From contig NZ_QUZK01000046.1 of assembly GCF_003410055.1 (NCBI RefSeq), forward strand, positions 1-64,000: a stretch of DNA of 64,000 nucleotides, read 5' to 3'. Positions within the stretch are counted from its first letter, which is position 1; the number at the start of each line of letters is the position of its first letter. This DNA comes from Wenzhouxiangella sediminis. Lineage in GTDB: Bacteria > Pseudomonadota > Gammaproteobacteria > Xanthomonadales > Wenzhouxiangellaceae. A program made the position numbers and the translations under genes. Below are positions 1 to 64,000 of the stretch, piece by piece. Under the pieces are notes generated by a model, which had not been told where the DNA came from, did not search any database, and worked only from the letters and a program-made list of their open reading frames with translations.

Positions 1-203
1 TTTCAGGTTTCAGGTTTCAGGTTTCAGGTTTCAGGTTTCAGGTTTCAGGTTTCAGGTTTCAGGCGGCGCTTCAGCGCGCTGCGGGCCGGCTTTGCCGGGG
101 TACGCTCGGTGGAGCTTCGGAGTGCACGGCGAACAGCTTGTCGGCAACGAGACACCGGCTTCGCCAGGCGCTCCTGAAACCTGAAACCTGAACCCTGAAA
201 CCT
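1..203. repeat. Composite intergenic repeat, locus A (TTTCAGG array)
   Basis: Bases 1-63 are nine perfect copies of the heptamer TTTCAGG, cut by the window edge. Bases 173-203 carry the same unit in inverted orientation (CCTGAAA, CCTGAAA, CCTGAAC, CCTGAAA, CCT). The 109 bp between hold a GC-rich foldable motif GCGGGCCGGCTTTGCCGGG (81-99) and a 49-bp cassette (124-172) that recurs at 39844-39892. The arms could pair into a long hairpin or cruciform. Nothing in it looks coding. Confidence 0.9.
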
Positions 204-292
204 CTTCCCATTCAGCCCAATCCGTGACGCGCTTCACGGAAACGGCGGGGCGCTTTCGGCTAGAGTAATGGCTCGCATCCGGATTGCCGCTT

Positions 293-1984
293 ATGGACAG
301 CAATGCCGGGGGGACCATGCGCGACGCCGTTCAGGGGAGCGGTGATCGCATCTTTTCCGACCGCTTCGAGGACGGCTCGAGCGCAGCTTCCGATTTTGCG
401 CTGCGCGTGCTCGAGCGCGCCACCTACGGCGCGCGGCCCGGAGACCTCGAGCATTTCCTGTCCCTGGGGTCCAACGACCAGCAGCGCCTGGGCGCCTGGC
501 TGGACGAGCAGCTGGACTGGCAGGCCCTCGACGACAGCGAGCTCGAGCAGCGCCTGGCTGCCGCCGGCTACCTGACCCTGGGCAAGTCGATTACCGAGCT
601 GTGGGCCGACCACGTCCAGGGTGACGGGGATCGCTACCTGCCCGTCGCCGAGACCGAGGCCGCGCGCATCCTGCGGGCCGTGTATTCGCGTCGTCAGGTC
701 TACGAGGTGATGACCGAGTTCTGGCACGATCACTTCAGCGTCGCCGGCTGGGACTTCAGCATCGCCCCGGTGTTCGTGCAGTACGATCGGGATGTGATCC
801 GGCCGCATGCGCTGGGCAACTTCCGCGAGATGCTCGAAGCGGTGGCGCGCTCGACGGCAATGCTCATCTACCTGGACAACAAGGACAACCGTGCCGGGGG
901 GTACAACGAGAACTGGGCGCGGGAACTGATGGAATTGCACACGCTCGGCTCCGATGCCTACTACCCGGGCGCTGCGCACGGCGAAATTCCGATCGGCGAC
1001 GACGACCTTGCGATCGGCTACAGCGATGCGGACGTCTACGACGTGGCGCGCTGCTTCACCGGGTGGACCATTCGGAACGGGCACTGGGAGTTTCCCGACA
1101 CGCCTGACTACGACAACGGGGATTTCCTCTTCTTCATCAACTGGCACGAGGGCGGCAACAAGTACGTCCTGGGCAACTTCATCTTCGGTCCGACCGACCA
1201 GATGGAGGCCGAGCTCGCCATGGACTACCTGTGCATGCACCGGCAGACGGCCAGGCACCTGTGCGAGAAGATCTGCCGTCGTCTGATCGACGACGAGCCG
1301 CCCCGGTCCCTGGTCGATTCGGCGGCCCAGGTCTGGCACGACAACTGGCAGGCCGACGACCAGATCGCGCAGGTCGTGCGGCATATTCTCTCCTCGGAAG
1401 ACTTCGTCGCCGGGACCGGGGCGAAGGTTCGCCGTCCCTTCGAATTGATGTGTGCCGCGTTTCGCAAGACCGCGGCCGAGATCGAGCCTCAGCCGATCGG
1501 CGGCTGGGATCCCTGGGGCGATTTGCTCTACCGCTTTCGCCAGACCGGCCACGGCTGTTTTCGCTGGCCCTCGCCGGATGGCTATCCCGACACGGCCGAT
1601 CGCTGGACCTCGGCCTCGGTGATGGGCCAGACCTGGCGATTGCTCAGCCGCATGGTCGAGCTGCGAGACGACAGCGATCAGTTCCTGCTGCGCATCCAGC
1701 AGGAGACGGTCGCCGGACTGCCCGATCCCGCCCAGCGCAGCGCCGAAGGCCTGGTGGATTTCTGGCTCCAACGCCTGGTGGGCCGACCCGTGGCGTCGGG
1801 TCGTCGCTCCGAATTGATCGACTTCATGCGGCAGAACGCCGCGGCCGGCACGCCGCTCGACATCACCAGCGGGCTACCCCACGGCAAATGGAAATCGGGC
1901 AATCTCAGCGCCCACTACACGCCGTCGCGGCTGCGCGCGGCCGTGGCGCTGATCATGATGCTGCCGGAGTTCTACCAGCGATGA
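293..1984 (+). CDS. DUF1800 domain-containing protein
   Basis: This 563-residue protein matches the DUF1800 family, which is usually encoded beside DUF1501 proteins and has no settled biochemical role. Family marks are FWHDHFSV near residue 142 and ENWARELMELHTLG near residue 206. The ATG at 293 is chosen; an in-frame TTG lies at 284 and another ATG at 317. No signal peptide is visible, although the partner encoded downstream has a twin-arginine-like one, so co-export is possible but unproven. The N-terminus contains GDRIFSDRFED, a string resembling the IF-D-FE motif often seen at the ends of secreted proteins in related bacteria (recollection, not checked). Its stop overlaps the start of the next gene (ATGA), implying translational coupling. 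Confidence 0.88.
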   Translation: MDSNAGGTMRDAVQGSGDRIFSDRFEDGSSAASDFALRVLERATYGARPGDLEHFLSLGSNDQQRLGAWLDEQLDWQALDDSELEQRLAAAGYLTLGKSITELWADHVQGDGDRYLPVAETEAARILRAVYSRRQVYEVMTEFWHDHFSVAGWDFSIAPVFVQYDRDVIRPHALGNFREMLEAVARSTAMLIYLDNKDNRAGGYNENWARELMELHTLGSDAYYPGAAHGEIPIGDDDLAIGYSDADVYDVARCFTGWTIRNGHWEFPDTPDYDNGDFLFFINWHEGGNKYVLGNFIFGPTDQMEAELAMDYLCMHRQTARHLCEKICRRLIDDEPPRSLVDSAAQVWHDNWQADDQIAQVVRHILSSEDFVAGTGAKVRRPFELMCAAFRKTAAEIEPQPIGGWDPWGDLLYRFRQTGHGCFRWPSPDGYPDTADRWTSASVMGQTWRLLSRMVELRDDSDQFLLRIQQETVAGLPDPAQRSAEGLVDFWLQRLVGRPVASGRRSELIDFMRQNAAAGTPLDITSGLPHGKWKSGNLSAHYTPSRLRAAVALIMMLPEFYQR

Positions 1985-3333
1985 GGCGCAGAGCCTTTCT
2001 CCAGGGATGCTGCGCCGCGGCGCTGGCCGGGGCAGTGCCGCTGACCACCTTCTGGCGTCCCGCGGCCGCGGCGGGGCGCACCAGCAACGACGTGATCGTC
2101 TATGTCTTCCTGCGCGGCGGGATCGACGGGCTGCATCTTGTCGTGCCTTATGCCGGCGTGGAGCGCGGCCACTACGAGCTGCTGCGCGACAACATGGCCA
2201 TACCGGAGTCCAACCTGCGTGCTCTCGCGGGCACGAATTGGGCCTTGCACCCGCGCGCCGGCGGTGGGCCCGGCGACGGCGTCGGCAGCCCGCCGAAGTG
2301 GCTGCACCGGCTGTGGGACGAAGGCCGCCTGGCCATCGTCCAGGGTTCGGGCATGCCCCAGCACCTCTCGCGCAGCCACTTCGACGCCCAGGCCTGGATC
2401 GACCTCGGCACGCCCGGCGACAAGAGCACGCCCGACGGCTGGCTGACGCGCTACCTGGCCGCCGCCGACGGACTGCCGAGCGCCGACATCGCGCCCGTTT
2501 TCGGTTTCTCCGACACGCGTCCGATGTCGCTGATGGGGTCGACCGCGGCGCTCACCGTCGCCTCGCCCGAGTCCTTCCGGATCGACGGGTTCCACTGGTC
2601 CTGGAACGAGACCAACCCGGACCTGGCCGGACACCAGGCCGCGCACCGGCGGCTCGACGCGCTGTGGAGCGGCGGGGGCGCCAGCCCGCTGCTGCAGGCG
2701 GGTCGCGATACCGCCGACGCCCTGGAGCAGATGCGCGAGATGGATTTCGACGGCTACTTGCCCGAAGGCGGCGCAGCCTATCCCGGCGGGACGCTGGGCG
2801 ATCAGTTCCGAAGCCTGGCCCAGCTGATCAAACAGGACATGGGCATCGTCGCCGCCACCGTGGATTACGGCGGCTGGGACACGCACGCGGGGCAGGGCAT
2901 GCCGCAGCCGGGCAATGCCAATCACTACGACTACTACGGCATCCGCGTCGAGGAACTTTCGCGGGCGCTCGACGCGTTCTACACCGACCTTTCGGCCTCG
3001 TCCCAGGGCAACCTGATGAACCGCGTCAACGTGGTCGTTCTCAGCGAGTTCGGCCGTAAGGTGCGACCCAACGATGCCGGCGGCACCGATCACGGTCACG
3101 GCAACGTGATGCTGGCCCTTGGGGGACGCGTCAACGGCGGCATGCACGGCAACTTCCCCGGGCTGGATGCGGGTTCGCTGTTCGAGGGCCAGGACCTGGC
3201 GACCACGACCGATTACCGGCAGGTCCTGGCCGAGGTCCTGGTGCGGCGGATGGGGCTGGCGCCGGGGCAGCTGGAGGCAGTGTTCCCCGAATTCGGCAGC
3301 TATTCGCCGCTGGGGGTCTTCTCAACGGCCTGA
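1981..3333 (+). CDS. DUF1501 domain-containing protein, Tat-type signal
   Basis: This 450-residue protein begins MRRRAFLQGCCAAALAGAVP, a twin-arginine-like signal with a hydrophobic segment, so export of a folded protein is likely. The body matches the DUF1501 family (sulfatase-like fold): VYVFLRGGIDGLH near residue 40, DYGGWDTH near residue 300, LSEFGRK near 355 and GGTDHGHGN near 368. Such proteins travel with DUF1800 genes and may form a surface or periplasmic complex of unknown function. It starts inside the stop of the DUF1800 gene. Its last 34 bases overlap the 3' end of the convergent M3 peptidase gene, so there is no room for a separate terminator. Confidence 0.88.
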   Translation: MRRRAFLQGCCAAALAGAVPLTTFWRPAAAAGRTSNDVIVYVFLRGGIDGLHLVVPYAGVERGHYELLRDNMAIPESNLRALAGTNWALHPRAGGGPGDGVGSPPKWLHRLWDEGRLAIVQGSGMPQHLSRSHFDAQAWIDLGTPGDKSTPDGWLTRYLAAADGLPSADIAPVFGFSDTRPMSLMGSTAALTVASPESFRIDGFHWSWNETNPDLAGHQAAHRRLDALWSGGGASPLLQAGRDTADALEQMREMDFDGYLPEGGAAYPGGTLGDQFRSLAQLIKQDMGIVAATVDYGGWDTHAGQGMPQPGNANHYDYYGIRVEELSRALDAFYTDLSASSQGNLMNRVNVVVLSEFGRKVRPNDAGGTDHGHGNVMLALGGRVNGGMHGNFPGLDAGSLFEGQDLATTTDYRQVLAEVLVRRMGLAPGQLEAVFPEFGSYSPLGVFSTA

Positions 3334-5522
3334 TCGCCTGGAGTCTCCTCTCGGGATGCGCCGGCCAGGCCGCGTGCCTCGATCAGGTACCGAATCTCGG
3401 GCGGGCGGCCGCGGAAGGCCCGCCAGGAAGCCATCGGCGCGCGCGAATTGCCGCGTGCCAGGATCTCGGCGCGGAAGCGCTCCGCCAGTTCCCGATCGAC
3501 TATCCCGTTCTCCTCGAAGGCCGTGAAAGCGTCACTGGCGAGCAGTTCCGACCACAGGGTTCGGAAGTCGCCGCCGTGGCGCCGGCGGGCAAACACGCTG
3601 GCCAGGCCGCCGCCGTGGTGGCGGGCCGACACCAGGGCCGGAAGACGGAGTTCGTCGCGAATCCGCTTTTCGGCGTCTTCGAGTTCCGGCACCCGTCCCC
3701 GGGGTGCGCCGTGCAGCGCGAGATCGAGCTCGATGGCCGCGATCAGTTCCAGGGTTTCCAGGCCGGGGGTGGGGCGATCCGCCCGGGCGAGACGCTGTGC
3801 GGTATCCCGATCGAGCGTCCCGCCGCCGGGGTGGTGGCGCGCATAGTCCAGGACGATCTCGGGCGCCAGCGACCAGCGCTCGAACATCAGGGCCGGGAAC
3901 TCGACGAAGTCGGTCGGCACGTTGGTGCCAGCCAGCGCCGCGTATTCCACGTCGGAGAGCAGGCCGTGGAGGGCATGCCCGAACTCGTGAAACAGCGTGC
4001 GCACCTGGTCGACCGACAGCAGAACGGGCCTGTCGCCCGAGGGGGGCGGCAGGTTGGCGACCACCGCAAGCACCGGCAACGTTCGCCGGCCGTCCTCGAC
4101 GCCCTGGACCCGGTACTGGGAGGTCCAGGCACCGCCGCGTTTGCCGCGCCGGTGGACCGGATCGAGATAGACGATGCCCAGCGCATCGCCCTTGCCGTCG
4201 AGCACCTCGTAGGCCTTCATGTCCGGGTGCCAGGCCGGCAGGTCCTCGCGGGGACGGAAGCGCAGTCCCCAGAGCTCCGACGCCAGGCCGAAGGCGCCTT
4301 CGACCGCCGCCTCGAGCGGCAGCCATGGGCCCGGCTCCCCGCCGGGCCCGTCCTCCAGAAGGCGCTGGCGGTAGTACCACCAGTCCCAGGGCTGAAGCTC
4401 GCCCTCGATGCCGTCGGCCCGGGCGAGCGACCGGAGTCGTTCCAGCTCGGCCCCGGCGCGGACCCCGGCCGCGGCGGCGAGCCGTTCGAGCAGGTGATCC
4501 AGGGCCTGGCGGTCCGGCAGGCTGGCGTCGTCCAGCAACGCGTCCAGGTGGCTGTCGAATCCGAGCAGCGCCGCTCTCTCGGCCCGCAAACGGGCCAGGC
4601 GGTCGATGATCCGGCCCAGGTCCTCGTCGCTCCGGAGGACGTCGCGGTAGCGGGTCATCCAGGCCTCGTAGAGCCGCCGGCGTTCGGTGCGCCCCGGAAA
4701 GTGACGCATGAATGGATAGAAGCTGTGGGCGTGAAGCGTGAACGCCCAGCCGGAATCATGGCCGCGATCGCGCGCCGTCTGCCGGGCCTGTTCGACGAGC
4801 GACGCTGGCAGTCCCGCCAGGCGGTCGGGGTCATCGAACAGCAGTTCGTGGCGGTGCGTGGCGCCCCGCCGCTCCCGCTGATACTGCTCGTCGAGCCGTT
4901 CGATTCGCCGGTCGATGTCGGCCAGCGCTTCGAGTTGGTCGTCGTCGAGATGCGCTCCCGCTCGCCGGAAGCGGCGCCAGGTCTCCGCGACGAGACGTCG
5001 TTGCTGCGGCGACAGGCCGCGAGCGACTGCTTCGGCGTGGAGCCGGTCGATGCGCTCGAACAGCGCCCGGTCGTGCAGCACCCGCCGTTCGTGCTCGCCG
5101 AGCAGTCGAGAGAACGCCTCGCCGACGGCCCTGATTTCCGGACTGTCCTCGATGGCCGCGAGGCCGTACCAGAGCCTGGCGATCCGGGCGACTTCTCCGC
5201 CTGACCTGTGCAGGGCGCCAACGGTGTTGTCGAAACTCGGTGGTTGGGGATTGCCGGCGATGTCGGCAATGCGGGCGTCGGCGCGCTCGGTTGCCGCCCG
5301 CATGGCGGGCAGGAAGTGGCCGGGTTCGATCCGGTCGAACGGCGGCACGGGATCGTCCGAAATGCAGCCCGGGCCGAGCGGGCCGGTGCAGGCGCTCGAG
5401 GCCTCGGGCGCCTCGCCCGTGGTGTCCGTAGCCGGGCCGCAGGCTGACAGCAGGATCGTTGCCAGGGCCAGTCCGATCGGGTTCAGGCAGCTTGCGGCCG
5501 GGAAGAAGAAGGCGGGTTTCAT
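3300..5522 (-). CDS. M3 family metallopeptidase, Dcp-like, lipoprotein
   Basis: This 740-residue zinc peptidase has the HEFGHALHGL signature near residue 510, giving two zinc-binding His and the catalytic Glu. The Dcp-like stretch YLDPVHRRGKRGGAW lies just before it. Family members such as peptidyl-dipeptidase Dcp release dipeptides or degrade short peptides. The N-terminus has a signal sequence ending in the lipobox LLSAC (Cys near residue 28), so the enzyme is probably anchored in the envelope, unlike cytoplasmic oligopeptidase A. It is transcribed divergently from the NmrA-like gene and converges on the DUF1501 gene. The exact specificity, dipeptidyl or oligopeptidase, cannot be told from motifs. 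Confidence 0.9.
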   Translation of the reverse strand: MKPAFFFPAASCLNPIGLALATILLSACGPATDTTGEAPEASSACTGPLGPGCISDDPVPPFDRIEPGHFLPAMRAATERADARIADIAGNPQPPSFDNTVGALHRSGGEVARIARLWYGLAAIEDSPEIRAVGEAFSRLLGEHERRVLHDRALFERIDRLHAEAVARGLSPQQRRLVAETWRRFRRAGAHLDDDQLEALADIDRRIERLDEQYQRERRGATHRHELLFDDPDRLAGLPASLVEQARQTARDRGHDSGWAFTLHAHSFYPFMRHFPGRTERRRLYEAWMTRYRDVLRSDEDLGRIIDRLARLRAERAALLGFDSHLDALLDDASLPDRQALDHLLERLAAAAGVRAGAELERLRSLARADGIEGELQPWDWWYYRQRLLEDGPGGEPGPWLPLEAAVEGAFGLASELWGLRFRPREDLPAWHPDMKAYEVLDGKGDALGIVYLDPVHRRGKRGGAWTSQYRVQGVEDGRRTLPVLAVVANLPPPSGDRPVLLSVDQVRTLFHEFGHALHGLLSDVEYAALAGTNVPTDFVEFPALMFERWSLAPEIVLDYARHHPGGGTLDRDTAQRLARADRPTPGLETLELIAAIELDLALHGAPRGRVPELEDAEKRIRDELRLPALVSARHHGGGLASVFARRRHGGDFRTLWSELLASDAFTAFEENGIVDRELAERFRAEILARGNSRAPMASWRAFRGRPPEIRYLIEARGLAGASREETPGDQAVEKTPSGE

Positions 5523-5581
5523 CGCGACGCCATTGTATTACAGCAGGCCCGCCGTCCCCGCGTGTCGGCGTTTGCCAGGAT

Positions 5582-5590
5582 TGGTATGCT
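5582..5590 (+). promoter_or_regulatory. Candidate extended -10 promoter for NmrA-like gene
   Basis: TGGTATGCT fits an extended -10 element (TGn followed by TATGCT). The spaced -35 position (GTGTCG) matches the consensus poorly. Transcription would start near 5597, upstream of the AACGGAG ribosome site at 5604-5610 and the ATG at 5619. Confidence 0.35.
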
Positions 5591-5618
5591 TTCCCCGGAC
5601 AGCAACGGAGCGGCTTGC

Positions 5619-6524
5619 ATGAATATCGAGAAACTTCTGGTCTTCGGTGCCACGGGCACGCAGGGTCACCCGGTCGTGGAAGCCGCGCTGGAGGCCGGCC
5701 TGGCAGTTCGGGCGGCCACGCGCGATCTCGACGAGGCCGAGGAGAAACTGCCCGGTCGCGTGGAGATGGTTCGCGCCGACCTCACCGATGCAGAAGATGT
5801 GCGGGAAGCGGCCGAAGGCGTCGATGCCATCTTCTTTCATCTGACTGCGATGCCCGACGAGCCCGAAGCCACCAGGGCCGTCGATCACGTACTCGCCGCG
5901 GCTGCTTCAGCAGGCGTTGCGCGGATCGTTTTCACGACCGGGGGCTATTGCGGCGACGACATGCCGCCGGGCCCCTTCGTCGACGGTCTCAGGCGAATTT
6001 CGGACCGGATTCTCTCGGCCGATGTTCCGGCCGTGGTCCTGCGGCCCACGCTCTACCTGGCGAACCTGGTATGGCCGCACATCATTCGCGAGATCCGCGA
6101 TTACGGGCGACTGGTCTATCCGCCGCTCGACGCCGGCCAGCGACTGAACTGGACTTCGACCGAGGACCAGGGACGGATCGCGGTCGCCTGCATGAGCGCC
6201 GACGTGGCCGGAGAGGTGATCGACGTGGCGAGCCCCGAGCCGGTGACCGGTCCCGAACTGTGCCGCCTGCTTGCCGAAGTCTACGGGCGCGAGGTCCATT
6301 TCGCGCCGCAGAGCATCGACGGTTTCGCCGACGGCATGAGCCATCTATCGGGCAGCGCCCACGTCGGGCAGCTTCTGGCCGGGCTCTACGAGGGCTACGC
6401 GAGCCTCGACGAGGGTCCGCTGGTGGACACCGACGAGCTCGAACGTCGCCTGGACGTGCGACTCACGCCGGTCAGCGGCTGGGTGCGCGATCGACTGGGC
6501 TACCTGCTTTCGCTCTACGGTTGA
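5619..6524 (+). CDS. NmrA-like NAD(P)-binding family protein
   Basis: This 301-residue protein opens with a Rossmann motif, LVFGATGTQGHPVVEAAL, typical of NmrA-like atypical short-chain dehydrogenases that sense redox state or reduce quinones. The segment VLRPTLYLANLVWP near residue 150 is also family-like. The ATG at 5619 is preferred over an upstream in-frame start at 5562 because AACGGAG lies 8 bp before it and the Rossmann motif then begins near residue 8. It is a single-gene unit, ending two bases before a hairpin shared with the convergent mlaA gene. The ligand or substrate is unknown. Confidence 0.85.
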   Translation: MNIEKLLVFGATGTQGHPVVEAALEAGLAVRAATRDLDEAEEKLPGRVEMVRADLTDAEDVREAAEGVDAIFFHLTAMPDEPEATRAVDHVLAAAASAGVARIVFTTGGYCGDDMPPGPFVDGLRRISDRILSADVPAVVLRPTLYLANLVWPHIIREIRDYGRLVYPPLDAGQRLNWTSTEDQGRIAVACMSADVAGEVIDVASPEPVTGPELCRLLAEVYGREVHFAPQSIDGFADGMSHLSGSAHVGQLLAGLYEGYASLDEGPLVDTDELERRLDVRLTPVSGWVRDRLGYLLSLYG

Positions 6525-6525
6525 T

Positions 6526-6545
6526 TGCCCGGAATGGTCCGGGCA
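6526..6545. terminator. Bidirectional hairpin between NmrA-like gene and mlaA
   Basis: A perfect 8-bp stem TGCCCGGA/TCCGGGCA encloses the loop ATGG, exactly between two convergent stop codons (6524 and 6564). Neither side has a run of T, so it may end transcription inefficiently or protect the 3' ends. Confidence 0.55.
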
Positions 6546-6563
6546 GCGTGGCATGAAGCCTGC

Positions 6564-7295
6564 CTAGTCTTCCCAGTCCTCGTCGAGGAAGGACTCGTAG
6601 TCGGGCAGGCCGTTCTCGCCGTTGGCGATCGCGTGGGAGCGGCGCTGCATCCAGCCGTCGCGCATGAAGGTGTACGGGTCGTAGGCGGCCCGGATGTCCT
6701 CGTCGAGCGGCAGCATGGCGTGGCGGACCTGGATGACGTTGAGCCCGACCAGCCCGTAGGTGGTTTCGTCCAGGGTCCAGCGCCAGACGACATCGGCGTA
6801 GCCGTCGGGCACGCGACCGAGGCCGTCGCGCACGGTCGACGGTCCGAGCAGCGGGAGGATGAAGAAACGGCTGTCCTCCCAGCCCCACACCGCCAGGGTC
6901 TGGCCGAAATCTTCCTCGTATTCCTCGACGTCCGCCCTTGTGGCCATGTCGAACACCCCGCCCAGACCGAAGGTCGAGTTGACCAGGAAGCGCGTCAGCT
7001 CGGTGCCCGCGGCGCCGGGCCGGCCCTGCAGCAGCAGGTTGACCTGGTCGACCGGCGAGCGGATGTTGGTGAAGAAGTTGCGGATGCCGCGACGTGCCGG
7101 TGCCGGCGTGATCTTGCCGTAGCCGACCGCCAGCGGCCGGATGACGGCACGATCGACGGCCGTGTTGAACCGGAACATGTTGCGGTTGTACGGCTCCCAG
7201 GGATCGCGCGGGTGGCGCTCGTCCGGCGGCGGCGCCGTCGTGGCGCAGCCGGCCAGGAGGGCGGCGGCCAGGAGCGTGCTCATTACTGCCTTCAT
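6564..7295 (-). CDS. mlaA: MlaA (VacJ) family outer-membrane lipoprotein
   Basis: This 243-residue lipoprotein has a signal peptide ending LLAAALLAGC with the lipidated Cys near residue 17. The MlaA core follows: DPWEPYNRNMFRFN and the long N-FF-N segment GIRNFFTNIRSPVDQVN. MlaA removes mislocalised phospholipid from the outer leaflet of the outer membrane and hands it to MlaC. Here it is the last cistron of the whole mlaFEDCB operon, overlapping mlaB by four bases. In E. coli it sits elsewhere. A hairpin at 6526-6545 follows the stop. Confidence 0.93.
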   Translation of the reverse strand: MKAVMSTLLAAALLAGCATTAPPPDERHPRDPWEPYNRNMFRFNTAVDRAVIRPLAVGYGKITPAPARRGIRNFFTNIRSPVDQVNLLLQGRPGAAGTELTRFLVNSTFGLGGVFDMATRADVEEYEEDFGQTLAVWGWEDSRFFILPLLGPSTVRDGLGRVPDGYADVVWRWTLDETTYGLVGLNVIQVRHAMLPLDEDIRAAYDPYTFMRDGWMQRRSHAIANGENGLPDYESFLDEDWED

Positions 7296-7603
7296 CGTCG
7301 TTCCTTCGCGGGTTCCGCGTTGCTGTCCTCGTCCGCCCAGCCCAGCAGCGGGGCGACGCCGGTCAGACGCGCGATCACGCGCAGGCTTTCCGGCGGTTTT
7401 TCGAAGCGAATCCTCTCAGCCGCCCGGGACTGCCATTCCAGCAGCAGGGCCAGGGCGCTGGAGTCGCCGCTTTCGACATCCGCCAGGTCGACCGCTGCCG
7501 GCGGATTGGCGCCGTCGAAGCGGTCGCTGTAGCGGCGCTCCAGTTCGGCGACCTCGCGCGCCGTGAGGACGCCCTCGAGCCGGACGATGTCGTCGTCACT
7601 CAT
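7292..7603 (-). CDS. mlaB: STAS-domain protein MlaB
   Basis: This 103-residue STAS-domain protein corresponds to MlaB, the small cytoplasmic subunit that stabilises the MlaFE ABC transporter. The STAS hallmark appears as VDLADVESGDSSALALLLEW, with the DSSA loop intact. The ATG at 7603 is chosen because the STAS fold starts immediately (MSDDDIVRLEGVLTAREV) and the eight-base overlap with mlaC fits the tight packing. An in-frame extension to 7705 would run deep into mlaC and is unlikely. Confidence 0.9.
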   Translation of the reverse strand: MSDDDIVRLEGVLTAREVAELERRYSDRFDGANPPAAVDLADVESGDSSALALLLEWQSRAAERIRFEKPPESLRVIARLTGVAPLLGWADEDSNAEPAKERR

Positions 7604-8201
7604 CGACGCTGACTTCGTACTGGCCGCTTTCAAGGCGCTCGAGCATGTCCTCGAAGCTGGATTGGCGAATCTCCTGGTCGATCTGCGAGCGGAACGTCGC
7701 CACATAGGAGATGCCCTCGACGATCACGTCGAAGACCTGCCAGCCGTCGTCGGTCTTGCGCATCACGTAGTCGACCGGTGCGCGCTCGCCGTTGTCGAGC
7801 ATGACCCGCGTGCGCACGCGCGTTTGCCGTTCCGTGTTCTCGCCGGCCAGGGGCAGGATCTCGACCCGGTCGTTGAGGTCGTAGTCCAGCAGGGCGGTGG
7901 CGTATCGATTCAGGAGCTGGTTGGCCAGCGCTTCGGCGAAGGCGTCGATCTGCTCGCCGCTCTTGCCGCGGCCGTGACGCCCCAGGACGAGCCGTGCCGA
8001 GTAGGTCTGGTCGATGGTCGGCAGCAGGATCTCCTTGACGTCGGCTCTGAGTGTCTGCGGGTCATCGCGGTAGGTCGATCGTTTCTCGTCGATCAGCTGC
8101 GAGAGCTCCTCGGTCGTGGTTTCGATGATGCTCACCGGGTCGTCCGCGGCCACGGCCTGGTTGCCGGCGAGCAGCAGGATTGCCAGTATCACGGTGCGCA
8201 T
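7596..8201 (-). CDS. mlaC: Phospholipid-binding protein MlaC
   Basis: This 201-residue periplasmic protein has a cleavable signal peptide (RTVILAILLLAGNQAVA) followed by an MlaC/Ttg2D domain. Typical pieces are VKEILLPTIDQTYSARLVLG and the C-terminal VIVEGISYVATFRSQIDQEI. MlaC ferries phospholipid between the MlaA complex and MlaFEDB. It overlaps mlaD by one base upstream and mlaB downstream. Confidence 0.93.
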   Translation of the reverse strand: MRTVILAILLLAGNQAVAADDPVSIIETTTEELSQLIDEKRSTYRDDPQTLRADVKEILLPTIDQTYSARLVLGRHGRGKSGEQIDAFAEALANQLLNRYATALLDYDLNDRVEILPLAGENTERQTRVRTRVMLDNGERAPVDYVMRKTDDGWQVFDVIVEGISYVATFRSQIDQEIRQSSFEDMLERLESGQYEVSVDE

Positions 8202-8671
8202 TACTCTTCTCCTTGTCCGTCTTCGCTGTTGAACATGTAGCGGCTGATGAGTTGTTCGAGCACCATCGCTGAACTGGTGATCAGGATGCGGTCGCCGTCC
8301 TGAAGCACCTCCGGCGATCCGCCGGGTTCGAGCCCGACGTACTGATCCCCCAGGATGCCGCTGGTGAGAATCGACGCCGAGGTGTCGTCGGGCAGGTTGT
8401 CGTACGCGCGGCTGATGCGCATCGTCACCCTGGCCTCGAAGGTTTCCGGGTCGAGCTCGATGGCCTCGACCATGCCGATGGCCACACCGCCCATGCTGAC
8501 CGTCGCGCGCGGCGTCAATCCGCCGACGTTCGAAAAGCGGGCGGTGACTTCGTAGCTCTCCCCGGACACCACGCCCCGGTCGGTGGCGTGCAGGGCCAAA
8601 AAGACCAGCGCGGCGATGGCTAGCAGCAGGAAGATGCCCGCGGTCAGTTCGATCTGGTGAGAAGATTTCAT
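8201..8671 (-). CDS. mlaD: MCE-domain protein MlaD
   Basis: This 156-residue protein has one N-terminal membrane anchor (AGIFLLLAIAALVFLAL) and one MCE domain, with the characteristic YEVTARFSNVGGLTPRATV and GILGDQYVGLEPGG segments. MlaD forms the hexameric periplasmic ring on the MlaFE transporter through which lipids pass. Its length is normal for the family. It lies 14 bp after mlaE. Confidence 0.94.
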   Translation of the reverse strand: MKSSHQIELTAGIFLLLAIAALVFLALHATDRGVVSGESYEVTARFSNVGGLTPRATVSMGGVAIGMVEAIELDPETFEARVTMRISRAYDNLPDDTSASILTSGILGDQYVGLEPGGSPEVLQDGDRILITSSAMVLEQLISRYMFNSEDGQGEE

Positions 8672-8685
8672 GGCGATCCTAGTCT

Positions 8686-9453
8686 TCAGAGCATGAATGC
8701 CGAGAGAATGAAGTCGAGCACGAGCACGGCGATGGCCGTGGCGATCACGGTCTGGGTCGTGGCCAGGGCCACGCCCTCGCTGGTCGGGCGCGCCGACCAG
8801 CCGAACCAGACGGCCAGCCAGGCGGCGACGAAGCCGAAGCAGACCGACTTGAACATGCCGCCGCCGAAGTCGCGCATCAATTCGACTGAGGACTGCATGT
8901 TCGCCCAGAAGCTGATCGGGTCGCTGCCCATCAGGAAGACGGCGAAGAAGATGCCGCCGACGATGGCCGTGAGGTTGAAGATCAGCACGAGCGCGGGCAG
9001 GGCGATCAATCCGGCCAGCAGGCGCGGTTGCACGATGCGCTCCATCGGGTCGATGGCCATCAGGTCGAGCGCGTCGAGCTGCTCGGTCGCGCGCATCAGG
9101 CCGATCTCGGCCGTGATCGAGGTGCCGGCCCGTCCGGCGAAAAGCAGCGCGGCCAGTACCGGGCCGAGTTCGCGAAAGAGCGAAAGCGCCAGTACGGTCG
9201 ATACCGCGTCGGCGGCGCCGAAGCGCGTGAGCGTGTCGTAGGTCTGCAGGGTCAGCACCAGGCCGACGAAAAAACCGCAGATGACGATGATCACCAGCGA
9301 GCGCACGCCCGCGAAATAGACCTGGCGCAGGATCTCGGCCAGCTGCCGCGGCCCGAAACGCATGCGCGAGAAGGCGGTGAGCAGGAACAATCCGGCCCGG
9401 CCCAGTTCCCTGAGCGGTGCCGTCATCCCGGTGTGCGATGTCGCGTTGCTCAT
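8686..9453 (-). CDS. mlaE: ABC transporter permease MlaE
   Basis: This 255-residue integral membrane protein matches the MlaE/Ttg2B permease family, with segments GFFVGLVLTLQTYDTL, ELGPVLAALLFAGRAGTSIT and EQLDALDLMAIDP. It forms the inner-membrane channel of the Mla lipid transporter. Its start overlaps the end of mlaF by four bases. Confidence 0.94.
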   Translation of the reverse strand: MSNATSHTGMTAPLRELGRAGLFLLTAFSRMRFGPRQLAEILRQVYFAGVRSLVIIVICGFFVGLVLTLQTYDTLTRFGAADAVSTVLALSLFRELGPVLAALLFAGRAGTSITAEIGLMRATEQLDALDLMAIDPMERIVQPRLLAGLIALPALVLIFNLTAIVGGIFFAVFLMGSDPISFWANMQSSVELMRDFGGGMFKSVCFGFVAAWLAVWFGWSARPTSEGVALATTQTVIATAIAVLVLDFILSAFML

Positions 9454-10268
9454 CGGCCTTCTCCCCGCCGCATCAGCTCTTCGTCGAGGGCTCGTGCCGG
9501 GTAGTGGAAGGGTACGGGCCCGTCCGGCTCGCCCTGCATGAACTGCCGGACCAGCGGGTCGGCGCTGGCGGCGAGTTCGTCGGGCGTGCCCGTGGCGACC
9601 AGCTTGCGATCTGCAATGATGCAGGCGTGGTCGGCCAGCTTCGCGACTTCGCGCACATCGTGGGTGATGACCACGCTTGTGGTGCCCAGCGCGGCGTTGA
9701 TATCGCGGATCAGGCGCAGCGAAACCCCCAGAGAAATCGGGTCGAGCCCGGCGAAGGGTTCGTCATAGAACATGATGCCGGGGTCCAGTGCCATCGCTCG
9801 TGCTGTCGCCACGCGGCGCTTCATGCCGCCCGACAGTTCCGAGGGGTAGAGCTGGGCCGCGCCGCGCAGACCGACCATCTCGAGCTTCATCAGAACAATC
9901 CGGCGAATCAGGGATTCCGAAAGCCTGGTGTGCTCGCGCAGGGGCAGGGCGACGTTGTCGAAGCTGGTCAGGTCGGTGAACAGGGCGCCGTTCTGAAGCA
10001 GCACGCCGATGTTGCGCCTGAGCCGCCCGAGCGCCTTGCCGCCCAGTTGGTCGACCCGGGTCTCGCCGATCCAGACCTCGCCGGAGTCGGGCTTGAGTTG
10101 CCCGGTGACCAGGCGCAGCACGGTGGTCTTTCCCGCGCCGCTGGGGCCCATGACGGCCGTGACCTGCCCGGCGGGGATGTCGAGATCGAGATCCTCGAGA
10201 ATCGTTCGCCCGCCCAGACGCACGGTCACGCGCTTGAGCGATATGGCTATGTCGGATGATTCGGTCAT
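9450..10268 (-). CDS. mlaF: ABC transporter ATP-binding protein MlaF
   Basis: This 272-residue ATPase has a Walker A GPSGAGKTT near residue 40, the ABC signature LSGGMKRR near residue 143 and Walker B IMFYDEPFAGLDP. It powers the Mla retrograde phospholipid transporter. It is the first gene of mlaFEDCB-mlaA. No clear sigma70 promoter was recognised in the 136 bp separating it from hslU, so read-through from hslVU is possible. Confidence 0.94.
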   Translation of the reverse strand: MTESSDIAISLKRVTVRLGGRTILEDLDLDIPAGQVTAVMGPSGAGKTTVLRLVTGQLKPDSGEVWIGETRVDQLGGKALGRLRRNIGVLLQNGALFTDLTSFDNVALPLREHTRLSESLIRRIVLMKLEMVGLRGAAQLYPSELSGGMKRRVATARAMALDPGIMFYDEPFAGLDPISLGVSLRLIRDINAALGTTSVVITHDVREVAKLADHACIIADRKLVATGTPDELAASADPLVRQFMQGEPDGPVPFHYPARALDEELMRRGEGR

Positions 10269-10363
10269 CTTGTTCGTATTGTCCCGACCCGTCCGTGATC
10301 CGACCGCGAAGAGGTCCGTAAGTTTTCCGGCAGTTGCACACAGCCACCGTCGAGTGGCCGGGG

Positions 10364-10382
10364 CGGGCGCACGGCGCGCCCG
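10364..10382 (-). terminator. GC-rich hairpin after hslU
   Basis: CGGGCGC and GCGCCCG form a perfect 7-bp stem with the loop ACGGC, 22 bp after the hslU stop. There is no T run, so termination is only a guess. It is the main structure in the hslU-mlaF gap. Confidence 0.35.
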
Positions 10383-10404
10383 CGTCGTCGCTCAACGCCA
10401 GGGC

Positions 10405-11745
10405 CTACAGGATATAACGGCTCAGATCCTCGTTTCCTGCCAGGTCCTTGAGGGAACGATCGACGAAATCGGCGTCGACCACCACCTTTTCGCTCGAGCG
10501 ATCCGGCGCCGAGTACGAGACATCCTCGAGCAGCCGTTCCATGACGGTGTGCAGGCGGCGTGCCCCGATGTTCTCGGTCGACTCGTTGACCGAGAAGCTG
10601 ATCTCGGCCAGGCGCGTGATCGCCTCGTCGGTGAACTGGAGGTCGACGCCCTCGGTGGCGAGCAGCGCGGTGTATTGTTCGGTCAGGCAGGCGTCCGGTT
10701 CGGTCAGGATGCGCTTGAAGTCATCGACCGCCAGGGCACGCAATTCGACGCGGATGGGCAGGCGGCCCTGGAGTTCCGGCACCAGGTCGGAAGGCTTCGA
10801 AACATGGAAGGCGCCCGAGGCGATGAACAGCATGTGATCGGTGCTCACCGGTCCGTAGCGGGTATTGACCGTTGCGCCTTCGACGAGGGGCAGCAGGTCG
10901 CGCTGCACGCCCTCGCGCGAGACTTCTCCGGAGCCGCCCCCTTCGGCGCGACGAGCGACCTTGTCGATCTCGTCGATGAACACGATGCCGTGCTGCTCGG
11001 CCATGGTGAGTGCCTGCTGCTTGACCTCTTCGTCGTTGATCATGCGGGCGGCCTCTTCTTCCACCAGCAGCGGAATGGCGTCCTTGACCTTCATGCGGCG
11101 CTTCTGCTTGCGCTGGCCCGACATGTTGGAAAACATCTGCTGGAGCTGGTTGGTCATTTCCTCCATGCCCGGCGGCGCCATGATTTCGACGCCGAGATTC
11201 ATGTCGAGGTCGATCTCGATCTCGCGCTCGTTGAAGTCACCGTCGAGCAGCTTGCGCATCATCTTCCGGCGCGTCTCCGAAGAACCGTCGGCCGGCTCCT
11301 CCGGCGCGTTGGAGAATCCGGAACTCTGCTGGCGCGGCAGCATGATGTCGAGCACGCGCTCGACCGCGGCGTCCTCGGCGCGCGAGCGCACCTTCGCCAT
11401 GGCCTCGTCGCGCGCCAGCTTGTAGGCCACTTCGGTGAGGTCACGGACGATGGACTCGACGTCCTTGCCCACGTAGCCCACTTCGGTGAACTTGGTCGCT
11501 TCGACCTTGATGAACGGCGCCTTGGCCAGGGTAGCCAGGCGTCGCGCGATCTCCGTCTTGCCCACGCCGGTCGGACCGATCATCAGGATGTTCTTGGGCG
11601 TGATTTCCGGCTGCAGCTTCTCGTCCACCTGCATGCGGCGCCAGCGGTTTCTCAGGGCGATGGCCACGGCGCGCTTGGCCTCGGCCTGGCCGATGATGTG
11701 GCGGTCCAGTTCCTGGACGATTTCGCGGGGAGTCATCTGCGTCAT
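10405..11745 (-). CDS. hslU: ATP-dependent protease ATPase subunit HslU
   Basis: This 446-residue AAA+ unfoldase carries Walker [16 protein letters not shown] near residue 55, Walker [10 protein letters not shown] near residue 255 and the C-terminal LSRYIL that docks into HslV. The inserted I-domain lies in the middle (residues about 110-240). HslU unfolds substrates and feeds them to the HslV peptidase. It follows hslV by three bases, the classic operon order. Expression is probably heat-inducible through the promoter upstream of hslV. Confidence 0.97.
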
Positions 11746-11748
11746 GGC

Positions 11749-12306
<558 letters not shown>

Positions 12307-12336
12307 GCTTTCTCGCTGCCATTGGGTGAGGGGGAG

Positions 12337-12366
12337 AACATGGGGTCGGCTTGGCGGGAGGACAAT
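12337..12366 (-). promoter_or_regulatory. Sigma32-like heat-shock promoter of hslVU
   Basis: Read on the minus strand, ATTGTCC (12366-12360) is followed after 14 bp by CCCCATGTT (12345-12337). The E. coli sigma32 consensus is CTTGAAA, 13-15 bp, CCCCATNT, so the -10 element is an excellent match and the -35 a partial one. The start codon of hslV is 31 bp downstream. hslVU is a known heat-shock operon, which supports the call. Confidence 0.65.
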
Positions 12367-12373
12367 CTTGGGG

Positions 12374-12562
12374 TCAGGTTTCAGGTTTCAGGTTTCAGGT
12401 TTCAGGTTTCAGGGAAACCTGGGGTTCGGGGTTCCGGGTTCGGGGTTCCGGAAAACAAGTGGGTGGGCCATCGGGGGATCGGGGCCGGCTGCGCCGGGCT
12501 GGCTTTCCTGAAACCTGAACCCTGAAAACTGAAACCTTTCTTTTCCCGAACCCCGAACCCGA
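12374..12562. repeat. Composite intergenic repeat, locus B (TTTCAGG array)
   Basis: Five TTTCAGG units (12379-12413, with a partial unit from 12374) face inverted units at 12507-12537. Nested with them is a second family: a GGGTTCGGGGTTCC-type array at 12421-12453 and its inverted counterpart at 12546-12562. A foldable GGGGCCGGCTGCGCCGGG lies at 12481-12498. The element fills the gap between the xerC 3' end and the hslVU promoter; its first heptamer begins about 8 bp from the -35 box. Confidence 0.9.
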
Positions 12563-12564
12563 CT

Positions 12565-13461
12565 CTAGGATTTTTTCTTCGCCCGCGGATGCGTCTCGTC
12601 ATAGACCTTCGCCAGGTGCTGGAAGTCCAGGTGGGTGTAGATCTGGGTGGTGGTCAGGTTGGCATGGCCGAGGAGTTCCTGGACGGCGCGCAGGTCCCCG
12701 GAAGACTCCAGGATGTGCGAGGCGAAGCTGTGCCGGAGTTGGTGGGGGTGAACGTTCTGGTCGAGCCCCTGCCGCTGCGACCAGTAGGCGACGCGCTTCT
12801 GGATGGCGCGGACGCCCAGCGGGCGTCCCTTGAGGCTGGTGAATATCCCGGCCTGGTCGGTCCCGGCCGTGCTGGCGTGAATGCCGCGCCATCGCTCCAG
12901 GGCGCGCACGGCGTGCCGGCCCACCGGCACCACGCGCTCGCGACGACCCTTGCCGAGCACCCGGACGAGTCCCTCGGAGAGGTCGAGACGATCCCAGGTC
13001 AGTCCGGCCAGTTCACTAACGCGCAGGCCCGAGGCGTAAAACAGCTCCAGCATGGCGCGATCACGCGTGGCCAGCTCGTCTTCCTCGGGGATGTTGAGCA
13101 GGGCCAGCACCTGGTCGATGTCGAGCACTTCGGGAAGCTTGCGTCGGACCTTGGGGGCGCGCACGCCCTGGCTGGGGTCGCCGGCGATGACGCGTTCGCG
13201 CCGGAGATAGCGAAAGAAACGGCGCAGGCCCGAGAGGCGGCGCTGGACGCTGCGCGGGCTCAGCCCCCGCCGGTGCTCGCCGGCCGCAAAGCTGCGGACG
13301 TCTGCCGTGGACAGTGTTTCGATTTCCTCGACGTCGTGTTCGCCGCACCAGGCTGCAAATCGCTCGAGATCACGCCGGTACGCGTCGATGGTCGCCGGGC
13401 TCAAGCCCGCTTCGTCGGCGGCGTGGTCGAGGAAGGCGGTGACGGCCGATTCGATCAGCAC
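12565..13461 (-). CDS. xerC: Tyrosine recombinase XerC
   Basis: This 298-residue tyrosine recombinase resolves chromosome dimers at dif together with XerD. It has an N-terminal SAM-like domain (LSPATIDAYRRDLERF) and a C-terminal catalytic domain with the Arg in ASGLRVSELAGL, the HPHQLRHSFASHIL box, LGHANLTTTQ and the Tyr in IYTHLDFQHLAKVY. The GTG at 13461 is chosen; an in-frame CTG at 13485 would overlap the end of the DUF484 gene, and the longer open frame is only a shadow of that gene. The order dapF-DUF484-xerC is the conserved gammaproteobacterial one and identifies it as XerC, not XerD or a mobile integrase. Confidence 0.93.
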   Translation of the reverse strand: MLIESAVTAFLDHAADEAGLSPATIDAYRRDLERFAAWCGEHDVEEIETLSTADVRSFAAGEHRRGLSPRSVQRRLSGLRRFFRYLRRERVIAGDPSQGVRAPKVRRKLPEVLDIDQVLALLNIPEEDELATRDRAMLELFYASGLRVSELAGLTWDRLDLSEGLVRVLGKGRRERVVPVGRHAVRALERWRGIHASTAGTDQAGIFTSLKGRPLGVRAIQKRVAYWSQRQGLDQNVHPHQLRHSFASHILESSGDLRAVQELLGHANLTTTQIYTHLDFQHLAKVYDETHPRAKKKS

Positions 13462-13481
13462 CGCCGTTGGCCCCGCCTCAT

Positions 13482-14162
13482 TCAGGCGCGCTTGCGTTCG
13501 TCGCCGCGGTCCTGTTCGAGGCGGTGACGAATCGTGGTGCCGAGGAGCTCCAGGAACAGGGTGCCCATCCCGGGGTGGAATCGCTCGGGCGATTCCGAAC
13601 CGATCGCGAGCAGGCCCACGCCGGCAATCGGCACCAGGGCGGCCGAGCCGATGTCCTCGTGCTGCCTGGGGAACAGGGTTTCGAGTTTCGCCCGGGTGAA
13701 GCGGCCGAATTCGATGTTGCCCTGCTCGAGCAGTTTCTCGAACCACTCGGGAACGCCGGTATCGTGTGTGGTGACCGCGGCGACTTCCCCGAGGGCGTCG
13801 TGCTTTTCGAGAAGGTGAAGCCGGACGCTTCGAGCGTCGAAGTCGCTCGCGAGGCGCCCGATAAGGCGTTCGATGAATTCTCCTGCCGAGCGCGTGGTCA
13901 TCACCTCCAGCGTGAGCTGGTGGAGCCGCTGCATCAGTCTTTCGTTCTCGCCGGCGATACCGGCCAGGGTCTCGAGTTGCGCGCGAAGCTGGTGATTCTC
14001 CCGTCTCAGGCGCGTCACCTGGACTTCGATGAGCGAATGCGCGCCCGTTTCGTGGGGCAGCTTCAGCCACTCGAGCAGTTCGGGGTGGCGTTCGAAAAAG
14101 TCGGCGTTGGACGTCAGCCACTCGATGACGTCTTCTTCGTTCAGCCTGCTTGGGTCCGGCAT
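13482..14162 (-). CDS. DUF484 family protein
   Basis: This 226-residue protein matches DUF484, a GAF-like family of unknown function conserved between dapF and xerC. The start DVIEWLTSNADFFERHPELL is the family signature, followed by a short coiled coil (residues 45-75) and a GAF-like domain ending near LFLELLGTTIRHRLEQ. It overlaps the end of dapF by 22 bases and ends about 20 bp before the preferred xerC start. Confidence 0.9.
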   Translation of the reverse strand: MPDPSRLNEEDVIEWLTSNADFFERHPELLEWLKLPHETGAHSLIEVQVTRLRRENHQLRAQLETLAGIAGENERLMQRLHQLTLEVMTTRSAGEFIERLIGRLASDFDARSVRLHLLEKHDALGEVAAVTTHDTGVPEWFEKLLEQGNIEFGRFTRAKLETLFPRQHEDIGSAALVPIAGVGLLAIGSESPERFHPGMGTLFLELLGTTIRHRLEQDRGDERKRA

Positions 14163-15001
14163 CGGATGACTCCTTCAAACACGAGGCGGGCGGGCCCGGT
14201 GGTGGTCAGCACCTGACCCCTTCCCGGCCAATTTACCACAAGCGTTCCACCCGGCTGAATGACTTCCACGGGCGCTTCGACGCGGCCCAGCCGCAGCAGG
14301 ATAGCGGCCGCGGCGCTCGCCCCGCTGCCGCAGGCCAGCGTAGGGCCGGCGCCGCGCTCGAACACGCGCAGGCGAACGCGATGCGGCGACTCGACGACTG
14401 CCAGTCCCACGTTGGCGCCGTGCGCCAGATCGGCGTGCCCGCCGAGCGTTCTGCCGACGATGTCGAGACGCCGTGGCCCGGGTTCCTCGTCCTCGATCAC
14501 CAGGAGGTGGGGATTGCCCATGGACGCGCCGTGGACATCCAGTTCTTCGCCGTCGACGGTGAAGCGGCGCGGAAAGGTCGGTGTGTCGGCGAGCCCAACG
14601 GCGCGCGGATCGAAGTCCGGCACCCCCAGCGTCGCGCTGATTTCGTCGTCGGAGCGATAGCGGGTCTCGACGCTGCCGCCGGCAGTCTCCAGGTGAAGCT
14701 CGTGGCGTGCTCCCTCGTGGCGCGACAGCCAGAGCGCCACGGCCCGCATGCCGTTGCCGCACTGCTCGGCCCGGCTGCCGTCGGCGTTGTGGATTTCGAC
14801 GCGGCAGTGATGTCCCGGCCGGTCGCTCGGGCGCAGCACCAGCAGTTGATCGAAGCCCACGCCGCGGCGCCGGTCGGCCCACTGCCTGACTTGTCCAGGC
14901 CCGGGCTCGAAGTCGCGCTGCCGGGCGTCGACGAGCATGAAGTCGTTGCCCAGGGCCTCGAGCTTGAAGAACGCCAGCGCGTCGTTGCGTTCCTCGGGCA
15001 T
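14141..15001 (-). CDS. dapF: Diaminopimelate epimerase DapF
   Basis: This 286-residue enzyme interconverts LL- and meso-diaminopimelate for lysine and peptidoglycan synthesis. Both catalytic cysteines are visible: AEQCGNGMRAV near residue 81 and TLACGSGASAAAA near residue 220. The N-terminal FFKLEALGNDFMLVDAR is typical. It begins just after the small lipoprotein gene lptM, the usual neighbour, and its end overlaps the DUF484 gene. Confidence 0.96.
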   Translation of the reverse strand: MPEERNDALAFFKLEALGNDFMLVDARQRDFEPGPGQVRQWADRRRGVGFDQLLVLRPSDRPGHHCRVEIHNADGSRAEQCGNGMRAVALWLSRHEGARHELHLETAGGSVETRYRSDDEISATLGVPDFDPRAVGLADTPTFPRRFTVDGEELDVHGASMGNPHLLVIEDEEPGPRRLDIVGRTLGGHADLAHGANVGLAVVESPHRVRLRVFERGAGPTLACGSGASAAAAILLRLGRVEAPVEVIQPGGTLVVNWPGRGQVLTTTGPARLVFEGVIRCRTQAG

Positions 15002-15005
15002 CGGA

Positions 15006-15182
15006 TCAGGCTTCCGAATCTCCGGTCGTGGATTCTTCGCGCTCGTCTTCGTTCGGTTCCGGGGCCGGTGCCGTCGCCTCGTCGCCGGGCAGGTACAGGT
15101 CGCCCTTGAGGCCGCAACCGGAAACCGACAGCGCTGCCAGGGACAACAGGACGGCAGCGAGGGCGGTTAAACTTGAGCGCAT
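15006..15182 (-). CDS. lptM: Small lipoprotein LptM (YifL)-like
   Basis: This 58-residue lipoprotein has a signal peptide whose lipobox is VSGC (Cys at residue 23), directly followed by GLKGDLYLP. The CGxKGxLYLP pattern is the hallmark of LptM/YifL, which helps the LptDE lipopolysaccharide translocon mature in the outer membrane. The tail is acidic and disordered. A good ribosome site (GGAG, six bases before ATG) supports the start. Its position immediately before dapF is the conserved one. Its ATG overlaps, head to head, the ATG of the divergent esterase gene (shared CATG at 15180-15183). Confidence 0.85.
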   Translation of the reverse strand: MRSSLTALAAVLLSLAALSVSGCGLKGDLYLPGDEATAPAPEPNEDEREESTTGDSEA

Positions 15183-15861
15183 GAACGACTCCAGTGATCA
15201 GAAACTTGAACGCGTGATGCTCGAGACCGGGGACGCCCCGCGGCATGCCGTCATCTGGCTGCACGGGCTCGGCGCCGACGGGCATGACTTCGAACCGATT
15301 GTACCGCAGCTGGCCAGCGCCTCTCGGCGTCCGGTGCGCTTCGTATTTCCGCATGCGCCGGTCCGCCCGGTGACCATCAACGGGGGCATGGCCATGCGCG
15401 CCTGGTACGACATCCTGGGCGTCGACATCGATCGCGACCAGGACATGGCCGGAATCCGGGCGTCCATCCAGGCCGTCGACGGCCTGATCGACGAGCAGGA
15501 AGCCGACGGCATCGCGCCGGGTAACATCGTTCTGGCCGGATTCTCGCAGGGCGGCGCCATCGCGCTTCGCTGCGGCCTGGCCCGATCCGAGCCCCTGGCC
15601 GGCCTGATCGGCTTGTCGACCTACCTGGTCGAAGCCGACGGCCTGCCGGACTGGGCCGGCCCTGACGCCCGCGCCATGCCGCTGTTCATCGGCCACGGAA
15701 CCCAGGACCCGATCGTGCCGGTCGGCCTCGGGGAAGCCAGTGCGCGCCGCCTGCGGTCGGCCGGCTTCGATGTCGAGTGGCAGACCTGGCCCATGCCGCA
15801 CGCGGTCTGCGCCGAGGAGGTCCAGGCGATCGACGGCTGGCTGGAGAAGCGACTTTCGTGA
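15181..15861 (+). CDS. Alpha/beta-hydrolase carboxylesterase (EstB/YpfH-like)
   Basis: This protein of up to 226 residues belongs to the phospholipase/carboxylesterase family. It has HAVIWLHGLGADGHDF near residue 20, the nucleophile GFSQGGA near residue 122, the acid in HGTQDPIVPV near residue 170 and the His in PMPHAVC near residue 206. It probably hydrolyses short esters or thioesters in the cytoplasm. The ATG at 15181 lies back to back with that of lptM; an ATG at 15217 (MLETGDAPRHAV) is an equally good start by homology and would leave room for regulation. Its stop overlaps the GTG of the response-regulator gene. Confidence 0.88.
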   Translation: MNDSSDQKLERVMLETGDAPRHAVIWLHGLGADGHDFEPIVPQLASASRRPVRFVFPHAPVRPVTINGGMAMRAWYDILGVDIDRDQDMAGIRASIQAVDGLIDEQEADGIAPGNIVLAGFSQGGAIALRCGLARSEPLAGLIGLSTYLVEADGLPDWAGPDARAMPLFIGHGTQDPIVPVGLGEASARRLRSAGFDVEWQTWPMPHAVCAEEVQAIDGWLEKRLS

Positions 15862-16577
15862 GCGATCTGCGCGCTCTCATCGTCGATGACGAAAAGCCGG
15901 CAGCGGACCGGCTGGCGCGTCTTCTCGAAGACCAGTCCTGCGTCGAATCCTGCGGCGTGGTCATGCAGGCCGATCGCGTGCTCGAGCGATGCCGTGAGCT
16001 GTTGCCCGACGTCGTCCTTCTGGACGTGGAGATGCCCGGCCTGGACGGCATCGAAGTGGCGCGGGAGTTGCGTCGACTGGAGAGCGCGCCTGCGGTCATC
16101 TTCGTAACGGCCTACGAGCAGTACGCGGTCGATGCCTTCGAGTTGGCTGCCGTGGACTACCTGGTCAAGCCGGTGCGCAGCGATCGGCTGGGGCGCGCAC
16201 TCGAACGGGCCCGCAACCGGCCGATCGACCCTCGGGCCACGCTGCGCACGCGCCTGGGCGACCGGGTGCTCTCCATCCCGGTGGTCGACATCCGCGCACT
16301 GGTCGCCGAAGACAAGTACACCGTCGTGCACTTCGACAAGGGCGAGGCCCTGGTCGATGACTCCCTGGTCAGCCTCGAGCAGCGCTTCGCCCGGCAGTTC
16401 ATTCGCATCCACCGCAAGGCGCTCGTGGCCCGGCGATATCTCAGGGGACTGTTCCGCGACGAACAGGGGCAGGAGCGCGTCGAGCTCGAGGGCAGCCATT
16501 GCCATCCACCGGTCAGCCGGCGCAACCTGGCATTGGTCCGCCAGGTGCTGGACGGCCGAGAACACGGAGATTCCTGA
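15858..16577 (+). CDS. algR: AlgR-type LytTR response regulator
   Basis: This 239-residue protein has a receiver domain (VDDEKPAADR at the start, phosphoacceptor Asp near residue 55 in VLLDVEMPGLDG, Lys in YLVKPVRSDR) and a C-terminal LytTR DNA-binding domain (residues about 140-239, with FIRIHRKALVARRYL). AlgR in Pseudomonas controls alginate, pili and cyclic-di-GMP genes and lies directly before hemC, as here. The start is GTG, overlapping the esterase stop. No AlgZ-type histidine kinase gene is adjacent; its place is taken by the esterase, so the cognate kinase is unknown. Confidence 0.9.
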   Translation: MSDLRALIVDDEKPAADRLARLLEDQSCVESCGVVMQADRVLERCRELLPDVVLLDVEMPGLDGIEVARELRRLESAPAVIFVTAYEQYAVDAFELAAVDYLVKPVRSDRLGRALERARNRPIDPRATLRTRLGDRVLSIPVVDIRALVAEDKYTVVHFDKGEALVDDSLVSLEQRFARQFIRIHRKALVARRYLRGLFRDEQGQERVELEGSHCHPPVSRRNLALVRQVLDGREHGDS

Positions 16578-16581
16578 AAGA

Positions 16582-17496
16582 ATGAAGAAGCTCAGAATCG
16601 CGACCCGCAAGTCCAAGCTGGCGCTTTGGCAGACCGAGCATGTCGCGCAGCGAATTCGCGACCATCATCCCGACGTGGAGGTCACGCTGGTGCCGCTCAG
16701 CACGCGCGGCGACGAAGTGCTGGATCGATCCCTGGCGGAAATCGGCGGAAAGGGCCTGTTCCTGAAGGAACTCGAGCGCGCCATTCTCGACGGCGAGGCC
16801 GACATCGCCGTGCACTCGCTCAAGGATGTGCCGGCAGAACCCTCGGAGGACTTCGACCTGGCGGCCTTCCTGCCGCGGGCCGACTGGCGCGACTGGTGGA
16901 TCACTCGCGACGGGGCCACGCCGGAAGACCTGCCGCCCGGCTCCAGGGTTGGCACCGCCAGCCTCAGGCGCCAGAGTCAGCTGCTCGCCCGCTTTCCCCA
17001 CCTGGAGGTCGTGACCGTGCGCGGCAACGTGCAGACGCGCCTGGCCAAGCTCGATTCCGGGGAGGTGGATGCCCTGATCCTGGCCGCGGCAGGGCTGCAG
17101 CGGCTGGAAATCGATCGTGAGCACACGCTGCCGCTCGAGCCGCCCACGTTCCTGCCCTCGGCAGGGCAGGGCGTGATCGTGGTTCAGTGCCGCGCCGGGG
17201 AGTCCCGCACGCTGGAAATGCTCCAGTCGCTCAACTGTCGGGATACCTTCGACATCATGTGCGCAGAGCGGGCGGTCGTGGCCGAGCTGGGCGGCGACTG
17301 CCGCATGCCGCTGGCGGCGTTCGCCCGCCTGGACGGGGATCGCATTCTGCTCGAAGCCCGCCTGGCCAGCCCCGACGGCGGCGAGGTGCTCGACGCGCGC
17401 GTCGAGGGCGATCGTTCCGAGGCCGAGAATCTGGGGCGAAAAGCGGCGCGCTCGCTCCTTGAACAGGGTGGAACGAGAATCCTGTCACAGATTTGA
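16582..17496 (+). CDS. hemC: Hydroxymethylbilane synthase HemC
   Basis: This 304-residue enzyme (porphobilinogen deaminase) joins four porphobilinogens into hydroxymethylbilane in heme synthesis. It shows RIATRKSKLALWQTE at the start, the VHSLKDVP motif near residue 80, RGNVQTRLAKL near residue 150 and the dipyrromethane-binding Cys in GGDCRMPLAA near residue 240. It follows algR by four bases. A strong terminator lies 215 bp downstream, before hemD. Confidence 0.97.
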   Translation: MKKLRIATRKSKLALWQTEHVAQRIRDHHPDVEVTLVPLSTRGDEVLDRSLAEIGGKGLFLKELERAILDGEADIAVHSLKDVPAEPSEDFDLAAFLPRADWRDWWITRDGATPEDLPPGSRVGTASLRRQSQLLARFPHLEVVTVRGNVQTRLAKLDSGEVDALILAAAGLQRLEIDREHTLPLEPPTFLPSAGQGVIVVQCRAGESRTLEMLQSLNCRDTFDIMCAERAVVAELGGDCRMPLAAFARLDGDRILLEARLASPDGGEVLDARVEGDRSEAENLGRKAARSLLEQGGTRILSQI

Positions 17497-17595
17497 AGAT
17501 CGCCTTGATTTTGTGCCTGCTCGGTATGGACATCGAGCGGTAGTTGTGTCAGAGTTGCCCAAAAGGTGGAAACAGGGGCCGAGACGATTTGCTTT

Positions 17596-17696
17596 CCGGG
17601 CGTCACCCACGGTTCAGTTTGCTGAGGTGCGTCCCCCTACTGCCAACGCCAACACGCAAGCCCCCAGCACTTTGGCAAGTTGCGCCAGACGCCCGG
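17596..17696 (+). ncRNA. Candidate structured RNA or leader between hemC and hemD
   Basis: The 270-bp gap between hemC and hemD is clearly less GC-rich than its surroundings and has no convincing ORF. A perfect 9-bp long-range stem, CCGGGCGTC (17596-17604) with GACGCCCGG (17688-17696), encloses two smaller pairings: TCAG/CTGA near 17614-17625 and TGCCAA/TTGGCA (17641-17646 with 17672-17677). A canonical terminator follows 14 bp later. This could be a small RNA or a regulatory leader for hemD. It matches no RNA family that I recognise. Confidence 0.35.
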
Positions 17697-17708
17697 AATT
17701 TTCTCCAG

Positions 17709-17741
17709 AAAGCCTGCCTCTCCGGCAGGCTTTTCTTTTTT
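17709..17741 (+). terminator. Rho-independent terminator between hemC and hemD
   Basis: AAAGCCTGCC and GGCAGGCTTT form a 10-bp stem with the loop TCTCC, followed by a T-rich tract reaching 17741. This is the best intrinsic terminator in the window. It ends only 25 bp before the hemD ATG, leaving no room for a promoter after it. Confidence 0.88.
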
Positions 17742-17766
17742 CAGCGATCGGAGATAGGGTGACCCC

Positions 17767-18510
17767 ATGCCAGAGCAGACACTGGTTCTGATTACGCGGA
17801 CACGGCCCGCCGCCGAAAAGCTGGCCGAGCGTGTCGGTGAGCTCGGCCTGGAACCCCTCGAGTGTGCGCCGTTCCAGCTCGAGCCACCCGAGAATCCCGC
17901 CGCCGTGGCCGACGATCTCGCCACCACGCTACCGGCCGATCGCGTCATCCTCACCAGCCATGAAGCCGTTCGCCAGGCGGTCAGCCTGGTCGGTACCGAG
18001 TTGCTCAATCGAGCATTGATCGTCGTTCCGGGAGAGGGGACGGCCTCGATTGCCCGAGAACTGGGTCTCGACAACGTCATCTTTCCAGAGCGCCACGGCA
18101 CCAGCGAGGCCATGCTGGCGATGCCGGAGTTGCGCGACGTCGAGGGACTGGAGATCCTGATCCTGGCCGCGGCCGGCGGGCGCAGCCTGATGGGCGAAGT
18201 GCTCGAACGCCGCGGCGCAGTGGTCGAGCGGATTCACGTCTATCGACGCGTCGCCAGCGACCTGCCGGCGGACGCTGCCGATCGGATCGCCGCGGCCGAT
18301 TCGCTGGTGACCCTGGGCGCAAGTCTCGAGGCGGTGACCGGCCTGCTCGAAAAGCTGCCGCGACAGGCGGCCGACCGTGTACGCAGCGAACCGTTGATCG
18401 TGCCGTCCCGGCGTGTTGCCGAGTATGCGGCCAGGATGGGTTGCCGTCGTTGCGTGGAGGCCGGAGGTGCTTCCGATGAGGTCATGCTGTCGGCGCTCGA
18501 GCGACTCTGA
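17767..18510 (+). CDS. hemD: Uroporphyrinogen-III synthase HemD
   Basis: This 247-residue enzyme closes hydroxymethylbilane with inversion of ring D. The family is poorly conserved; support comes from LVLITRTRPAAEKLAERVGE at the start, RVILTSHEAVR near residue 60, VVPGEGTASIARELG near residue 82, and from its place between hemC and hemX. It is separated from hemC by a terminator, so its transcription needs read-through or control at that site. Confidence 0.88.
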   Translation: MPEQTLVLITRTRPAAEKLAERVGELGLEPLECAPFQLEPPENPAAVADDLATTLPADRVILTSHEAVRQAVSLVGTELLNRALIVVPGEGTASIARELGLDNVIFPERHGTSEAMLAMPELRDVEGLEILILAAAGGRSLMGEVLERRGAVVERIHVYRRVASDLPADAADRIAAADSLVTLGASLEAVTGLLEKLPRQAADRVRSEPLIVPSRRVAEYAARMGCRRCVEAGGASDEVMLSALERL

Positions 18511-18517
18511 CACGCCT

Positions 18518-18547
18518 GACCCTGCGCGTTGCACCAAGCGCAGGGTC
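18518..18547 (+). promoter_or_regulatory. Perfect inverted repeat between hemD and hemX
   Basis: GACCCTGCGC (18518-18527) and GCGCAGGGTC (18538-18547) form a 10-bp perfect stem with the loop GTTGCACCAA. It starts seven bases after the hemD stop and 72 bp before hemX. With no T run directly behind, it may be an mRNA-processing or attenuating hairpin, or a protein-binding palindrome. Confidence 0.5.
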
Positions 18548-18618
18548 AACACCGTGGCGCTGTTTTGCGTTAATCTCGAAAGCCGTTTGCATGCGGGCTG
18601 CGTTCCCCCGATTACCCG

Positions 18619-19854
18619 ATGAGCGAGCACAAGGAAGAGCAAGAGAATCAGGAGCCCGGGCCCGAGCCTGAAGAGGCGCCTGCGCAGGAATCCGAGTCCG
18701 AAGCCGAGCCGGCTCGGGCCACGTCGGAACCTGCGACGGTCGATCGGTCCGAGCCCCCTGCTCGTGGCGGCAATGCGCTGGCCTGGCTGGCCCTGTTGCT
18801 GGCGCTGGCTGCCGGCGGCCTGGCCGGCTGGCAATGGTGGAGCGCCCGGCAGAGTGACGACGCCACTGCGCTCGGTGTGCGAGTCGAAGAGCAGGCGTCC
18901 GCCGTCGAATCCCAATCCCGGTCGCTCGGCGATCTCGGGCAGAGAGTCGAGAGCCTGGAATCGAGTCTCGAGGAGCTGGCAAAGCGACTGGACGAGCGCG
19001 ATTTCGATCCGGCGGCGCTCCGCGAAAGCCTGCAGGACCAGTCCGACGCCATTGCGGATCTGCGGCAGCAGCTCGAAGGCGCTACCGGACGCTTCGAGCG
19101 GACCGTTTCCGAGCTCAGGTCGAGCATCGAGGAAGCAGGCGCCGATCGCGCCGACCGGATCGACGAATCCCTGGCCGATGCCCGCTTCCGTCTGGCGCTC
19201 GTCGAGGTCGCCGGTCTGCTGCGGATCGGCCAGTCGCGTGCCGAACTCGCGGCCGATTCCGCCGGGGCCGTGGTGGCCTACCGGCAGGCCCGATCAAGGC
19301 TCGAGCGTCTGGAAGACGGGCGCGTGGAGCGGCTGCGGCAGCTGGTTGCCCGGGAGCTGGAGTCCCTTCGCGCGGTGGAAACCACCGACTGGGCCGGCCT
19401 GACGGGGCGCCTGTCAGCCCTGGAACAACAGTCGGCCGCGTGGCCGCTCGCCGGGCGGGATACGCAGTCTGTCGAGTCGGCCGATTCGTCCGGATCCGGA
19501 GACGAGGCCGATGGCGGCTGGTGGTCGGATATCCGGAGAGGTCTGGGCGGGCTGGTCCGAATCTCGTCGCGTGAAGCCGCACCGCTGACCCCCGCTGCGG
19601 TCGAGAGCGTGCGCGAGCGGCTCCGGTTGCATCTCGCGGCGGCCCAGTCGGCCGCGGCCCGCCGAAATACCGAAGAGATGAAGTTTCAGCTGGTTGCGGC
19701 CGCGCAACTGCTCGAAGACCATTTCGATAACTCCGCGGAGCCGGTCAAGCGGGCCCTGGAAAGCATCGAGTCGGCCGCGTCCGTCGAAGCGCCGTCTCTG
19801 CCCGACCTGGGTGACGCCCTGGCCGAAGCCGAGAATCGCCTGGACGCCTCGTGA
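18619..19854 (+). CDS. hemX: HemX-family protein
   Basis: This 411-residue protein belongs to the HemX family, often labelled uroporphyrinogen-III C-methyltransferase although methyltransferase motifs are absent. It has an acidic disordered N-terminus (residues 1-50), one membrane span (ALAWLALLLALAAGGLAGW), and a long coiled-coil-rich periplasmic part (residues 75-190) with a conserved C-terminal domain. It is thought to scaffold heme-pathway enzymes. Its stop overlaps the GTG of hemY. Confidence 0.9.
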   Translation: MSEHKEEQENQEPGPEPEEAPAQESESEAEPARATSEPATVDRSEPPARGGNALAWLALLLALAAGGLAGWQWWSARQSDDATALGVRVEEQASAVESQSRSLGDLGQRVESLESSLEELAKRLDERDFDPAALRESLQDQSDAIADLRQQLEGATGRFERTVSELRSSIEEAGADRADRIDESLADARFRLALVEVAGLLRIGQSRAELAADSAGAVVAYRQARSRLERLEDGRVERLRQLVARELESLRAVETTDWAGLTGRLSALEQQSAAWPLAGRDTQSVESADSSGSGDEADGGWWSDIRRGLGGLVRISSREAAPLTPAAVESVRERLRLHLAAAQSAAARRNTEEMKFQLVAAAQLLEDHFDNSAEPVKRALESIESAASVEAPSLPDLGDALAEAENRLDAS

Positions 19855-21041
19855 AGCGACTGCTGGTCATTCTTCTGGTGGTTGCAGCGCTGGTGATCAC
19901 AGCGCTCGTCGCCCCGTATCTCGCCGAGGATCCCGGCCACGTCCAGCTCGATATCGGGCAGTGGCGCCTGGAGATGTCGGTGCTTGTGCTCGTCGGCGGC
20001 ATACTGCTCATCTGGATCGCGCTTTCCCTGCTGGTCGGTCTCGTCCGCTTGCCGACACGACTGATCCGAAAGGCGCGCGAACGCCGGTCCCGCCGACAGC
20101 TCGAAAAAGGGTTCCTGGCCCTGACCGAGGGCGACTGGCCGGCCGCCGAGCGGGCACTTCAGAAGTCCCTGAGCTACCGCGACTCCACCGCGGGTTACCT
20201 GGCCGCGGCCCGCGCGGCGCAGGGCCGGGGCGACCAGCCCGGGCGCGACCGCTGGCTCGAACAGGCCGACAGCCCGTTCGGCCGTCGCCACTTCGTCACC
20301 GGCCTGGCGCGCGCCCGGCTGCTGGCAGCCGAGGGCAGGGGCGACGAGGCCACGGCGCTTCTCGAGACGCTGCACCTGAAGAAGCCACGCCACGCCGGCG
20401 TATTGCGGCTGCTGCTGGAGAACTACCAGGAGCTGGGTCGCTGGCGCGATCTGCGCCTGCTCACCCCTGCGCTCCGGCGCGCCGGCGTGGTCGACCGCGA
20501 CCGCGCGACGGAACTGGCCGCGCTCGCAGCGCAGCGTGAGCTGGACGCAAGCTTCGACATCGACCGCCTCGAGTCGGGCTGGAAGGAGTTGCCGCGCAAG
20601 ATGCGCCAGCGCCGCGAACTTGTCGCCGCGTACGCGCGCCGCGCGTCTGAACTTGGACGGACCGCCCGCGCCTCCGGCCTGCTCGAGCGCCATCTCTCGG
20701 GCGAACCGGATGACGAACTGCTTGCCCTCTATGCTGCCGCCGGCGATGAAGGCGAGAGAACGCACCGGATCAGGCAGTGCGAGAAGTGGCTGGAGTCGCA
20801 TCCCGAACATGTCGGCCTGCAGGAAACGCTGGGCCTGCTCTATCTCGAGGACCGCCAGTACGATCGCGCGCAGGCTTGCCTGGAACGGGTCGTCAGGGAA
20901 AGGCCCAACAGTCGGGCCTACGCTGCGCTCGGCCGCGTTCTCGACCGCGCCGGCAAGCTCGAGGCGGCGGCGCAGTGCTACCGTAATGCGCTGCGCCTGC
21001 GCGACGGCCGCGGCGCCGAGCCGCTACCTCCCCCCGCGTAA
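19851..21041 (+). CDS. hemY: HemY-type TPR membrane protein
   Basis: This 396-residue protein has two N-terminal membrane spans (residues 4-24 and 43-63) and a HemY_N domain followed by TPR helices, including SRAYAALGRVLDRAGKLEAA near the end. It is the proteobacterial HemY of the hemCDXY cluster, not the protoporphyrinogen oxidase of Bacillus that shares the name. A GTG start overlaps the hemX stop (GTGA). The following 348-bp gap to the convergent egtD gene contains repeat element E. Confidence 0.92.
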   Translation: MKRLLVILLVVAALVITALVAPYLAEDPGHVQLDIGQWRLEMSVLVLVGGILLIWIALSLLVGLVRLPTRLIRKARERRSRRQLEKGFLALTEGDWPAAERALQKSLSYRDSTAGYLAAARAAQGRGDQPGRDRWLEQADSPFGRRHFVTGLARARLLAAEGRGDEATALLETLHLKKPRHAGVLRLLLENYQELGRWRDLRLLTPALRRAGVVDRDRATELAALAAQRELDASFDIDRLESGWKELPRKMRQRRELVAAYARRASELGRTARASGLLERHLSGEPDDELLALYAAAGDEGERTHRIRQCEKWLESHPEHVGLQETLGLLYLEDRQYDRAQACLERVVRERPNSRAYAALGRVLDRAGKLEAAAQCYRNALRLRDGRGAEPLPPPA

Positions 21042-21069
21042 CTCGGGACGCGGCGGCTGTCGCTCACGC

Positions 21070-21381
21070 GCTCCTTCGTTCACTCGTTCCGGCGCGGAAG
21101 TTAATGCGGGCCGGCTGCGCCGGGAGGGACTGGTAGCGCAGAAGTTCTCTGGAATGGCCTCACGCAGAGGCGCAAAGGCGCAAGGGTCGCAGAGGAAAAG
21201 AAAGGACTTGTAAGAGAGGTCGAGCGCAACGCATCGTCTTCTGTTCTGATTTGTCGAGACCCGCACTGAGACCGGTCGCGCCAATCTCGCGCACGCCCCC
21301 GACGCGAGCGGCGCCGGAACCAAAAAACCAAAAAACCAAAGAACCAAAGAACCAAAGAACGAATGAACGAATGAACGATCG
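21070..21381. repeat. Composite intergenic repeat, locus E (octamer arrays)
   Basis: Eight octamers of the type AACCAAAA, AACCAAAG and AACGAATG fill 21318-21381, preceded by GGCGCCGG. Inverted copies occur at 21070-21097 (CTTCGTTCACTCGTTCC then GGCGCGG). Between them are the foldable GCGGGCCGGCTGCGCCGGG (21106-21124), also found in loci A and B, and a GCAGAGGCGCAAAGGCGC-type array (about 21163-21195). No gene is visible in this gap. Confidence 0.85.
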
Positions 21382-21389
21382 CGGCCGCG

Positions 21390-22340
21390 TCAGCGGCCGC
21401 TGATCAACCAGTGCATGGAAAACAACCCGTCGGGGTCGAACCAGACCTTTTCGGAGCGCAGCCCGGCCTGTTCGGCCAGGGACTTGAACGACGCCACCGA
21501 ATACTTGTGGCTGCTCTCGGTATGGATCGAGTCTCCGGCGGCGAACTCGAAGGACCGGCCGTCGATGACGATCGTGGTGGGGTAGCGGGCGACCAGGTGC
21601 ATCTCGATACGCTCGAGTGAGTCGTAGTAGCGCGCTTCGTGGACGAAGGCCTCGGCGTCGATCTCGGCGTCGATTTCGCGGCGCATGCGCTCGAGGAGAT
21701 TGCGGTTGAAGGCCGCCGTGATGCCGCCGGCGTCGTCGTAAGCCGCCAGTAGCCGCTCGAGCGGCTTGACCAGGTCGACGCCGATCAGGACGGCACCCGA
21801 GGGGGCGGCGATGCGGCGCAGGCGGTCGAGAAAGGCGACGGCGTCTTCGTGCTCGAAATTGCTGATGGTCGAGCCCGGGAAATACACCACGCGCATTCGC
21901 GCGGGCGGATCGAGTGCAAGCGCTTCGGAGGCGATGGGTCGGGTGTAGTCCGCCTGGACGGGGCGAATCTCGATTGCGGGAAATGCGGCTTCGAGATCCC
22001 GCGTGGACTGGGCCAACGCGGCCGCTGAGATCTCGATCGGTGTATAGGCGCGCGGCGAATCGAGGCTGGCCAGCAGTACCCGGGTCTTGATGCCGGCGCC
22101 CGATCCGAGTTCGATGACGTGGGCGTTGGGGCCGATCATGGACGCGATCTCGTCCATGTGAGTCTCGTGCAGGGCGAGGTCCGCGCGGGTGACGTAGTAC
22201 TCGGGCGTTTCGCAGATGCGCTCGAACAGGTCCGAGCCCTTGGCGTCGTAGAGATACTTGCAGGGAATCGTCGGTGGGTCGGCCGACAGGCCGGCCAGCA
22301 CGTCCTCACGAAAGGCTTCGCTCCCGGATGTGTCGCTCAT
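21390..22340 (-). CDS. egtD: Histidine N-alpha-methyltransferase EgtD
   Basis: This 316-residue SAM-dependent enzyme trimethylates histidine to hercynine, the first step of ergothioneine synthesis. It has the family N-terminus FREDVLAGLSADPPTIPCKY, the SAM motif VIELGSGAGIKTRVLL near residue 80, VYFPGSTISNF near residue 155 and the C-terminal FDPDGLFSMHWL. The ATG at 22340 overlaps the egtB stop (ATGA). The longer open frame into egtB is a shadow. Confidence 0.93.
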   Translation of the reverse strand: MSDTSGSEAFREDVLAGLSADPPTIPCKYLYDAKGSDLFERICETPEYYVTRADLALHETHMDEIASMIGPNAHVIELGSGAGIKTRVLLASLDSPRAYTPIEISAAALAQSTRDLEAAFPAIEIRPVQADYTRPIASEALALDPPARMRVVYFPGSTISNFEHEDAVAFLDRLRRIAAPSGAVLIGVDLVKPLERLLAAYDDAGGITAAFNRNLLERMRREIDAEIDAEAFVHEARYYDSLERIEMHLVARYPTTIVIDGRSFEFAAGDSIHTESSHKYSVASFKSLAEQAGLRSEKVWFDPDGLFSMHWLISGR

Positions 22341-23686
22341 GCACGGCGTGCCAGGCGGATTCCGCTGAACTGCCAGCGGTCGGGCGGATAAAAGAAGTTC
22401 CGGTAGGTGGCGCGGACATGGCCTTTCGGCGTGGCGCAACTGCCGCCGCGCAGTACCATCTGGTTGGCCATGAACTTGCCGTTGTACTCGCCCACGGCGC
22501 CGCGCGGGGCCTGGAAGCCGGGGTAGGGCGCATAGCTCGAAGCCGTCCACTCCCAGACGTTGCCGAACATGCCGGCGGGCGAGCCGTTGCGGTCTTCGGT
22601 CACTGCGGTGGGGTGGAGGCGCCCGTCGTCGGCGAAAGGTCCGTTGCCGTCGGTTGCCGACCCGGCGGCGATTTCCCATTCGGCTTCCGTCGGCAGGCGC
22701 GCGCCGGCCCACTGGGCGTAGGCGAAGGCCTCGTAAAAGCTGACGTGGGCCAGGGTTTCGTCTTCATCGACGGGCCGAAGGCCGCCGAGCGTGTACTGCC
22801 ACCAGCGACCGTCGTCGTCCCGCTGCCAGTACAGGGGGGCATCGATGCGGGTCTCCTGCAGCCAGGCCCAGCCGTCGGACAGCCACAGGTCCGCCTTCCC
22901 ATAGCCACCGTCTTCCATGAAGGCAAGATATTCGCCGCACGTCACGGGTCGCGAGGCCAGTTGGAAGGACTCGACGACCTCGCGATGGCGCGGCATCTCA
23001 TTGTCGAAGCAGAAGCGGCCGTCGTCGAAGGCGCCGATTTGAGCGATGCGCTCTTCGAAGCCGATCCAGCGCAGCTCAGCGGCCTCCCTTTCCGCCGCCG
23101 CCGGGCGGTCCGTCCACGCCGGATGAAGCGGGTTTTGCGAGAAGCCGTGCTTGAGGTCGGTGGCGATCAGCTCCTGGTGCTGCTGTTCGTGGTTGAGCCC
23201 GAGACGCACGATCGCGGCCAGCTCTTGCCAGCGCTCGATCGGTGCGCTCTCGATGAGTTCAACGACGGCCTGGTCGACGGCGCTGCGATAGCGGCCGACC
23301 TCCCCGACGTCGGGGCGCGAGATCAGGCCGCGTTGCGGACGCGGGTATTGCTCGCCCACGCCGTTGTAGTAGGAATTGAACAGGTATGCCCAGGCGGGAT
23401 CGATCTCGCGCCAGTCGGCGTGGTGGGGTTTGAGAACGAAGGTCTCGAAGAACCAGGTGGTATGCGCCCGATGCCACTTGACCGGGCTGGCACCGGGCAT
23501 CGACTGGATGTTCTGGTCCTCCGCAGTCAGCGTGGCGGCCAGGTTTTCGGTGGCGGCGCGAACGGCCAGAAAGTCGCGCGTGAGCCGTTCGCGGGAAATC
23601 GCGTCGACTGCCAGATCGTTGCACGCAGGAACCGGCTCGGCACGCGGTGCCGGTGCAGCACGGAGTTGCGCGCCGGCCTCGGTCAT
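22337..23686 (-). CDS. egtB: Ergothioneine biosynthesis sulfoxide synthase EgtB
   Basis: This 449-residue non-heme iron enzyme joins hercynine to a thiol donor (gamma-glutamylcysteine or cysteine) and oxidises it to the sulfoxide. It has an N-terminal DinB-like domain with WHRAHTTWFFE and the iron ligands in HEQQHQE near residue 160, then a formylglycine-generating-enzyme-like domain (RLPTEAEWE, NVWEWTASSY). The ATG at 23686 overlaps the stop of pilR. No egtA, egtC or egtE is present in the window. Confidence 0.92.
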   Translation of the reverse strand: MTEAGAQLRAAPAPRAEPVPACNDLAVDAISRERLTRDFLAVRAATENLAATLTAEDQNIQSMPGASPVKWHRAHTTWFFETFVLKPHHADWREIDPAWAYLFNSYYNGVGEQYPRPQRGLISRPDVGEVGRYRSAVDQAVVELIESAPIERWQELAAIVRLGLNHEQQHQELIATDLKHGFSQNPLHPAWTDRPAAAEREAAELRWIGFEERIAQIGAFDDGRFCFDNEMPRHREVVESFQLASRPVTCGEYLAFMEDGGYGKADLWLSDGWAWLQETRIDAPLYWQRDDDGRWWQYTLGGLRPVDEDETLAHVSFYEAFAYAQWAGARLPTEAEWEIAAGSATDGNGPFADDGRLHPTAVTEDRNGSPAGMFGNVWEWTASSYAPYPGFQAPRGAVGEYNGKFMANQMVLRGGSCATPKGHVRATYRNFFYPPDRWQFSGIRLARRA

Positions 23687-25122
23687 CAGTCGATATCGTA
23701 CTTCTTGAGCTTGTAGCGCAGGGATCTGAACGAAATGCCCAACTGGCGGGCGGCCTCGGTCTTGTTGTACTTGGCCTCGACCAGGGCTTTTTCCAGGATG
23801 CGTCTTTCGATGTCTTCCATGTAATCGTCCAGGCTGCGGTCCTCGGGCGGGCTGACGTCGACGTTGTCCTCGTCGAGCATGCCCTGGTCGATATTGAGAT
23901 CCTCGACACTGATTTCGTCGCCCTCGCACATGGTGACGGCGCGTTGGAGGATGTTGACCAGTTCCCGAACGTTACCCGAGAACCTGTGATTCTGGAGTGC
24001 ATCCATGGCCGCGGTGCTGAGCTTGCGCGGCGTCTCGCCCCACTGTTCGCCGATCACGCCCAGGAAGTGTTCGGCCAGCAGCCTGATGTCGCCGCGGCGA
24101 TCGCGCAGGCTGGGCATGGGCAGGTCGATCACGTTGAGGCGGTAGTACAGGTCGTTGCGGAATTCACCGGACTCCACCAGCGGCTTGAGCGCCTTGTGGG
24201 TGGCCGAGAGAATGCGCACATCGATCTTGATTTCCTCGCGCCCCCCGATCGGGCGCACGGTCTTTTCCTGGATGACCCGCAGCAGTTTGACCTGCATGTT
24301 CAGCGGCAGGTCGGCGACCTCGTCGAGGAACAGTGTGCCGCCGTTGGCGGCCTGGAACAGGCCTTCCTTGTCGGCGTCGGCACCGGTGAAGCTGCCTTTC
24401 ATGTGGCCGAAGAACTCGCTTTCCATCAGTTCCGACGGAATGGCCCCGCAGTTGACGGCCACGAAGGGCTGCTCGGCTCGGGGACCGAGGTCGTGGATCA
24501 GCTGAGCCGCCAGCTCCTTGCCGGTGCCCGATTCACCGCTGATGAGCACCGGGGCCTGGCTGCGGGCCAGCTTGGTGATTGTCTGGCGAACCCGGTCCAT
24601 CGCCTGCGACCGTCCCACCAGGCGCTGCCTCAACAGGCTTTCGCCGCCCGGCGTTCCGGCCGAGATTTCCGTTTCCGCCTCGGCTTGCGCCTTGGCCTTG
24701 GATTTGTCCTTGCTCGCTTCGGGCTTCGGCGGCGCCATTTCGGCGTCGTCCTGCCTGAGCTTGATGGCCGTGCGCACCATGTTGCGCAGCACTTCCAGGT
24801 CGACGGGCTTGGACACGAAGTCGAAAGCGCCGTACTTCAGCGCGGTCACCGCGTCGTCGACCTTGCCGTAGGCGGTGATCATCGCGACCGGCATGTGCGG
24901 GTAGTCGCGCGAGATTTCCTTGATCAGGCTCAGCCCGTTGCCGTCGGGCAGCCGCATGTCGGTCAGGCAGAAGGCGTAATCGGTGCCGTTGGCCAGCAGG
25001 CGGCGGGCGGTCGAGAGATCCTCGGCGGTCTCGACGTCCAGGCCCATGCGGGTGAGCGTCATGTCGAGCAGCTCCCGCAGGTCCGGTTCGTCGTCCACCA
25101 CCAAAGCGCGCATTTCGCTCAT
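23686..25122 (-). CDS. pilR: Sigma54-dependent response regulator PilR
   Basis: This 478-residue regulator has a receiver domain (VVDDEPDLRELL, CLTDMRLPDGNG, SKPVDLEVL), a sigma54-interacting AAA+ domain (GESGTGKELAAQL, the GSFTGA loop, GGTLFLDEVADLP) and a C-terminal Fis-type helix-turn-helix (KTEAARQLGISFRSLRYKLK). The close match to PilR, and the upstream kinase, indicate control of type IV pilin and twitching. The ATG at 25122 is preferred over one at 25128 because CGAGG lies at proper spacing. Its stop overlaps the egtB start. Confidence 0.92.
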   Translation of the reverse strand: MSEMRALVVDDEPDLRELLDMTLTRMGLDVETAEDLSTARRLLANGTDYAFCLTDMRLPDGNGLSLIKEISRDYPHMPVAMITAYGKVDDAVTALKYGAFDFVSKPVDLEVLRNMVRTAIKLRQDDAEMAPPKPEASKDKSKAKAQAEAETEISAGTPGGESLLRQRLVGRSQAMDRVRQTITKLARSQAPVLISGESGTGKELAAQLIHDLGPRAEQPFVAVNCGAIPSELMESEFFGHMKGSFTGADADKEGLFQAANGGTLFLDEVADLPLNMQVKLLRVIQEKTVRPIGGREEIKIDVRILSATHKALKPLVESGEFRNDLYYRLNVIDLPMPSLRDRRGDIRLLAEHFLGVIGEQWGETPRKLSTAAMDALQNHRFSGNVRELVNILQRAVTMCEGDEISVEDLNIDQGMLDEDNVDVSPPEDRSLDDYMEDIERRILEKALVEAKYNKTEAARQLGISFRSLRYKLKKYDID

Positions 25123-25154
25123 TGCCATCCTCGAGTTTCAGCGTTCAGTCGAAT

Positions 25155-26807
25155 TCAGCCCGCGGCCCGCTTCGCCCGCGTCGGCTGTTTGCTGATCCGA
25201 CCGGCGACTTCCCCCGACTCCGGTCGTCGCAGCAGGATACGGAAGCAGGCGCCGCTGTTGGGCACCTGCACGTACTCCAGCGGCGCCTGGTTGGCGTCGC
25301 AGAGCTGCCTCGCCAGGTACAGGCCGAGGCCGGACCCCTGCTTGTGCGTCGTGAAGAAGGGCTCGAACACCTGCGAGCGCTTCTCCAGCGGAATGCCCGG
25401 TCCATTGTCGATGATATCCAGCGCGATTTCACGATGCCCGCGGATGGGGCTCACGCGCAGCGTGATGACCACTTCCCGGTCTTCGGTGCGTGCGTGCTTG
25501 AGCGCGTTTTCCATCAGGTTCCAGACCGCCTGGCTGAGCTGGCTGGCGTCGATCAGGACCATGATGGCGGCCGACGGCACTTCGAGCCTGACACGGCTGG
25601 AATCGAGCTTGTGGTAGCGGCGGAAGTCGCCGGCCAGCTTGCGAATCCAGCTGATCAGGTTGACCGACTCGATGCGCGCCCGCTCGCGACGGGAGAGCTT
25701 GAGCACGTTTTCGACGATGTCGTTCATGCGCGCTGCGTGATTGAGCATCATGCCGACGAGCTTGCGGTCGGCCTTGTTGAGGTCTTCCGACTCGTCGATT
25801 AGCTGGGCGGCGTGGCTGAGTGCGCCCAGCGGGTTCCGGATCTCGTGGGCGATGCTGGCCGACAGCCGGGCCAGGGAGGCCTGGGCCAGGTCGCGAGCGC
25901 GCCGGCTGACCACCGAGGTGTCCTCGAGGAAGATGAGCGTGGCCTCGGTCTCGTTAACCCCCGGCATCGTCAGCATCGTCGGCACCACCGCCGACTGGGT
26001 CGACTGCAGGAGCAGGCCCTCGTCCTCGGTCTTGCCGGTCTTGCGCCAGCGCTCGAGCCGTTCGGCCAGGGGCGGTGCGATCGTGCGCAGGTTGCGGTCG
26101 TTGACCGGCGGATTGCCCAGCAGGTACCAGGCGGCCTCGTTCATCTGCCGGATCCGGTCCTGGGAGTCGACCACCAGCACGCCCGAGCGCAGTTTGTGAA
26201 TGATGAGCTCGTTGATGTGGCCGAGGTTGGCCAGGTCGAGCCCGCGCCGCTCGGCCAGGAGCTTGTACTCGCGTCCCCAGCGGCCGAGCAGGGAGGCGCC
26301 GACGGCGATGCCGAAAGCGCCCACCCCGTAGAGGGCCGCCTGGAACAGAGAACGCGCTTCCAGCGCCCCGCGCTGGCTCAGCCAGGCGTCCAACAGCAGG
26401 CCCAGCGTCACCAGCGATGCGAACAGCAGCGTGGTGCGCAGATCGAGGATCAGGCCGGCGATGCCGACGGTGAACAGCAGCAGGATGACCAGCGCGCTCT
26501 CGATGCCGCCGAAAGCATGCAGAATCAGCCCGATCAGGATCAGGTCGCTGGCGAGGGAGAAGGAGGCGAGTTCGGAGACGTCGATACTGCGCCGCAGGTG
26601 AAACACCAGAAAGCCGATTGCACTGCCGGCATAGGTCAGCGCGGCCGCCTGCGCCAGGAAGATGCGGTAGCCCTGGATCTCCCCGGCCAGCGGGCTGAAC
26701 ACGGCGATGAGCGCGGCAATGGAGACCAGCACCCGGAACGCATTCAGGTAGTGCAGGGCACGGCCTACCACCTCCTCGTCGGCCACCAGTGTGCCGAATG
26801 TCTTCAA
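25155..26807 (-). CDS. pilS: Sensor histidine kinase PilS
   Basis: This 550-residue kinase has six predicted membrane spans (residues about 28-180), a PAS-like domain (NELIIHKLRSGVLVVDSQDR near residue 200), a HisKA box IAHEIRNPLGALSHA near residue 320 and an ATPase domain with IDNGPGI and GSGLGLYLARQL. This layout is that of PilS, which phosphorylates PilR in response to pilin levels. The start is TTG, with GGAG eight bases upstream. Transcription diverges from sucCD across a 355-bp gap. Confidence 0.92.
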   Translation of the reverse strand: MKTFGTLVADEEVVGRALHYLNAFRVLVSIAALIAVFSPLAGEIQGYRIFLAQAAALTYAGSAIGFLVFHLRRSIDVSELASFSLASDLILIGLILHAFGGIESALVILLLFTVGIAGLILDLRTTLLFASLVTLGLLLDAWLSQRGALEARSLFQAALYGVGAFGIAVGASLLGRWGREYKLLAERRGLDLANLGHINELIIHKLRSGVLVVDSQDRIRQMNEAAWYLLGNPPVNDRNLRTIAPPLAERLERWRKTGKTEDEGLLLQSTQSAVVPTMLTMPGVNETEATLIFLEDTSVVSRRARDLAQASLARLSASIAHEIRNPLGALSHAAQLIDESEDLNKADRKLVGMMLNHAARMNDIVENVLKLSRRERARIESVNLISWIRKLAGDFRRYHKLDSSRVRLEVPSAAIMVLIDASQLSQAVWNLMENALKHARTEDREVVITLRVSPIRGHREIALDIIDNGPGIPLEKRSQVFEPFFTTHKQGSGLGLYLARQLCDANQAPLEYVQVPNSGACFRILLRRPESGEVAGRISKQPTRAKRAAG

Positions 26808-27024
26808 GCTCCGATCTCCTGGTCCTGCGCCGTTCAGGGTCGTGTATGCCGCCGACGTGGGCGTCTTCTTGCGCCCTTAGGCGGTCCATTCTGCCGACGA
26901 GTATACTACCCCCTACGCCGCTGTACCGACACCCGGGGCGGGCGCGATGGCGCCGGCTTTCGACGCTGCGCGGCGGCTAGTGCCTTCGGACGGCGGTGCG
27001 GAGCGGCCCCGTTTCCCGGAACAG

Positions 27025-27040
27025 GGCCGCTCGAGCGGCC
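27025..27040. promoter_or_regulatory. 16-bp perfect palindrome upstream of sucCD promoter
   Basis: GGCCGCTCGAGCGGCC is a perfect palindrome with no spacer, ending five bases before the -35 box of the putative sucC promoter. Its position fits an activator or repressor operator. The rest of the 26808-27162 gap shows no coding potential that I trust. Confidence 0.4.
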
Positions 27041-27045
27041 GCGGT

Positions 27046-27074
27046 TTGATAAATGGGCCGGCTTGTTCCAGAAT
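27046..27074 (+). promoter_or_regulatory. Putative sigma70 promoter of sucCD
   Basis: TTGATA (27046-27051), a 17-bp spacer and CAGAAT (27069-27074) match the sigma70 consensus at five and four of six positions. Transcription would start near 27081, giving a leader of about 80 bases before the sucC ATG. Confidence 0.5.
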
Positions 27075-27162
27075 ACGCCGGTTTCGGCGAGGCCGGCCAC
27101 GGGGCCGCGCGCCGATTTTTCGGATCGAATCAATCCAATCATCACCAACGGGTTTTCCAAGC

Positions 27163-28326
27163 ATGAATTTTCACGAGTACCAGGCCAAGGAGCTGTTCGA
27201 GCAGTACGGTATTCCCGTGCCGCGCGGAGAGCTGGCAACAACCGTCGATGAGGCCGTCGCGGCGGCCAAGCAGCTCGGCGGCAGCGAGTGGGTGATCAAG
27301 GCCCAGGTCCACGCAGGCGGCCGCGGCAAGGCCGGCGGGGTCAAGCTGGTTTCCAGCCTCGACGAAGTGCGCGAGGCCGCGGAAAAGATGCTCGGCATGA
27401 ACATCGAGACCTACCAGACGGGCGGCCGTGCGCTGCCGGTCAACTCGGTTCTGGTCGCCGAAGCCACCGACATCAAGCAGGAGCTCTACCTGGGCGCCCT
27501 GGTCGACCGCGCGCAGAAGTCGGTGGTGTTCATGGGATCGGCCGCCGGTGGCGTCGACATCGAGCAGGTCGCTTCGGAGTCGCCCGAGAAGATCATTACC
27601 GCGCCGGTCGACACGGCCGCCGGCTTCATGCCCTACCAGGCGCGCCACATCGGTTTCCGCATGGGCCTCAACGCCAAGCAGGTCAAGCAGCTGGTCAAGA
27701 TCATGAGCGGTCTCTATCGCCTGTTCATGGAAAAGGACATCAGCCTCATCGAGGTCAACCCGCTGATCATCGACGGTAACGGCGACCTGAGCGCGCTCGA
27801 CGCCAAGCTCAACGCCGACGACAACGCGCTGTTCCGCCACGCCGACATCGCCGAGATGCGCGACGAATCGCAGGAAGACCCGACCGAGCTGGCCGCGAGC
27901 AAGCACGATCTCAACTACGTCACGCTCGACGGCAATATCGCCTGCATGGTCAACGGCGCCGGGCTCGCGATGGCGACCATGGACGTGATCAAGCTCGCCG
28001 GCGGCGAGCCGGCCAACTTCCTCGACGTCGGCGGCGGCACCAACGCCGAACGCGTCAAGGAGGCCTTCAAGCTGATTCTCTCCGGCGACAACGTCAAGGC
28101 CATCCTGGTCAACATCTTCGGCGGCATCGTCCGTTGCGACGCGATTGCCGAGGGCATCATCGAAGCGGTCAAGGATGTCGAGATGGACGTTCCGCTGGTT
28201 GTGCGCCTGGAAGGCACCAACGTGGACAAGGGCAAGGAAATGCTTGCCAACAGCGACTTCGACATCATCCCCGCCGACGATCTCAATGACGGTGCGCGCA
28301 AGGCCGTGGAAGCGGCGGGCGCCTGA
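27163..28326 (+). CDS. sucC: Succinate-CoA ligase beta subunit SucC
   Basis: This 387-residue ATP-grasp subunit forms, with SucD, the TCA enzyme that makes succinate and ATP or GTP from succinyl-CoA. It shows [20 protein letters not shown], the [17 protein letters not shown] nucleotide-binding segment near residue 46, and [13 protein letters not shown] near residue 288. The ATG at 27163 gives the normal length. sucD follows after 11 bp. The usual upstream partners sucAB are not in the window. Confidence 0.97.
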
Positions 28327-28337
28327 AGGAATTAGCA

Positions 28338-29210
28338 ATGAGTGTATTGATCGACAGCAAGACCAAGGTCATCTGCCAGGGCTTCACGGGTAGCCAGGGC
28401 ACCTTCCATTCCGAGCAGGCCATCGCCTACGGCACGCGCATGGTCGGCGGCGTCACGCCGGGCAAGGGCGGCCAGGAGCATCTGGGCCTGCCGGTGTTCA
28501 ACACCGTCGACGAAGCCGTCGAGGAAACCGCCGCGGACGCGTCGATGATCTTCGTGCCGCCGCCGTTTGCGGCCGATGCCATTCTCGAGGCCGCCGACGC
28601 CGGCGTGCGCGTGATCGTGTGCATCACCGAGGGCATTCCGGTACTCGACATGATGCGCGTCAAGGCCGCGCTCAACAACTACGACGACGTGACCCTGATC
28701 GGGCCGAACTGCCCGGGCATCATCACGCCCGACGAGTGCAAGATCGGCATCATGCCGGGCCAGATCCACAAGAAGGGCAGGATCGGCGTCGTGTCCCGTT
28801 CGGGCACGCTGACCTACGAGGCGGTCTACCAGACCACCCAGGTGGGCCTGGGTCAGTCGACCTGCATCGGCATCGGCGGCGATCCCATCCAGGGCATGAA
28901 CTTCGTCGATTGTCTATCGCTGTTCCAGGAAGATCCCGAGACCGAAGGGATCATCATGGTCGGCGAGATCGGCGGTTCGGCCGAGGAAGAGGCCGCCGAG
29001 TTCATCGCCGACCACGTCACCAAGCCCGTAGCCGCCTATATCGCCGGCGTTACCGCGCCTCCCGGCAAGCGCATGGGCCATGCCGGCGCCATCATCGCCG
29101 GGGGCAAGGGCACGGCCGAGGCCAAGTACGCGGCGCTCGAGGAGGCCGGTGTCACCACGGTGCGCTCGCCGGTCGAGCTCGGCGACGCGATCGCCGGCCG
29201 GTTGAAGTAA
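28338..29210 (+). CDS. sucD: Succinate-CoA ligase alpha subunit SucD
   Basis: This 290-residue CoA-binding subunit shows [26 protein letters not shown] near residue 123 and the phosphohistidine segment [16 protein letters not shown] near residue 245. Its length and spacing to sucC are normal. A TTTCAGG repeat element follows its stop by about ten bases and separates it from nadE, which may still be read through from this operon. Confidence 0.97.
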
Positions 29211-29218
29211 CGATAAAG

Positions 29219-29297
29219 GGTTCGGGTTTCAGGTTTCAGGTTTCAGGACGAGCGGGGCTCGGGTTTCCTGAAACCTGAACACTGAACCCTGAAACCT
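29219..29297. repeat. Composite intergenic repeat, locus C (minimal TTTCAGG element)
   Basis: Three TTTCAGG units (29227-29247) and four inverted units (CCTGAAA, CCTGAAC, ACTGAAC, CCTGAAA, then CCT; 29267-29297) flank only 19 bp of spacer. This is the smallest version of the element. It ends directly at the GGAG ribosome site (29298-29301) of nadE, so any hairpin would sit against that gene's translation start. Confidence 0.9.
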
Positions 29298-29306
29298 GGA
29301 GCCTTT

Positions 29307-30926
29307 ATGCTTCGAATTGCACTCGCGCAGGACGACTTCCGGGTCGGCCACATCACGGGGAATGCCGGGAGAATCCTGGCGCAGATCGCGAGGGCGAGGG
29401 ACGAGCTCGGCGCCGACCTGATCGTCTTTCCGGAGCTGGCGCTGACGGGTTATCCGCCCGAGGACCTGGTGCTCAGACCGGGTTTCATGCGGTCGGCCGC
29501 TTCGGCCCTGAGTGAACTGGCAGGGCAGGTTCACGGCATCGACGCCGTCATTGGTCATCCCCGTGCCGAAGGCGACAAGCGATTCAATTCCGTCTCCTGG
29601 CTTCGCGACGGCGAAGTCATCGGCACCTACGACAAGTGGGATCTGCCGAACTACGCGGTTTTCGATGAGCGGCGATACTTCGTTCCGGGCGAGGCACCGC
29701 TGGTCGTCGAGGTCGACGGCGTGAAAGTCGGGGTGATCATCTGCGAAGACACCTGGACGCCCGAGGCTGCCCGCGCCGCGCGCGAAGCCGGCGCCGAGAT
29801 CATCGTGTCGGCCAATGCCTCGCCCTTTTACGAGGGCAAGCACGCCGATCGCGCCCGTATCCTCTCCGAACGGCATGCCGAGACCGGCCTGCCGCTGATC
29901 TACCTCAACTGCGTCGGCGGCCAGGACGAGCTCGTTTTCGACGGCCATTCGATGGCGATCGATCGCCACGGTGCGCTCTCCGAGCCGGCGCCATTGTGTG
30001 CGGAAGCAATGCTGTGCGTCGGTTTCGACCGGGAATCCGGACGCTTCGACTATCGCCACTGGCCGGCGGGCAAAACCGAGCGACTTCCGGTCGTCTGGGA
30101 AGTGCTCAAGCGGGGCCTGCGCGACTACACCCTCAAGAACGGCTTCGAGTCGGTCGTTTTCGGCCTGTCGGGCGGCATCGATTCCGCGCTGACCATGGCC
30201 ATCGCGGTCGATGCCCTGGGTGCCGAGCGCGTCCTGCCGGTGATGATGCCCTCCAGGCACACCTCCGAGTTGTCGCTGATTCTCGCAAGCGAGCAGATCG
30301 AGATGCTCGGCACGCGTTTCGAGAACATCTCGATCGAGCCGATCTACCAGGCGCAGCTCAAGCAGTTGGCCGAGGTCTTCGAAGGCACGCGCGAGAACTT
30401 CACCGAAGAGAACCTGCAGGCGCGCGCTCGCGGCAACGTCGTCATGGCCCTGTCCAACAAGTTCGGTCATCTGCCGCTGGCGACCAGCAACAAGAGCGAA
30501 CTGGCGGTGGGCTATTCGACGATCTACGGCGACATGTGCGGTGGGTACAGTCCGATCAAGGACGTTCTCAAGACGCTGGTCTACGAGCTAGCCGAGTGGC
30601 GCAACACGGTCTCGGAGGCCATCCCGCGCGGCGTGATCGAAAGGCCGCCCTCGGCCGAATTGCGCCCGGACCAGACCGACCAGGACAAGCTGCCGCCCTA
30701 CGACGTGCTCGACGACATCATCACGCGCTACGTCGAGCAGGACCAGTCGATCGCCGAGATCGCCGAGGCCGATGCCGACGAGAAGATCGTCAGGCGCATC
30801 GCCGGGATGGTGCTCGCCTCGGAGTTCAAGCGTCGGCAGGGCGCCCCCGGGCCGCGCATAACCCGCAAGGCCTTCGGGCGTGATCGCCGTTATCCCATCA
30901 CATCGGGCTGGCGGGACAGCGGCTGA
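29307..30926 (+). CDS. nadE: Glutamine-dependent NAD+ synthetase NadE
   Basis: This 539-residue enzyme makes NAD+ from deamido-NAD+. An N-terminal nitrilase-type glutaminase domain (residues 1-250) has Glu in FPELALTGYPPEDL, Lys in YDKWDLPNY and Cys in VIICEDTW. The C-terminal synthetase domain has the pyrophosphatase loop GLSGGIDSALT near residue 290 and ATSNKSELAVGYSTIYGD. With nadABC at 45.6-49.1 kb, the window holds most of the de novo NAD route. The ribosome site abuts the repeat element upstream. Confidence 0.96.
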   Translation: MLRIALAQDDFRVGHITGNAGRILAQIARARDELGADLIVFPELALTGYPPEDLVLRPGFMRSAASALSELAGQVHGIDAVIGHPRAEGDKRFNSVSWLRDGEVIGTYDKWDLPNYAVFDERRYFVPGEAPLVVEVDGVKVGVIICEDTWTPEAARAAREAGAEIIVSANASPFYEGKHADRARILSERHAETGLPLIYLNCVGGQDELVFDGHSMAIDRHGALSEPAPLCAEAMLCVGFDRESGRFDYRHWPAGKTERLPVVWEVLKRGLRDYTLKNGFESVVFGLSGGIDSALTMAIAVDALGAERVLPVMMPSRHTSELSLILASEQIEMLGTRFENISIEPIYQAQLKQLAEVFEGTRENFTEENLQARARGNVVMALSNKFGHLPLATSNKSELAVGYSTIYGDMCGGYSPIKDVLKTLVYELAEWRNTVSEAIPRGVIERPPSAELRPDQTDQDKLPPYDVLDDIITRYVEQDQSIAEIAEADADEKIVRRIAGMVLASEFKRRQGAPGPRITRKAFGRDRRYPITSGWRDSG

Positions 30927-30940
30927 GAGGCCGCCACGAA

Positions 30941-30959
30941 GTGCCCAAGGGGGGGGCAC
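30941..30959 (+). terminator. Weak hairpin after nadE
   Basis: GTGCCC and GGGCAC pair across a purine loop (AAGGGGG), 14 bp after the nadE stop. There is no T run. It may mark the transcript end. Confidence 0.3.
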
Positions 30960-30976
30960 GTGACGAGGCCCGCGTA

Positions 30977-31006
30977 GGTCGGAGTCGTATCCACGACGGT
31001 CGGAGT
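30977..31006. promoter_or_regulatory. Direct repeat GGTCGGAGT with 21-bp period
   Basis: GGTCGGAGT occurs at 30977-30985 and 30998-31006, exactly 21 bp apart, about two turns of DNA. It lies in the 322-bp gene-free stretch between nadE and the SARP-like regulator gene. Paired same-face sites suggest a protein-binding region. No binder is known. Confidence 0.35.
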
Positions 31007-31088
31007 ATCCGGTCTGTACGCGAATGGCTGCGCGTGTCCCGGCCATCCGGGTCGCCCGAATGCAATCCGCGTTGAAGCCGGGGTAATA

Positions 31089-31104
31089 TGTGATGGAGAT
31101 CACA
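31089..31104. promoter_or_regulatory. CRP/Clp-type palindrome upstream of SARP-like gene
   Basis: TGTGATGGAGATCACA is a perfect TGTGA-N6-TCACA site for a CRP-family activator (Crp, Vfr or Clp). It is centred about 152 bp before the start of the regulator gene, in the nadE-regulator gap. A nearly identical site lies at 33456-33471. Confidence 0.65.
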
Positions 31105-31248
31105 GAGCCTCGCCGCCTCGATGCCTGTACCGCATGCGCGAATGCCCACGATTCCGGCTGTCGGTTTCCGCGCCGGGATGCCTATCGACGGCTTCGAGCC
31201 GGTCCGGGTGCGCGTTGAGCGTTATGCGACCGGATCATTCGAGCGACG

Positions 31249-33363
31249 ATGACCGCCGCGACGAAAATGCCGGATAGCCCCAGGGTTGCCCATTCTCGAC
31301 TCCATGCCAGGCTATTCGGCGCGTTCAAGCTGACCGCGGCCGATGGTCGGGAAATCGGCGTAACCGGGAAACGTGCTCGGGCCCTGTTGGCGATCCTGTG
31401 CCTGGAGCCGGGCGTCGCCATCGAACGCGACCGGGTGTGCGAGTTGTTGTGGCGAGGAGGGTTCAGGGCGCAGGGCCGTGCCAGCCTGAGGCAGACACTG
31501 CTGGGCTTGAAGAAGCAGTTGTCGCCGATCATGCCGGATCTGCTCATCGCCACCCGCGAGCGTGTCGCCGTCAACGCCGCGATTGTGGGATCCGACCTGG
31601 CTGAACTGGAATCGGCCCTCACCCACGGCCCGAATCCGCGGGCCAGCGAGCTGCTGCTGGAAATCGGCGGCCGGCCGCTGCTCGGTCGACTGGATTTTGG
31701 GGAACCATTCCGGCAATGGCTCGAAGTTCGCCGCGCGCAGGTCGAGCAACGCCTGCAACGCGCCGTCGAGGACGCGCTCTCGGATTGGGAGCGTCGCGGA
31801 AATGATCGCGAGCGCGCGAGGCTTCTGGATGCCTGGAGGCTGCGGGATCCGGCCACCGGGGCCGCCCAATCCGAAACCAGAATCAGGGTTGCGGTGCTAC
31901 CGTTCAAGTCCATCGATGCAGCCGATGAACAGGGTCATTTCGCCCAGGGTCTTTGCGAGGAACTGATCACCACCCTGGGGCAATCGCCCCAACTGCTGCT
32001 TGCCGGTCGCGGATCCTCGTTCAACTCGAAGGACTCCGAGCGGCCGCTGCCGGAAATCGCCCGTGCGCTCCATGTCTCTCACCTCATCCTGGGATCGGTC
32101 AGGCGTCGGGACAGCGAGCTGCGTGTTCATGTCAGCCTGGTGGAAGGCAGCAGCGGCTTCGAGTGCTGGTCGCAAGGCTATCGCGGGAATACGGGCAATC
32201 TATTCGGCCTGCAGGAAGACATCGCCCGGAGCGTGAGCCGTGAGCTTGCCCGAGCGCTCGGGCTGGAGATCGGACTGCCGGGGCCGCGTCCGACGACGCC
32301 GAACAAGGCAGCCTACGAGCTCTATCTCCAGGGTCGTGCGCTGACCGCGCGCGCGATCGGAGACGGCGTGCTGGACAAGGCCGTAGAACTGCTGGAGGCG
32401 TCCCTCGCTATCGACCCGGGGTTTGCCGCGTGCTGGACGGCACTGGCCGAGGCGCATGTCTACACGGCGGTCTACACGCCATGTCTTGACCGGCTCGAGA
32501 AGTCGGCCCGCATGGCCGAGTGCGCACGAAGGGCGATCGAACTGGATCAGGCTCAAGGTCACGCGCGCGCCATGCTGGGGATTCACTGCTGGACCCGGAA
32601 CGATCCGATCGGCGCGCTCGATCTTGCGCACGAGGCCTACCGACTCGAGCCCGACAACCCTGATGTTGCGTTACGCCTGGGCTCGTTCCTGCTTTATATC
32701 GGGCGAACGCGCGAGGCGCTGCCCTACATCGAGGGCGCGATCGACCAGGACCCGGTCAACGGCCGCAACTTCGCGATGCTCTGTGTCGCCCAGTTCAATC
32801 TCGGCAATCTCGATGAAGCCGCCGCAGCCGGCCAGCGTATGGTCGATCTTGGCCTGCCCTCGATGTGGCTGGCGGTGGTCACCGCGGCATCGGGAAATCG
32901 CGAGCTCGCCGTGGAGCAGTACTGGCAGACAAGATTGTTGATGAACACCGTGATCTTTCCACCGGCCGGCACCAGGCCGCTCACCGGATCGACCCTCGAC
33001 ACCTACTGGCGAATGGCCGCCAGGGGCGTTTGCAGTGGACGGGCGGTCCACCGGAAGGTGTACTGCGCCATGCTCGATTACCTCCACGCAACCCTGCCGG
33101 ATCCCTGCGATACCAGCATCGTCGCCCCGGCCATCTGGATGGGCTATGCCAGGATGGTATTCAAGACCCTGGGAACCCAGATCACCCCGGCCAACATGTA
33201 TTGCCTGATGTCGCTCTGGGCCGATGTCGAACCCATCCGCCGGGTCCGTCGTCACCCGGAATTTCTCGCATTCGCCCAGCGCATCGGGCTGGTTGCGGCC
33301 TGGGACAAGTACGGCTGGCCGGACCTGCTTCCAGCACCGGACCGTGCCGGAAAGTCCCCTTGA
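31249..33363 (+). CDS. SARP/BTAD-type transcriptional regulator with TolB-like and TPR domains
   Basis: This 704-residue protein starts with an OmpR-type winged helix (LFGAFKLTAADGREIGVTGK, then LLWRGGFRAQGRASLRQTL; residues about 20-100). A bacterial transcriptional activation domain follows (residues about 115-190, with WLEVRRAQVEQRLQRAVEDA). Next is a TolB/adenylate-cyclase-associated-like module (IRVAVLPFKSIDAADEQGHF to about residue 335), then TPR helices (residues about 340-560) and a poorly defined C-terminus. It probably senses a protein or ligand through the TPR part and activates adjacent genes. Upstream are a CRP-type site and 21-bp-spaced repeats; just downstream are 11-bp-period repeats of the SARP-operator type. 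The target is not known. Confidence 0.85.
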   Translation: MTAATKMPDSPRVAHSRLHARLFGAFKLTAADGREIGVTGKRARALLAILCLEPGVAIERDRVCELLWRGGFRAQGRASLRQTLLGLKKQLSPIMPDLLIATRERVAVNAAIVGSDLAELESALTHGPNPRASELLLEIGGRPLLGRLDFGEPFRQWLEVRRAQVEQRLQRAVEDALSDWERRGNDRERARLLDAWRLRDPATGAAQSETRIRVAVLPFKSIDAADEQGHFAQGLCEELITTLGQSPQLLLAGRGSSFNSKDSERPLPEIARALHVSHLILGSVRRRDSELRVHVSLVEGSSGFECWSQGYRGNTGNLFGLQEDIARSVSRELARALGLEIGLPGPRPTTPNKAAYELYLQGRALTARAIGDGVLDKAVELLEASLAIDPGFAACWTALAEAHVYTAVYTPCLDRLEKSARMAECARRAIELDQAQGHARAMLGIHCWTRNDPIGALDLAHEAYRLEPDNPDVALRLGSFLLYIGRTREALPYIEGAIDQDPVNGRNFAMLCVAQFNLGNLDEAAAAGQRMVDLGLPSMWLAVVTAASGNRELAVEQYWQTRLLMNTVIFPPAGTRPLTGSTLDTYWRMAARGVCSGRAVHRKVYCAMLDYLHATLPDPCDTSIVAPAIWMGYARMVFKTLGTQITPANMYCLMSLWADVEPIRRVRRHPEFLAFAQRIGLVAAWDKYGWPDLLPAPDRAGKSP

Positions 33364-33386
33364 AGCACACCCCGGTCAACGCCCAT

Positions 33387-33415
33387 TGACGCAAAAATGA
33401 CGCAAATTTGACGTT
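33387..33415. promoter_or_regulatory. Triple TGACG direct repeat, 11-bp period
   Basis: TGACGCAAA occurs at 33387 and 33398, and a third TGACGTT at 33409, each start 11 bp apart. SARP regulators are known to bind short direct repeats at 11- or 22-bp spacing near the -35 region. This array lies between the SARP-like gene and the DUF418 gene and is a plausible operator for it. Confidence 0.45.
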
Positions 33416-33455
33416 GGCGCCGTTGCTTCGGTGCCGACAGCGGTGCAGGCTAATG

Positions 33456-33471
33456 TGTGATGAATATCACA
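33456..33471. promoter_or_regulatory. CRP/Clp-type palindrome upstream of DUF418 gene
   Basis: TGTGATGAATATCACA is a perfect TGTGA-N6-TCACA site inside a wider palindrome, AATGTG to CACATT. It ends 23 bp before the ATG at 33495. That is close enough to repress, or to act on a promoter overlapping the 11-bp repeats. It matches the site at 31089-31104 at 14 of 16 positions. Confidence 0.65.
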
Positions 33472-33494
33472 TTAATTTGCACCGGCAGGGCACC

Positions 33495-34715
33495 ATGAGC
33501 AATCTGGCCCCGATCGCAAGCGCTGAACGCCACGAGGCTCTGGACGCACTCAGGGGCTTTGCCCTGTTCGGCATCTTTCTGGCCAATATCCGCTTTTTCG
33601 CCGGTTGGGAGTTTCTCGGCGCGGAGCAGCGCAACGCCCTGGCCGGCCGCTCACACGAGCTGCTCGATTTCCTGCACCTGGCCGTCATCGACGGCAAGTT
33701 CTATACCCTGTTTTCCTTGCTCTTCGGGCTGGGCTTCGCGCTTCAGCTGCAGCGGCTGGAAGGGCGTGGTGCGGCCGCAAGCCGGATCTACCTGCGCCGC
33801 ACGAGCATTCTGCTGGGCTTTGGCTTGATCCACCTGTTCGTGTTCTGGGTGGGCGACATTCTCACGCCTTATGCGCTGCTCGGTTTCGCGCTGCTCGCCA
33901 TCCGTCACTGGACCGACCGGACCCTGCTGATCGTCGCGGGCCTTGCGTTGTTCGCGCCCATCGCCGGTTACGCCCTGTTCTGGGCGTTTGGCGTCGACCA
34001 GAGCCTGGGCTTGTACAACCTGGCCTACGCCATCATGCCGCCGGGCGCCCAGGATCCGTTGGTCGATCTTCGTCTCACGGACTGGAGCGAGCGGCTGCAA
34101 TCCTCCTTTGCGCTTGGTGTGCTTCGCTTTGGCTATTTGTTCGATACCTGGCGCTGGCCAAAGCTGTTCGCGATCATGCTGCTCGGCCTGTGGGCCGGCC
34201 GCAGACTGATGCGTGGTGAACTGCTCGGCAATACCCGGCTGCTGGTCGGCGTGCTGGTCGTCGGCGGATTGTCGGGTGTCACCGCCGGCCCGATACTGGC
34301 TGCACTCGATGGCATCGGCTTTGACCGGCCGCATTCCCTGAACGGCTTGTATGCCGTGATCGCCTACACCTTTGCCGTGATCCCGCTCGGCCTGGCCTAT
34401 GCGGCCGGGTTCGTGCTGCTGTGGCGCAGTGCTTCGAATAGCCTGCGGCTGCTCGCCGCGCCCGGGCGAATGGCGCTGACCAATTATCTGGGCCAGACCC
34501 TGGTCGGACTGACCGTCTTCTACGGCGTTGGCCTGGATCAGGCTGGGCAATGGTCGCTGCAGGCCCTGATCGGGTTTGCCTGCGCGGTCTACGCCGTTCA
34601 GGTCGCCCTCTCCAATCTGTGGCTCAAGTTCTATCAGTACGGACCGATGGAATGGCTGTGGCGAGCACTGACATACGGCACAGCGCCGACGCTGCGGCGA
34701 GCGATAGCGTCATGA
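33495..34715 (+). CDS. DUF418 domain membrane protein
   Basis: This 406-residue polytopic protein has about ten hydrophobic segments. It shows the family start EALDALRGFALFGIFLANI and the C-terminal DUF418 block (ALTNYLGQTLVGLTVFYGVG to the conserved W-R-LTYG end, WLWRALTYGTAP). DUF418 proteins are inner-membrane proteins of unknown function, perhaps transport-related. The ATG at 33495 has AGGG upstream and puts the family signature at residue 11. It lies 131 bp after the SARP-like gene, behind the 11-bp repeats and a CRP-type site, so it is probably a main target of that control. Confidence 0.9.
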   Translation: MSNLAPIASAERHEALDALRGFALFGIFLANIRFFAGWEFLGAEQRNALAGRSHELLDFLHLAVIDGKFYTLFSLLFGLGFALQLQRLEGRGAAASRIYLRRTSILLGFGLIHLFVFWVGDILTPYALLGFALLAIRHWTDRTLLIVAGLALFAPIAGYALFWAFGVDQSLGLYNLAYAIMPPGAQDPLVDLRLTDWSERLQSSFALGVLRFGYLFDTWRWPKLFAIMLLGLWAGRRLMRGELLGNTRLLVGVLVVGGLSGVTAGPILAALDGIGFDRPHSLNGLYAVIAYTFAVIPLGLAYAAGFVLLWRSASNSLRLLAAPGRMALTNYLGQTLVGLTVFYGVGLDQAGQWSLQALIGFACAVYAVQVALSNLWLKFYQYGPMEWLWRALTYGTAPTLRRAIAS

Positions 34716-34837
34716 AAGCGGGTCCTGACCACTTCGGAATGATTTCGTGCAGGAAAGAGGCTTGTCTACAAACAGCCGAGAAACACGGAAACGCAGTATG
34801 CAACTTCAACACTGTCAAACCAATAGAAGGACCTGAT

Positions 34838-35311
34838 ATGAAACGTTCAAGTCTCTTGCGCACATGCGCAATCACTTTCTCCATCTTTCTGGGTGTATTG
34901 ATCGCCGCACCCGCTGCCGCACAGCTCGAGGCCTGGGAAGACTATGAAGTCTCGGACGCAGCCTGGAGCGTAACGATGATCAAGCTCGATCCGGGCACCC
35001 AGGACATCTACCTTGAAGGCCTGAAGTCGACCTGGGTGGCGGCCAACGACGTGGCCAAGTCGCTGGGTCATGTCGAAGATTACGCGATCTACGCCAACCA
35101 GGCGGTTGCGCAAGGCGCATTCGATCTTCTACTCGTCATCAAGTTTCCGAGTACCGAAATGATGGCGCCGAGTCGAGAACGATACAACGCGTTCATGGAA
35201 GCCTGGGGGCAGGAGAACATGGATGCGAGCAACGAAAAGGTGCTCGAACTTTACAACGAGATCCGTGAGATCCAGGGCGAGTATCTGCTTCGGGAGATCA
35301 CGCTGAAGTGA
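34838..35311 (+). CDS. Small secreted protein of unknown function
   Basis: This 157-residue protein has a clear signal peptide (basic MKRSSLLR, hydrophobic core, APAAAQ cleavage near residue 28) and a strong ribosome site (GAAGGA). The mature part is acidic and alternates strands and helices (AWSVTMIKLDPGT, DLLLVIKFPSTEMM, a C-terminal REIQGEYLLREITLK). The pattern recalls a dimeric alpha-beta-barrel or ferredoxin-like domain, but I do not recognise a family. It probably acts in the periplasm or outside. A 13-bp hairpin follows its stop. Confidence 0.8.
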   Translation: MKRSSLLRTCAITFSIFLGVLIAAPAAAQLEAWEDYEVSDAAWSVTMIKLDPGTQDIYLEGLKSTWVAANDVAKSLGHVEDYAIYANQAVAQGAFDLLLVIKFPSTEMMAPSRERYNAFMEAWGQENMDASNEKVLELYNEIREIQGEYLLREITLK

Positions 35312-35323
35312 GCTTGACGAACG

Positions 35324-35358
35324 CTGCGCTGCGAGGGATTCATCTCCTTGCAGCGCAG
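35324..35358 (+). terminator. Long hairpin after secreted-protein gene
   Basis: CTGCGCTGCGAGG (35324-35336) pairs with CCTTGCAGCGCAG (35346-35358) over 13 positions with a single G-U wobble, starting 12 bases after the stop at 35311. It lacks a T run. It may end or stabilise the upstream transcript and so split the cluster into two expression units. Confidence 0.5.
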
Positions 35359-35437
35359 TGATCGCTCTCCCGGTGAGGAATGCAAGAACCCGGTCCATGC
35401 TGGGCATTCATGACCGCGCTTTCAAGGTAGTCCAGTC

Positions 35438-35854
35438 ATGCGCAGTGACAATCCGCCACCGCCGCGCGAAGTCGTCTCGGTCGCCAGGGATTTCAAGGCG
35501 CTGTGGCTTGCCGGCGAACTCCACGCCGCCGGCGAAAAGTACTGGGACGACCATGTGGTCAGCATCGAGCCGCACGCGCTACCGGACGGCGGCGACCGGG
35601 TTTGCCGGGGTATCGAGGCGGTTCGTGCCAGAAACCTTTGCTGGCTTGCGACTCACGGCATCGAGGACTTGAGTATCGACGGTCCCTTCGTGACCGGCGA
35701 TCACTTCGCATTGTTCGCCGACATGCTGATCGCCCATGCCGGCCGGCGCACGCCGCACAGTCGAATCGCTGTTTTCGTGGTGCGCAATGGCCGGATCATC
35801 GAGCAGCGCTTCTTCTATGAACAAGAAAAACCGAATGGCCGTGGCGCACCCTGA
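35438..35854 (+). CDS. NTF2/SnoaL-like protein
   Basis: This 138-residue protein has the features of the SnoaL/NTF2-like cone fold: an N-terminal helix (REVVSVARDFKALWLAGELH), paired strands with YWDDHVVSIEP, and a terminal sheet (RIAVFVVRNGRIIEQRFFYE). Members are small isomerases, hydrolases or ligand carriers, and the pocket residues here do not identify a reaction. There is no signal peptide, so it is cytoplasmic. The ribosome site is weak. It is the first of three NTF2-like domains encoded in a row. Confidence 0.75.
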   Translation: MRSDNPPPPREVVSVARDFKALWLAGELHAAGEKYWDDHVVSIEPHALPDGGDRVCRGIEAVRARNLCWLATHGIEDLSIDGPFVTGDHFALFADMLIAHAGRRTPHSRIAVFVVRNGRIIEQRFFYEQEKPNGRGAP

Positions 35855-35926
35855 CCTACGGGGCCCGGCCTGGATTCATCCGCACCGCAGCGCAAGCAAA
35901 GTCCACCTGAACGAGGAGAGAAGCCG

Positions 35927-36301
35927 ATGGACAATCCTGTCCCCGAAGAAGACCTTCATCAGATCGAGCGGTTGATGGAAACCTACGTCGAAGGCGGCCG
36001 AACCGGCAGCGTCGAAATGCTACGCCCGATTTTCCACGAACTGGCCTCGATCTGCGGCTACGTCGGCCCGGATCTCTTCGCCCAGCCCATCGAGCAGTTC
36101 TACGACTGGCACCGGGAGAACGGCCCGGCCGCGGAACTCGCAACCGGCGACACCCGGATCGATGTGGAGGGTACGGCGGCGACGGTGCGCATCGAGCTCC
36201 ATAACTGGACCGGCCACCGCTTTACCGACTTCTTTACGCTGGCCAGGATCGACGGCCGCTGGCAGATCATGAGCAAGGTTTTCTACCTGCATCCGGAGTG
36301 A
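35927..36301 (+). CDS. NTF2-like (lumazine-binding-type) protein
   Basis: This 124-residue protein has an NTF2-like fold of the sort annotated as putative lumazine-binding: QIERLMETYVEGGRTGSVEM at the start, then HNWTGHRFTDFFTLARIDGR and WQIMSKVFYLHPE at the end. A strong ribosome site (GAGGAGAG) precedes it. It has no signal peptide. It sits 72 bp after the previous NTF2-like gene and 44 bp before the SnoaL/SMP-30 fusion, so the three are probably co-transcribed. Confidence 0.82.
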   Translation: MDNPVPEEDLHQIERLMETYVEGGRTGSVEMLRPIFHELASICGYVGPDLFAQPIEQFYDWHRENGPAAELATGDTRIDVEGTAATVRIELHNWTGHRFTDFFTLARIDGRWQIMSKVFYLHPE

Positions 36302-36345
36302 AGAGAACGCCATGAGCCTCATCCCATCAACCCTGGAATTCCACA

Positions 36346-37827
36346 ATGACAAGAATCTGCCTGGCCTTCGCTGCTCTGGTCTCTTCCGTAAGCGCCCATC
36401 CCGAACCCGAGAACGCGTCGCAGACCCGGGCGGTTGTTGAAACCGCCTATGCGGCATTCGCCCTGGGCGACACGGAGACCTTCGCCGGCCTGATGGCGCC
36501 GGAGATCGTCTGGGAAGAGGCCGAGGGCAACCCCTACGCCGATCTGAACCCCTACATCGGGCCTGAGGCCGTCATGTCGGGTTTGATGTCGCGCTTGCTC
36601 GACGACTGGGCGGGCATCAGCGTTACTCCCCGGGAGTTCGTCGTCGAGGGTGATCGAGTCGTCGCCTTCGGTCGCTACACCCAGGCATGGAAGGCCACCG
36701 GCAAGATGCTCGACATTCCGTTCGTGCATTCATGGACGGTGCAGGACGGCAAGATTGTCGCGTTCCGGCAGTACACCGACACAGCCGCGTTGGTGGCGAC
36801 GATGAACGAGCCGTCGCCCGCGGGCGGTGTCAGGCAGTCGCATGTCGGTGGATTCGAGCAGGTCGCGCTGCTGCCGGCCAATCGTTCGTTGGTGCGGCCC
36901 GAAGACGGCGTGATGCTCGCCGACGGCACCCTGCTGGTCGCCGACCAGGTGCATGGTCTCGTCGCGCTGGGCCTCGATGGCGCCAAACGCGCGTTCGGCG
37001 ATTTCGAAGCCGCAGGATACGTACACGAACCGCCGGATCGAAGCGCCGGCCCGAACGGCGTCGCGCTGGAGCCCGACGGGGTCCACGTGCTGGTCGCCGA
37101 TGTTCTGACCGGGGCCATCTACCGCGTCAACAGTCGAACCGAGCAGGTCGTGCGGATTCATCAGCACGAGTTCGGCGTCAATTCGGCCCGGCGCGACCGC
37201 AGTGGCGCGGTCTGGTTTACCCAATCGACCGAGAACAACGGCCCGGATTCGGAAGCCCGGATGTTCGCGGCCGTTGATACGAAACCCATGGACGGCGCGC
37301 TCTTTCGCCTCTCGCCGACCAATGACCACGAGCCCTATCCCGAGCTCCAGCGCAAGGATCAAGGGCTGGATTTCGCCAACGGCCTGGCGATCGACGAGGA
37401 GCGCGGGTACCTGTACGTGGCAGAAACGATGGCCGATCGCATTCTTGGTTACCGATTGTCGGTGCTCACAGGCAAACTCTCGAACCGCCGTGTGATCGCA
37501 AGGGTTCCGACCCCGGACAACATCGAACTGGATGCCGCCGGTCGGCTCTGGGTTGCATCACCGATCGGGAACGCCCTGCTGATCGTCGAGCCGGAAACAG
37601 GTGAGTGGTCGACGGTTTTTCACCCTCGAACCCGGGCGCACGACCGCCTCATGCTCGAATGGCGGCGCCGGACGGAAGGCGGCGAGCCCAGGCTGGAACT
37701 GTTCGGGCCGGAGATGTGGGCGCCGCTGCCAGGGCTGCTTACCGGCGTGATCCTTACAAGCGACGACGGCCCGGTCTACCTGACCGGTTTGGGCAACGCC
37801 CTGGTCCAACTGACAAGGCCGCGTTAG
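36346..37827 (+). CDS. SnoaL-like domain fused to SMP-30/strictosidine-synthase-like propeller
   Basis: This 493-residue protein has a short signal peptide (cleavage near SVSA, residue 17), then a SnoaL-like domain (residues about 25-150, AVVETAYAAFALGDTETF to IVAFRQYTDTAAL). A six-bladed beta-propeller of the SMP-30/gluconolactonase or strictosidine-synthase type follows (residues about 165-490). Propeller marks are LLVADQVHGLVALGLDG, GPNGVALEPDG, FANGLAIDEERGYLYVAETM and PDNIELDAAGRLWVAS. The propeller class usually hydrolyses lactones or related esters with a bound metal. The fusion suggests a secreted enzyme acting on one substrate with both domains, which is inference. Confidence 0.82.
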   Translation: MTRICLAFAALVSSVSAHPEPENASQTRAVVETAYAAFALGDTETFAGLMAPEIVWEEAEGNPYADLNPYIGPEAVMSGLMSRLLDDWAGISVTPREFVVEGDRVVAFGRYTQAWKATGKMLDIPFVHSWTVQDGKIVAFRQYTDTAALVATMNEPSPAGGVRQSHVGGFEQVALLPANRSLVRPEDGVMLADGTLLVADQVHGLVALGLDGAKRAFGDFEAAGYVHEPPDRSAGPNGVALEPDGVHVLVADVLTGAIYRVNSRTEQVVRIHQHEFGVNSARRDRSGAVWFTQSTENNGPDSEARMFAAVDTKPMDGALFRLSPTNDHEPYPELQRKDQGLDFANGLAIDEERGYLYVAETMADRILGYRLSVLTGKLSNRRVIARVPTPDNIELDAAGRLWVASPIGNALLIVEPETGEWSTVFHPRTRAHDRLMLEWRRRTEGGEPRLELFGPEMWAPLPGLLTGVILTSDDGPVYLTGLGNALVQLTRPR

Positions 37828-37942
37828 CAGCCGCCGGCCTGGAGCTTGCTGCCCATTTGGTGCAGGCAGCCCGGGTTGCCTGTCCGGGATGCGACTTCGG
37901 CTTGAAGGGCGTTGGCGGACGAAAGGGCGCTACAATCCCTGC

Positions 37943-39685
37943 ATGACACGCGTCGTCGACAGTCAGCGGCAGGATCGTCGTCATCGTGAGTTGGTTCGCG
38001 AGGCCTGCGCTCTGGTGGTGGCCGGTTTCGACGACTACAACGCCAGTTTCTCGGATATCACGCGCCGCGGGAAGCGGCGCTTCGAGCAGGGTGACCGGGC
38101 CGGCATGCGGGCCGATGTGGTTTCGCGCCTTGAGCTCTACGACCAGATCGTCGACGAGACCATTTCCCGTCTCGAGGGCCTGTTGGCCAACCGGCTGTTC
38201 TCGCGCAGCATCTGGCGCGACATGCGGGTGGCCTTCGCGAAGATGATCGAGCGAAAGCTGGACGCCGAACTCTACAAGACCTTCTTCAACACCATCACGC
38301 GGCGGTTGTTCAAGACGCGCGGCGTTGACCCCGCCATCGAGTTCGTGGCGTTCGATTTCCAGCCCAGCGACCGCATCACGCACCCGGTGGCGCGCTACAC
38401 CTACATCGTCGGTGAGCGCCTGGCCGAGGTGTTCGCCCGGATTCTCGACGACTACCGTTTCTCGCTCCCATGGCTGGATGCCGAGCGCGATGCAGCGCGC
38501 CTGGCCGAGCGCATGGACCAGGTGCTCGAAGGCGACGAAGCGCTCTCGATCGAGCTGCTCGAGACGGTCTTCTACCGGGAGGGGCGCGCCTACCTCGTTG
38601 GCCGCGCCCTTGGGCGCACCCGCCATGTTCCCTGCGTGATTGCGCTGTGCCGCGAAGACAACGCCATCGTGGTTGACGCCCTGCTGACGCGTCGCCTGCA
38701 GCTGAGCATCCTGTTCGGCTATACCTACAGCTACTTCCTGGCCGACCTGCCGACGGTGGCCGATGCCGTTGTCTTTCTCCGCAGCCTGTTGCCCGACAAA
38801 CCCGTCGACGAGCTCTACTCGGTGCTGGGACGCGCCAAGCAGGGCAAGACGGAACGCTATCGGGCCTTCCGCCGCCAGATGAGCGACCGTCCCGGGGAGC
38901 GTTTCGAGGTCGCCGCGGGCAAGCGGGGCATGGTCATGGCGGTATTCACGCTGCCGTCCTATCCGCTGGTCTTCAAGCTCCTGCGCGACAAGTTCGCGCC
39001 CGAGAAGACGATCAAGCGCCGCGAAGTGATCGAGCGCTACCAGCTGGTCCACCGTCACGACCGGGTGGGGCGGCTGCTCGACGTGCAGGAGTTCAAGTCG
39101 CTGCGCTTCGAGCGCGATCGCTTTTCGCCCGAGTTGCTCGAGGAACTGCTCGAAGAGTGTTCGCGGGTGGTTCGGGTCGACGGCGACGACCTGGTTATCC
39201 GGCACTGCTACGTCGAGCGTCGCGTGCGGCCGCTCGATCTGTATCTGTCCGAAGTGGAAGAAGCGAGCGCGCGCCAGGTGATGATCGACATGGGCCAGGC
39301 GCTCAAGGACCTGGCGCGCTCGAACATCTTCGCCGGCGACCTGCTGCCCAAGAACTTCGGGGTCACGCGCTCGGGCCGCGTCGTGTTCTACGACTACGAC
39401 GAACTGGCGCTTCTGACCGACTGCCGTTTCCGCAAGATGCCCAGGGCCGAAGACGACATCGACGTCTACAACGACGAGACCTGGTTCCACGTGGCCGAAA
39501 ATGACATCTTTCCGGAAGAGTTCCCGCGTTTCATGGCCCTCAAACGCGATTACCTGAAGGTGCTCGAAGAGGCCCACGGCGAACTGTTCGACGCCGGGTG
39601 GTGGCAGGATGTCCAGCAGCGGATCGCTTCCGGCGAAGCGCTGGATGTCGCGCCGTACGGGAATGAAGCGAGGTTGGTTCCATAA
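37943..39685 (+). CDS. aceK: Isocitrate dehydrogenase kinase/phosphatase AceK
   Basis: This 580-residue bifunctional enzyme switches isocitrate dehydrogenase off by phosphorylation and on again, directing carbon to the glyoxylate shunt. It has the AceK regulatory domain (residues 1-310) and the kinase domain with VFTLPSYPLVFKLLRDKF, the catalytic region IFAGDLLPKNFGV and VFYDYDELALL. The ATG at 37943 gives the normal length. A TACAAT box lies six bases before it without a suitable -35. The shunt genes aceA and aceB are not adjacent. Confidence 0.95.
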   Translation: MTRVVDSQRQDRRHRELVREACALVVAGFDDYNASFSDITRRGKRRFEQGDRAGMRADVVSRLELYDQIVDETISRLEGLLANRLFSRSIWRDMRVAFAKMIERKLDAELYKTFFNTITRRLFKTRGVDPAIEFVAFDFQPSDRITHPVARYTYIVGERLAEVFARILDDYRFSLPWLDAERDAARLAERMDQVLEGDEALSIELLETVFYREGRAYLVGRALGRTRHVPCVIALCREDNAIVVDALLTRRLQLSILFGYTYSYFLADLPTVADAVVFLRSLLPDKPVDELYSVLGRAKQGKTERYRAFRRQMSDRPGERFEVAAGKRGMVMAVFTLPSYPLVFKLLRDKFAPEKTIKRREVIERYQLVHRHDRVGRLLDVQEFKSLRFERDRFSPELLEELLEECSRVVRVDGDDLVIRHCYVERRVRPLDLYLSEVEEASARQVMIDMGQALKDLARSNIFAGDLLPKNFGVTRSGRVVFYDYDELALLTDCRFRKMPRAEDDIDVYNDETWFHVAENDIFPEEFPRFMALKRDYLKVLEEAHGELFDAGWWQDVQQRIASGEALDVAPYGNEARLVP

Positions 39686-39689
39686 AGGG

Positions 39690-39923
39690 GTTCAGGGTTC
39701 AGTGTTCAGGTTTCAGGAAAATCAGCGTGGGGCTTCCGTCGCAGGTGGCGGGCGCTTCCGGTCGTGGGGGCGTGGATAGGTCTTTTGGGGTTCCGGGTTC
39801 GGGGTTCCGGAACGGCCCCGGTTTATTGCAGAGTCATCCGCTCGCACGGCGAACGGGTTGTCGGCACCGCACCATCGGCTTCGCCAAGCGCTCCTGAAAC
39901 CTGAACACTGAAACCTGAAACCT
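39690..39923. repeat. Composite intergenic repeat, locus D (TTTCAGG array)
   Basis: Four diverged heptamers (GTTCAGG, GTTCAGT, GTTCAGG, TTTCAGG; 39690-39717) face inverted units at 39893-39923. The interior holds a 26-bp block identical to one in locus B (39787-39812 and 12428-12453) and a 49-bp cassette at 39844-39892 similar to 124-172 in locus A. It fills the gap between the convergent aceK and purT genes. Confidence 0.9.
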
Positions 39924-39926
39924 CTC

Positions 39927-41111
39927 CTAATCGAGCTTGATACCGATCGCATCGCGCGCAGCCGTCGCCTTGCGTCGGGCCTCGTCGATGTCCTTGCCGA
40001 GTGCGAGCGTGACGCCCATGCGGCGGCGGCCGGCGACTTCGGGTTTGCCGAACAGGCGCAGGTCGGTGTCGGGTCGGGCCAGGGCGCGGTCGACGTTCTC
40101 GAACACGACCTGCTTAGACTCGCCCTCGACGAGCAGGGCCGCCGAGGCGCTCGGGCCGCGCTGGACGATGTGCGGGATCGGCAAGCCGAGTATGGCGCGG
40201 GCGTGCAGGGCGAATTCCGACAGATCCTGCGAGATCAGCGTCACCAGGCCGGTGTCGTGCGGTCGCGGCGAGACCTCGCTGAACCAGACCTCGTCGCCCT
40301 TGACGAAGAGTTCCACGCCGAAGACGCCGTGGCCGCCCAGGGCGTCGGTGACCGCGCCCGCGATCGCCTCGGCTTCCAGCCGGGCCATTTCGCTCATCGG
40401 CTGCGGCTGCCAGGATTCGCGATAGTCCCCGTCTTCCTGGGTGTGGCCGATGGGTTCGCAGAACAGGGTGCCGTCGGCGTGGCGTACCGTCAGCAGGGTG
40501 ATCTCGTAGTCGAACTCAATGAGGCCCTCGACGATGACCTTGTCCTGTCGCTTGCGTCCGCCCGACTGGGCGTAGTCCCAGGCCGGACCGATCCCGGACT
40601 CGTCGCGGACCAGGCTCTGCCCTTTACCCGAAGACGACATGATCGGCTTGACCACGCAGGGCAGGCCGATCTCGGCCACGGCTTGTTCGAATTCCTCGCG
40701 CGTCTCGGCGAAGCGATAGGGCGAGGTCGGCAGTTCCAGTTCCTCGGCGGCCAGGCGCCGGATGCCCTCGCGGTTCATGGTCAGGTGGGCGGCACGAGCC
40801 GTCGGGATGACGTTGTAACCTTCCTTTTCGAGCAGCAACAGGGCATCGGTGGCGATGGCCTCGATTTCCGGCACGATCAGGTGCGGCCGGTCGAGCTCGA
40901 CGATGCTGAGCACAGCCTGGGGGTCGAGCATGTCGATGACGTGGTGGCGGTGGGCGACGGCCATCGCAGGGGCATGGTCGTAACGATCGACGGCGATCAC
41001 CTCGCAGCCCAGGCGCTGCAACTCGATGACCACTTCCTTGCCCAGCTCGCCGCTGCCGAGCAGCATCACGCGCTTTGCCGTGGGGGCGTGTGGTGTGCCG
41101 ATGTCGGTCAT
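39927..41111 (-). CDS. purT: Formate-dependent phosphoribosylglycinamide formyltransferase PurT
   Basis: This 394-residue ATP-grasp enzyme makes formyl-GAR from GAR, formate and ATP in purine synthesis. It shows [20 protein letters not shown] near residue 15, [11 protein letters not shown] near residue 155 (ATP loop) and [12 protein letters not shown] near residue 275. It is the folate-independent alternative to PurN. Its start overlaps the stop of the DPP IV-like peptidase gene by four bases, an odd functional pairing. Confidence 0.96.
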
Positions 41112-43357
41112 GGTGTTCCCTCGCCCAAGAGCAAGTGGCGATCGAGAAATGCGGTGATGGTGCGGTAGACGTGCAGGCGCGGGCCCTCGCCGGCGATGGC
41201 GTGCTTCTCGCCGGGATAGGTCATCAGTTCGAAGGGAAAGGCGCGCGCCTGCAGGTCGTGCATCAATTTGGTCGAATGGGTGAACAGCACGTTGTCGTCG
41301 GCCATGCCGTGGATGAGCAGCAGGGGGTCGGTCATGGCCTCGGCGTAGTGCATCACGTTGCCCTGCTCGTAGACTTGCGGATGATCCTGCGGCCGGCCCA
41401 TGTAGCGTTCCGTGTAGTGCGTGTCGTAGAGCGTCCAGTCGGTCACCGGCGCGACCGACACGCCGGCTGCGAAATCGCCGGGGTACTGAGCCAGCGCCAA
41501 CAGGCTCATGTAGCCGCCGTAGCTCCAGCCGAAGATGCCGATGCGATCGGGATCGACGAAATCCTGCGATCGCAGCCAGTCGACGCCCACCATCTGATCG
41601 GGCATTTCCACCTGGCCGAGCTTGAGGTAGGCGGCGTCCTGGAAGGCCTTGCCCTGGCGCTCGACGCCGCGATTGTCCAGCGAAAAAACCACGTAGCCGC
41701 GCCTGGCCATGTACTGGTCGATGAGCAAGCGCCGCGACCAGCTGTCGGTGACCATTCGGTGCGTCGGGCCGCCGTAGACATGGACGAACACCGGGTAACG
41801 CCTTTCGGGATCGAAGCCGGCCGGGCGGATCAGGCGATAGTGAAGCTTGTGGCCCTGCGGCGCCACGATCGAGCCGAACTCGGTCGGCTGGTGACCATCC
41901 CGGTAGGGACCGTAGGGATGGTCGTCGTCGAGACGGTTCTCGACCAGCCAGGCCAGGCGCTCTCCGTCGACGGTGTGCAGCGACAGCTGCGGCGGCTGCC
42001 GGCTGCTTGAGAAGGTGTCGACGTAGACCCGGGCGTCAGCGTCCATGCCGACTTCGTGCCACCCCGAGCGGCGCGAGACGCGGTTGACGACTTCCGGCGA
42101 CTGGGTCACCAGGGACTGCCGGTAGAGATGTTTTTCCGTTGTCGAGACTTCGGAGCCGGTGAAATACACCATCCCCATTTCCTCGTCGACACCGGCCAGG
42201 GCATCGACCTGCCAGGGGCCGTCGGTCAGCCGGCGGATGACCTCGCCTTCGTAGTCGTACAGATAGAGATGACGATAGCCGTCGCGTTCGGACGACCAGA
42301 TGAACGCCGGCATCTCGGTCAGGAAACGCAGATCGTCGTGCAGGTTGACCCAGGTATCGCTGGTTTCGGTCAGCAAGGTGCGTGTCTCGCCGCTGTCGAT
42401 GTTGGCGACCACCAGTTCCAGGGTCTGCTGGTCGCGACTCTGGCGCTGGAAACTCAGTTGCTCGGAGTTGGGCAACCACTTCACGCGCGGGATGTAGATA
42501 TCGGTCTCGTCGCCAAGATCCATCCAGGAGATGTCTCCCGAGGCGATCTGGACGACGCCGAGCCGGTAGGTGACGTTGTCGGTTCCCGCATACGGATAGC
42601 GCTGCTCGACCATTTCGATGGTGTCGGCTTGCACTTCGTAGCGCCGGGTGACGGCCACCGGCGACTCGTCGATCTGCAGGAAAGCGATGTGCTCGCCCGA
42701 CGGCGACCACCAGAAGCCGGTCGAGCGGCCCATCTCTTCCTGGGCGATGAATTCGGCCACGCCGTTGGCGATCGTGTCGGTGGCGCTGTCGGTCAGCGGC
42801 CGGGTTTCGCCGCTATCGACGTCTGCGAGCCAGAGCTCGCGCTCGCGCACGAAGGCCACGTGGCGGCCGTCCGGAGCAATCTGGGGGTCGGTGTCGAACG
42901 CGTCGGAGTCGGTCAGCTGGCGGACCTCGCCGTCCGCCGACTGCATGTCCCGCACGAACACGTTGCCGCCGATGGGAAAGAGCAGGAAGCGCCCGTCGGC
43001 CGACCAGCGGTAGTCGACGATGCCGCGCAGGTCGGCGATGCGCGCGCGTTCGCGCCTGGCTTGCTCTTCTTCCGACAGTTCGACGTCGCCGTCCATGAGC
43101 TCGTCGGCAGCGACCAGCACCCGGGTCGTGTCCTCGGCCACGTTGTACTCCCACAGGTCGAGCAGGCTGCGGTCGTCTTCGCGCCCCTTCAGGAAAGTGA
43201 CGCGGTCGCCCGCCGGAGAGAGTTCGGCGCGCCTCAGCGTCGGTCCTGCCAGGTCGGGACTGGCGAAGATCCGCTCCAGGTCGAGCGTTTCGGCATCCGC
43301 CGCCTGGGAGATCAGGGCGAGGAACAGGATCAGGAGGACGATCGGTCGCATGGGCAT
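41108..43357 (-). CDS. S9 family peptidase, dipeptidyl-peptidase IV-like
   Basis: This 749-residue serine peptidase has a signal peptide ([19 protein letters not shown]), an N-terminal beta-propeller with the N-terminus-binding Glu pair in [15 protein letters not shown] near residue 215, and a C-terminal alpha/beta-hydrolase domain. The nucleophile is GWSYGGYMS near residue 612, Asp in HGMADDNV near residue 690 and His in GEKHAI. Such enzymes cleave X-Pro dipeptides from peptides in the periplasm. The start at 43357 is chosen to begin the signal peptide; 43351 (second Met) is equally possible. Confidence 0.92.
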
Positions 43358-43451
43358 GGCAAGGCTCGGGTTGAATTGGACTTCGGACAACCGCCGTATT
43401 GTCGAACGATGCCCCCGTCAAGGCAAATCGCGCCGGGCGGCGACCCTGGTC

Positions 43452-45440
43452 TCAGGCTATTGAGTAGCCCAGCGCGGCGGCGTGCTTTTCCAGCGTCGGC
43501 ATGAAAGGCTCCAGATGGCGCCGGTAGCGGCGCCAGCGCCCGGCAGCACGCTGATAGACGTCTTCGCTGACCTGCTGGTAGCTGGGCGTGCGGATGCGGC
43601 CGCGGTTTTCGATGCGTTTGCGCGTTTCCACCAGCGATGGATCCCAGGGCAGTTCCAGGAATTCGCACATCCGGCGCAGTTCGGCTTCCGGGTCGGCGAC
43701 CAGGTCTTCGTAGCGCAGCCGCGCCAGGCGCCCGTCCACCAGCGGCTCGATCGACCGCCAGGCGGTCATGACCGCATCGTAGAGGCGCACGGTGCCCTCG
43801 AGCGTGGTGGTGTGGATCAGGGTCTCGGTGGCGTCGAAGAGCTGCATGTAGTTGCTCACCACCAGGTCGCAGGGGTGGCGAAGCGCCAGGATGAAGCGGG
43901 CGCGCGGCAGCAGACGGCGGATGAACGCCGCATCCAGGATGCGCAGCGGCATCTTGTCGATCACGATGCGCGCGCCGTGATCCCGCGGCAAGAAGCGCGC
44001 CAGGTTGGCGCGATAGGCCTCCCTGAGCGACGCCAGTTCCCCGGCGGTCAGCCGGTCGGTTCCCTCGGGGTAGCCGTGGCGCTCCGCCACCCGGTCGATG
44101 ATCGGTTCGAGGGTCGGTTTTTCCTCGATGCTCACCGCCTGCTCGTGGGCGTCGAGCATCGTGTCGAGCAGCGTGGTGCCCGAGCGCGGGAATCCGATGA
44201 TGAAACACACGTCCTCGCCGGCCCAGCCTTCCGGATCATCGCGGGATAGGGCAGCGTTCGCGGCCCAGCGCCCGATGCGCTCGATGCGCTCGAAGGCGGC
44301 GTTGCGGTCGATGCCGGTCGCGCGGGGCTCTCCGGCCTTGATGCGATTGGCCACGGCGATGGTCTGCATGGCCTGGTCCGCTTCGCCGATCCGGTCGAGC
44401 GACAGGGCGGCTTCGTGGAAGAACTGCTGGGCGGCCCTGGGTGGCAGGCCATTGGGATCGATGCGCTGGAGTTGCTGCAGGGCTGCCTGTGGATTGCCGC
44501 GGCGCCGCTCGAGTCGCGCCGACTCGATCACGAGCTGGGGATGCTGCGGGGCGAGCTGCAGTCCGCGGGCGAGCACGCGGCCCATCTCGTCGAGACGATT
44601 GGACAGTTCGTGGATGCCGGCCAGTTCGGCGTGCAGGTCGGGATCGTTCGGTGCCAGGGCCAGCGCGCTCTCAAGGTGCACGACGGCGGCTTCGTCATCG
44701 CCTTCCTCGCTGCAGACGGCCGCCAGGTAACGATGCCCGAGCGGATGATCGGGGTCGGCAGCTACCGCCGTCTCGAGTCGCGATCTGGCCGCCGCGAGAT
44801 CCCCGGCCAGCTGCAGGGTGAGGCCGGAATGGACCAGCGCTTCGATGTCGTCCGGGCGACGGGCCAGCAGATCCTCGAAGCAGGCCAGGGCGCCGTGGGC
44901 GTCGTCCATATTGAACCGGGTGATGCCCAGGTTCAGGCGCGCCTGCCGCATCCCCGGAGAAAGCGCCAGGGCCTTCTCGTAGGCGCCGACGGCGTCCTCG
45001 AGCTCGCCGCCGGCGCGTTGGGCGTGGGCGAGCGCGTACCATCCCTCGGCATAGTCGGGGCGCAGGGCGACGGCGCGCTTCAGGGAATCGACTGCCGTTC
45101 TCTGGTCGCCCAGATTGTGCACCGCGCGCGCCAGGTAGAGCAGGGCGGCTGCGTCTTCCGGGTCGTTTGCGAGCACCTGGCGGCACAATTGGGCAGCGCG
45201 GCCGAAATCGCCGGCGGCATGCGCGGCCAGCGCCCGGTCGACGGCTTCTTCCGAGTCGCCGACGAGATCGAGCGCTTCGGGGATCCGTTGCTCGGCCACC
45301 AGGAAGTCGCGCAGGGCCGACCGGCAGGCCGGATTCCGTTGCATGCACTCGCGCAGGAGGGTTTCGGCCTCCGATGGTTTTCCCGCCGCAAAGAGCCGGC
45401 TTGCCTCGGCAACAGGTGATTGGTCGTGATCGGAACTCAT
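43452..45440 (-). CDS. TPR-repeat sulfotransferase
   Basis: This 662-residue protein has about eight TPR helix pairs (residues 10-330) and a C-terminal sulfotransferase domain. The domain has the 5'-phosphosulfate loop FIIGFPRSGTTLLDTMLD near residue 400 and the 3'-phosphate-binding region ILALRHPCDLVVSNYM. It would transfer sulfate from PAPS to an unknown acceptor, perhaps a protein or polysaccharide. The ATG at 45440 (MSSDHDQ) is preferred over one at 45473. It is divergent from nadA. Confidence 0.88.
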   Translation of the reverse strand: MSSDHDQSPVAEASRLFAAGKPSEAETLLRECMQRNPACRSALRDFLVAEQRIPEALDLVGDSEEAVDRALAAHAAGDFGRAAQLCRQVLANDPEDAAALLYLARAVHNLGDQRTAVDSLKRAVALRPDYAEGWYALAHAQRAGGELEDAVGAYEKALALSPGMRQARLNLGITRFNMDDAHGALACFEDLLARRPDDIEALVHSGLTLQLAGDLAAARSRLETAVAADPDHPLGHRYLAAVCSEEGDDEAAVVHLESALALAPNDPDLHAELAGIHELSNRLDEMGRVLARGLQLAPQHPQLVIESARLERRRGNPQAALQQLQRIDPNGLPPRAAQQFFHEAALSLDRIGEADQAMQTIAVANRIKAGEPRATGIDRNAAFERIERIGRWAANAALSRDDPEGWAGEDVCFIIGFPRSGTTLLDTMLDAHEQAVSIEEKPTLEPIIDRVAERHGYPEGTDRLTAGELASLREAYRANLARFLPRDHGARIVIDKMPLRILDAAFIRRLLPRARFILALRHPCDLVVSNYMQLFDATETLIHTTTLEGTVRLYDAVMTAWRSIEPLVDGRLARLRYEDLVADPEAELRRMCEFLELPWDPSLVETRKRIENRGRIRTPSYQQVSEDVYQRAAGRWRRYRRHLEPFMPTLEKHAAALGYSIA

Positions 45441-45588
45441 GGTCGGGACGGTTCGGGCCAGGTGAAGGGGCATTCTACCGGCTCCACGCTTGCTTCAAGG
45501 TGCACTTGGAAATTGACGGTGCGCACTCCAAATCAGGGATCAGGCGAGTACCATAGCGCCCTTCCGGTCAACCGAATCTGCCCCGAAG

Positions 45589-46695
45589 ATGTCCCTTTCG
45601 AACAACCAGCCCCTGCCTTCCGCCGATGCGCTCGTCTACGACGAGGGCGTCCGCGAGCGAACCGACATTCTCCATGAGCGCGTGCGCGACGTCGTGCCGG
45701 AGGCGGAATGGCCCCTGCACGCACCCCTGATCGACGCCATCAACCGGCTCAAGGCCGAGCGCAATGCAGTCATCCTGGCGCACAACTACATGACGCCGGA
45801 AATCTTCAACTGCGTCGGCGACATCACCGGCGACTCGCTCCGCCTGGCGCAGGTGGCCGCCGAGGCCGAACAGGACGTCATCGTGCAGGCTGGCGTGCAT
45901 TTCATGGCCGAGACCGCCAAGATCCTGTCGCCGGAGAAGACGGTGCTGATTCCCGACCTGGAGGCCGGCTGTTCGCTGGCAGCCTCGATTACTGGCGAGG
46001 ATGTGCGCCGGATACGCGCTGCTTACCCCGACTACCCGATCGTCACCTACGTCAACACCTCCGCCGAGGTAAAGGCCGAGTCCGATATCTGTTGCACGTC
46101 GTCCAACGCCGTGCCGGTGGTCGAGGCCATCGCGCGCCAGTGGGGAAGCGACACGGTGATCATGATTCCCGACGAGTACCTGGCGAAGAACGTCGCCAGC
46201 CAGACCGAGCTTCGCATCCTGACCTGGAAGGGTGATTGCGAGGTGCACGAGAAATTCACCCGGGCCGAAATCGAGCAACTTCGGGCCGAGCACCCGGACG
46301 CCATGATCATCACCCATCCCGAGTGCCCGCCCGAGGTGTTGCGAGCTGCCGACTTTGCCGGCTCCACGGGCGCGATGTCGGCATTCGTTGCCGAGCACCA
46401 CCCGAAAAAGGCCATTCTCATCACCGAGTGCTCGATGAGCGACAACGTGGCGGTGGCCAATCCCGGCACGCGGTTCATCCGGCCGTGCAACCTCTGTCCG
46501 CACATGAAGCGCATCACGCTCGCGAAAATCTACGAATCGCTGCGCGGCATGCGCTTCGAGATCGAAGTGCCCTCAGACGTGGCCGTTCGCGCCCGCGCCA
46601 GCCTGCAGGCCATGCTCGACCTGTCCGGCGGCGGCAGGCCGCCGGCCTTCGACACGTCGAAGCCCGAGCGGCGGGCCGACTACGTCAGCGTCTGA
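45589..46695 (+). CDS. nadA: Quinolinate synthase NadA
   Basis: This 368-residue [4Fe-4S] enzyme condenses iminoaspartate with dihydroxyacetone phosphate to quinolinate. It shows ILAHNYMTPEIFNCVGDITG near residue 62, cysteines in DLEAGCSLA, THPECPPE and NLCPHMKRI, of which three would bind the cluster, and SMSDNVA. It heads nadA-nadB-nadC. The 115-bp divergent gap before it has no promoter I could fix. Confidence 0.96.
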   Translation: MSLSNNQPLPSADALVYDEGVRERTDILHERVRDVVPEAEWPLHAPLIDAINRLKAERNAVILAHNYMTPEIFNCVGDITGDSLRLAQVAAEAEQDVIVQAGVHFMAETAKILSPEKTVLIPDLEAGCSLAASITGEDVRRIRAAYPDYPIVTYVNTSAEVKAESDICCTSSNAVPVVEAIARQWGSDTVIMIPDEYLAKNVASQTELRILTWKGDCEVHEKFTRAEIEQLRAEHPDAMIITHPECPPEVLRAADFAGSTGAMSAFVAEHHPKKAILITECSMSDNVAVANPGTRFIRPCNLCPHMKRITLAKIYESLRGMRFEIEVPSDVAVRARASLQAMLDLSGGGRPPAFDTSKPERRADYVSV

Positions 46696-46700
46696 GTCCG

Positions 46701-48230
46701 GTGTCTTCGCGGCCGATCATCGTGGTCGGCTCCGGCATCGCCGGCCTCTGGACGGCGCTGCACGCCGCCCCTGCACCCGTTCTGATGCTCACTTCCGGGG
46801 CTTTCGGACGCCAGTCCGCAACGGAGTGGGCCCAGGGCGGGATTGCCGCCGCACTCGGTGAGGATGACGACCCCGGGCAGCACGCGGCCGACACGGTCGC
46901 TGCCGGTGCCGGTCTGGTCGATGCGGCCGTGGCCCGCCGGCTGGCCACCGGTTCGGTCGACCAGGTCCGCGCGCTCGAGCGCCTGGGCGTTGGCTTCGAG
47001 CATCACGAAGACGGTCGCTGGGCCCTCTCGCGCGAGGCCGCTCACAGTCGCGCGCGCGTCGCCCGCGTGGGCGGCGACCGGGCCGGGACGGCGATCATCA
47101 ATGCCCTGATCTCCGCCGTCGAGCGTGCCGATCACGTGACCGTTCGGGAGCATGCGTCGGTACTCGGCCTGGTGCCCGCAGCAGGCGGAGGATGTGCCGG
47201 TGTTGTCGTCGACGCCGGCGGCGGCCGGTGCGAGAAGCTTTCCGCGCGCGCCACGGTGCTGGCAACCGGCGGCCTGGGCGGTCTCTACGCCCTGACCACG
47301 AATCCGCCCGGCAACCAGGGTCAGGGTCTGGCCTGGGCGACCCGCCTGGGGGCGGTCGTGCGCGACGCGGAGTTCGTCCAGTTCCACCCCACCGCCATCG
47401 ACATCGGCCGCAATCCCGCCCCGTTGGCTACCGAAGCCTTGCGCGGCGAAGGCGCGGTGCTGATCGATCGCCGGGGGAAGCGCTTCATGCCGGCGCTGCA
47501 TCCCGACGCCGAACTGGCTCCGCGGGACGTCGTGGCCCGCGCCGTCCACCGCCAGGTGCAGTCGGGAGCGGGCGCCTACCTGGATGCCCGGGAAGCGGTG
47601 GGCGCCGCCTTTCCCGAGACGTTCCAGGCGGTTTTCCGGGCCTGCATGGCGGCGGGCATCGATCCGCGCCGCGAGCCCATTCCCGTTGCGCCGGCGGCGC
47701 ACTACCACATGGGCGGAATCGCCGCCGATCTCGACGGCAGCACCGGCATTCGCGGCCTGTTCGCTGTCGGTGAAGTCAGCTGCACCGGCGCCCACGGAGC
47801 CAACCGCCTGGCTTCGAACTCGTTGGCCGAGGCCCTGGTCATGGGTGCCCGGGCGGGGCAGGTGCTGGCGAATGCCACAGACCAGGCGTTGCGGTCGGCC
47901 GAGCCGGGGCGTTCGGTCGCTCTGCCGCGCGAGTCGCTCGATCGGTTGCGGTCGGCGATGAATGCCCATGCCGGTGTCGAGCGGGACGAGAATGGGCTGG
48001 TACGCCTGCTCGACGTCATCGAGGACCTGGAGCGCAAGGATGGCCTCTCCGATGCGCTCGTCGCCGCCAGGCTGATCGCCCTGGCGGCCCTCAAGCGGAG
48101 GGAGAGCCGCGGCGCGCACTTTCGAACCGATTATCCTGAACCGGCCGCGGAGGCCCGAAGCAGCCGCCTGACTCTGGAGGACGCCGCCTCGGCCCGCACC
48201 GAACGCACCACGGGAAGTGAACGATCATGA
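46701..48230 (+). CDS. nadB: L-aspartate oxidase NadB
   Basis: This 509-residue flavoenzyme oxidises aspartate to iminoaspartate for NadA. It has the FAD motif IIVVGSGIAGLWTALHA at the start, ATEWAQGGIAAALG near residue 35, EFVQFHPTAID near residue 225 and the family stretch GAHGANRLASNSLAEALVMG near residue 367. The GTG at 46701 lies five bases after the nadA stop. The longer open frame inside nadA is a shadow. Its end overlaps nadC (ATGA). Confidence 0.94.
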   Translation: MSSRPIIVVGSGIAGLWTALHAAPAPVLMLTSGAFGRQSATEWAQGGIAAALGEDDDPGQHAADTVAAGAGLVDAAVARRLATGSVDQVRALERLGVGFEHHEDGRWALSREAAHSRARVARVGGDRAGTAIINALISAVERADHVTVREHASVLGLVPAAGGGCAGVVVDAGGGRCEKLSARATVLATGGLGGLYALTTNPPGNQGQGLAWATRLGAVVRDAEFVQFHPTAIDIGRNPAPLATEALRGEGAVLIDRRGKRFMPALHPDAELAPRDVVARAVHRQVQSGAGAYLDAREAVGAAFPETFQAVFRACMAAGIDPRREPIPVAPAAHYHMGGIAADLDGSTGIRGLFAVGEVSCTGAHGANRLASNSLAEALVMGARAGQVLANATDQALRSAEPGRSVALPRESLDRLRSAMNAHAGVERDENGLVRLLDVIEDLERKDGLSDALVAARLIALAALKRRESRGAHFRTDYPEPAAEARSSRLTLEDAASARTERTTGSERS

Positions 48231-49081
48231 ACAACGCACTGCCGCGATACCTGATTCGCGACGTTGTCGCCCGCGCCCTTGCCGAGGACCTCGGCGGCCG
48301 CGGCGACATCACGACCCTGGCTACGGTGCCGGAGGCGGCCGAAGGCCGGTTCCGGATCGTTGCAAGGCACGCCGGCGTCCTGGCCGGTGTCGAACCCGCG
48401 GCCGAGACCTTCTTCCAGATCGATCCGCACATCGAAATCGAATGGCGCGAGGTTGACGGTGACCCGCTCGAACCCGGGTCGGTGATCGCGGAACTCGCCG
48501 GGCCGGCGGGCGCGATCCTCGGCGCGGAGCGCACGGCGCTGAATTTTCTCGGGCGGCTGAGCGGGATTGCCAGCCTGACGCGTCGATACGTCGATGCCGT
48601 GGCGGGAAGCGGGGCGGGCGTCGCCCACACCCGAAAGACGACCCCCGGCCTGCGCGCACTCGAGCTGCAGGCCGTCGCTGCCGGGGGCGGGGTCCGCCAC
48701 CGATTCGGACTCGACGACGCCATCCTCATCAAGGACAACCATGTGGCTGTGGCCGGCAGCGTCGGCGAAGCGGTGCGTCGGGCACGTGCCTATGCCGGTC
48801 ACATGGTACGCGTCGCCACGGAGATCGACCGCCTCGAACAACTCGACGAAGCGCTCGACGCCGGCGCCGACGGCATCCTGCTCGATAATTTCGGCAACGC
48901 CGACCTCAGGCAGGCCGTGATGCGCTGCAAGGGGCGCGGCGTGACGCTCGAGGCCTCCGGCAACGTTTCGCTCGATACCATCGGCGCAATCGCCGCGACC
49001 GGCGTCGACATCATCTCGATCGGGGCGTTGACGCATTCGGCAAACTGCCTGGACCTGGGTCTGGACGAGCACATTTCCTGA
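48227..49081 (+). CDS. nadC: Quinolinate phosphoribosyltransferase NadC
   Basis: This 284-residue enzyme converts quinolinate and PRPP to nicotinate mononucleotide, finishing the NadABC branch. It shows EDLGGRGDITT near residue 20, AERTALNFLGRLSGIAS near residue 100, HTRKTTPGLRALE near residue 130 and RFGLDDAILIKDNH near residue 160. The order nadA-nadB-nadC with tight spacing marks an operon. Confidence 0.96.
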   Translation: MNNALPRYLIRDVVARALAEDLGGRGDITTLATVPEAAEGRFRIVARHAGVLAGVEPAAETFFQIDPHIEIEWREVDGDPLEPGSVIAELAGPAGAILGAERTALNFLGRLSGIASLTRRYVDAVAGSGAGVAHTRKTTPGLRALELQAVAAGGGVRHRFGLDDAILIKDNHVAVAGSVGEAVRRARAYAGHMVRVATEIDRLEQLDEALDAGADGILLDNFGNADLRQAVMRCKGRGVTLEASGNVSLDTIGAIAATGVDIISIGALTHSANCLDLGLDEHIS

Positions 49082-49129
49082 CAGGCGGCGTGATATCTTC
49101 ATGCTGAACTCTCAGGGAACGGGGACAGC

Positions 49130-50368
49130 ATGAGCGAGCGCGAATTCGACATCGTCCTGATGGGGGCGACCGGCTTTACCGGCCGCCTCGTGGCCGAGCA
49201 TCTGGTGCGGCGCCACGGCGTGGGCGGGCAGCTCAAGTGGGCTCTGGCCGGGCGCAGTCGGGAAAAGCTCGAGAAGATCCGCATCGAGCTCGGCGAGACG
49301 GCCGCCGGCCTGCCGCTGATCGTGGCCGACAGCCACGACCGGGGCTCGCTGGACGAAATGGTGAATCGCACCCGCGTGGTCTGCACCACGGTGGGGCCGT
49401 ACGCGCTGCACGGGTCGGACCTGGTGGCCGCCTGCGCGGCCAACGGCACCGATTACTGCGACCTTTCCGGCGAAGTGCCCTGGATGCGCCGGATGCTCGA
49501 CCAGCATGGCGATGCCGCCGCGAAGAGCGGGGCGCGCATCGTCCATTGCTGCGGCTTCGACTCGATTCCCTCTGACATGGGCGTTTGGTTCCTGCAGCGG
49601 GAGGCGCAAGAACGCCTCGGTCAGTCGCTCGAACGGGTTCGCATGCGTGTGAAGGCGGCAAAGGGCGGCCTCAGCGGCGGTACCTACGCCTCGATGCTCA
49701 ACATCGTCGAAGAAGCGCGCCGCGACAAGGAAGTCGCCCGGGTACTGAAGAACCCGTACGCACTGTGTCCGCCCGATGCGCGCGAGGGCGAGCGCCAGCC
49801 CTACGTCTCCTCAGCCCTGTACGACCCGGTATTCGAAGTCTGGACCGCACCGTTCGTGATGGCCGCCATCAACACCCGGGTCGTGTTCAAGGCCAACGCC
49901 CTTTCCGGGTTTTCCTACGGCCGGGAGTTTCGCTACGACGAGGCCGTGATGACCGGTCGGGGTTTCTCCGGGCGCATGAAGGCGACGATGGTGTCGCTGG
50001 GCATGGGCGCCTTCGCCTTGGGGGCCGCACTGGGTCCGACGCGGGCGCTGCTGAAGAAGATGGTGCTGCCCAAGCCCGGCGAAGGACCTTCGGCCGAAGC
50101 GCGCGAAGCGGGATTCTTCAAGATCGTCATCGACGGTCGCAATGACGGCGGCGACCAATCGCTGCGGGTGGCCGTCAGCGGTGACCGCGATCCGGGCTAC
50201 GGCTCGACTTCGAAGATGCTCGGCGAGACGGCGCTTGCCCTGGCCCTGGATCTCGGCGCTGACGAACGGCCGGGCGGCATGTGGACTCCTTCCACGGCGC
50301 TCGGCGAAAAGCTGCTAAAGCGTCTGCGTGAGCATGCCGGTTTGAAGTTCGAGGTGCTTGAGGGCTGA
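49130..50368 (+). CDS. Saccharopine dehydrogenase-like (trans-acting enoyl reductase) family protein
   Basis: This 412-residue protein has an N-terminal NAD(P)-binding domain (FDIVLMGATGFTGRLVAEHL) and the family motifs CTTVGPYALHGSDLVAACA near residue 88, DYCDLSGEVPW near residue 107 and HCCGFDSIPSDMG near residue 140. Relatives include mycobacterial trans-acting enoyl reductase and eukaryotic SCCPDH. The substrate is probably a lipid-linked enoyl or keto group but cannot be fixed. It starts 48 bp after nadC and may be the last gene of that operon. Confidence 0.88.
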   Translation: MSEREFDIVLMGATGFTGRLVAEHLVRRHGVGGQLKWALAGRSREKLEKIRIELGETAAGLPLIVADSHDRGSLDEMVNRTRVVCTTVGPYALHGSDLVAACAANGTDYCDLSGEVPWMRRMLDQHGDAAAKSGARIVHCCGFDSIPSDMGVWFLQREAQERLGQSLERVRMRVKAAKGGLSGGTYASMLNIVEEARRDKEVARVLKNPYALCPPDAREGERQPYVSSALYDPVFEVWTAPFVMAAINTRVVFKANALSGFSYGREFRYDEAVMTGRGFSGRMKATMVSLGMGAFALGAALGPTRALLKKMVLPKPGEGPSAEAREAGFFKIVIDGRNDGGDQSLRVAVSGDRDPGYGSTSKMLGETALALALDLGADERPGGMWTPSTALGEKLLKRLREHAGLKFEVLEG

Positions 50369-50373
50369 CGCCC

Positions 50374-50502
50374 TTTCGTTCGTTCGCTGCTTCGTTCATT
50401 CGTTCATTCGTTCTTTGGTTCTTTCGTTCCGGCGCGTCTAGCGTTGGGGGCACGGGGTCGGTTGGTGCTGTCGGGTGTCTTGGGGGTCCCGCGGCACCAA
50501 CC
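50374..50502. repeat. Composite intergenic repeat, locus F (octamer array and hairpin)
   Basis: Bases 50374-50430 are an array of TTCGTTCA/TTCTTTGG-type octamers, the inverse of the AACGAATG/AACCAAAG units of locus E, ended like those by CCGGCGCG (50429-50436). A GGTTGGTGC/GCACCAACC inverted repeat (50460-50468 and 50494-50502) follows and could act as a bidirectional terminator between two convergent genes. The remainder up to 50532 has no coding signal. Confidence 0.8.
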
Positions 50503-50532
50503 TGACCCAAGCCCCAAATCCCGAACCCGGGT

Positions 50533-52116
50533 TCACGTCCAGCGATCGGACCGCGCGCTCTTCCAGGCCTCGCTGAACAGGCCGTGGCCGTTGCCCTCGT
50601 CGAGCAATTGTCCTGGCTCGAGAAATTCGTAGAGCTCGGCAAAACTGGCGACTTTCAGGTCGCCCGATCGGCGATAGATGTGGTGGGGCATGACTTCGTC
50701 GGGATGATTCAGTCCCATCGCCGAGAGCATCTTGATGAGCGCCTCGATGGTGCGCTGGTGGTAGCGCTGCACGCGCGGAATCTTCTCTTCCACGACCAGG
50801 CCGCGCCGCAGCGCCGGATCCTGTGTGGTCACGCCGGTGGGGCAGGTGTTGCTGTTGCACCTCAGCGACTGGATGCAACCCAGGGCGAACATCATGGCTC
50901 GCGCACTGTTGCAGCCGTCGGCGCCGAGCGCGAACGAGCGGATCATGTGGAAGGCGCTGAGGATCTTTCCGCTGCAGATGATGCGGATGTCGTCCCTGAG
51001 ATTGGTGCCGGTGAGAATGTCGTGGACCACGACGAGCGCATCGCGCTTGGGCATGCCCAGGGAGTTGGAGAACTCCAGCGGAGCCGCACCCGTGCCGCCT
51101 TCGCCGCCGTCGACGGTGATGAAGTCCGGCCGGATGCCGGTATCCAGCATGGCCCGGCAGATGGCCAGGAAATCGCTGATGCGCCCCATGCAGAATTTCA
51201 TGCCCACCGGCTTGCCGCCGGACAGTTCGCGCAGCTTGCCGATGAACTCCATCAGCTCCACCGGCGTGGAAAACGCGCTGTGGGCCGGCGGTGAGATGCA
51301 GGCTTCTCCCACCGCTACCTCGCGTGCCTCGGCGATCTCGCGGTTGACCTTGGGCGCGGGCAGGATGCCTCCGGCGCCGGGCTTGGCGCCCTGTGAGAGC
51401 TTGACTTCGATCATCCGGATGCTCTCGCCGGCAGCGACCTCCTCGAAGCGCTCCGGGTTGAACCGGCCCTCCGGCGTGCGGCAGCCGAAGTAGCCGCTCC
51501 CGATCTGCCAGATCAGGTCGCCGCCGTGCTCGAGGTGGTAGCGCGACACGCCGCCCTCGCCGGTGTTGTGCGCGAAGCCGCCGGCCCTGGCGCCGCCGTT
51601 GAGGGCGAGAATGGCGTTGGACGAAAGCGACCCGAAACTCATCGCCGAGATGTTGAGCAGCGAGGACGAGTAAGGCTGCTTGCAGTCCTTGCCGCCGATG
51701 TCGATGCGGGGCTCTTCGTCCAGCTGCGGCGCGGGAACGGTGCAGTGCGCGGCCCACTCGTAGCCGGGTCGGTAGACGTCGCGGTGCGTCCCGAAGGGCC
51801 GCGTTTCCAGGTCTCCCTTGGCGCGTTGATAGATCAGCGAACGGTACTCCCGCTCCACCGGGTAGGCATCCAGGTTGCTCTCGACCAGGTATTGCTGGAT
51901 CTCGGGCCGGATGTGCTCGATCAGGTAGCGAAAGTGCCCGATGATCGGGAAATTGCGCAGCACGGTGTGCCTGGTCTGCATGGCATCACGGATACCGAGC
52001 GCCAGCAGCGGCGCGATCACGAGCAGCGACCACCAGACCGGCGGCCACAGCAGCCCGACCAGGCCGATCACCGCGAAAGCGATCAGCAGGATGACGAAGG
52101 TGTACTGTCTGGCCAT
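50533..52116 (-). CDS. FMN-binding glutamate synthase family protein
   Basis: This 527-residue protein has two N-terminal membrane spans (residues 6-42) and then a glutamate-synthase-like FMN barrel. Family marks are SSLLNISAMSFGSLS near residue 150, NTGEGGVSRYH near residue 185, the FMN region ITVDGGEGGTGAAP near residue 335 and an Fe-S-type cysteine stretch LRCNSNTCPTGVTTQ near residue 415. It lacks the amidotransferase domain of GltB, so it is a stand-alone redox enzyme of unknown substrate, membrane-attached. It converges on the saccharopine-dehydrogenase-like gene across repeat F. Confidence 0.9.
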   Translation of the reverse strand: MARQYTFVILLIAFAVIGLVGLLWPPVWWSLLVIAPLLALGIRDAMQTRHTVLRNFPIIGHFRYLIEHIRPEIQQYLVESNLDAYPVEREYRSLIYQRAKGDLETRPFGTHRDVYRPGYEWAAHCTVPAPQLDEEPRIDIGGKDCKQPYSSSLLNISAMSFGSLSSNAILALNGGARAGGFAHNTGEGGVSRYHLEHGGDLIWQIGSGYFGCRTPEGRFNPERFEEVAAGESIRMIEVKLSQGAKPGAGGILPAPKVNREIAEAREVAVGEACISPPAHSAFSTPVELMEFIGKLRELSGGKPVGMKFCMGRISDFLAICRAMLDTGIRPDFITVDGGEGGTGAAPLEFSNSLGMPKRDALVVVHDILTGTNLRDDIRIICSGKILSAFHMIRSFALGADGCNSARAMMFALGCIQSLRCNSNTCPTGVTTQDPALRRGLVVEEKIPRVQRYHQRTIEALIKMLSAMGLNHPDEVMPHHIYRRSGDLKVASFAELYEFLEPGQLLDEGNGHGLFSEAWKSARSDRWT

Positions 52117-52181
52117 GCGCGCAGACTAGCCCGGATCGCGCCCGAATTGAAGGGGAAGGCCGTTGACCGGTTTCGGGGACT

Positions 52182-54455
52182 TCAGGGTTCGAGCACCAGC
52201 CGGCTGGCGGCTTGCCGCTCGACCGCGTCCCGCGACCAGGGCACCGTCCAGGGCTCGCCGGTCAGGAAATCCGAGAAGAAGTCATCGAAATGCGGGCTGA
52301 AGGGGTTGCCCGACTGGCCGAAGGTGAGGTTGAGCGTGAACGCGTCGGGATCGGCCCAGTCCATCACGTAGCGCATCGACGCGCCGGCCCGCACGCGCAG
52401 GCTGCCGGCTTCCGGGTCGAAGCTGACATAGCTGACGTTGAGCGAGCCGGCGTCACCGCCGCGCGCTACCGGGCCACGGGAGAGATCCAGCCAGGTATCG
52501 AGCAGCGGATTGTTCGCCATGGGATGGGCGATGGACAGCGCCTGGATGCGTCCGAGCGGGTGGATGCCGATCATCAGGGCGTCCTCGAGTGCCTGCAAGG
52601 CCGCGCGATCGCGATCGATGCCGGCCGGAAAGGCCTCCTCGGGAGCCGAGTGCGTCCAGTTGTCGAGCAGGGGGCGCATTTCCCACCACTCGGCGACGCG
52701 ATCGTCCTGTTCCGCCTCGAAGACGGCGCGCGCCAGGTAGTGCCACCAGAGCTGGAACAGGCCCGCCATGTCGCTATCGGCGCGCATCGTGCCGTCCCAG
52801 CGCCGCAGTTCCGAGGCGATTGCCCTGCGGCCGGAGTCTTCGGCGACCTCGGCCAGCCAGTCGCGCCAGCTCAGTGCCCGGTCGGAGGTCTGGCTGAGCT
52901 GGAAGCGACGCATGTCTTCTCGATCGAAACTGGCTTGCCCCGACAGGTAGTCGCTGATGCGGCGCATGCGCAAATGCTTGTAGAAGCCCGGGATGGGATA
53001 GGGCCAGTCGTTGCCGGCGGCGTGGTTGTTGGAGTTGGCCAGCCAGCCCTGGTCCGGGTTGAGTGCCCAGGGACGGTCCTCGGGCGGATGGAAGCCGTCC
53101 CAGTCATTGATCGGGTCGGTTGCGTCGAGCACGCTGAAGAACCGCTGGTGCCGGCGAACCGGGATCGGCGTCGACTGGACGTAGCCGATATTGCCGCCGC
53201 GGTCGGAGTAACTCCAGTTGACCGACAGCGCTCCCATCCGGGTCGCGGCGTGACGAAACGTCTCGAAGTCGCCGGCGCGGTTGAGCGCCAGACCGTTGGA
53301 GACGACGTCGGCCAGCGGCAGTTCGAAACCGGCCCAGCGCATGACCAGCACATGGCCGTCTTCCTTGTCGATGACGCGCCCCATCGGGGTGTAGAAGAAC
53401 TCGCGCTCGAGCGGCTTCTCGCGGCCGCGAATCTCGATGGACTCCTCGCGGGCGATCATCTTCTGCCAGCCGTTCGGGCCGCGCACCCGCTGTGGATCGT
53501 CCGGGTGCCGCGGCTGGCGGTAGGTTTCGAACACGTCCACCGGCGCCACTGTGAAGGCCCAGGCAATCCGGCCGTTGTGGCCCATGGCGACGAAGGGCAG
53601 GCCCGGGGCGGTCACGCCGACGACATCGAGCGTCTCGGCCGAATGCAGGCCCACCGCGTACCACATGCCCGGTGCGCGGTCGATGTCCAGGTGAGGGTCG
53701 GAGGCGTGCAGGGCCGCGCCGCTTTCCGACTTCGAGGGCGCGACGACCCAGGTGTTCGAGGCCTGGGTGATCGATTGCCGGGGCAGCGTCGCCCGCGTCC
53801 AGTCGGGCAGCTCGCTGAGCCAGTCGGCGGCGGGTTGGCCGTGGCGGTCGGTCAGCGCATGCCAGGCTTCGCTGAGGCGTTGCACCAGGGTGGTCGGGTA
53901 GAAGGTCTGGTAATAGGCGATGGTCAGGACATCCTCGCGGCTCCAGGGCTCGGGTTCGACGCCGAGCATGAGCAGGCCGGGCGGCAGGCGGTCGGCCGCG
54001 TCGATGTGTCGGTTGATGCCGTCGACGTAGGCGTCGAGGAGGGCGGCCGTTTCGGCGTCGAGCTCGGGGCGCTCCTCCGCGACGCGGCGGGCGAAGCCGT
54101 AGGAGCGGTGCAGGATGTCGAGCTCGACGGCCGCTTCCCCGATCATTGCCGAGAGTTCGCCGCGGGCCATGCGGCGGATCAGTTCGAGTTGGAAGAGTCG
54201 CTCGCCGGCGTGCAGCCAGCCGAGGGCGCGCATGGCGTCGGCGTCCGTCCGGGCATAGACGCGCGGAATGCCGCGATCGTCGAACAGGATTTCCACGGGC
54301 TCGTCGAGGCCCGGAAACCCGACCTTGCCCTCGTAGGGCATGACCGAATCGTCCAGCCAGCTCGGTCCGCCGAACCAGGCTGCCGCCGCCACGCCAAGGA
54401 CCGTCACCAGGCTGACGACCAGGCTGCGCTTGAGAATTCCGCGGTTGCTTGACAC
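52182..54455 (-). CDS. Penicillin acylase family (Ntn-hydrolase) protein
   Basis: This 757-residue protein has an N-terminal signal anchor (residues about 8-30) and the layout of a self-cleaving S45 amidase: an alpha-subunit region with GIPRVYARTDADAMRALGWL, a linker, and the beta-subunit nucleophile Ser in SITQASNTWVVAPSKS near residue 235. Homologues hydrolyse beta-lactam side chains or acyl-homoserine lactones. The real substrate here is unknown, with quorum quenching possible. The GTG at 54455 is chosen because GGGAGAGG precedes it; an ATG at 54515 would overlap the upstream gene. Confidence 0.9.
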   Translation of the reverse strand: MSSNRGILKRSLVVSLVTVLGVAAAAWFGGPSWLDDSVMPYEGKVGFPGLDEPVEILFDDRGIPRVYARTDADAMRALGWLHAGERLFQLELIRRMARGELSAMIGEAAVELDILHRSYGFARRVAEERPELDAETAALLDAYVDGINRHIDAADRLPPGLLMLGVEPEPWSREDVLTIAYYQTFYPTTLVQRLSEAWHALTDRHGQPAADWLSELPDWTRATLPRQSITQASNTWVVAPSKSESGAALHASDPHLDIDRAPGMWYAVGLHSAETLDVVGVTAPGLPFVAMGHNGRIAWAFTVAPVDVFETYRQPRHPDDPQRVRGPNGWQKMIAREESIEIRGREKPLEREFFYTPMGRVIDKEDGHVLVMRWAGFELPLADVVSNGLALNRAGDFETFRHAATRMGALSVNWSYSDRGGNIGYVQSTPIPVRRHQRFFSVLDATDPINDWDGFHPPEDRPWALNPDQGWLANSNNHAAGNDWPYPIPGFYKHLRMRRISDYLSGQASFDREDMRRFQLSQTSDRALSWRDWLAEVAEDSGRRAIASELRRWDGTMRADSDMAGLFQLWWHYLARAVFEAEQDDRVAEWWEMRPLLDNWTHSAPEEAFPAGIDRDRAALQALEDALMIGIHPLGRIQALSIAHPMANNPLLDTWLDLSRGPVARGGDAGSLNVSYVSFDPEAGSLRVRAGASMRYVMDWADPDAFTLNLTFGQSGNPFSPHFDDFFSDFLTGEPWTVPWSRDAVERQAASRLVLEP

Positions 54456-54477
54456 GAGCCTCTCCCGGCGTATCGGA

Positions 54478-55812
54478 CTAGGAGTCGCTTCCCGTGAGCG
54501 ACAGGGTATCGTCATCGTCGCCGGAGCCGTCGGCGGGGATGCTTACGACCTGGTTGCGTCCCTGGGACTTGGCCCGATAGACGGCCCGGTCGGCCAGGCG
54601 GATCACCGCGTCCAGCTCGATGTTCTGCCGCGGTCCGACCGCGCTGACGCCCATGCTGGCCGTGACGTGCAGACCCGCCGGCTCGAGGACCTCGAGCGCG
54701 AGGCGGAGTTCTTCCGCGCGCCGCGTTGCCGCTTCGAGGGGGCAGCCCGGCAGGACCAGGAGGAGCTCTTCTCCGCCGAAGCGAACGGCGAAGTCCTCGT
54801 CGCGGCAGGACTTGGTCAGCAGGTCGCCGACCTGGCTCAGCACCTCGTCGCCAACCAGGTGGCCGTGGCGGTCGTTGATCTGCTTGAAGTGATCGATGTC
54901 GATCAGGATCAGTCCCAGGCCGTCGGAGTCGCCGCACTGGCTGTCTTGCTGGCGCGTGAAATCGCTCAGCGCATTGCGGTTGTGCAGGCCGGTCAACGGA
55001 TCGGTCATGGCCAGGTCGTAGAGTTGCCGGCGCTGCTGCTGCACCTGGTCGAACAGCTGCTTGTTGACGATCAGGTTGCTGATACGCGCCCGAGCTTCCT
55101 CGATGATGACCGGTTTGTTGATGAAGTCGTTGACGCCGAGCCGGAACAGTTCGACCCGACGCACGGGATCCTCCATGCCTGACATTGCCAGGATGGGCAG
55201 GCGAGTCTTGTCCGGATAGCGTTCGCGAAGGCGATTGACCAGCGCAATCCCGCTCATCTCGCCCTCGACCAGGATGTCGCTGATGACCAGGTCGTGGCGC
55301 TCTTCGTCGAAGGCTTCCCAGGCGTCGGATGCGCTGCGGAAATGATCGACTTCCAGGTTCATCTTGGCGAGGAGGTGGATCATGATGCGGCTGACTGTCC
55401 GGCTGTCCTCGACGTACAACACACAACCGGACGGTGGATCCGAATCGGTCTCGCCGTCGCGGATGAAGCGCCTGGCGCGGTTGAACAACTGCTGGATGTC
55501 GGTCTTGGCGTGGATGTCGGTCACGCCTGCCTCGAAGGCCCTGCGGCGAACCTGCTTGTCTTCGACCGAAGTCAGGAGGATGACGGGCACATCGTGGCCG
55601 TGCGCCATCCTGCGAACTTGCCGGGTGAATTCGATACCGTCGGTGTCCGGAAGGGAAAGGGAAACGCAGATCATGTCGACGCGTTCGCGCTCGATGCGCG
55701 CCAGCCCCGATTCGCCGTCGTCGCACATCAGGGGTTCGTGTCCGGCACGCTTCATCAGGCGCTGCCAGATCGCGCGAAACACCTTCGAGTGATCGACGAC
55801 GAGAATCTTCAA
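54478..55812 (-). CDS. Diguanylate cyclase with two receiver domains (PleD-like)
   Basis: This protein of about 444 residues has REC (1-115), REC (130-250) and GGDEF (280-430) domains. The cyclase motif is FGGEELLLVLPG near residue 345, with TDPLTGLHNRNAL before it, so c-di-GMP synthesis is likely. The second REC keeps its Asp (DLVISDILVEG); the first has Ser where the phosphoacceptor belongs (CVSLSLPDTDG, near residue 52) and is probably a dimerisation module. The TTG at 55812 is preferred because AGGGA lies eight bases upstream and it starts directly at KILVVDHS; ATG starts at 55869 or 55893 are possible. Confidence 0.85.
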   Translation of the reverse strand: MKILVVDHSKVFRAIWQRLMKRAGHEPLMCDDGESGLARIERERVDMICVSLSLPDTDGIEFTRQVRRMAHGHDVPVILLTSVEDKQVRRRAFEAGVTDIHAKTDIQQLFNRARRFIRDGETDSDPPSGCVLYVEDSRTVSRIMIHLLAKMNLEVDHFRSASDAWEAFDEERHDLVISDILVEGEMSGIALVNRLRERYPDKTRLPILAMSGMEDPVRRVELFRLGVNDFINKPVIIEEARARISNLIVNKQLFDQVQQQRRQLYDLAMTDPLTGLHNRNALSDFTRQQDSQCGDSDGLGLILIDIDHFKQINDRHGHLVGDEVLSQVGDLLTKSCRDEDFAVRFGGEELLLVLPGCPLEAATRRAEELRLALEVLEPAGLHVTASMGVSAVGPRQNIELDAVIRLADRAVYRAKSQGRNQVVSIPADGSGDDDDTLSLTGSDS

Positions 55813-55998
55813 CCTGTTGTCCCTTGACTTGCCGGCCGGAGCCGACCCTCCCCGTAGACCGTGCAACATAGCACAGGCGCGGACGGCGGGCACCGGCTCG
55901 GGCGCTCGCGCCGTGCCGACGGCGGCCTTGCCCCGACAGACGGCATTTGCAGTATGCTTTGCGGCCGATTGCCGGCAAAAAGATCACTTGGAGGCAGA

Positions 55999-56565
55999 AT
56001 GCCCAGGGTCAATGAAATCAAGCGCGGTCAGGTCGTCGAGCACGACGGCGGCGTGTTCGCGGTCCGAAACATCGAACGTTCGGCGCCCACCGCTCGCGGC
56101 GGCGGCACGCTCTACCGCTTCAAGCTGCAGGCCATTCCGGGCGGCGACCGCAAGGAAGTCACCCTGAAGGGCGACGACGTCCTCAAGGACGCTGACCTCG
56201 TGCGCCGCCAGAGCGAGTTTTCCTATCGCGACGGCAACCAGTTCGTGTTCATGGACAGCGAGGACTTCAGCCAGTACCTGGTGGATGCCGAAGCCGTGGG
56301 CGAAGCCGCCGACTACATCACCGACGGCCTCGACGGCATCTACGTGCTGATCATCGACGACACGCCGGTGGCCATCCAGTTGCCCCAGTCGGTGGTTCTG
56401 GACGTGACCGACACGGCGCCGGTGATGAAGGGTGCGACGGCGACCAAATCGAACAAGCCGGCCACGCTGGAGACCGGCCTGGAGATCCAGGTGCCCGACT
56501 ACATCACGCCGGGCGAGAAGGTTCGCGTCAATACCGAAAGCGGCGAGTTCATGGGCCGCGCCTGA
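55999..56565 (+). CDS. efpL: Elongation factor P-like protein EfpL (YeiP)
   Basis: This 188-residue three-domain translation factor has MPRVNEIKRGQVV at the start, the loop SPTARGGGTLY near residue 31 where EF-P has its modified Lys, and the C-terminal KPATLETGLEIQVPDYI. EfpL relieves ribosome stalling on difficult peptide motifs, and the loop Arg is typical of this paralogue. The ATG at 55999 has GGAGG five bases upstream. A weak promoter (TTGCCC, 19 bp, TATGCT at 55928-55958) may drive it. tyrA follows after three bases. Confidence 0.93.
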   Translation: MPRVNEIKRGQVVEHDGGVFAVRNIERSAPTARGGGTLYRFKLQAIPGGDRKEVTLKGDDVLKDADLVRRQSEFSYRDGNQFVFMDSEDFSQYLVDAEAVGEAADYITDGLDGIYVLIIDDTPVAIQLPQSVVLDVTDTAPVMKGATATKSNKPATLETGLEIQVPDYITPGEKVRVNTESGEFMGRA

Positions 56566-56568
56566 TCG

Positions 56569-57678
56569 GTGGACGAGCGCGAACTCCAGGCCCGTCTCGC
56601 GGCCCTGCGCAAGGAGCTCGACGGCGTCGATGCCGACTTGATCGAGCTGGCCGGCCGGCGCCAGGAGCTGGTTTCCGACATCGGCCGGCTCAAGAAGTGC
56701 CATGGCCGGCAACTGCGCGACTTCAAGCGAGAGCGTGAGGTCCTCGATGGCGTGCGCAGGGCGGCCGAATCCAGGGGGCTGGATCCCGCGCTGGCCGAGG
56801 ACCTGTTCCAGCGCCTGATCGAAGCCTCGTTGACCCGCCAGGAAAGGGAACGACTGCAGCTGGCCCGGCACGGGCACGGCAAGCGGGCGCTGGTTATCGG
56901 CGGCGCGGGGCGGATGGGTCGCTGGCTGGCCGCCTTCCTGGACGGCCAGGGCTTCGACGTGATTGTCGCCGACCCGGCGGTGGAGACCGATGGCGCATCC
57001 CGCTTCGCCGACTGGCGCGAGGCGCCCGCCGACGTGGCGATCATCGCCGTCACCGCACCGCTGAGGGTCTCAGCCGCGATTCTCGGCGAACTCGCCCAGC
57101 GCACGTCGAACGCGCTGGTCTTCGACATCGGCTCGCTCAAAAGCCCGCTTGCGCCGGCGCTCAGGTCGGCTGCCGAGGCGGGCCTGCGGGTCTGCTCGGT
57201 GCACCCGATGTTCGGACCCGATACCCAGCTTTTGTCCGAGAAACACGTCCTGCTGATGGATGTCGGCAATGCGGAAGCCGTCGAGGCGGCGCGCTCGCTT
57301 TTCGCCGACACCCTGGCGGAGGTAGTCGTCATCGACCTGGACGAGCACGATCAACTGATGGCGCCGGTACTGGGCCTGTCGCACGCGCTGAGCATCGTTT
57401 TCTTCACCGCCCTGGCCGACAGCGGCGTACCGGCCGAGCGCCTGGCACGGTTGTCGAGCACCACCTTCGACCGCCAGCTCGCCATCGCCCGCGGTGTTGC
57501 CGGTGAGAGCCCCGACCTCTACTTCGAGATCCAGTCGCTGAACCGCCACGGCGACGGCGTCCGGGAGGTGCTGCTACAGGCCGTTCAGACCCTGATCCAC
57601 GCCATCGAAAGCGACGACGCCGATGCGTTCCGGCATTTGATGGCTCGGGGAAAGACGTATCTTTCCGAGTTGGAGTAG
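56569..57678 (+). CDS. tyrA: Chorismate mutase/prephenate dehydrogenase (T-protein) TyrA
   Basis: This 369-residue bifunctional enzyme of tyrosine synthesis has an N-terminal AroQ chorismate mutase (residues 1-90, LRKELDGVDADLIELAGRRQ) and a C-terminal NAD-linked dehydrogenase with the Rossmann loop ALVIGGAGRMGRWLAAF near residue 105 and VHPMFGPDT near residue 210. The GTG at 56569 lies three bases after the efpL stop. The mutase-dehydrogenase fusion is a gammaproteobacterial trait. Confidence 0.94.
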   Translation: MDERELQARLAALRKELDGVDADLIELAGRRQELVSDIGRLKKCHGRQLRDFKREREVLDGVRRAAESRGLDPALAEDLFQRLIEASLTRQERERLQLARHGHGKRALVIGGAGRMGRWLAAFLDGQGFDVIVADPAVETDGASRFADWREAPADVAIIAVTAPLRVSAAILGELAQRTSNALVFDIGSLKSPLAPALRSAAEAGLRVCSVHPMFGPDTQLLSEKHVLLMDVGNAEAVEAARSLFADTLAEVVVIDLDEHDQLMAPVLGLSHALSIVFFTALADSGVPAERLARLSSTTFDRQLAIARGVAGESPDLYFEIQSLNRHGDGVREVLLQAVQTLIHAIESDDADAFRHLMARGKTYLSELE

Positions 57679-57695
57679 GAGCGCAGCCGCGCACA

Positions 57696-57968
57696 TCAGG
57701 CGAAGTGTTCGTCCAGATAGCGGTTGATTTCCTTCTCCACGGCCGGCTGAAGGTAGGTGAACAGGAAGGCCAGCTTGGCCCGGACGTGGACGGCTTCTTC
57801 GTCCACGTCGATTTCGCCGTGCACGCCGGGGCGCTCGAATACGATGGTGTCTCCGTCCCATCCGTACTCGATGCTGAACTTATCGGCAAGATCGGAAGCC
57901 AGGTCGTCGGCGACCTGTTGCGCGTCCTCGAGGCTCATCGAGTGCGGCTTTCGGATGTCGATGCTCAT
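57696..57968 (-). CDS. Polyhydroxyalkanoic acid system family protein
   Basis: This 90-residue protein matches the small family annotated as polyhydroxyalkanoic acid system or granule-region proteins: MSIDIRKPHSMSLEDAQQVA, FSIEYGWDGDTIVFERPGV, then AKLAFLFTYLQPAVEKEINR. Members occur near PHA or fatty-acid genes and have no defined activity. Here it is the last cistron of a signalling chain, overlapping the GGDEF-EAL gene by four bases. No phaC or phasin gene is in the window. Confidence 0.85.
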   Translation of the reverse strand: MSIDIRKPHSMSLEDAQQVADDLASDLADKFSIEYGWDGDTIVFERPGVHGEIDVDEEAVHVRAKLAFLFTYLQPAVEKEINRYLDEHFA

Positions 57969-60724
57969 TCTTTGTCGTTATTGTCCTTGCTGTAGTCGGC
58001 AAACCAGCGGGCGAAGTCTTCGGCCGGAAGCGGTTTGCTGTAGAAGAAACCCTGCACCAGGTCGCAACCGGCCCGGGAAAGATAGTCGCGCTGGGATTCA
58101 GTTTCAACGCCCTCGGCCACCGTTCCGAGCCCCAGGCTCCGGGCCAGGCGGATGATCGCGATCACGATGGCCTCGCTTTCGTTGTGCCGCCCGAGCTCCT
58201 GGATGAACGAGCGGTCGATCTTGAACTGATCGATCGGGAATCGCCGCAGATAGGCGAGGGAGGAGTAACCTGTTCCGAAGTCGTCGATGGAAATTTCCAG
58301 CCCCAGAGACTGCAGTTTTCCCAGAATGCGCGCGGCTTCCTCAGCGCTGTCCATCACCACCGACTCGGTGATCTCCAGGCGCAGGCGGTCGGCCGGGGCG
58401 CCTGAGCGGTCAAGGGCATGGACAATATGCTCGCCCAGTTGCGGGTCGCGGAACTGGCGGGCAGAGAGGTTGATGGCGACTCGGAGGTCGATGCCATCAT
58501 CCAGCCAGGTTCGAACTTGCCGGGTCGCTTCCTCGAGTACCCATTTACCCAGGGGAATGATCAGCCCCGTTTCCTCGGCCAGGGGGATGAAGTCGTCGGG
58601 TCCGATCCATTTCTCGTTATCGTGCCATCGCAGCAGGGCTTCGGCGCCCACCACCCGGTTGGTTTCGAGCGAGATGACGGGCTGGTAGAACAGCTGCATG
58701 TCCCGGTTTTCCACGGCCCGACGCAGGCGCGACTCCATGTCGATTCGCCTCAGGGCCGAGGCGTTCATGTCTTCGGTGTAGTAGCGGAACTGGTTGGCGC
58801 CCATCTGCTTGGCACGGTACATGGCGATGTCGGCGTTGCGCAGCAGGGTGTCGTAGTCTTCGCCATTGTCGGGAAATACGCTGATCCCGATGCTGGCCGA
58901 GATGTTCATCTCCCGGCCGGCGACGTGGAACGGTTTCTCCAGTGATTCGAGAATCGATCGGGCGGCGCCGGGCAGGTCGCCGGCGTCCTCGATGTCCTGC
59001 ACCATCACGACGAATTCATCGCCGCTGAGCCTGGCGGCCGTCTCGCGCGGCCCGATGGCGGACCGGAGGCGGTTCCCGGCCTCGCGCAACACTTCGTCGC
59101 CCGCCGAACGACCCAGGCTGTCGTTGATCCGTTTGAACTGATCGAGGTCGATGAACAGCAGCGCGACGCGGCTCTTGTCGTAACGCGCCGCCGTGATGGC
59201 CTGTTCGGTCCGGTCCCGAAGCAAGTTGCGGCTGGCCAGTTCGGTGAGCGTGTCCTGGCTGTACTGTTTCTCGAGCTGCTCTTCGTACTGCTTTCTCTCG
59301 GTGATGTCGTTGATGATGCTCACGAAGTGAGTAACGACCCCCTCTTCGTCAAGTACGGGCGCGAGAGTCAGCTCGTTCCAGAACAGTGTGCCGTCCTTGC
59401 GGTAGTAGCGGATGACGGCTTCGCCTTCACGTTGATTCCTTATGGCGCTTCGGATCGCGCTCAGGCCGCGCTGATCCCGGTCTTCGCCATAGAGGAAGCG
59501 CGGATTGCGCCCCATCGCCTCTTCCCGGCTGAAGCCTGTAATCCTTTCGAAGGCGGCGTTGACGTAGATGATCGGTGCCTCGGGCGTTGCCGCAGTGATC
59601 ATCACGCCGTTGGGAGACGCTTCGATTGCGCGTCGGCTTAGCCGATTGAACTCCTCGGCCGACTTCAGGCTTGCTTCGGCCGCCTGGTGCAGCGACTCGC
59701 GGTGGTAGTTGTCCATCGCATAGGAGATGTCGCTGCTGACCTCCCCGATGAGATCGGTCAGGGGAGCGTCGAAGAAGCCGGTCTCGGCGGCGTACAGGCA
59801 CAGGGCGCCGCGCAGTTGGCCGTTGGCATGGAGCGGGCAGGCGGCCGCGGACTTCAGCTGAAACCGCTCGAAAACGGGATGGAGTTCGGCCAGCCTGGCC
59901 TCGGCGAGCAGGTCATTGCTGAGGAAGACCCGGTTCTCCCCGACGGCGATCTCCACCGGCGTCCTGAAGGGTTGTTCGAGCGTGAAGGTGCCGACCTGGT
60001 CGAAAATGCCCTCGTCGCCACCGTGCCGGGCAGCCACTTCGATGGTCCGGCCGTCTGCTGTCAGCAGGCCCACCCAGGCGAGCGTGAAACCACCGCGCTC
60101 GACCGCGATGCGGCAGGCTCCCTCCAGCAAGTCCTGCTGGTGGCGCGTGTGCACGATCAACTGGTTGATGGCGCTCAGGGCGGAGTAGAGTCGGTTGAGT
60201 CGCTCGATCTGGGCCTTGGCCGACTGCAGTTCCTCGACGCGACGGGCCAGCTCTGCGCTGCGGTCCTCCAGCTTTCGAACCAGCGCCTGGCTGTAGCGCC
60301 GCTCGGCTTCCGGGCCGCTCGTTCGCGGCTCCCGGACCTTGACCGATTGACTTCCCGCCTGATCGAGCACGGCCTCGATCCGCTTCAGGAATACCTCGGG
60401 TTCGGTCGGTTTGATCAGGAAAGCGTCGGCGCCCAGGTCGCGCGCCAGCCGTTCGTCCTCCGACTGGGTGTAGGTGGCCGTGTAGACGATAAACGGAATG
60501 GCCGAGAGGTTGCGATCCGCCTTCCATTCCCGAAGCAGGGTGTAGCCGTCCATGGTCGGCATCAGCAGGTCGCTGATGACGATGTCGGGCGGTTCTCGCC
60601 TGGCACGATCCAGCGCAAGTGCTCCGTTCTCGGCTTCGCTGATCTCGAAGCCGTTGGCGCTCAGCAGCGACCGCAGCAAGTAGCGGTTCTCTTCGTGATC
60701 GTCGACGATCAGGGCCCGTCTCAT
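57965..60724 (-). CDS. REC-GAF-PAS-GGDEF-EAL c-di-GMP signalling protein
   Basis: This 919-residue protein has a receiver domain (LIVDDHEENRYLL, phosphoacceptor in DIVISDLLMPTMDG, KPTEPEVFLK), a coiled coil (about 150-175), a GAF-like domain (about 180-320), a PAS domain (about 350-470), a GGDEF domain with SGDEF near residue 566, and an EAL domain with GAEALLRW near residue 693 and DDFGTGYSSL near residue 830. The EAL residues look intact, so c-di-GMP breakdown is likely. The SGDEF variant is often active too, so direction cannot be fixed. It overlaps both neighbours by four bases. Confidence 0.92.
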   Translation of the reverse strand: MRRALIVDDHEENRYLLRSLLSANGFEISEAENGALALDRARREPPDIVISDLLMPTMDGYTLLREWKADRNLSAIPFIVYTATYTQSEDERLARDLGADAFLIKPTEPEVFLKRIEAVLDQAGSQSVKVREPRTSGPEAERRYSQALVRKLEDRSAELARRVEELQSAKAQIERLNRLYSALSAINQLIVHTRHQQDLLEGACRIAVERGGFTLAWVGLLTADGRTIEVAARHGGDEGIFDQVGTFTLEQPFRTPVEIAVGENRVFLSNDLLAEARLAELHPVFERFQLKSAAACPLHANGQLRGALCLYAAETGFFDAPLTDLIGEVSSDISYAMDNYHRESLHQAAEASLKSAEEFNRLSRRAIEASPNGVMITAATPEAPIIYVNAAFERITGFSREEAMGRNPRFLYGEDRDQRGLSAIRSAIRNQREGEAVIRYYRKDGTLFWNELTLAPVLDEEGVVTHFVSIINDITERKQYEEQLEKQYSQDTLTELASRNLLRDRTEQAITAARYDKSRVALLFIDLDQFKRINDSLGRSAGDEVLREAGNRLRSAIGPRETAARLSGDEFVVMVQDIEDAGDLPGAARSILESLEKPFHVAGREMNISASIGISVFPDNGEDYDTLLRNADIAMYRAKQMGANQFRYYTEDMNASALRRIDMESRLRRAVENRDMQLFYQPVISLETNRVVGAEALLRWHDNEKWIGPDDFIPLAEETGLIIPLGKWVLEEATRQVRTWLDDGIDLRVAINLSARQFRDPQLGEHIVHALDRSGAPADRLRLEITESVVMDSAEEAARILGKLQSLGLEISIDDFGTGYSSLAYLRRFPIDQFKIDRSFIQELGRHNESEAIVIAIIRLARSLGLGTVAEGVETESQRDYLSRAGCDLVQGFFYSKPLPAEDFARWFADYSKDNNDKE

Positions 60725-61095
60725 TCAGATTTCTCCAGAAACTGCTCGACTTCGTCGGCAAATCTCGCGGGATCGATGGGCTTCTCGATGTAGCCGGTGC
60801 ATCCGGCCGCCAGGCAATTCTCTCGATCGCCCGGCATGGCATAGGAGGTAACCGCGACGATGGGCGTGTCAGCGAGGGCCTGCCTGGACTTCAACCGGCG
60901 AGCCACTTCGTAGCCGTCCATGCCCGGCAATTGAATGTCGAGCAGGATCAGGTCCGGTGCTTCCTCGTCCGCGAGCCTCAGTCCGGATGGTCCGTCGGAC
61001 GCCGATATGACCTGCCACTGCCGTGCGCCCAGCAGGTAGTTGACCAGGTAGGCGTTCTGTTCGTTGTCCTCGATGAGCAGGATCTTTCCCCTCAT
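60721..61095 (-). CDS. Single-domain response regulator
   Basis: This 124-residue stand-alone receiver domain has ILLIEDNEQNAYLVNYLL, phosphoacceptor Asp near residue 53 in LILLDIQLPGMDG, Thr/Ser in VAVTSYAM and Lys in YIEKPIDP. It resembles the DivK-type receivers found beside hybrid kinases. It lies between a sensor kinase and a REC-GGDEF-EAL protein with four-base overlaps on both sides, so it may relay phosphate from one to the other. Confidence 0.92.
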   Translation of the reverse strand: MRGKILLIEDNEQNAYLVNYLLGARQWQVISASDGPSGLRLADEEAPDLILLDIQLPGMDGYEVARRLKSRQALADTPIVAVTSYAMPGDRENCLAAGCTGYIEKPIDPARFADEVEQFLEKSE

Positions 61096-63245
61096 GCTGG
61101 TTCTCCGGTCCTGGCTTCTTCCAGCGGCAGCCGCAGGACGAATGTCGTCCCCACTCCCCAGCGACTCGATACTTCGATGTCGCCGTTCATCAGCTCGGTC
61201 AGGCGCTTGCAGATTACCAGTCCGAGCCCGGTGCCTTCATGCTTGCGCGAAAGCGTGGAATCGATCTGGCGAAAGGGAAGAAACAGATTGCGCATGTCTT
61301 CTTCGCGAATGCCGACGCCGGAATCTCGAATCGTGACGATTACCGGATTCTGCTCTCCTTCCTGCGCCATGTCGATTCCGACATCCACCGAGCCCGATTC
61401 GGTGAACTTCACGGCGTTACCGATGAGGTTGAACAGGATCTGCTCGAATCGGCGCGCATCGCCCAGTCGCCGGCCGGGATCAGCGCGGTGCTCGACGTCG
61501 AGAGAGATGCCCTTGCGCTCCGCCAGCGGGCGAACGATGTCCACCACCTTCTCCACTGAGGCGCTGACGTCGAAGGCCTCCACGGCCAGGGTCATCTCTC
61601 CGGCCTCGATTCGCGAGATGTCGAGCACGTCGTTGATGAGCGTGAGCAGGTGCTGAGAGCTGTTTCGCACCATCTCGAGCTGCTTGGTCTGCTCCCCGTT
61701 GAGCGGACCGGCCAGTTCCTGCAGCAGGATGCCCGTGAACCCGATGATGGAGTTGAGCGGCGTACGCAACTCATGGCTCATGGTTGCCAGGAACGCCGAC
61801 TTGACGCGATCGGCGGCCTCGGCCCGGTCACGTGCGACGGCCAGTTCGGCCTCGACGCGCTTTTGCACCGTGATGTCGACCAGCAGTCCGACGATCCCCA
61901 GTGGTGACTGTTCGGGTCCCTGGATGCGGGCGGCAGAGTAGAGCATCTGGTGGCGTGTGCCATCGGCGAAATCCAGCGTGATCTCCCGATTGATCGATCC
62001 GCCCAGTTCGAGCAGGCGGCGCTGCTCCAGCTCGAAGTCCTCGCGTTGCGAACGGGGCAGGTAGTCGAGTTCGGTCACGCACTTGCCGGCAATGTCGTCA
62101 CGGCTGAGACCGAAGGCGCGTTCGTAAGCCCGGTTGCAGCCGGTGAAACGCAACTCGGTGTCCTTGTAATAGATGAGGCTGGGAATATGGTCGATCAGGG
62201 ACTGGAAGAACGCCGAGGTCTCGCGCAGCTCCCGGGTGCGCGAATTCACGCGGCGTTCGAGCTCACGCGTGTGATGCCGCGCCTGTTCATAGACCTGCCG
62301 TGTACGTGCGCGCACCTGGTTGCGCAAGACGAGCACTAGCACGAGGCCACCAGTGAGCATGACGAACACGGCGGCGGCCGCCCAGGGCAGCCAGTCGGGC
62401 CAGGTGGTCATTGGCGGGCCGCTGGTCCAGCGTTCCAGGCTGCGATACCAGGGTGATTGGGGATCCTGCTTGAATTCGACCAGGTGACGGTCGATGGCGT
62501 CGAGCAAACCCTGGCGGCCGACTAACGGCGCGGCGAAGTACAGTCGCGAGGGAGAGAAGATCACCGAGGTATCTTCAAGGCCAAATTTCGCTGCGTTGTG
62601 TTCCCCGAAAAAGCGGTTGGTGATCACTGCGTCGGCGCGACCGGCGCGCACCGCCTCGAAGGCGGCAGCGAAGTCGGGGTAGGGCATCGTATCCAGCGTG
62701 ATGCCGAAGCCGCTGACCATGTTGTCGAGTTGGCTTTGCTGGATCGAACCCTCGAGCACGGCGACGCGTTTTCGGTCCAGGTCCAGGATGGAGCGGATGG
62801 CGCTGCCTACCGGGGCGTAGACCTGGTGCCAGCTGGAAAGTGCGGGTTCCTCATGGAAAGCGAACAGTCCGGCGCGCTCTGCGGTGAGGGCCACATCCGG
62901 CATCAGGTCGATGCTGCCGGTGGTCAGCCGGTCCAGCCCTTGCTGCCAGGTGCCCGGGACGTATTCGAGTTGCCAGCCTTCGCGTTCGGCGATCGCTTCG
63001 ACCAGGTCGATGAAAATGCCCTGCGGTTGGCCGCTTGGACCGAGACCGACCTTGGGGCTGTTCTGATAGATGCCGACCCGGACCGTGTCCGAATCAAGCG
63101 GGAGCGTGGGCGACTGGGCCGGAAGCGGGGTGCTCAACAGCGCGAACGCGCCTGCGAAGGCGATGAAAAGCCCCTTCGTGAATGGAAGAACTGAAACCCC
63201 TCTTGGTGCGGGCCGGAAACCCGACTCGCTCTCCTGTCTCGCCAC
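61092..63245 (-). CDS. BvgS-type sensor histidine kinase with periplasmic solute-binding domain
   Basis: This 717-residue kinase has a signal segment, a periplasmic SBP_bac_3 domain (residues about 55-275, VRVGIYQNSPKVG and GIFIDLVEAIAEREGWQLEY), one membrane span (about 285-308), a PAS domain (about 350-460), HisKA with TMSHELRTPLN near residue 490, and an ATPase domain (NLIGNAVKFTESG, DSGVGI, GTGLGLVICKRL). It senses a small molecule, perhaps an amino acid, outside the cell. The GTG at 63245 is chosen because GGGAGGG lies five bases upstream; the open frame to 63311 has no good start. Confidence 0.9.
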   Translation of the reverse strand: MARQESESGFRPAPRGVSVLPFTKGLFIAFAGAFALLSTPLPAQSPTLPLDSDTVRVGIYQNSPKVGLGPSGQPQGIFIDLVEAIAEREGWQLEYVPGTWQQGLDRLTTGSIDLMPDVALTAERAGLFAFHEEPALSSWHQVYAPVGSAIRSILDLDRKRVAVLEGSIQQSQLDNMVSGFGITLDTMPYPDFAAAFEAVRAGRADAVITNRFFGEHNAAKFGLEDTSVIFSPSRLYFAAPLVGRQGLLDAIDRHLVEFKQDPQSPWYRSLERWTSGPPMTTWPDWLPWAAAAVFVMLTGGLVLVLVLRNQVRARTRQVYEQARHHTRELERRVNSRTRELRETSAFFQSLIDHIPSLIYYKDTELRFTGCNRAYERAFGLSRDDIAGKCVTELDYLPRSQREDFELEQRRLLELGGSINREITLDFADGTRHQMLYSAARIQGPEQSPLGIVGLLVDITVQKRVEAELAVARDRAEAADRVKSAFLATMSHELRTPLNSIIGFTGILLQELAGPLNGEQTKQLEMVRNSSQHLLTLINDVLDISRIEAGEMTLAVEAFDVSASVEKVVDIVRPLAERKGISLDVEHRADPGRRLGDARRFEQILFNLIGNAVKFTESGSVDVGIDMAQEGEQNPVIVTIRDSGVGIREEDMRNLFLPFRQIDSTLSRKHEGTGLGLVICKRLTELMNGDIEVSSRWGVGTTFVLRLPLEEARTGEPA

Positions 63246-63290
63246 CTGCGCCCTCCCGCGTCTAAGTGGAACCCGAGACTCAGCATACGT

Positions 63291-63318
63291 AAAACGGGGG
63301 CGCCTTGCCATTCCCCCG
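63291..63318 (-). terminator. Intrinsic terminator after ThrE-like gene
   Basis: On the minus strand CGGGGG and CCCCCG form a 6-bp GC stem with a 12-base loop, followed by TTTT, 12 bp after the stop of the ThrE-like gene. A TATGCT sequence just beyond it may be the -10 of the kinase operon. Confidence 0.5.
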
Positions 63319-63329
63319 CGAAGCGAGGC

Positions 63330-64000
63330 CTAAAGGAGGTTGCGCGGAGGAAGCAGCACGCTGGCCAGAATCATGCCCGTGGTCAGGGCCACGGCGATGA
63401 TGCCGGCGAGAATGGCCGTTTCGACGCCCGCGACGACGTTGTCCTGCAGGAGCGTCGCCAGGCTCCTCAGGCCGATACTTCCCGGAACCAGCAGGATCAG
63501 GCCTGGAATGTGCAGGATCGAGGAGGGGCGGCGGGACAGCAGCACGAAGAGGTTTCCCGCAAGGCCGACGGCAAGCCCGCCGACAAAGGCGCCGACGATG
63601 GGCGCTTCGAGCCAGCCGCCCAGGCCGCTGCCCATCCAGGCGATGAATGAAACCATCAGGATCCAGAACCAGTCGCGCATGTGCGCCTGGATGAGCATCA
63701 TCAGGCCGGCGGCGGCGCTGACGAGTCCGACCAGCGGTAGCCAGGCGGGTCGAAAAGACGCCTCGGTCAAAGCGACCGGTCCGACCACGGCCTGGCCGGC
63801 CATGCCGCCCAGCACCAGGCCAAAGGCCAGCAGGGCAAAGACGGTCACCGAGAAGGAAAGTCGTGATGATCCCGATACCAGGTGACCGGTCGAAAGCTCG
63901 CGGGCGGCCGTGGTGAGATCCATGCCGGGAAGCAGGGGGATCATGGCGGCGAGGATCGCCGGCATCAAGGCGGTGCGGCCGTCGAAGCCGCACCAGAGCG
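63330..64000 (-). CDS. Threonine/serine exporter (ThrE) family protein, 5' end beyond the window
   Basis: This C-terminal fragment of at least 223 residues matches the ThrE/DUF1212 exporter family. The reading frame stays open to the window edge (CGFDGRTALMPAILAAM), so the TTG or ATG codons near 63965 are internal. It has about five hydrophobic segments, with GTGHLVSG-like and HIPGLILLVPGSIGLRS regions typical of ThrE. It would export threonine or serine across the inner membrane. A terminator follows, so it is not part of the kinase operon. Confidence 0.8.
   Translation of the reverse strand, partial: LWCGFDGRTALMPAILAAMIPLLPGMDLTTAARELSTGHLVSGSSRLSFSVTVFALLAFGLVLGGMAGQAVVGPVALTEASFRPAWLPLVGLVSAAAGLMMLIQAHMRDWFWILMVSFIAWMGSGLGGWLEAPIVGAFVGGLAVGLAGNLFVLLSRRPSSILHIPGLILLVPGSIGLRSLATLLQDNVVAGVETAILAGIIAVALTTGMILASVLLPPRNLL

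Follow-up and report, generated by a model that had tools for sequence, protein, structure and literature searches.

The window analysed here comprises 64,000 nucleotides (G000:C33:1-64000) of the Wenzhouxiangella sediminis genome (3.5 Mb, 54 contigs, 99.79% complete) and holds four sites with one layout, in which a TTTCAGG array is followed by a loop and then by an inverted CCTGAAA array (Table 1). An earlier sequence-only reading had described these sites as sharing a single design, with an internal cassette of 19 to 175 bp and at least 9, 5, 3 and 4 forward units, and these points were confirmed. TRF detected both arrays at each site, the loops between detected arrays measured 109, 93, 19 and 175 bp at sites 1 to 4, and the forward arms contained nine, five and three exact units at sites 1, 2 and 3 and four drifted units at site 4. 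As site 1 starts where the contig starts, the assembly truncates its array, and nine units are a minimum. At all four sites the G-rich arm came first. Allowing up to two mismatches, TTTCAGGTTTCAGG matched 29 times in the window, compared to a mean of 0.17 and a maximum of 2 in 100 shuffles, and the excess of TTTCAGG doublets over shuffles was approximately 170-fold. Predicted RNA folds of the sites, relative to those of shuffles, gave z scores of -8.0 (site 1), -6.6 (site 2, minus strand), -7.3 (site 3) and -7.2 (site 4).

Table 1. Coordinates of the array elements in the window.
Feature	Position	Strand	Basis
Site 1, left (G-rich) arm, nine exact TTTCAGG, truncated by contig end	1..63	+	sequence, TRF
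Site 1, loop, 109 bp	64..172	.	loop comparison
Site 1, right (C-rich) arm, CCTGAAA units	173..203	-	sequence, TRF
Site 2, left arm, TTTCAGG x5.7	12374..12413	+	sequence, TRF
Site 2, loop, second heptamer family GGGTTC[C/G]	12421..12451	+	sequence, TRF, inverted-pair comparison
Site 2, right arm, CCTGAAA units, drifted	12507..12537	-	sequence, TRF
Site 2, inverted partner of GGGTTC array, beyond TTTCAGG right arm	12538..12561	-	inverted-pair comparison
Fifth element, same design, 8-bp units (TTCGTTC. / GAACCAAA)	21071..21376	.	TRF; left end counted by eye
Site 3, left arm	29217..29247	+	sequence, TRF
Site 3, right arm, 19-bp loop	29267..29298	-	sequence, TRF
Site 4, left arm, four drifted units	39688..39717	+	sequence, TRF
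Site 4, loop, GGGTTC[C/G] array	39787..39810	+	read from sequence
Site 4, right arm	39893..39923	-	sequence, TRF

Gene names beside the sites were assigned from Pfam domains plus context. The sites had been thought to lie at operon boundaries throughout, which was not confirmed: site 2 lies between the co-directional genes xerC and hslV and site 3 between sucD and nadE, also co-directional, while site 4 separates the convergent genes aceK and purT and site 1 is at the contig end. The right end of the site 1 loop is shared with site 4 (84% over 49 bp). At site 2 the GGGTTC[C/G] arms are interleaved with the TTTCAGG arms, not nested within them. The fifth element has a loop of approximately 220 bp, and its orthologous place is occupied by 8-mers in the congener G009 and by GTGTGAA 7-mers in G010. 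An 8-bp TTCGTTCA array was also seen at 50375-50429, with no clear inverted partner within the 186 bp read around it. Searches against Rfam at gathering scores gave no match in the window, nor in 13 of the IVP gene loci described below.

Abundance, arm order and placement of the arrays

Searched with a 14-mer at up to one mismatch, the whole genome contained 632 matches (292 + 340), and the reversed-pattern control none. We examined arm order in a sample of 21 stretches totalling 437 kb (the window plus 20 selected for holding arrays), in which 170 matches formed 39 clusters; extrapolated from the match count, the genome may hold approximately 145 clusters. Both arms were present in 20 of the 39, always G-rich then C-rich (19 '+-', 1 '++-', 0 '-+'), and the other 19 had one arm by the same test (16 '-' only, 3 '+' only). 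According to our home-made gene caller, on which placement relies, 3 clusters lay within genes and 6 at stretch ends; the others were intergenic, with co-directional neighbours in 18 cases, convergent in 8 and divergent in 4. With a coding fraction of 0.899 in the sample, clusters were over-represented between genes. Thus the statement that no array lies inside a gene was correct for the four sites but not for 3 of the 39 sampled clusters. The suggestion that the arrays mark transcription boundaries is not supported by position, as 18 of the 30 intergenic clusters with both neighbours called were between co-directional genes.

Two of the arrays inside called genes, both CCTGAAA (L149, 9580-9607 and 11663-11690), have similar surroundings; by eye, the second runs in frame into a dehydrogenase-like start, possibly as a linker. 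At L166 (approximately 2024-2400) the inverted repeat extends past the TTTCAGG arms, and the flanks match in inverted orientation (86% over 71 bp). A single array at L131 (7844-8000) grades from CCTGAAA through CCGGAAA to ACTGAAA, like a frozen picture of unit replacement.

Counts of TTTCAGG ranged from 0 to 632 among the 30 genomes of the genus (own included), G009 and G016 being the next richest (75% and 85% complete), and from 0 to 8 in genomes of the order outside the family. The paired design also occurs in unrelated phyla. Exact (TTTCAGG)3 was found at at least 117 loci, and among the matches listed the record titles named Flavobacterium, Acidobacteria, Desulfobacterales, Leptolyngbya, Planctomycetota, Kiritimatiellae, Aliivibrio, Wenzhouxiangella and others. 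Neighbouring arrays no more than 250 bp apart at the 117 listed loci were ordered '+-' in 35 cases, '++' in 11 and '--' in 2, and never '-+'; between 250 and 700 bp there were two '-+' pairs (L047, which encloses an IVP gene, and L086). Another word, GGGACCA, gave 102 triplet matches in G012, 41 in G001 and none in 22 of the 30 genomes of the genus, indicating that this word expanded in two genomes, just as TTTCAGG did in others; the reversed-pattern control is uninformative for this word, its reverse being the same repeat in another phase.

A 23S_rRNA_IVP gene between inverted arms

A gene for a 23S_rRNA_IVP (PF05635) protein lies elsewhere in the genome (G000:C19:5866-6174) between AGGTTTCAGGTTTCAGGGTTCAGGTTTCAGG and its inverse, that is, between TTTCAGG arms. 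Its product scored 116 bits against PF05635 (cut-off 33.8) and its nearest solved relative is XCC0516 (2GSC); the family occurs in many phyla, and its solved structures are 2GSC and 2RLD. The genome has two IVP genes, the second of which (on contig C22) has no good arms (score 17). Searching 43 genomes of the order for PF05635 gave 35 places in 20 genomes; 30 of these were given loci, 4 of the 30 giving no motif and being tested by coordinates, and the place between sucD and nadE in G018 was read separately. Genomes reached through (TTTCAGG)3 contributed 30 loci and 33 further testable places. In total, 125 IVP genes were collected, of which 119 were distinct and 116 testable (at least 200 bp on both sides), three being dropped for a short flank.

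Arms were scored as the best inverted match between the 260 bp before and the 260 bp after the IVP domain, a local-alignment score that is blunt: the arms between sucD and nadE in G018 and G029 receive 16 although their repeats are visible. Arms scored at least 26 at 100 and at least 30 at 91 of the 116 genes, a set that includes vertically inherited Flavobacterium copies and in which many members are related and not independent events; the remaining 16 had no arms of 26 or more. Among the 100 armed genes the best period was 7 in 72 and 8 in 19, compared to a spread over 4-12 for shuffled arms, and the left arm was richer in G than in C in 89, equal in 5 and reversed in 6. The word itself varies among copies. 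Elements of this class end in a pair of inverted arrays, each built of a short tandem unit (usually of 7 bp and often of 8 bp), with the G-rich arm usually first on either strand.

Arms were far rarer in the controls. Scores of at least 30 were obtained at 46 of 57 IVP loci in the first set, compared to 2 of 300 mismatched flanks and 2 of 109 windows shifted by 700 bp. In a second set, drawn from 200 evenly sampled Pseudomonadota, the same threshold was reached at 16 of 27 IVP loci and in none of 52 shifted windows, as well as in 11 of 300 mismatched flanks, probably because several members have one word in common. Ordinary genes of the genome reached 30 in 4 of 350 cases and 26 in 13 of 350; of those with intergenic room on both sides, 1 of 73 reached 30. 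Conversely, PF05635 was present in 38 of the 39 genomes reached through 40 chosen loci of the 117 listed for (TTTCAGG)3 (two of them congeners already covered), relative to a base rate of 37 in 200 Pseudomonadota, a comparison that is indicative only as this rate comes from one phylum. Within the genus, the median number of TTTCAGG matches was 44 in 13 genomes with IVP and 11 in 14 without (Mann-Whitney P = 0.002), to which we give little weight because completeness also differed (96 with, 88.5 without).

The IVP gene is under purifying selection (dN/dS 0.03-0.11 in 12 orthologous pairs), and by crude ORF calls it is co-oriented with the genes on either side in 35 of 47 distinct AT-rich loci. 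GGGAATC arms flank one IVP gene (L225), which belongs to a genome of the same order. Among 55 paired TTTCAGG loops, which do not include the C19 copy, there was one intact IVP gene, one probable remnant and one doubtful remnant. IVP was not found in the array-bearing genomes G017 (99% complete, 25 matches) and G122 (Leptolyngbya), nor in several less complete ones. A locus from a rumen Bacteroidetes genome (L268, G108:C7:5000-18500) carries seven IVP genes within 11 kb, each with its own arms (scores 31 to 51) in several words.

Occupancy and turnover at orthologous junctions

G009 also has the site 4 element, with flanks 87 and 94% identical and nearly the same loop. The place of site 2 is occupied by a short loopless palindrome in G009 and by other inverted repeats in G016, G010, G024, G029 and G027; no inverted array was seen by eye in G017 and G026, and only one flank was found in G008. 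The C19 IVP element was absent, by eye, at a recognisable junction in 6 of 8 congeners compared; G027 had a small gene-less array there, and the G014 junction was cut by a contig end. Three further elements, at L160, behaved similarly when compared by eye. The one at 14982 is cleanly missing from G024, and in G010 another palindrome takes its place; at the position of the one at 8221, both G010 and G016 have other repeats. The element at 11202 has 5 and 4 units in the two arms in G000 compared to 4 and 5 in G009; its place is empty in G010, holds TTTCAGG with another loop in G016, and has a one-armed TGGTCCC array in G024. Thus empty-site orthologues, which the sequence-only reading had proposed to look for, do exist at some congener junctions, but others hold other words or the gene-bearing form.

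The junction between sucD and nadE (site 3) was compared over 20 species, a set that leaves out G009, whose contig ends there. Most species have an inverted pair of short repeats at this place, and the word is not constant: it is TTTCAGG in several, ACGGTTT in two, GGGACCA in one and GTTGCAA/GTTGTCA in G018 and G029. In the latter two the loop is approximately 480 bp with a small gene, which in G018 is PF05635; the G029 loop is nearly the same. Arm complementarity had a median of 29 within species and 14 across species, and a score of at least 22 was reached in 12 of 20 within-species comparisons (leaving 8 species below 22) relative to 90 of 380 across. In the 12 species without TTTCAGG the medians were 18 within and 12 across (P = 0.0003).

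In Flavobacterium, many elements keep their junction over up to four species, and at two junctions the whole unit, arms plus gene, differs in one species, which shows that the host does not supply the arms as a fixed site. At the few junctions examined by eye we identified no target-site duplication, and a search for Y1_Tnp revealed no mobilising enzyme in this genome. Between copies, the loops mostly have short modules in common and are mostly unrelated over their full length, which disfavours each element being a clean transposon copy. The constant terminal inverted repeats expected of a MITE of a DNA transposon were not seen, unit sequence and number varying among copies and species.

Comparison with known systems

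The sequence-only reading had found no resemblance to any repeat family, yet inverted heptamer pairs have already been published for Xanthomonas. Rehm et al. 2015 (PMC4692102) describe mostly intergenic GGGAATC heptamers of variable unit number, with inverted pairs in convergent order in 70 cases in Xcc and 75 in Xac. These are the closest published kind, and the arrays reported here similarly consist of at least two tandem 7-bp units, form convergent pairs and are over-represented between genes. The Xanthomonas repeats differ in their word and in their G-quadruplex theme, which requires four runs of at least three G where the TTTCAGG unit has GG only, and the accessible part of that report draws no link to a gene or to mobility. 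MacGregor 2015 (PMC4679880) describes TAACTGA repeats in Beggiatoaceae, Cyanobacteria and Bacteroidetes, with the mechanism left unexplained and transfer suspected. Like TTTCAGG, these are intergenic heptamer arrays in distant phyla; unlike the TTTCAGG pairs, they are, in the part of the account available, nearly all direct, with one inverted case in the genome studied.

The 23S intervening sequence (IVS) of Coxiella (PMC4990558) has an S23/IVP ORF in the loop of a stem-forming inverted repeat and has been termed a selfish element; it lies in helix 45 of the 23S rRNA and has a 28-bp stem for which RNase III cutting was shown. Such elements have long been suspected of mobility (PMC4990558), and CPR bacteria likewise have IVP ORFs within their 16S and 23S insertions. 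The gene within an inverted-repeat loop is what we observed in the C19 element; the four loops in the window (19-175 bp) are too short for it, but their arms are the same as those of C19 and their complementary ends could form stems. The location differs, the flanking genes in the window being protein-coding, with no Rfam match. Tandem units are not mentioned in the accessible account of the Coxiella stem. PF05635 resembles Avd of diversity-generating retroelements in sequence and structure, and Avd works with a reverse transcriptase (PMC10053308).

Our open-access literature searches found no report joining IVP or four-helix genes to inverted heptamer arrays, and searches for the array strings returned nothing relevant; within the literature searched, this link is new. 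Among other repeats, cyanobacterial STRRs are heptamer arrays and neisserial NIME/dRS3 are inverted repeats flanking variable intergenic cassettes. We know of no TTTCAGG arms or IVP gene in either.

Proposed origin and spread of the elements

The best overall explanation, and in our judgement a reasonably probable one, is that a widespread IVS-like hairpin element is represented at the four sites by copies lacking its gene; the full form would carry a single loop gene, for a 23S_rRNA_IVP (PF05635) four-helix-bundle protein like those encoded by 23S IVS. The narrower statement that the sites belong to the same class as the gene-bearing elements is well supported. Both build on the arms and their pairing potential, the gene-bearing copy on C19, the association of gene and arms across phyla, and presence, absence and turnover at orthologous junctions. 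Overall, of the three guesses made in the sequence-only reading (mobile repeat, transcription boundary, slippage product), a non-autonomous mobile repeat is the best supported, as congener junctions differ in occupancy and one gene-bearing copy has the same arms.

Such an element would be transcribed together with the surrounding genes, and its stem would be cut or tolerated, as RNase III treats 23S IVS stems, so that insertion between genes would do little harm. This RNA-level processing is suggested by analogy, and we lean somewhat against it. Unit number would be altered by slippage, and complementarity could be maintained by copying one arm from the other through fold-back template switching; that these two processes shape the arms is close to an even call, falling slightly short of it. 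Copies would reach new junctions, possibly with help in trans from the IVP protein, which is related to Avd. We doubt that the protein is needed for spread, since array-bearing genomes without IVP (G017, G122) and the single intact gene among 55 loops count against a strict need; arrays also outnumber the gene in this genome (632 matches to 2 genes). As such IVP-less arrays occur and a RAYT is absent, we group the four sites with the heptamer repeat pairs, and the wider class would be the new part.

A more tentative reading, which we consider less likely than not, is an unnamed class of mobile element, found across phyla, whose ends have a fixed form (an arbitrary 7-8-bp word, inverted, G-rich first) that is re-made in each lineage, and whose sole gene encodes the 23S-IVS/Avd-like protein. 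The 23S IVS, the Xanthomonas heptamers and the TTTCAGG arrays would then be three faces of one element, and the arms might be made or copied by the protein, working on a hairpin of RNA or of single-stranded DNA. The ends of this class would be defined by architecture instead of sequence. PF05635 proteins, which are called uncharacterised in the published descriptions available despite their many phyla and solved structures, and bacterial heptamer repeats, which have repeatedly been noticed without a cause, both gain a testable role from their link. Heptamer-armed hairpins and IVP genes would point to one widespread, little-described kind of selfish element, and offer a natural system in which a palindrome retains pairing while its sequence is replaced.

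Alternative explanations

The strongest alternative, although an unlikely one, is that these are ordinary slippage-born heptamer repeats to which fold-back adds an inverted arm in place, so that nothing moves and IVP elements insert into existing hairpins. Slippage was proposed for bacterial heptamer repeats, whose excess is recognised, in PMC4679880 and PMC4692102, and also in the sequence-only reading. It is consistent with the difference in unit number between G000 and G009 at one junction, the three unit words of the L131 array, the mostly unrelated loops and the arrays lacking IVP genes. Unit number clearly changes, but slippage alone leaves the paired complementary arms unexplained. It is also insufficient, acting in place, for a word that is abundant in one genome and missing from most of the genus (GGGACCA in G012; TTTCAGG from 0 to 632). 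Two further points count against it: the G-rich arm nearly always precedes the C-rich one, and arms and gene differ jointly at the two Flavobacterium junctions.

A second alternative, which we regard as improbable, is that the sites are host regulatory hairpins (an mRNA stabiliser, processing site or terminator) under selection, their heptamer make-up being secondary. The paired structure between sucD and nadE does persist in most of the 20 species despite sequence turnover, in Xanthomonas 83% of the heptamer repeats have the same gene context in two species (PMC4692102), and 8 of the 30 placed intergenic clusters are convergent, compared to 25 of 207 sampled gaps of at least 30 bp (not all 8 are necessarily among the 25). 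However, the same junctions are empty or have unrelated arrays in congeners, arrays also occur within called genes, and copy number varies from 0 to 632 in the genus.

REP/BIME-like repeats are known in xanthomonads and their relatives, and the elements described here are similarly intergenic, palindromic and of high copy number. Spread by a RAYT (Y1) transposase is nevertheless very improbable: Y1_Tnp, present in 9 of 30 genomes of the genus, was not found in the genome of the window, nor in G009 and G016, incomplete as these two are, so that the linked RAYT envisaged in the sequence-only reading is not supported. An assembly artefact, which might be suspected because array makes up exactly the first 63 bp of at least two contigs (C11 and C33) and C15 also begins in one, is a negligible prospect, given that many genomes from other phyla, sequenced independently, show the same design and that the single-contig congeners G018, G026 and G027 have arrays. 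These contig starts do indicate that assembly breaks inside arrays, so array lengths at contig ends are untrustworthy, and the elements may explain contig breaks at some such places.

Other inverted arms at IVP genes

Two kinds of arm other than those above were also seen. At L216 an IVP gene is flanked by 103-nt inverted arms in which CTGGGGAACG alternates with small hairpins, and which are not heptamer arrays. A further inverted family, whose words resemble CAAATCCGAAAC / AATTTTCAAACAAG, occurs at L189, L190, L226, L235 and L350, where it lies at junctions and flanks divergent IVP-like genes.
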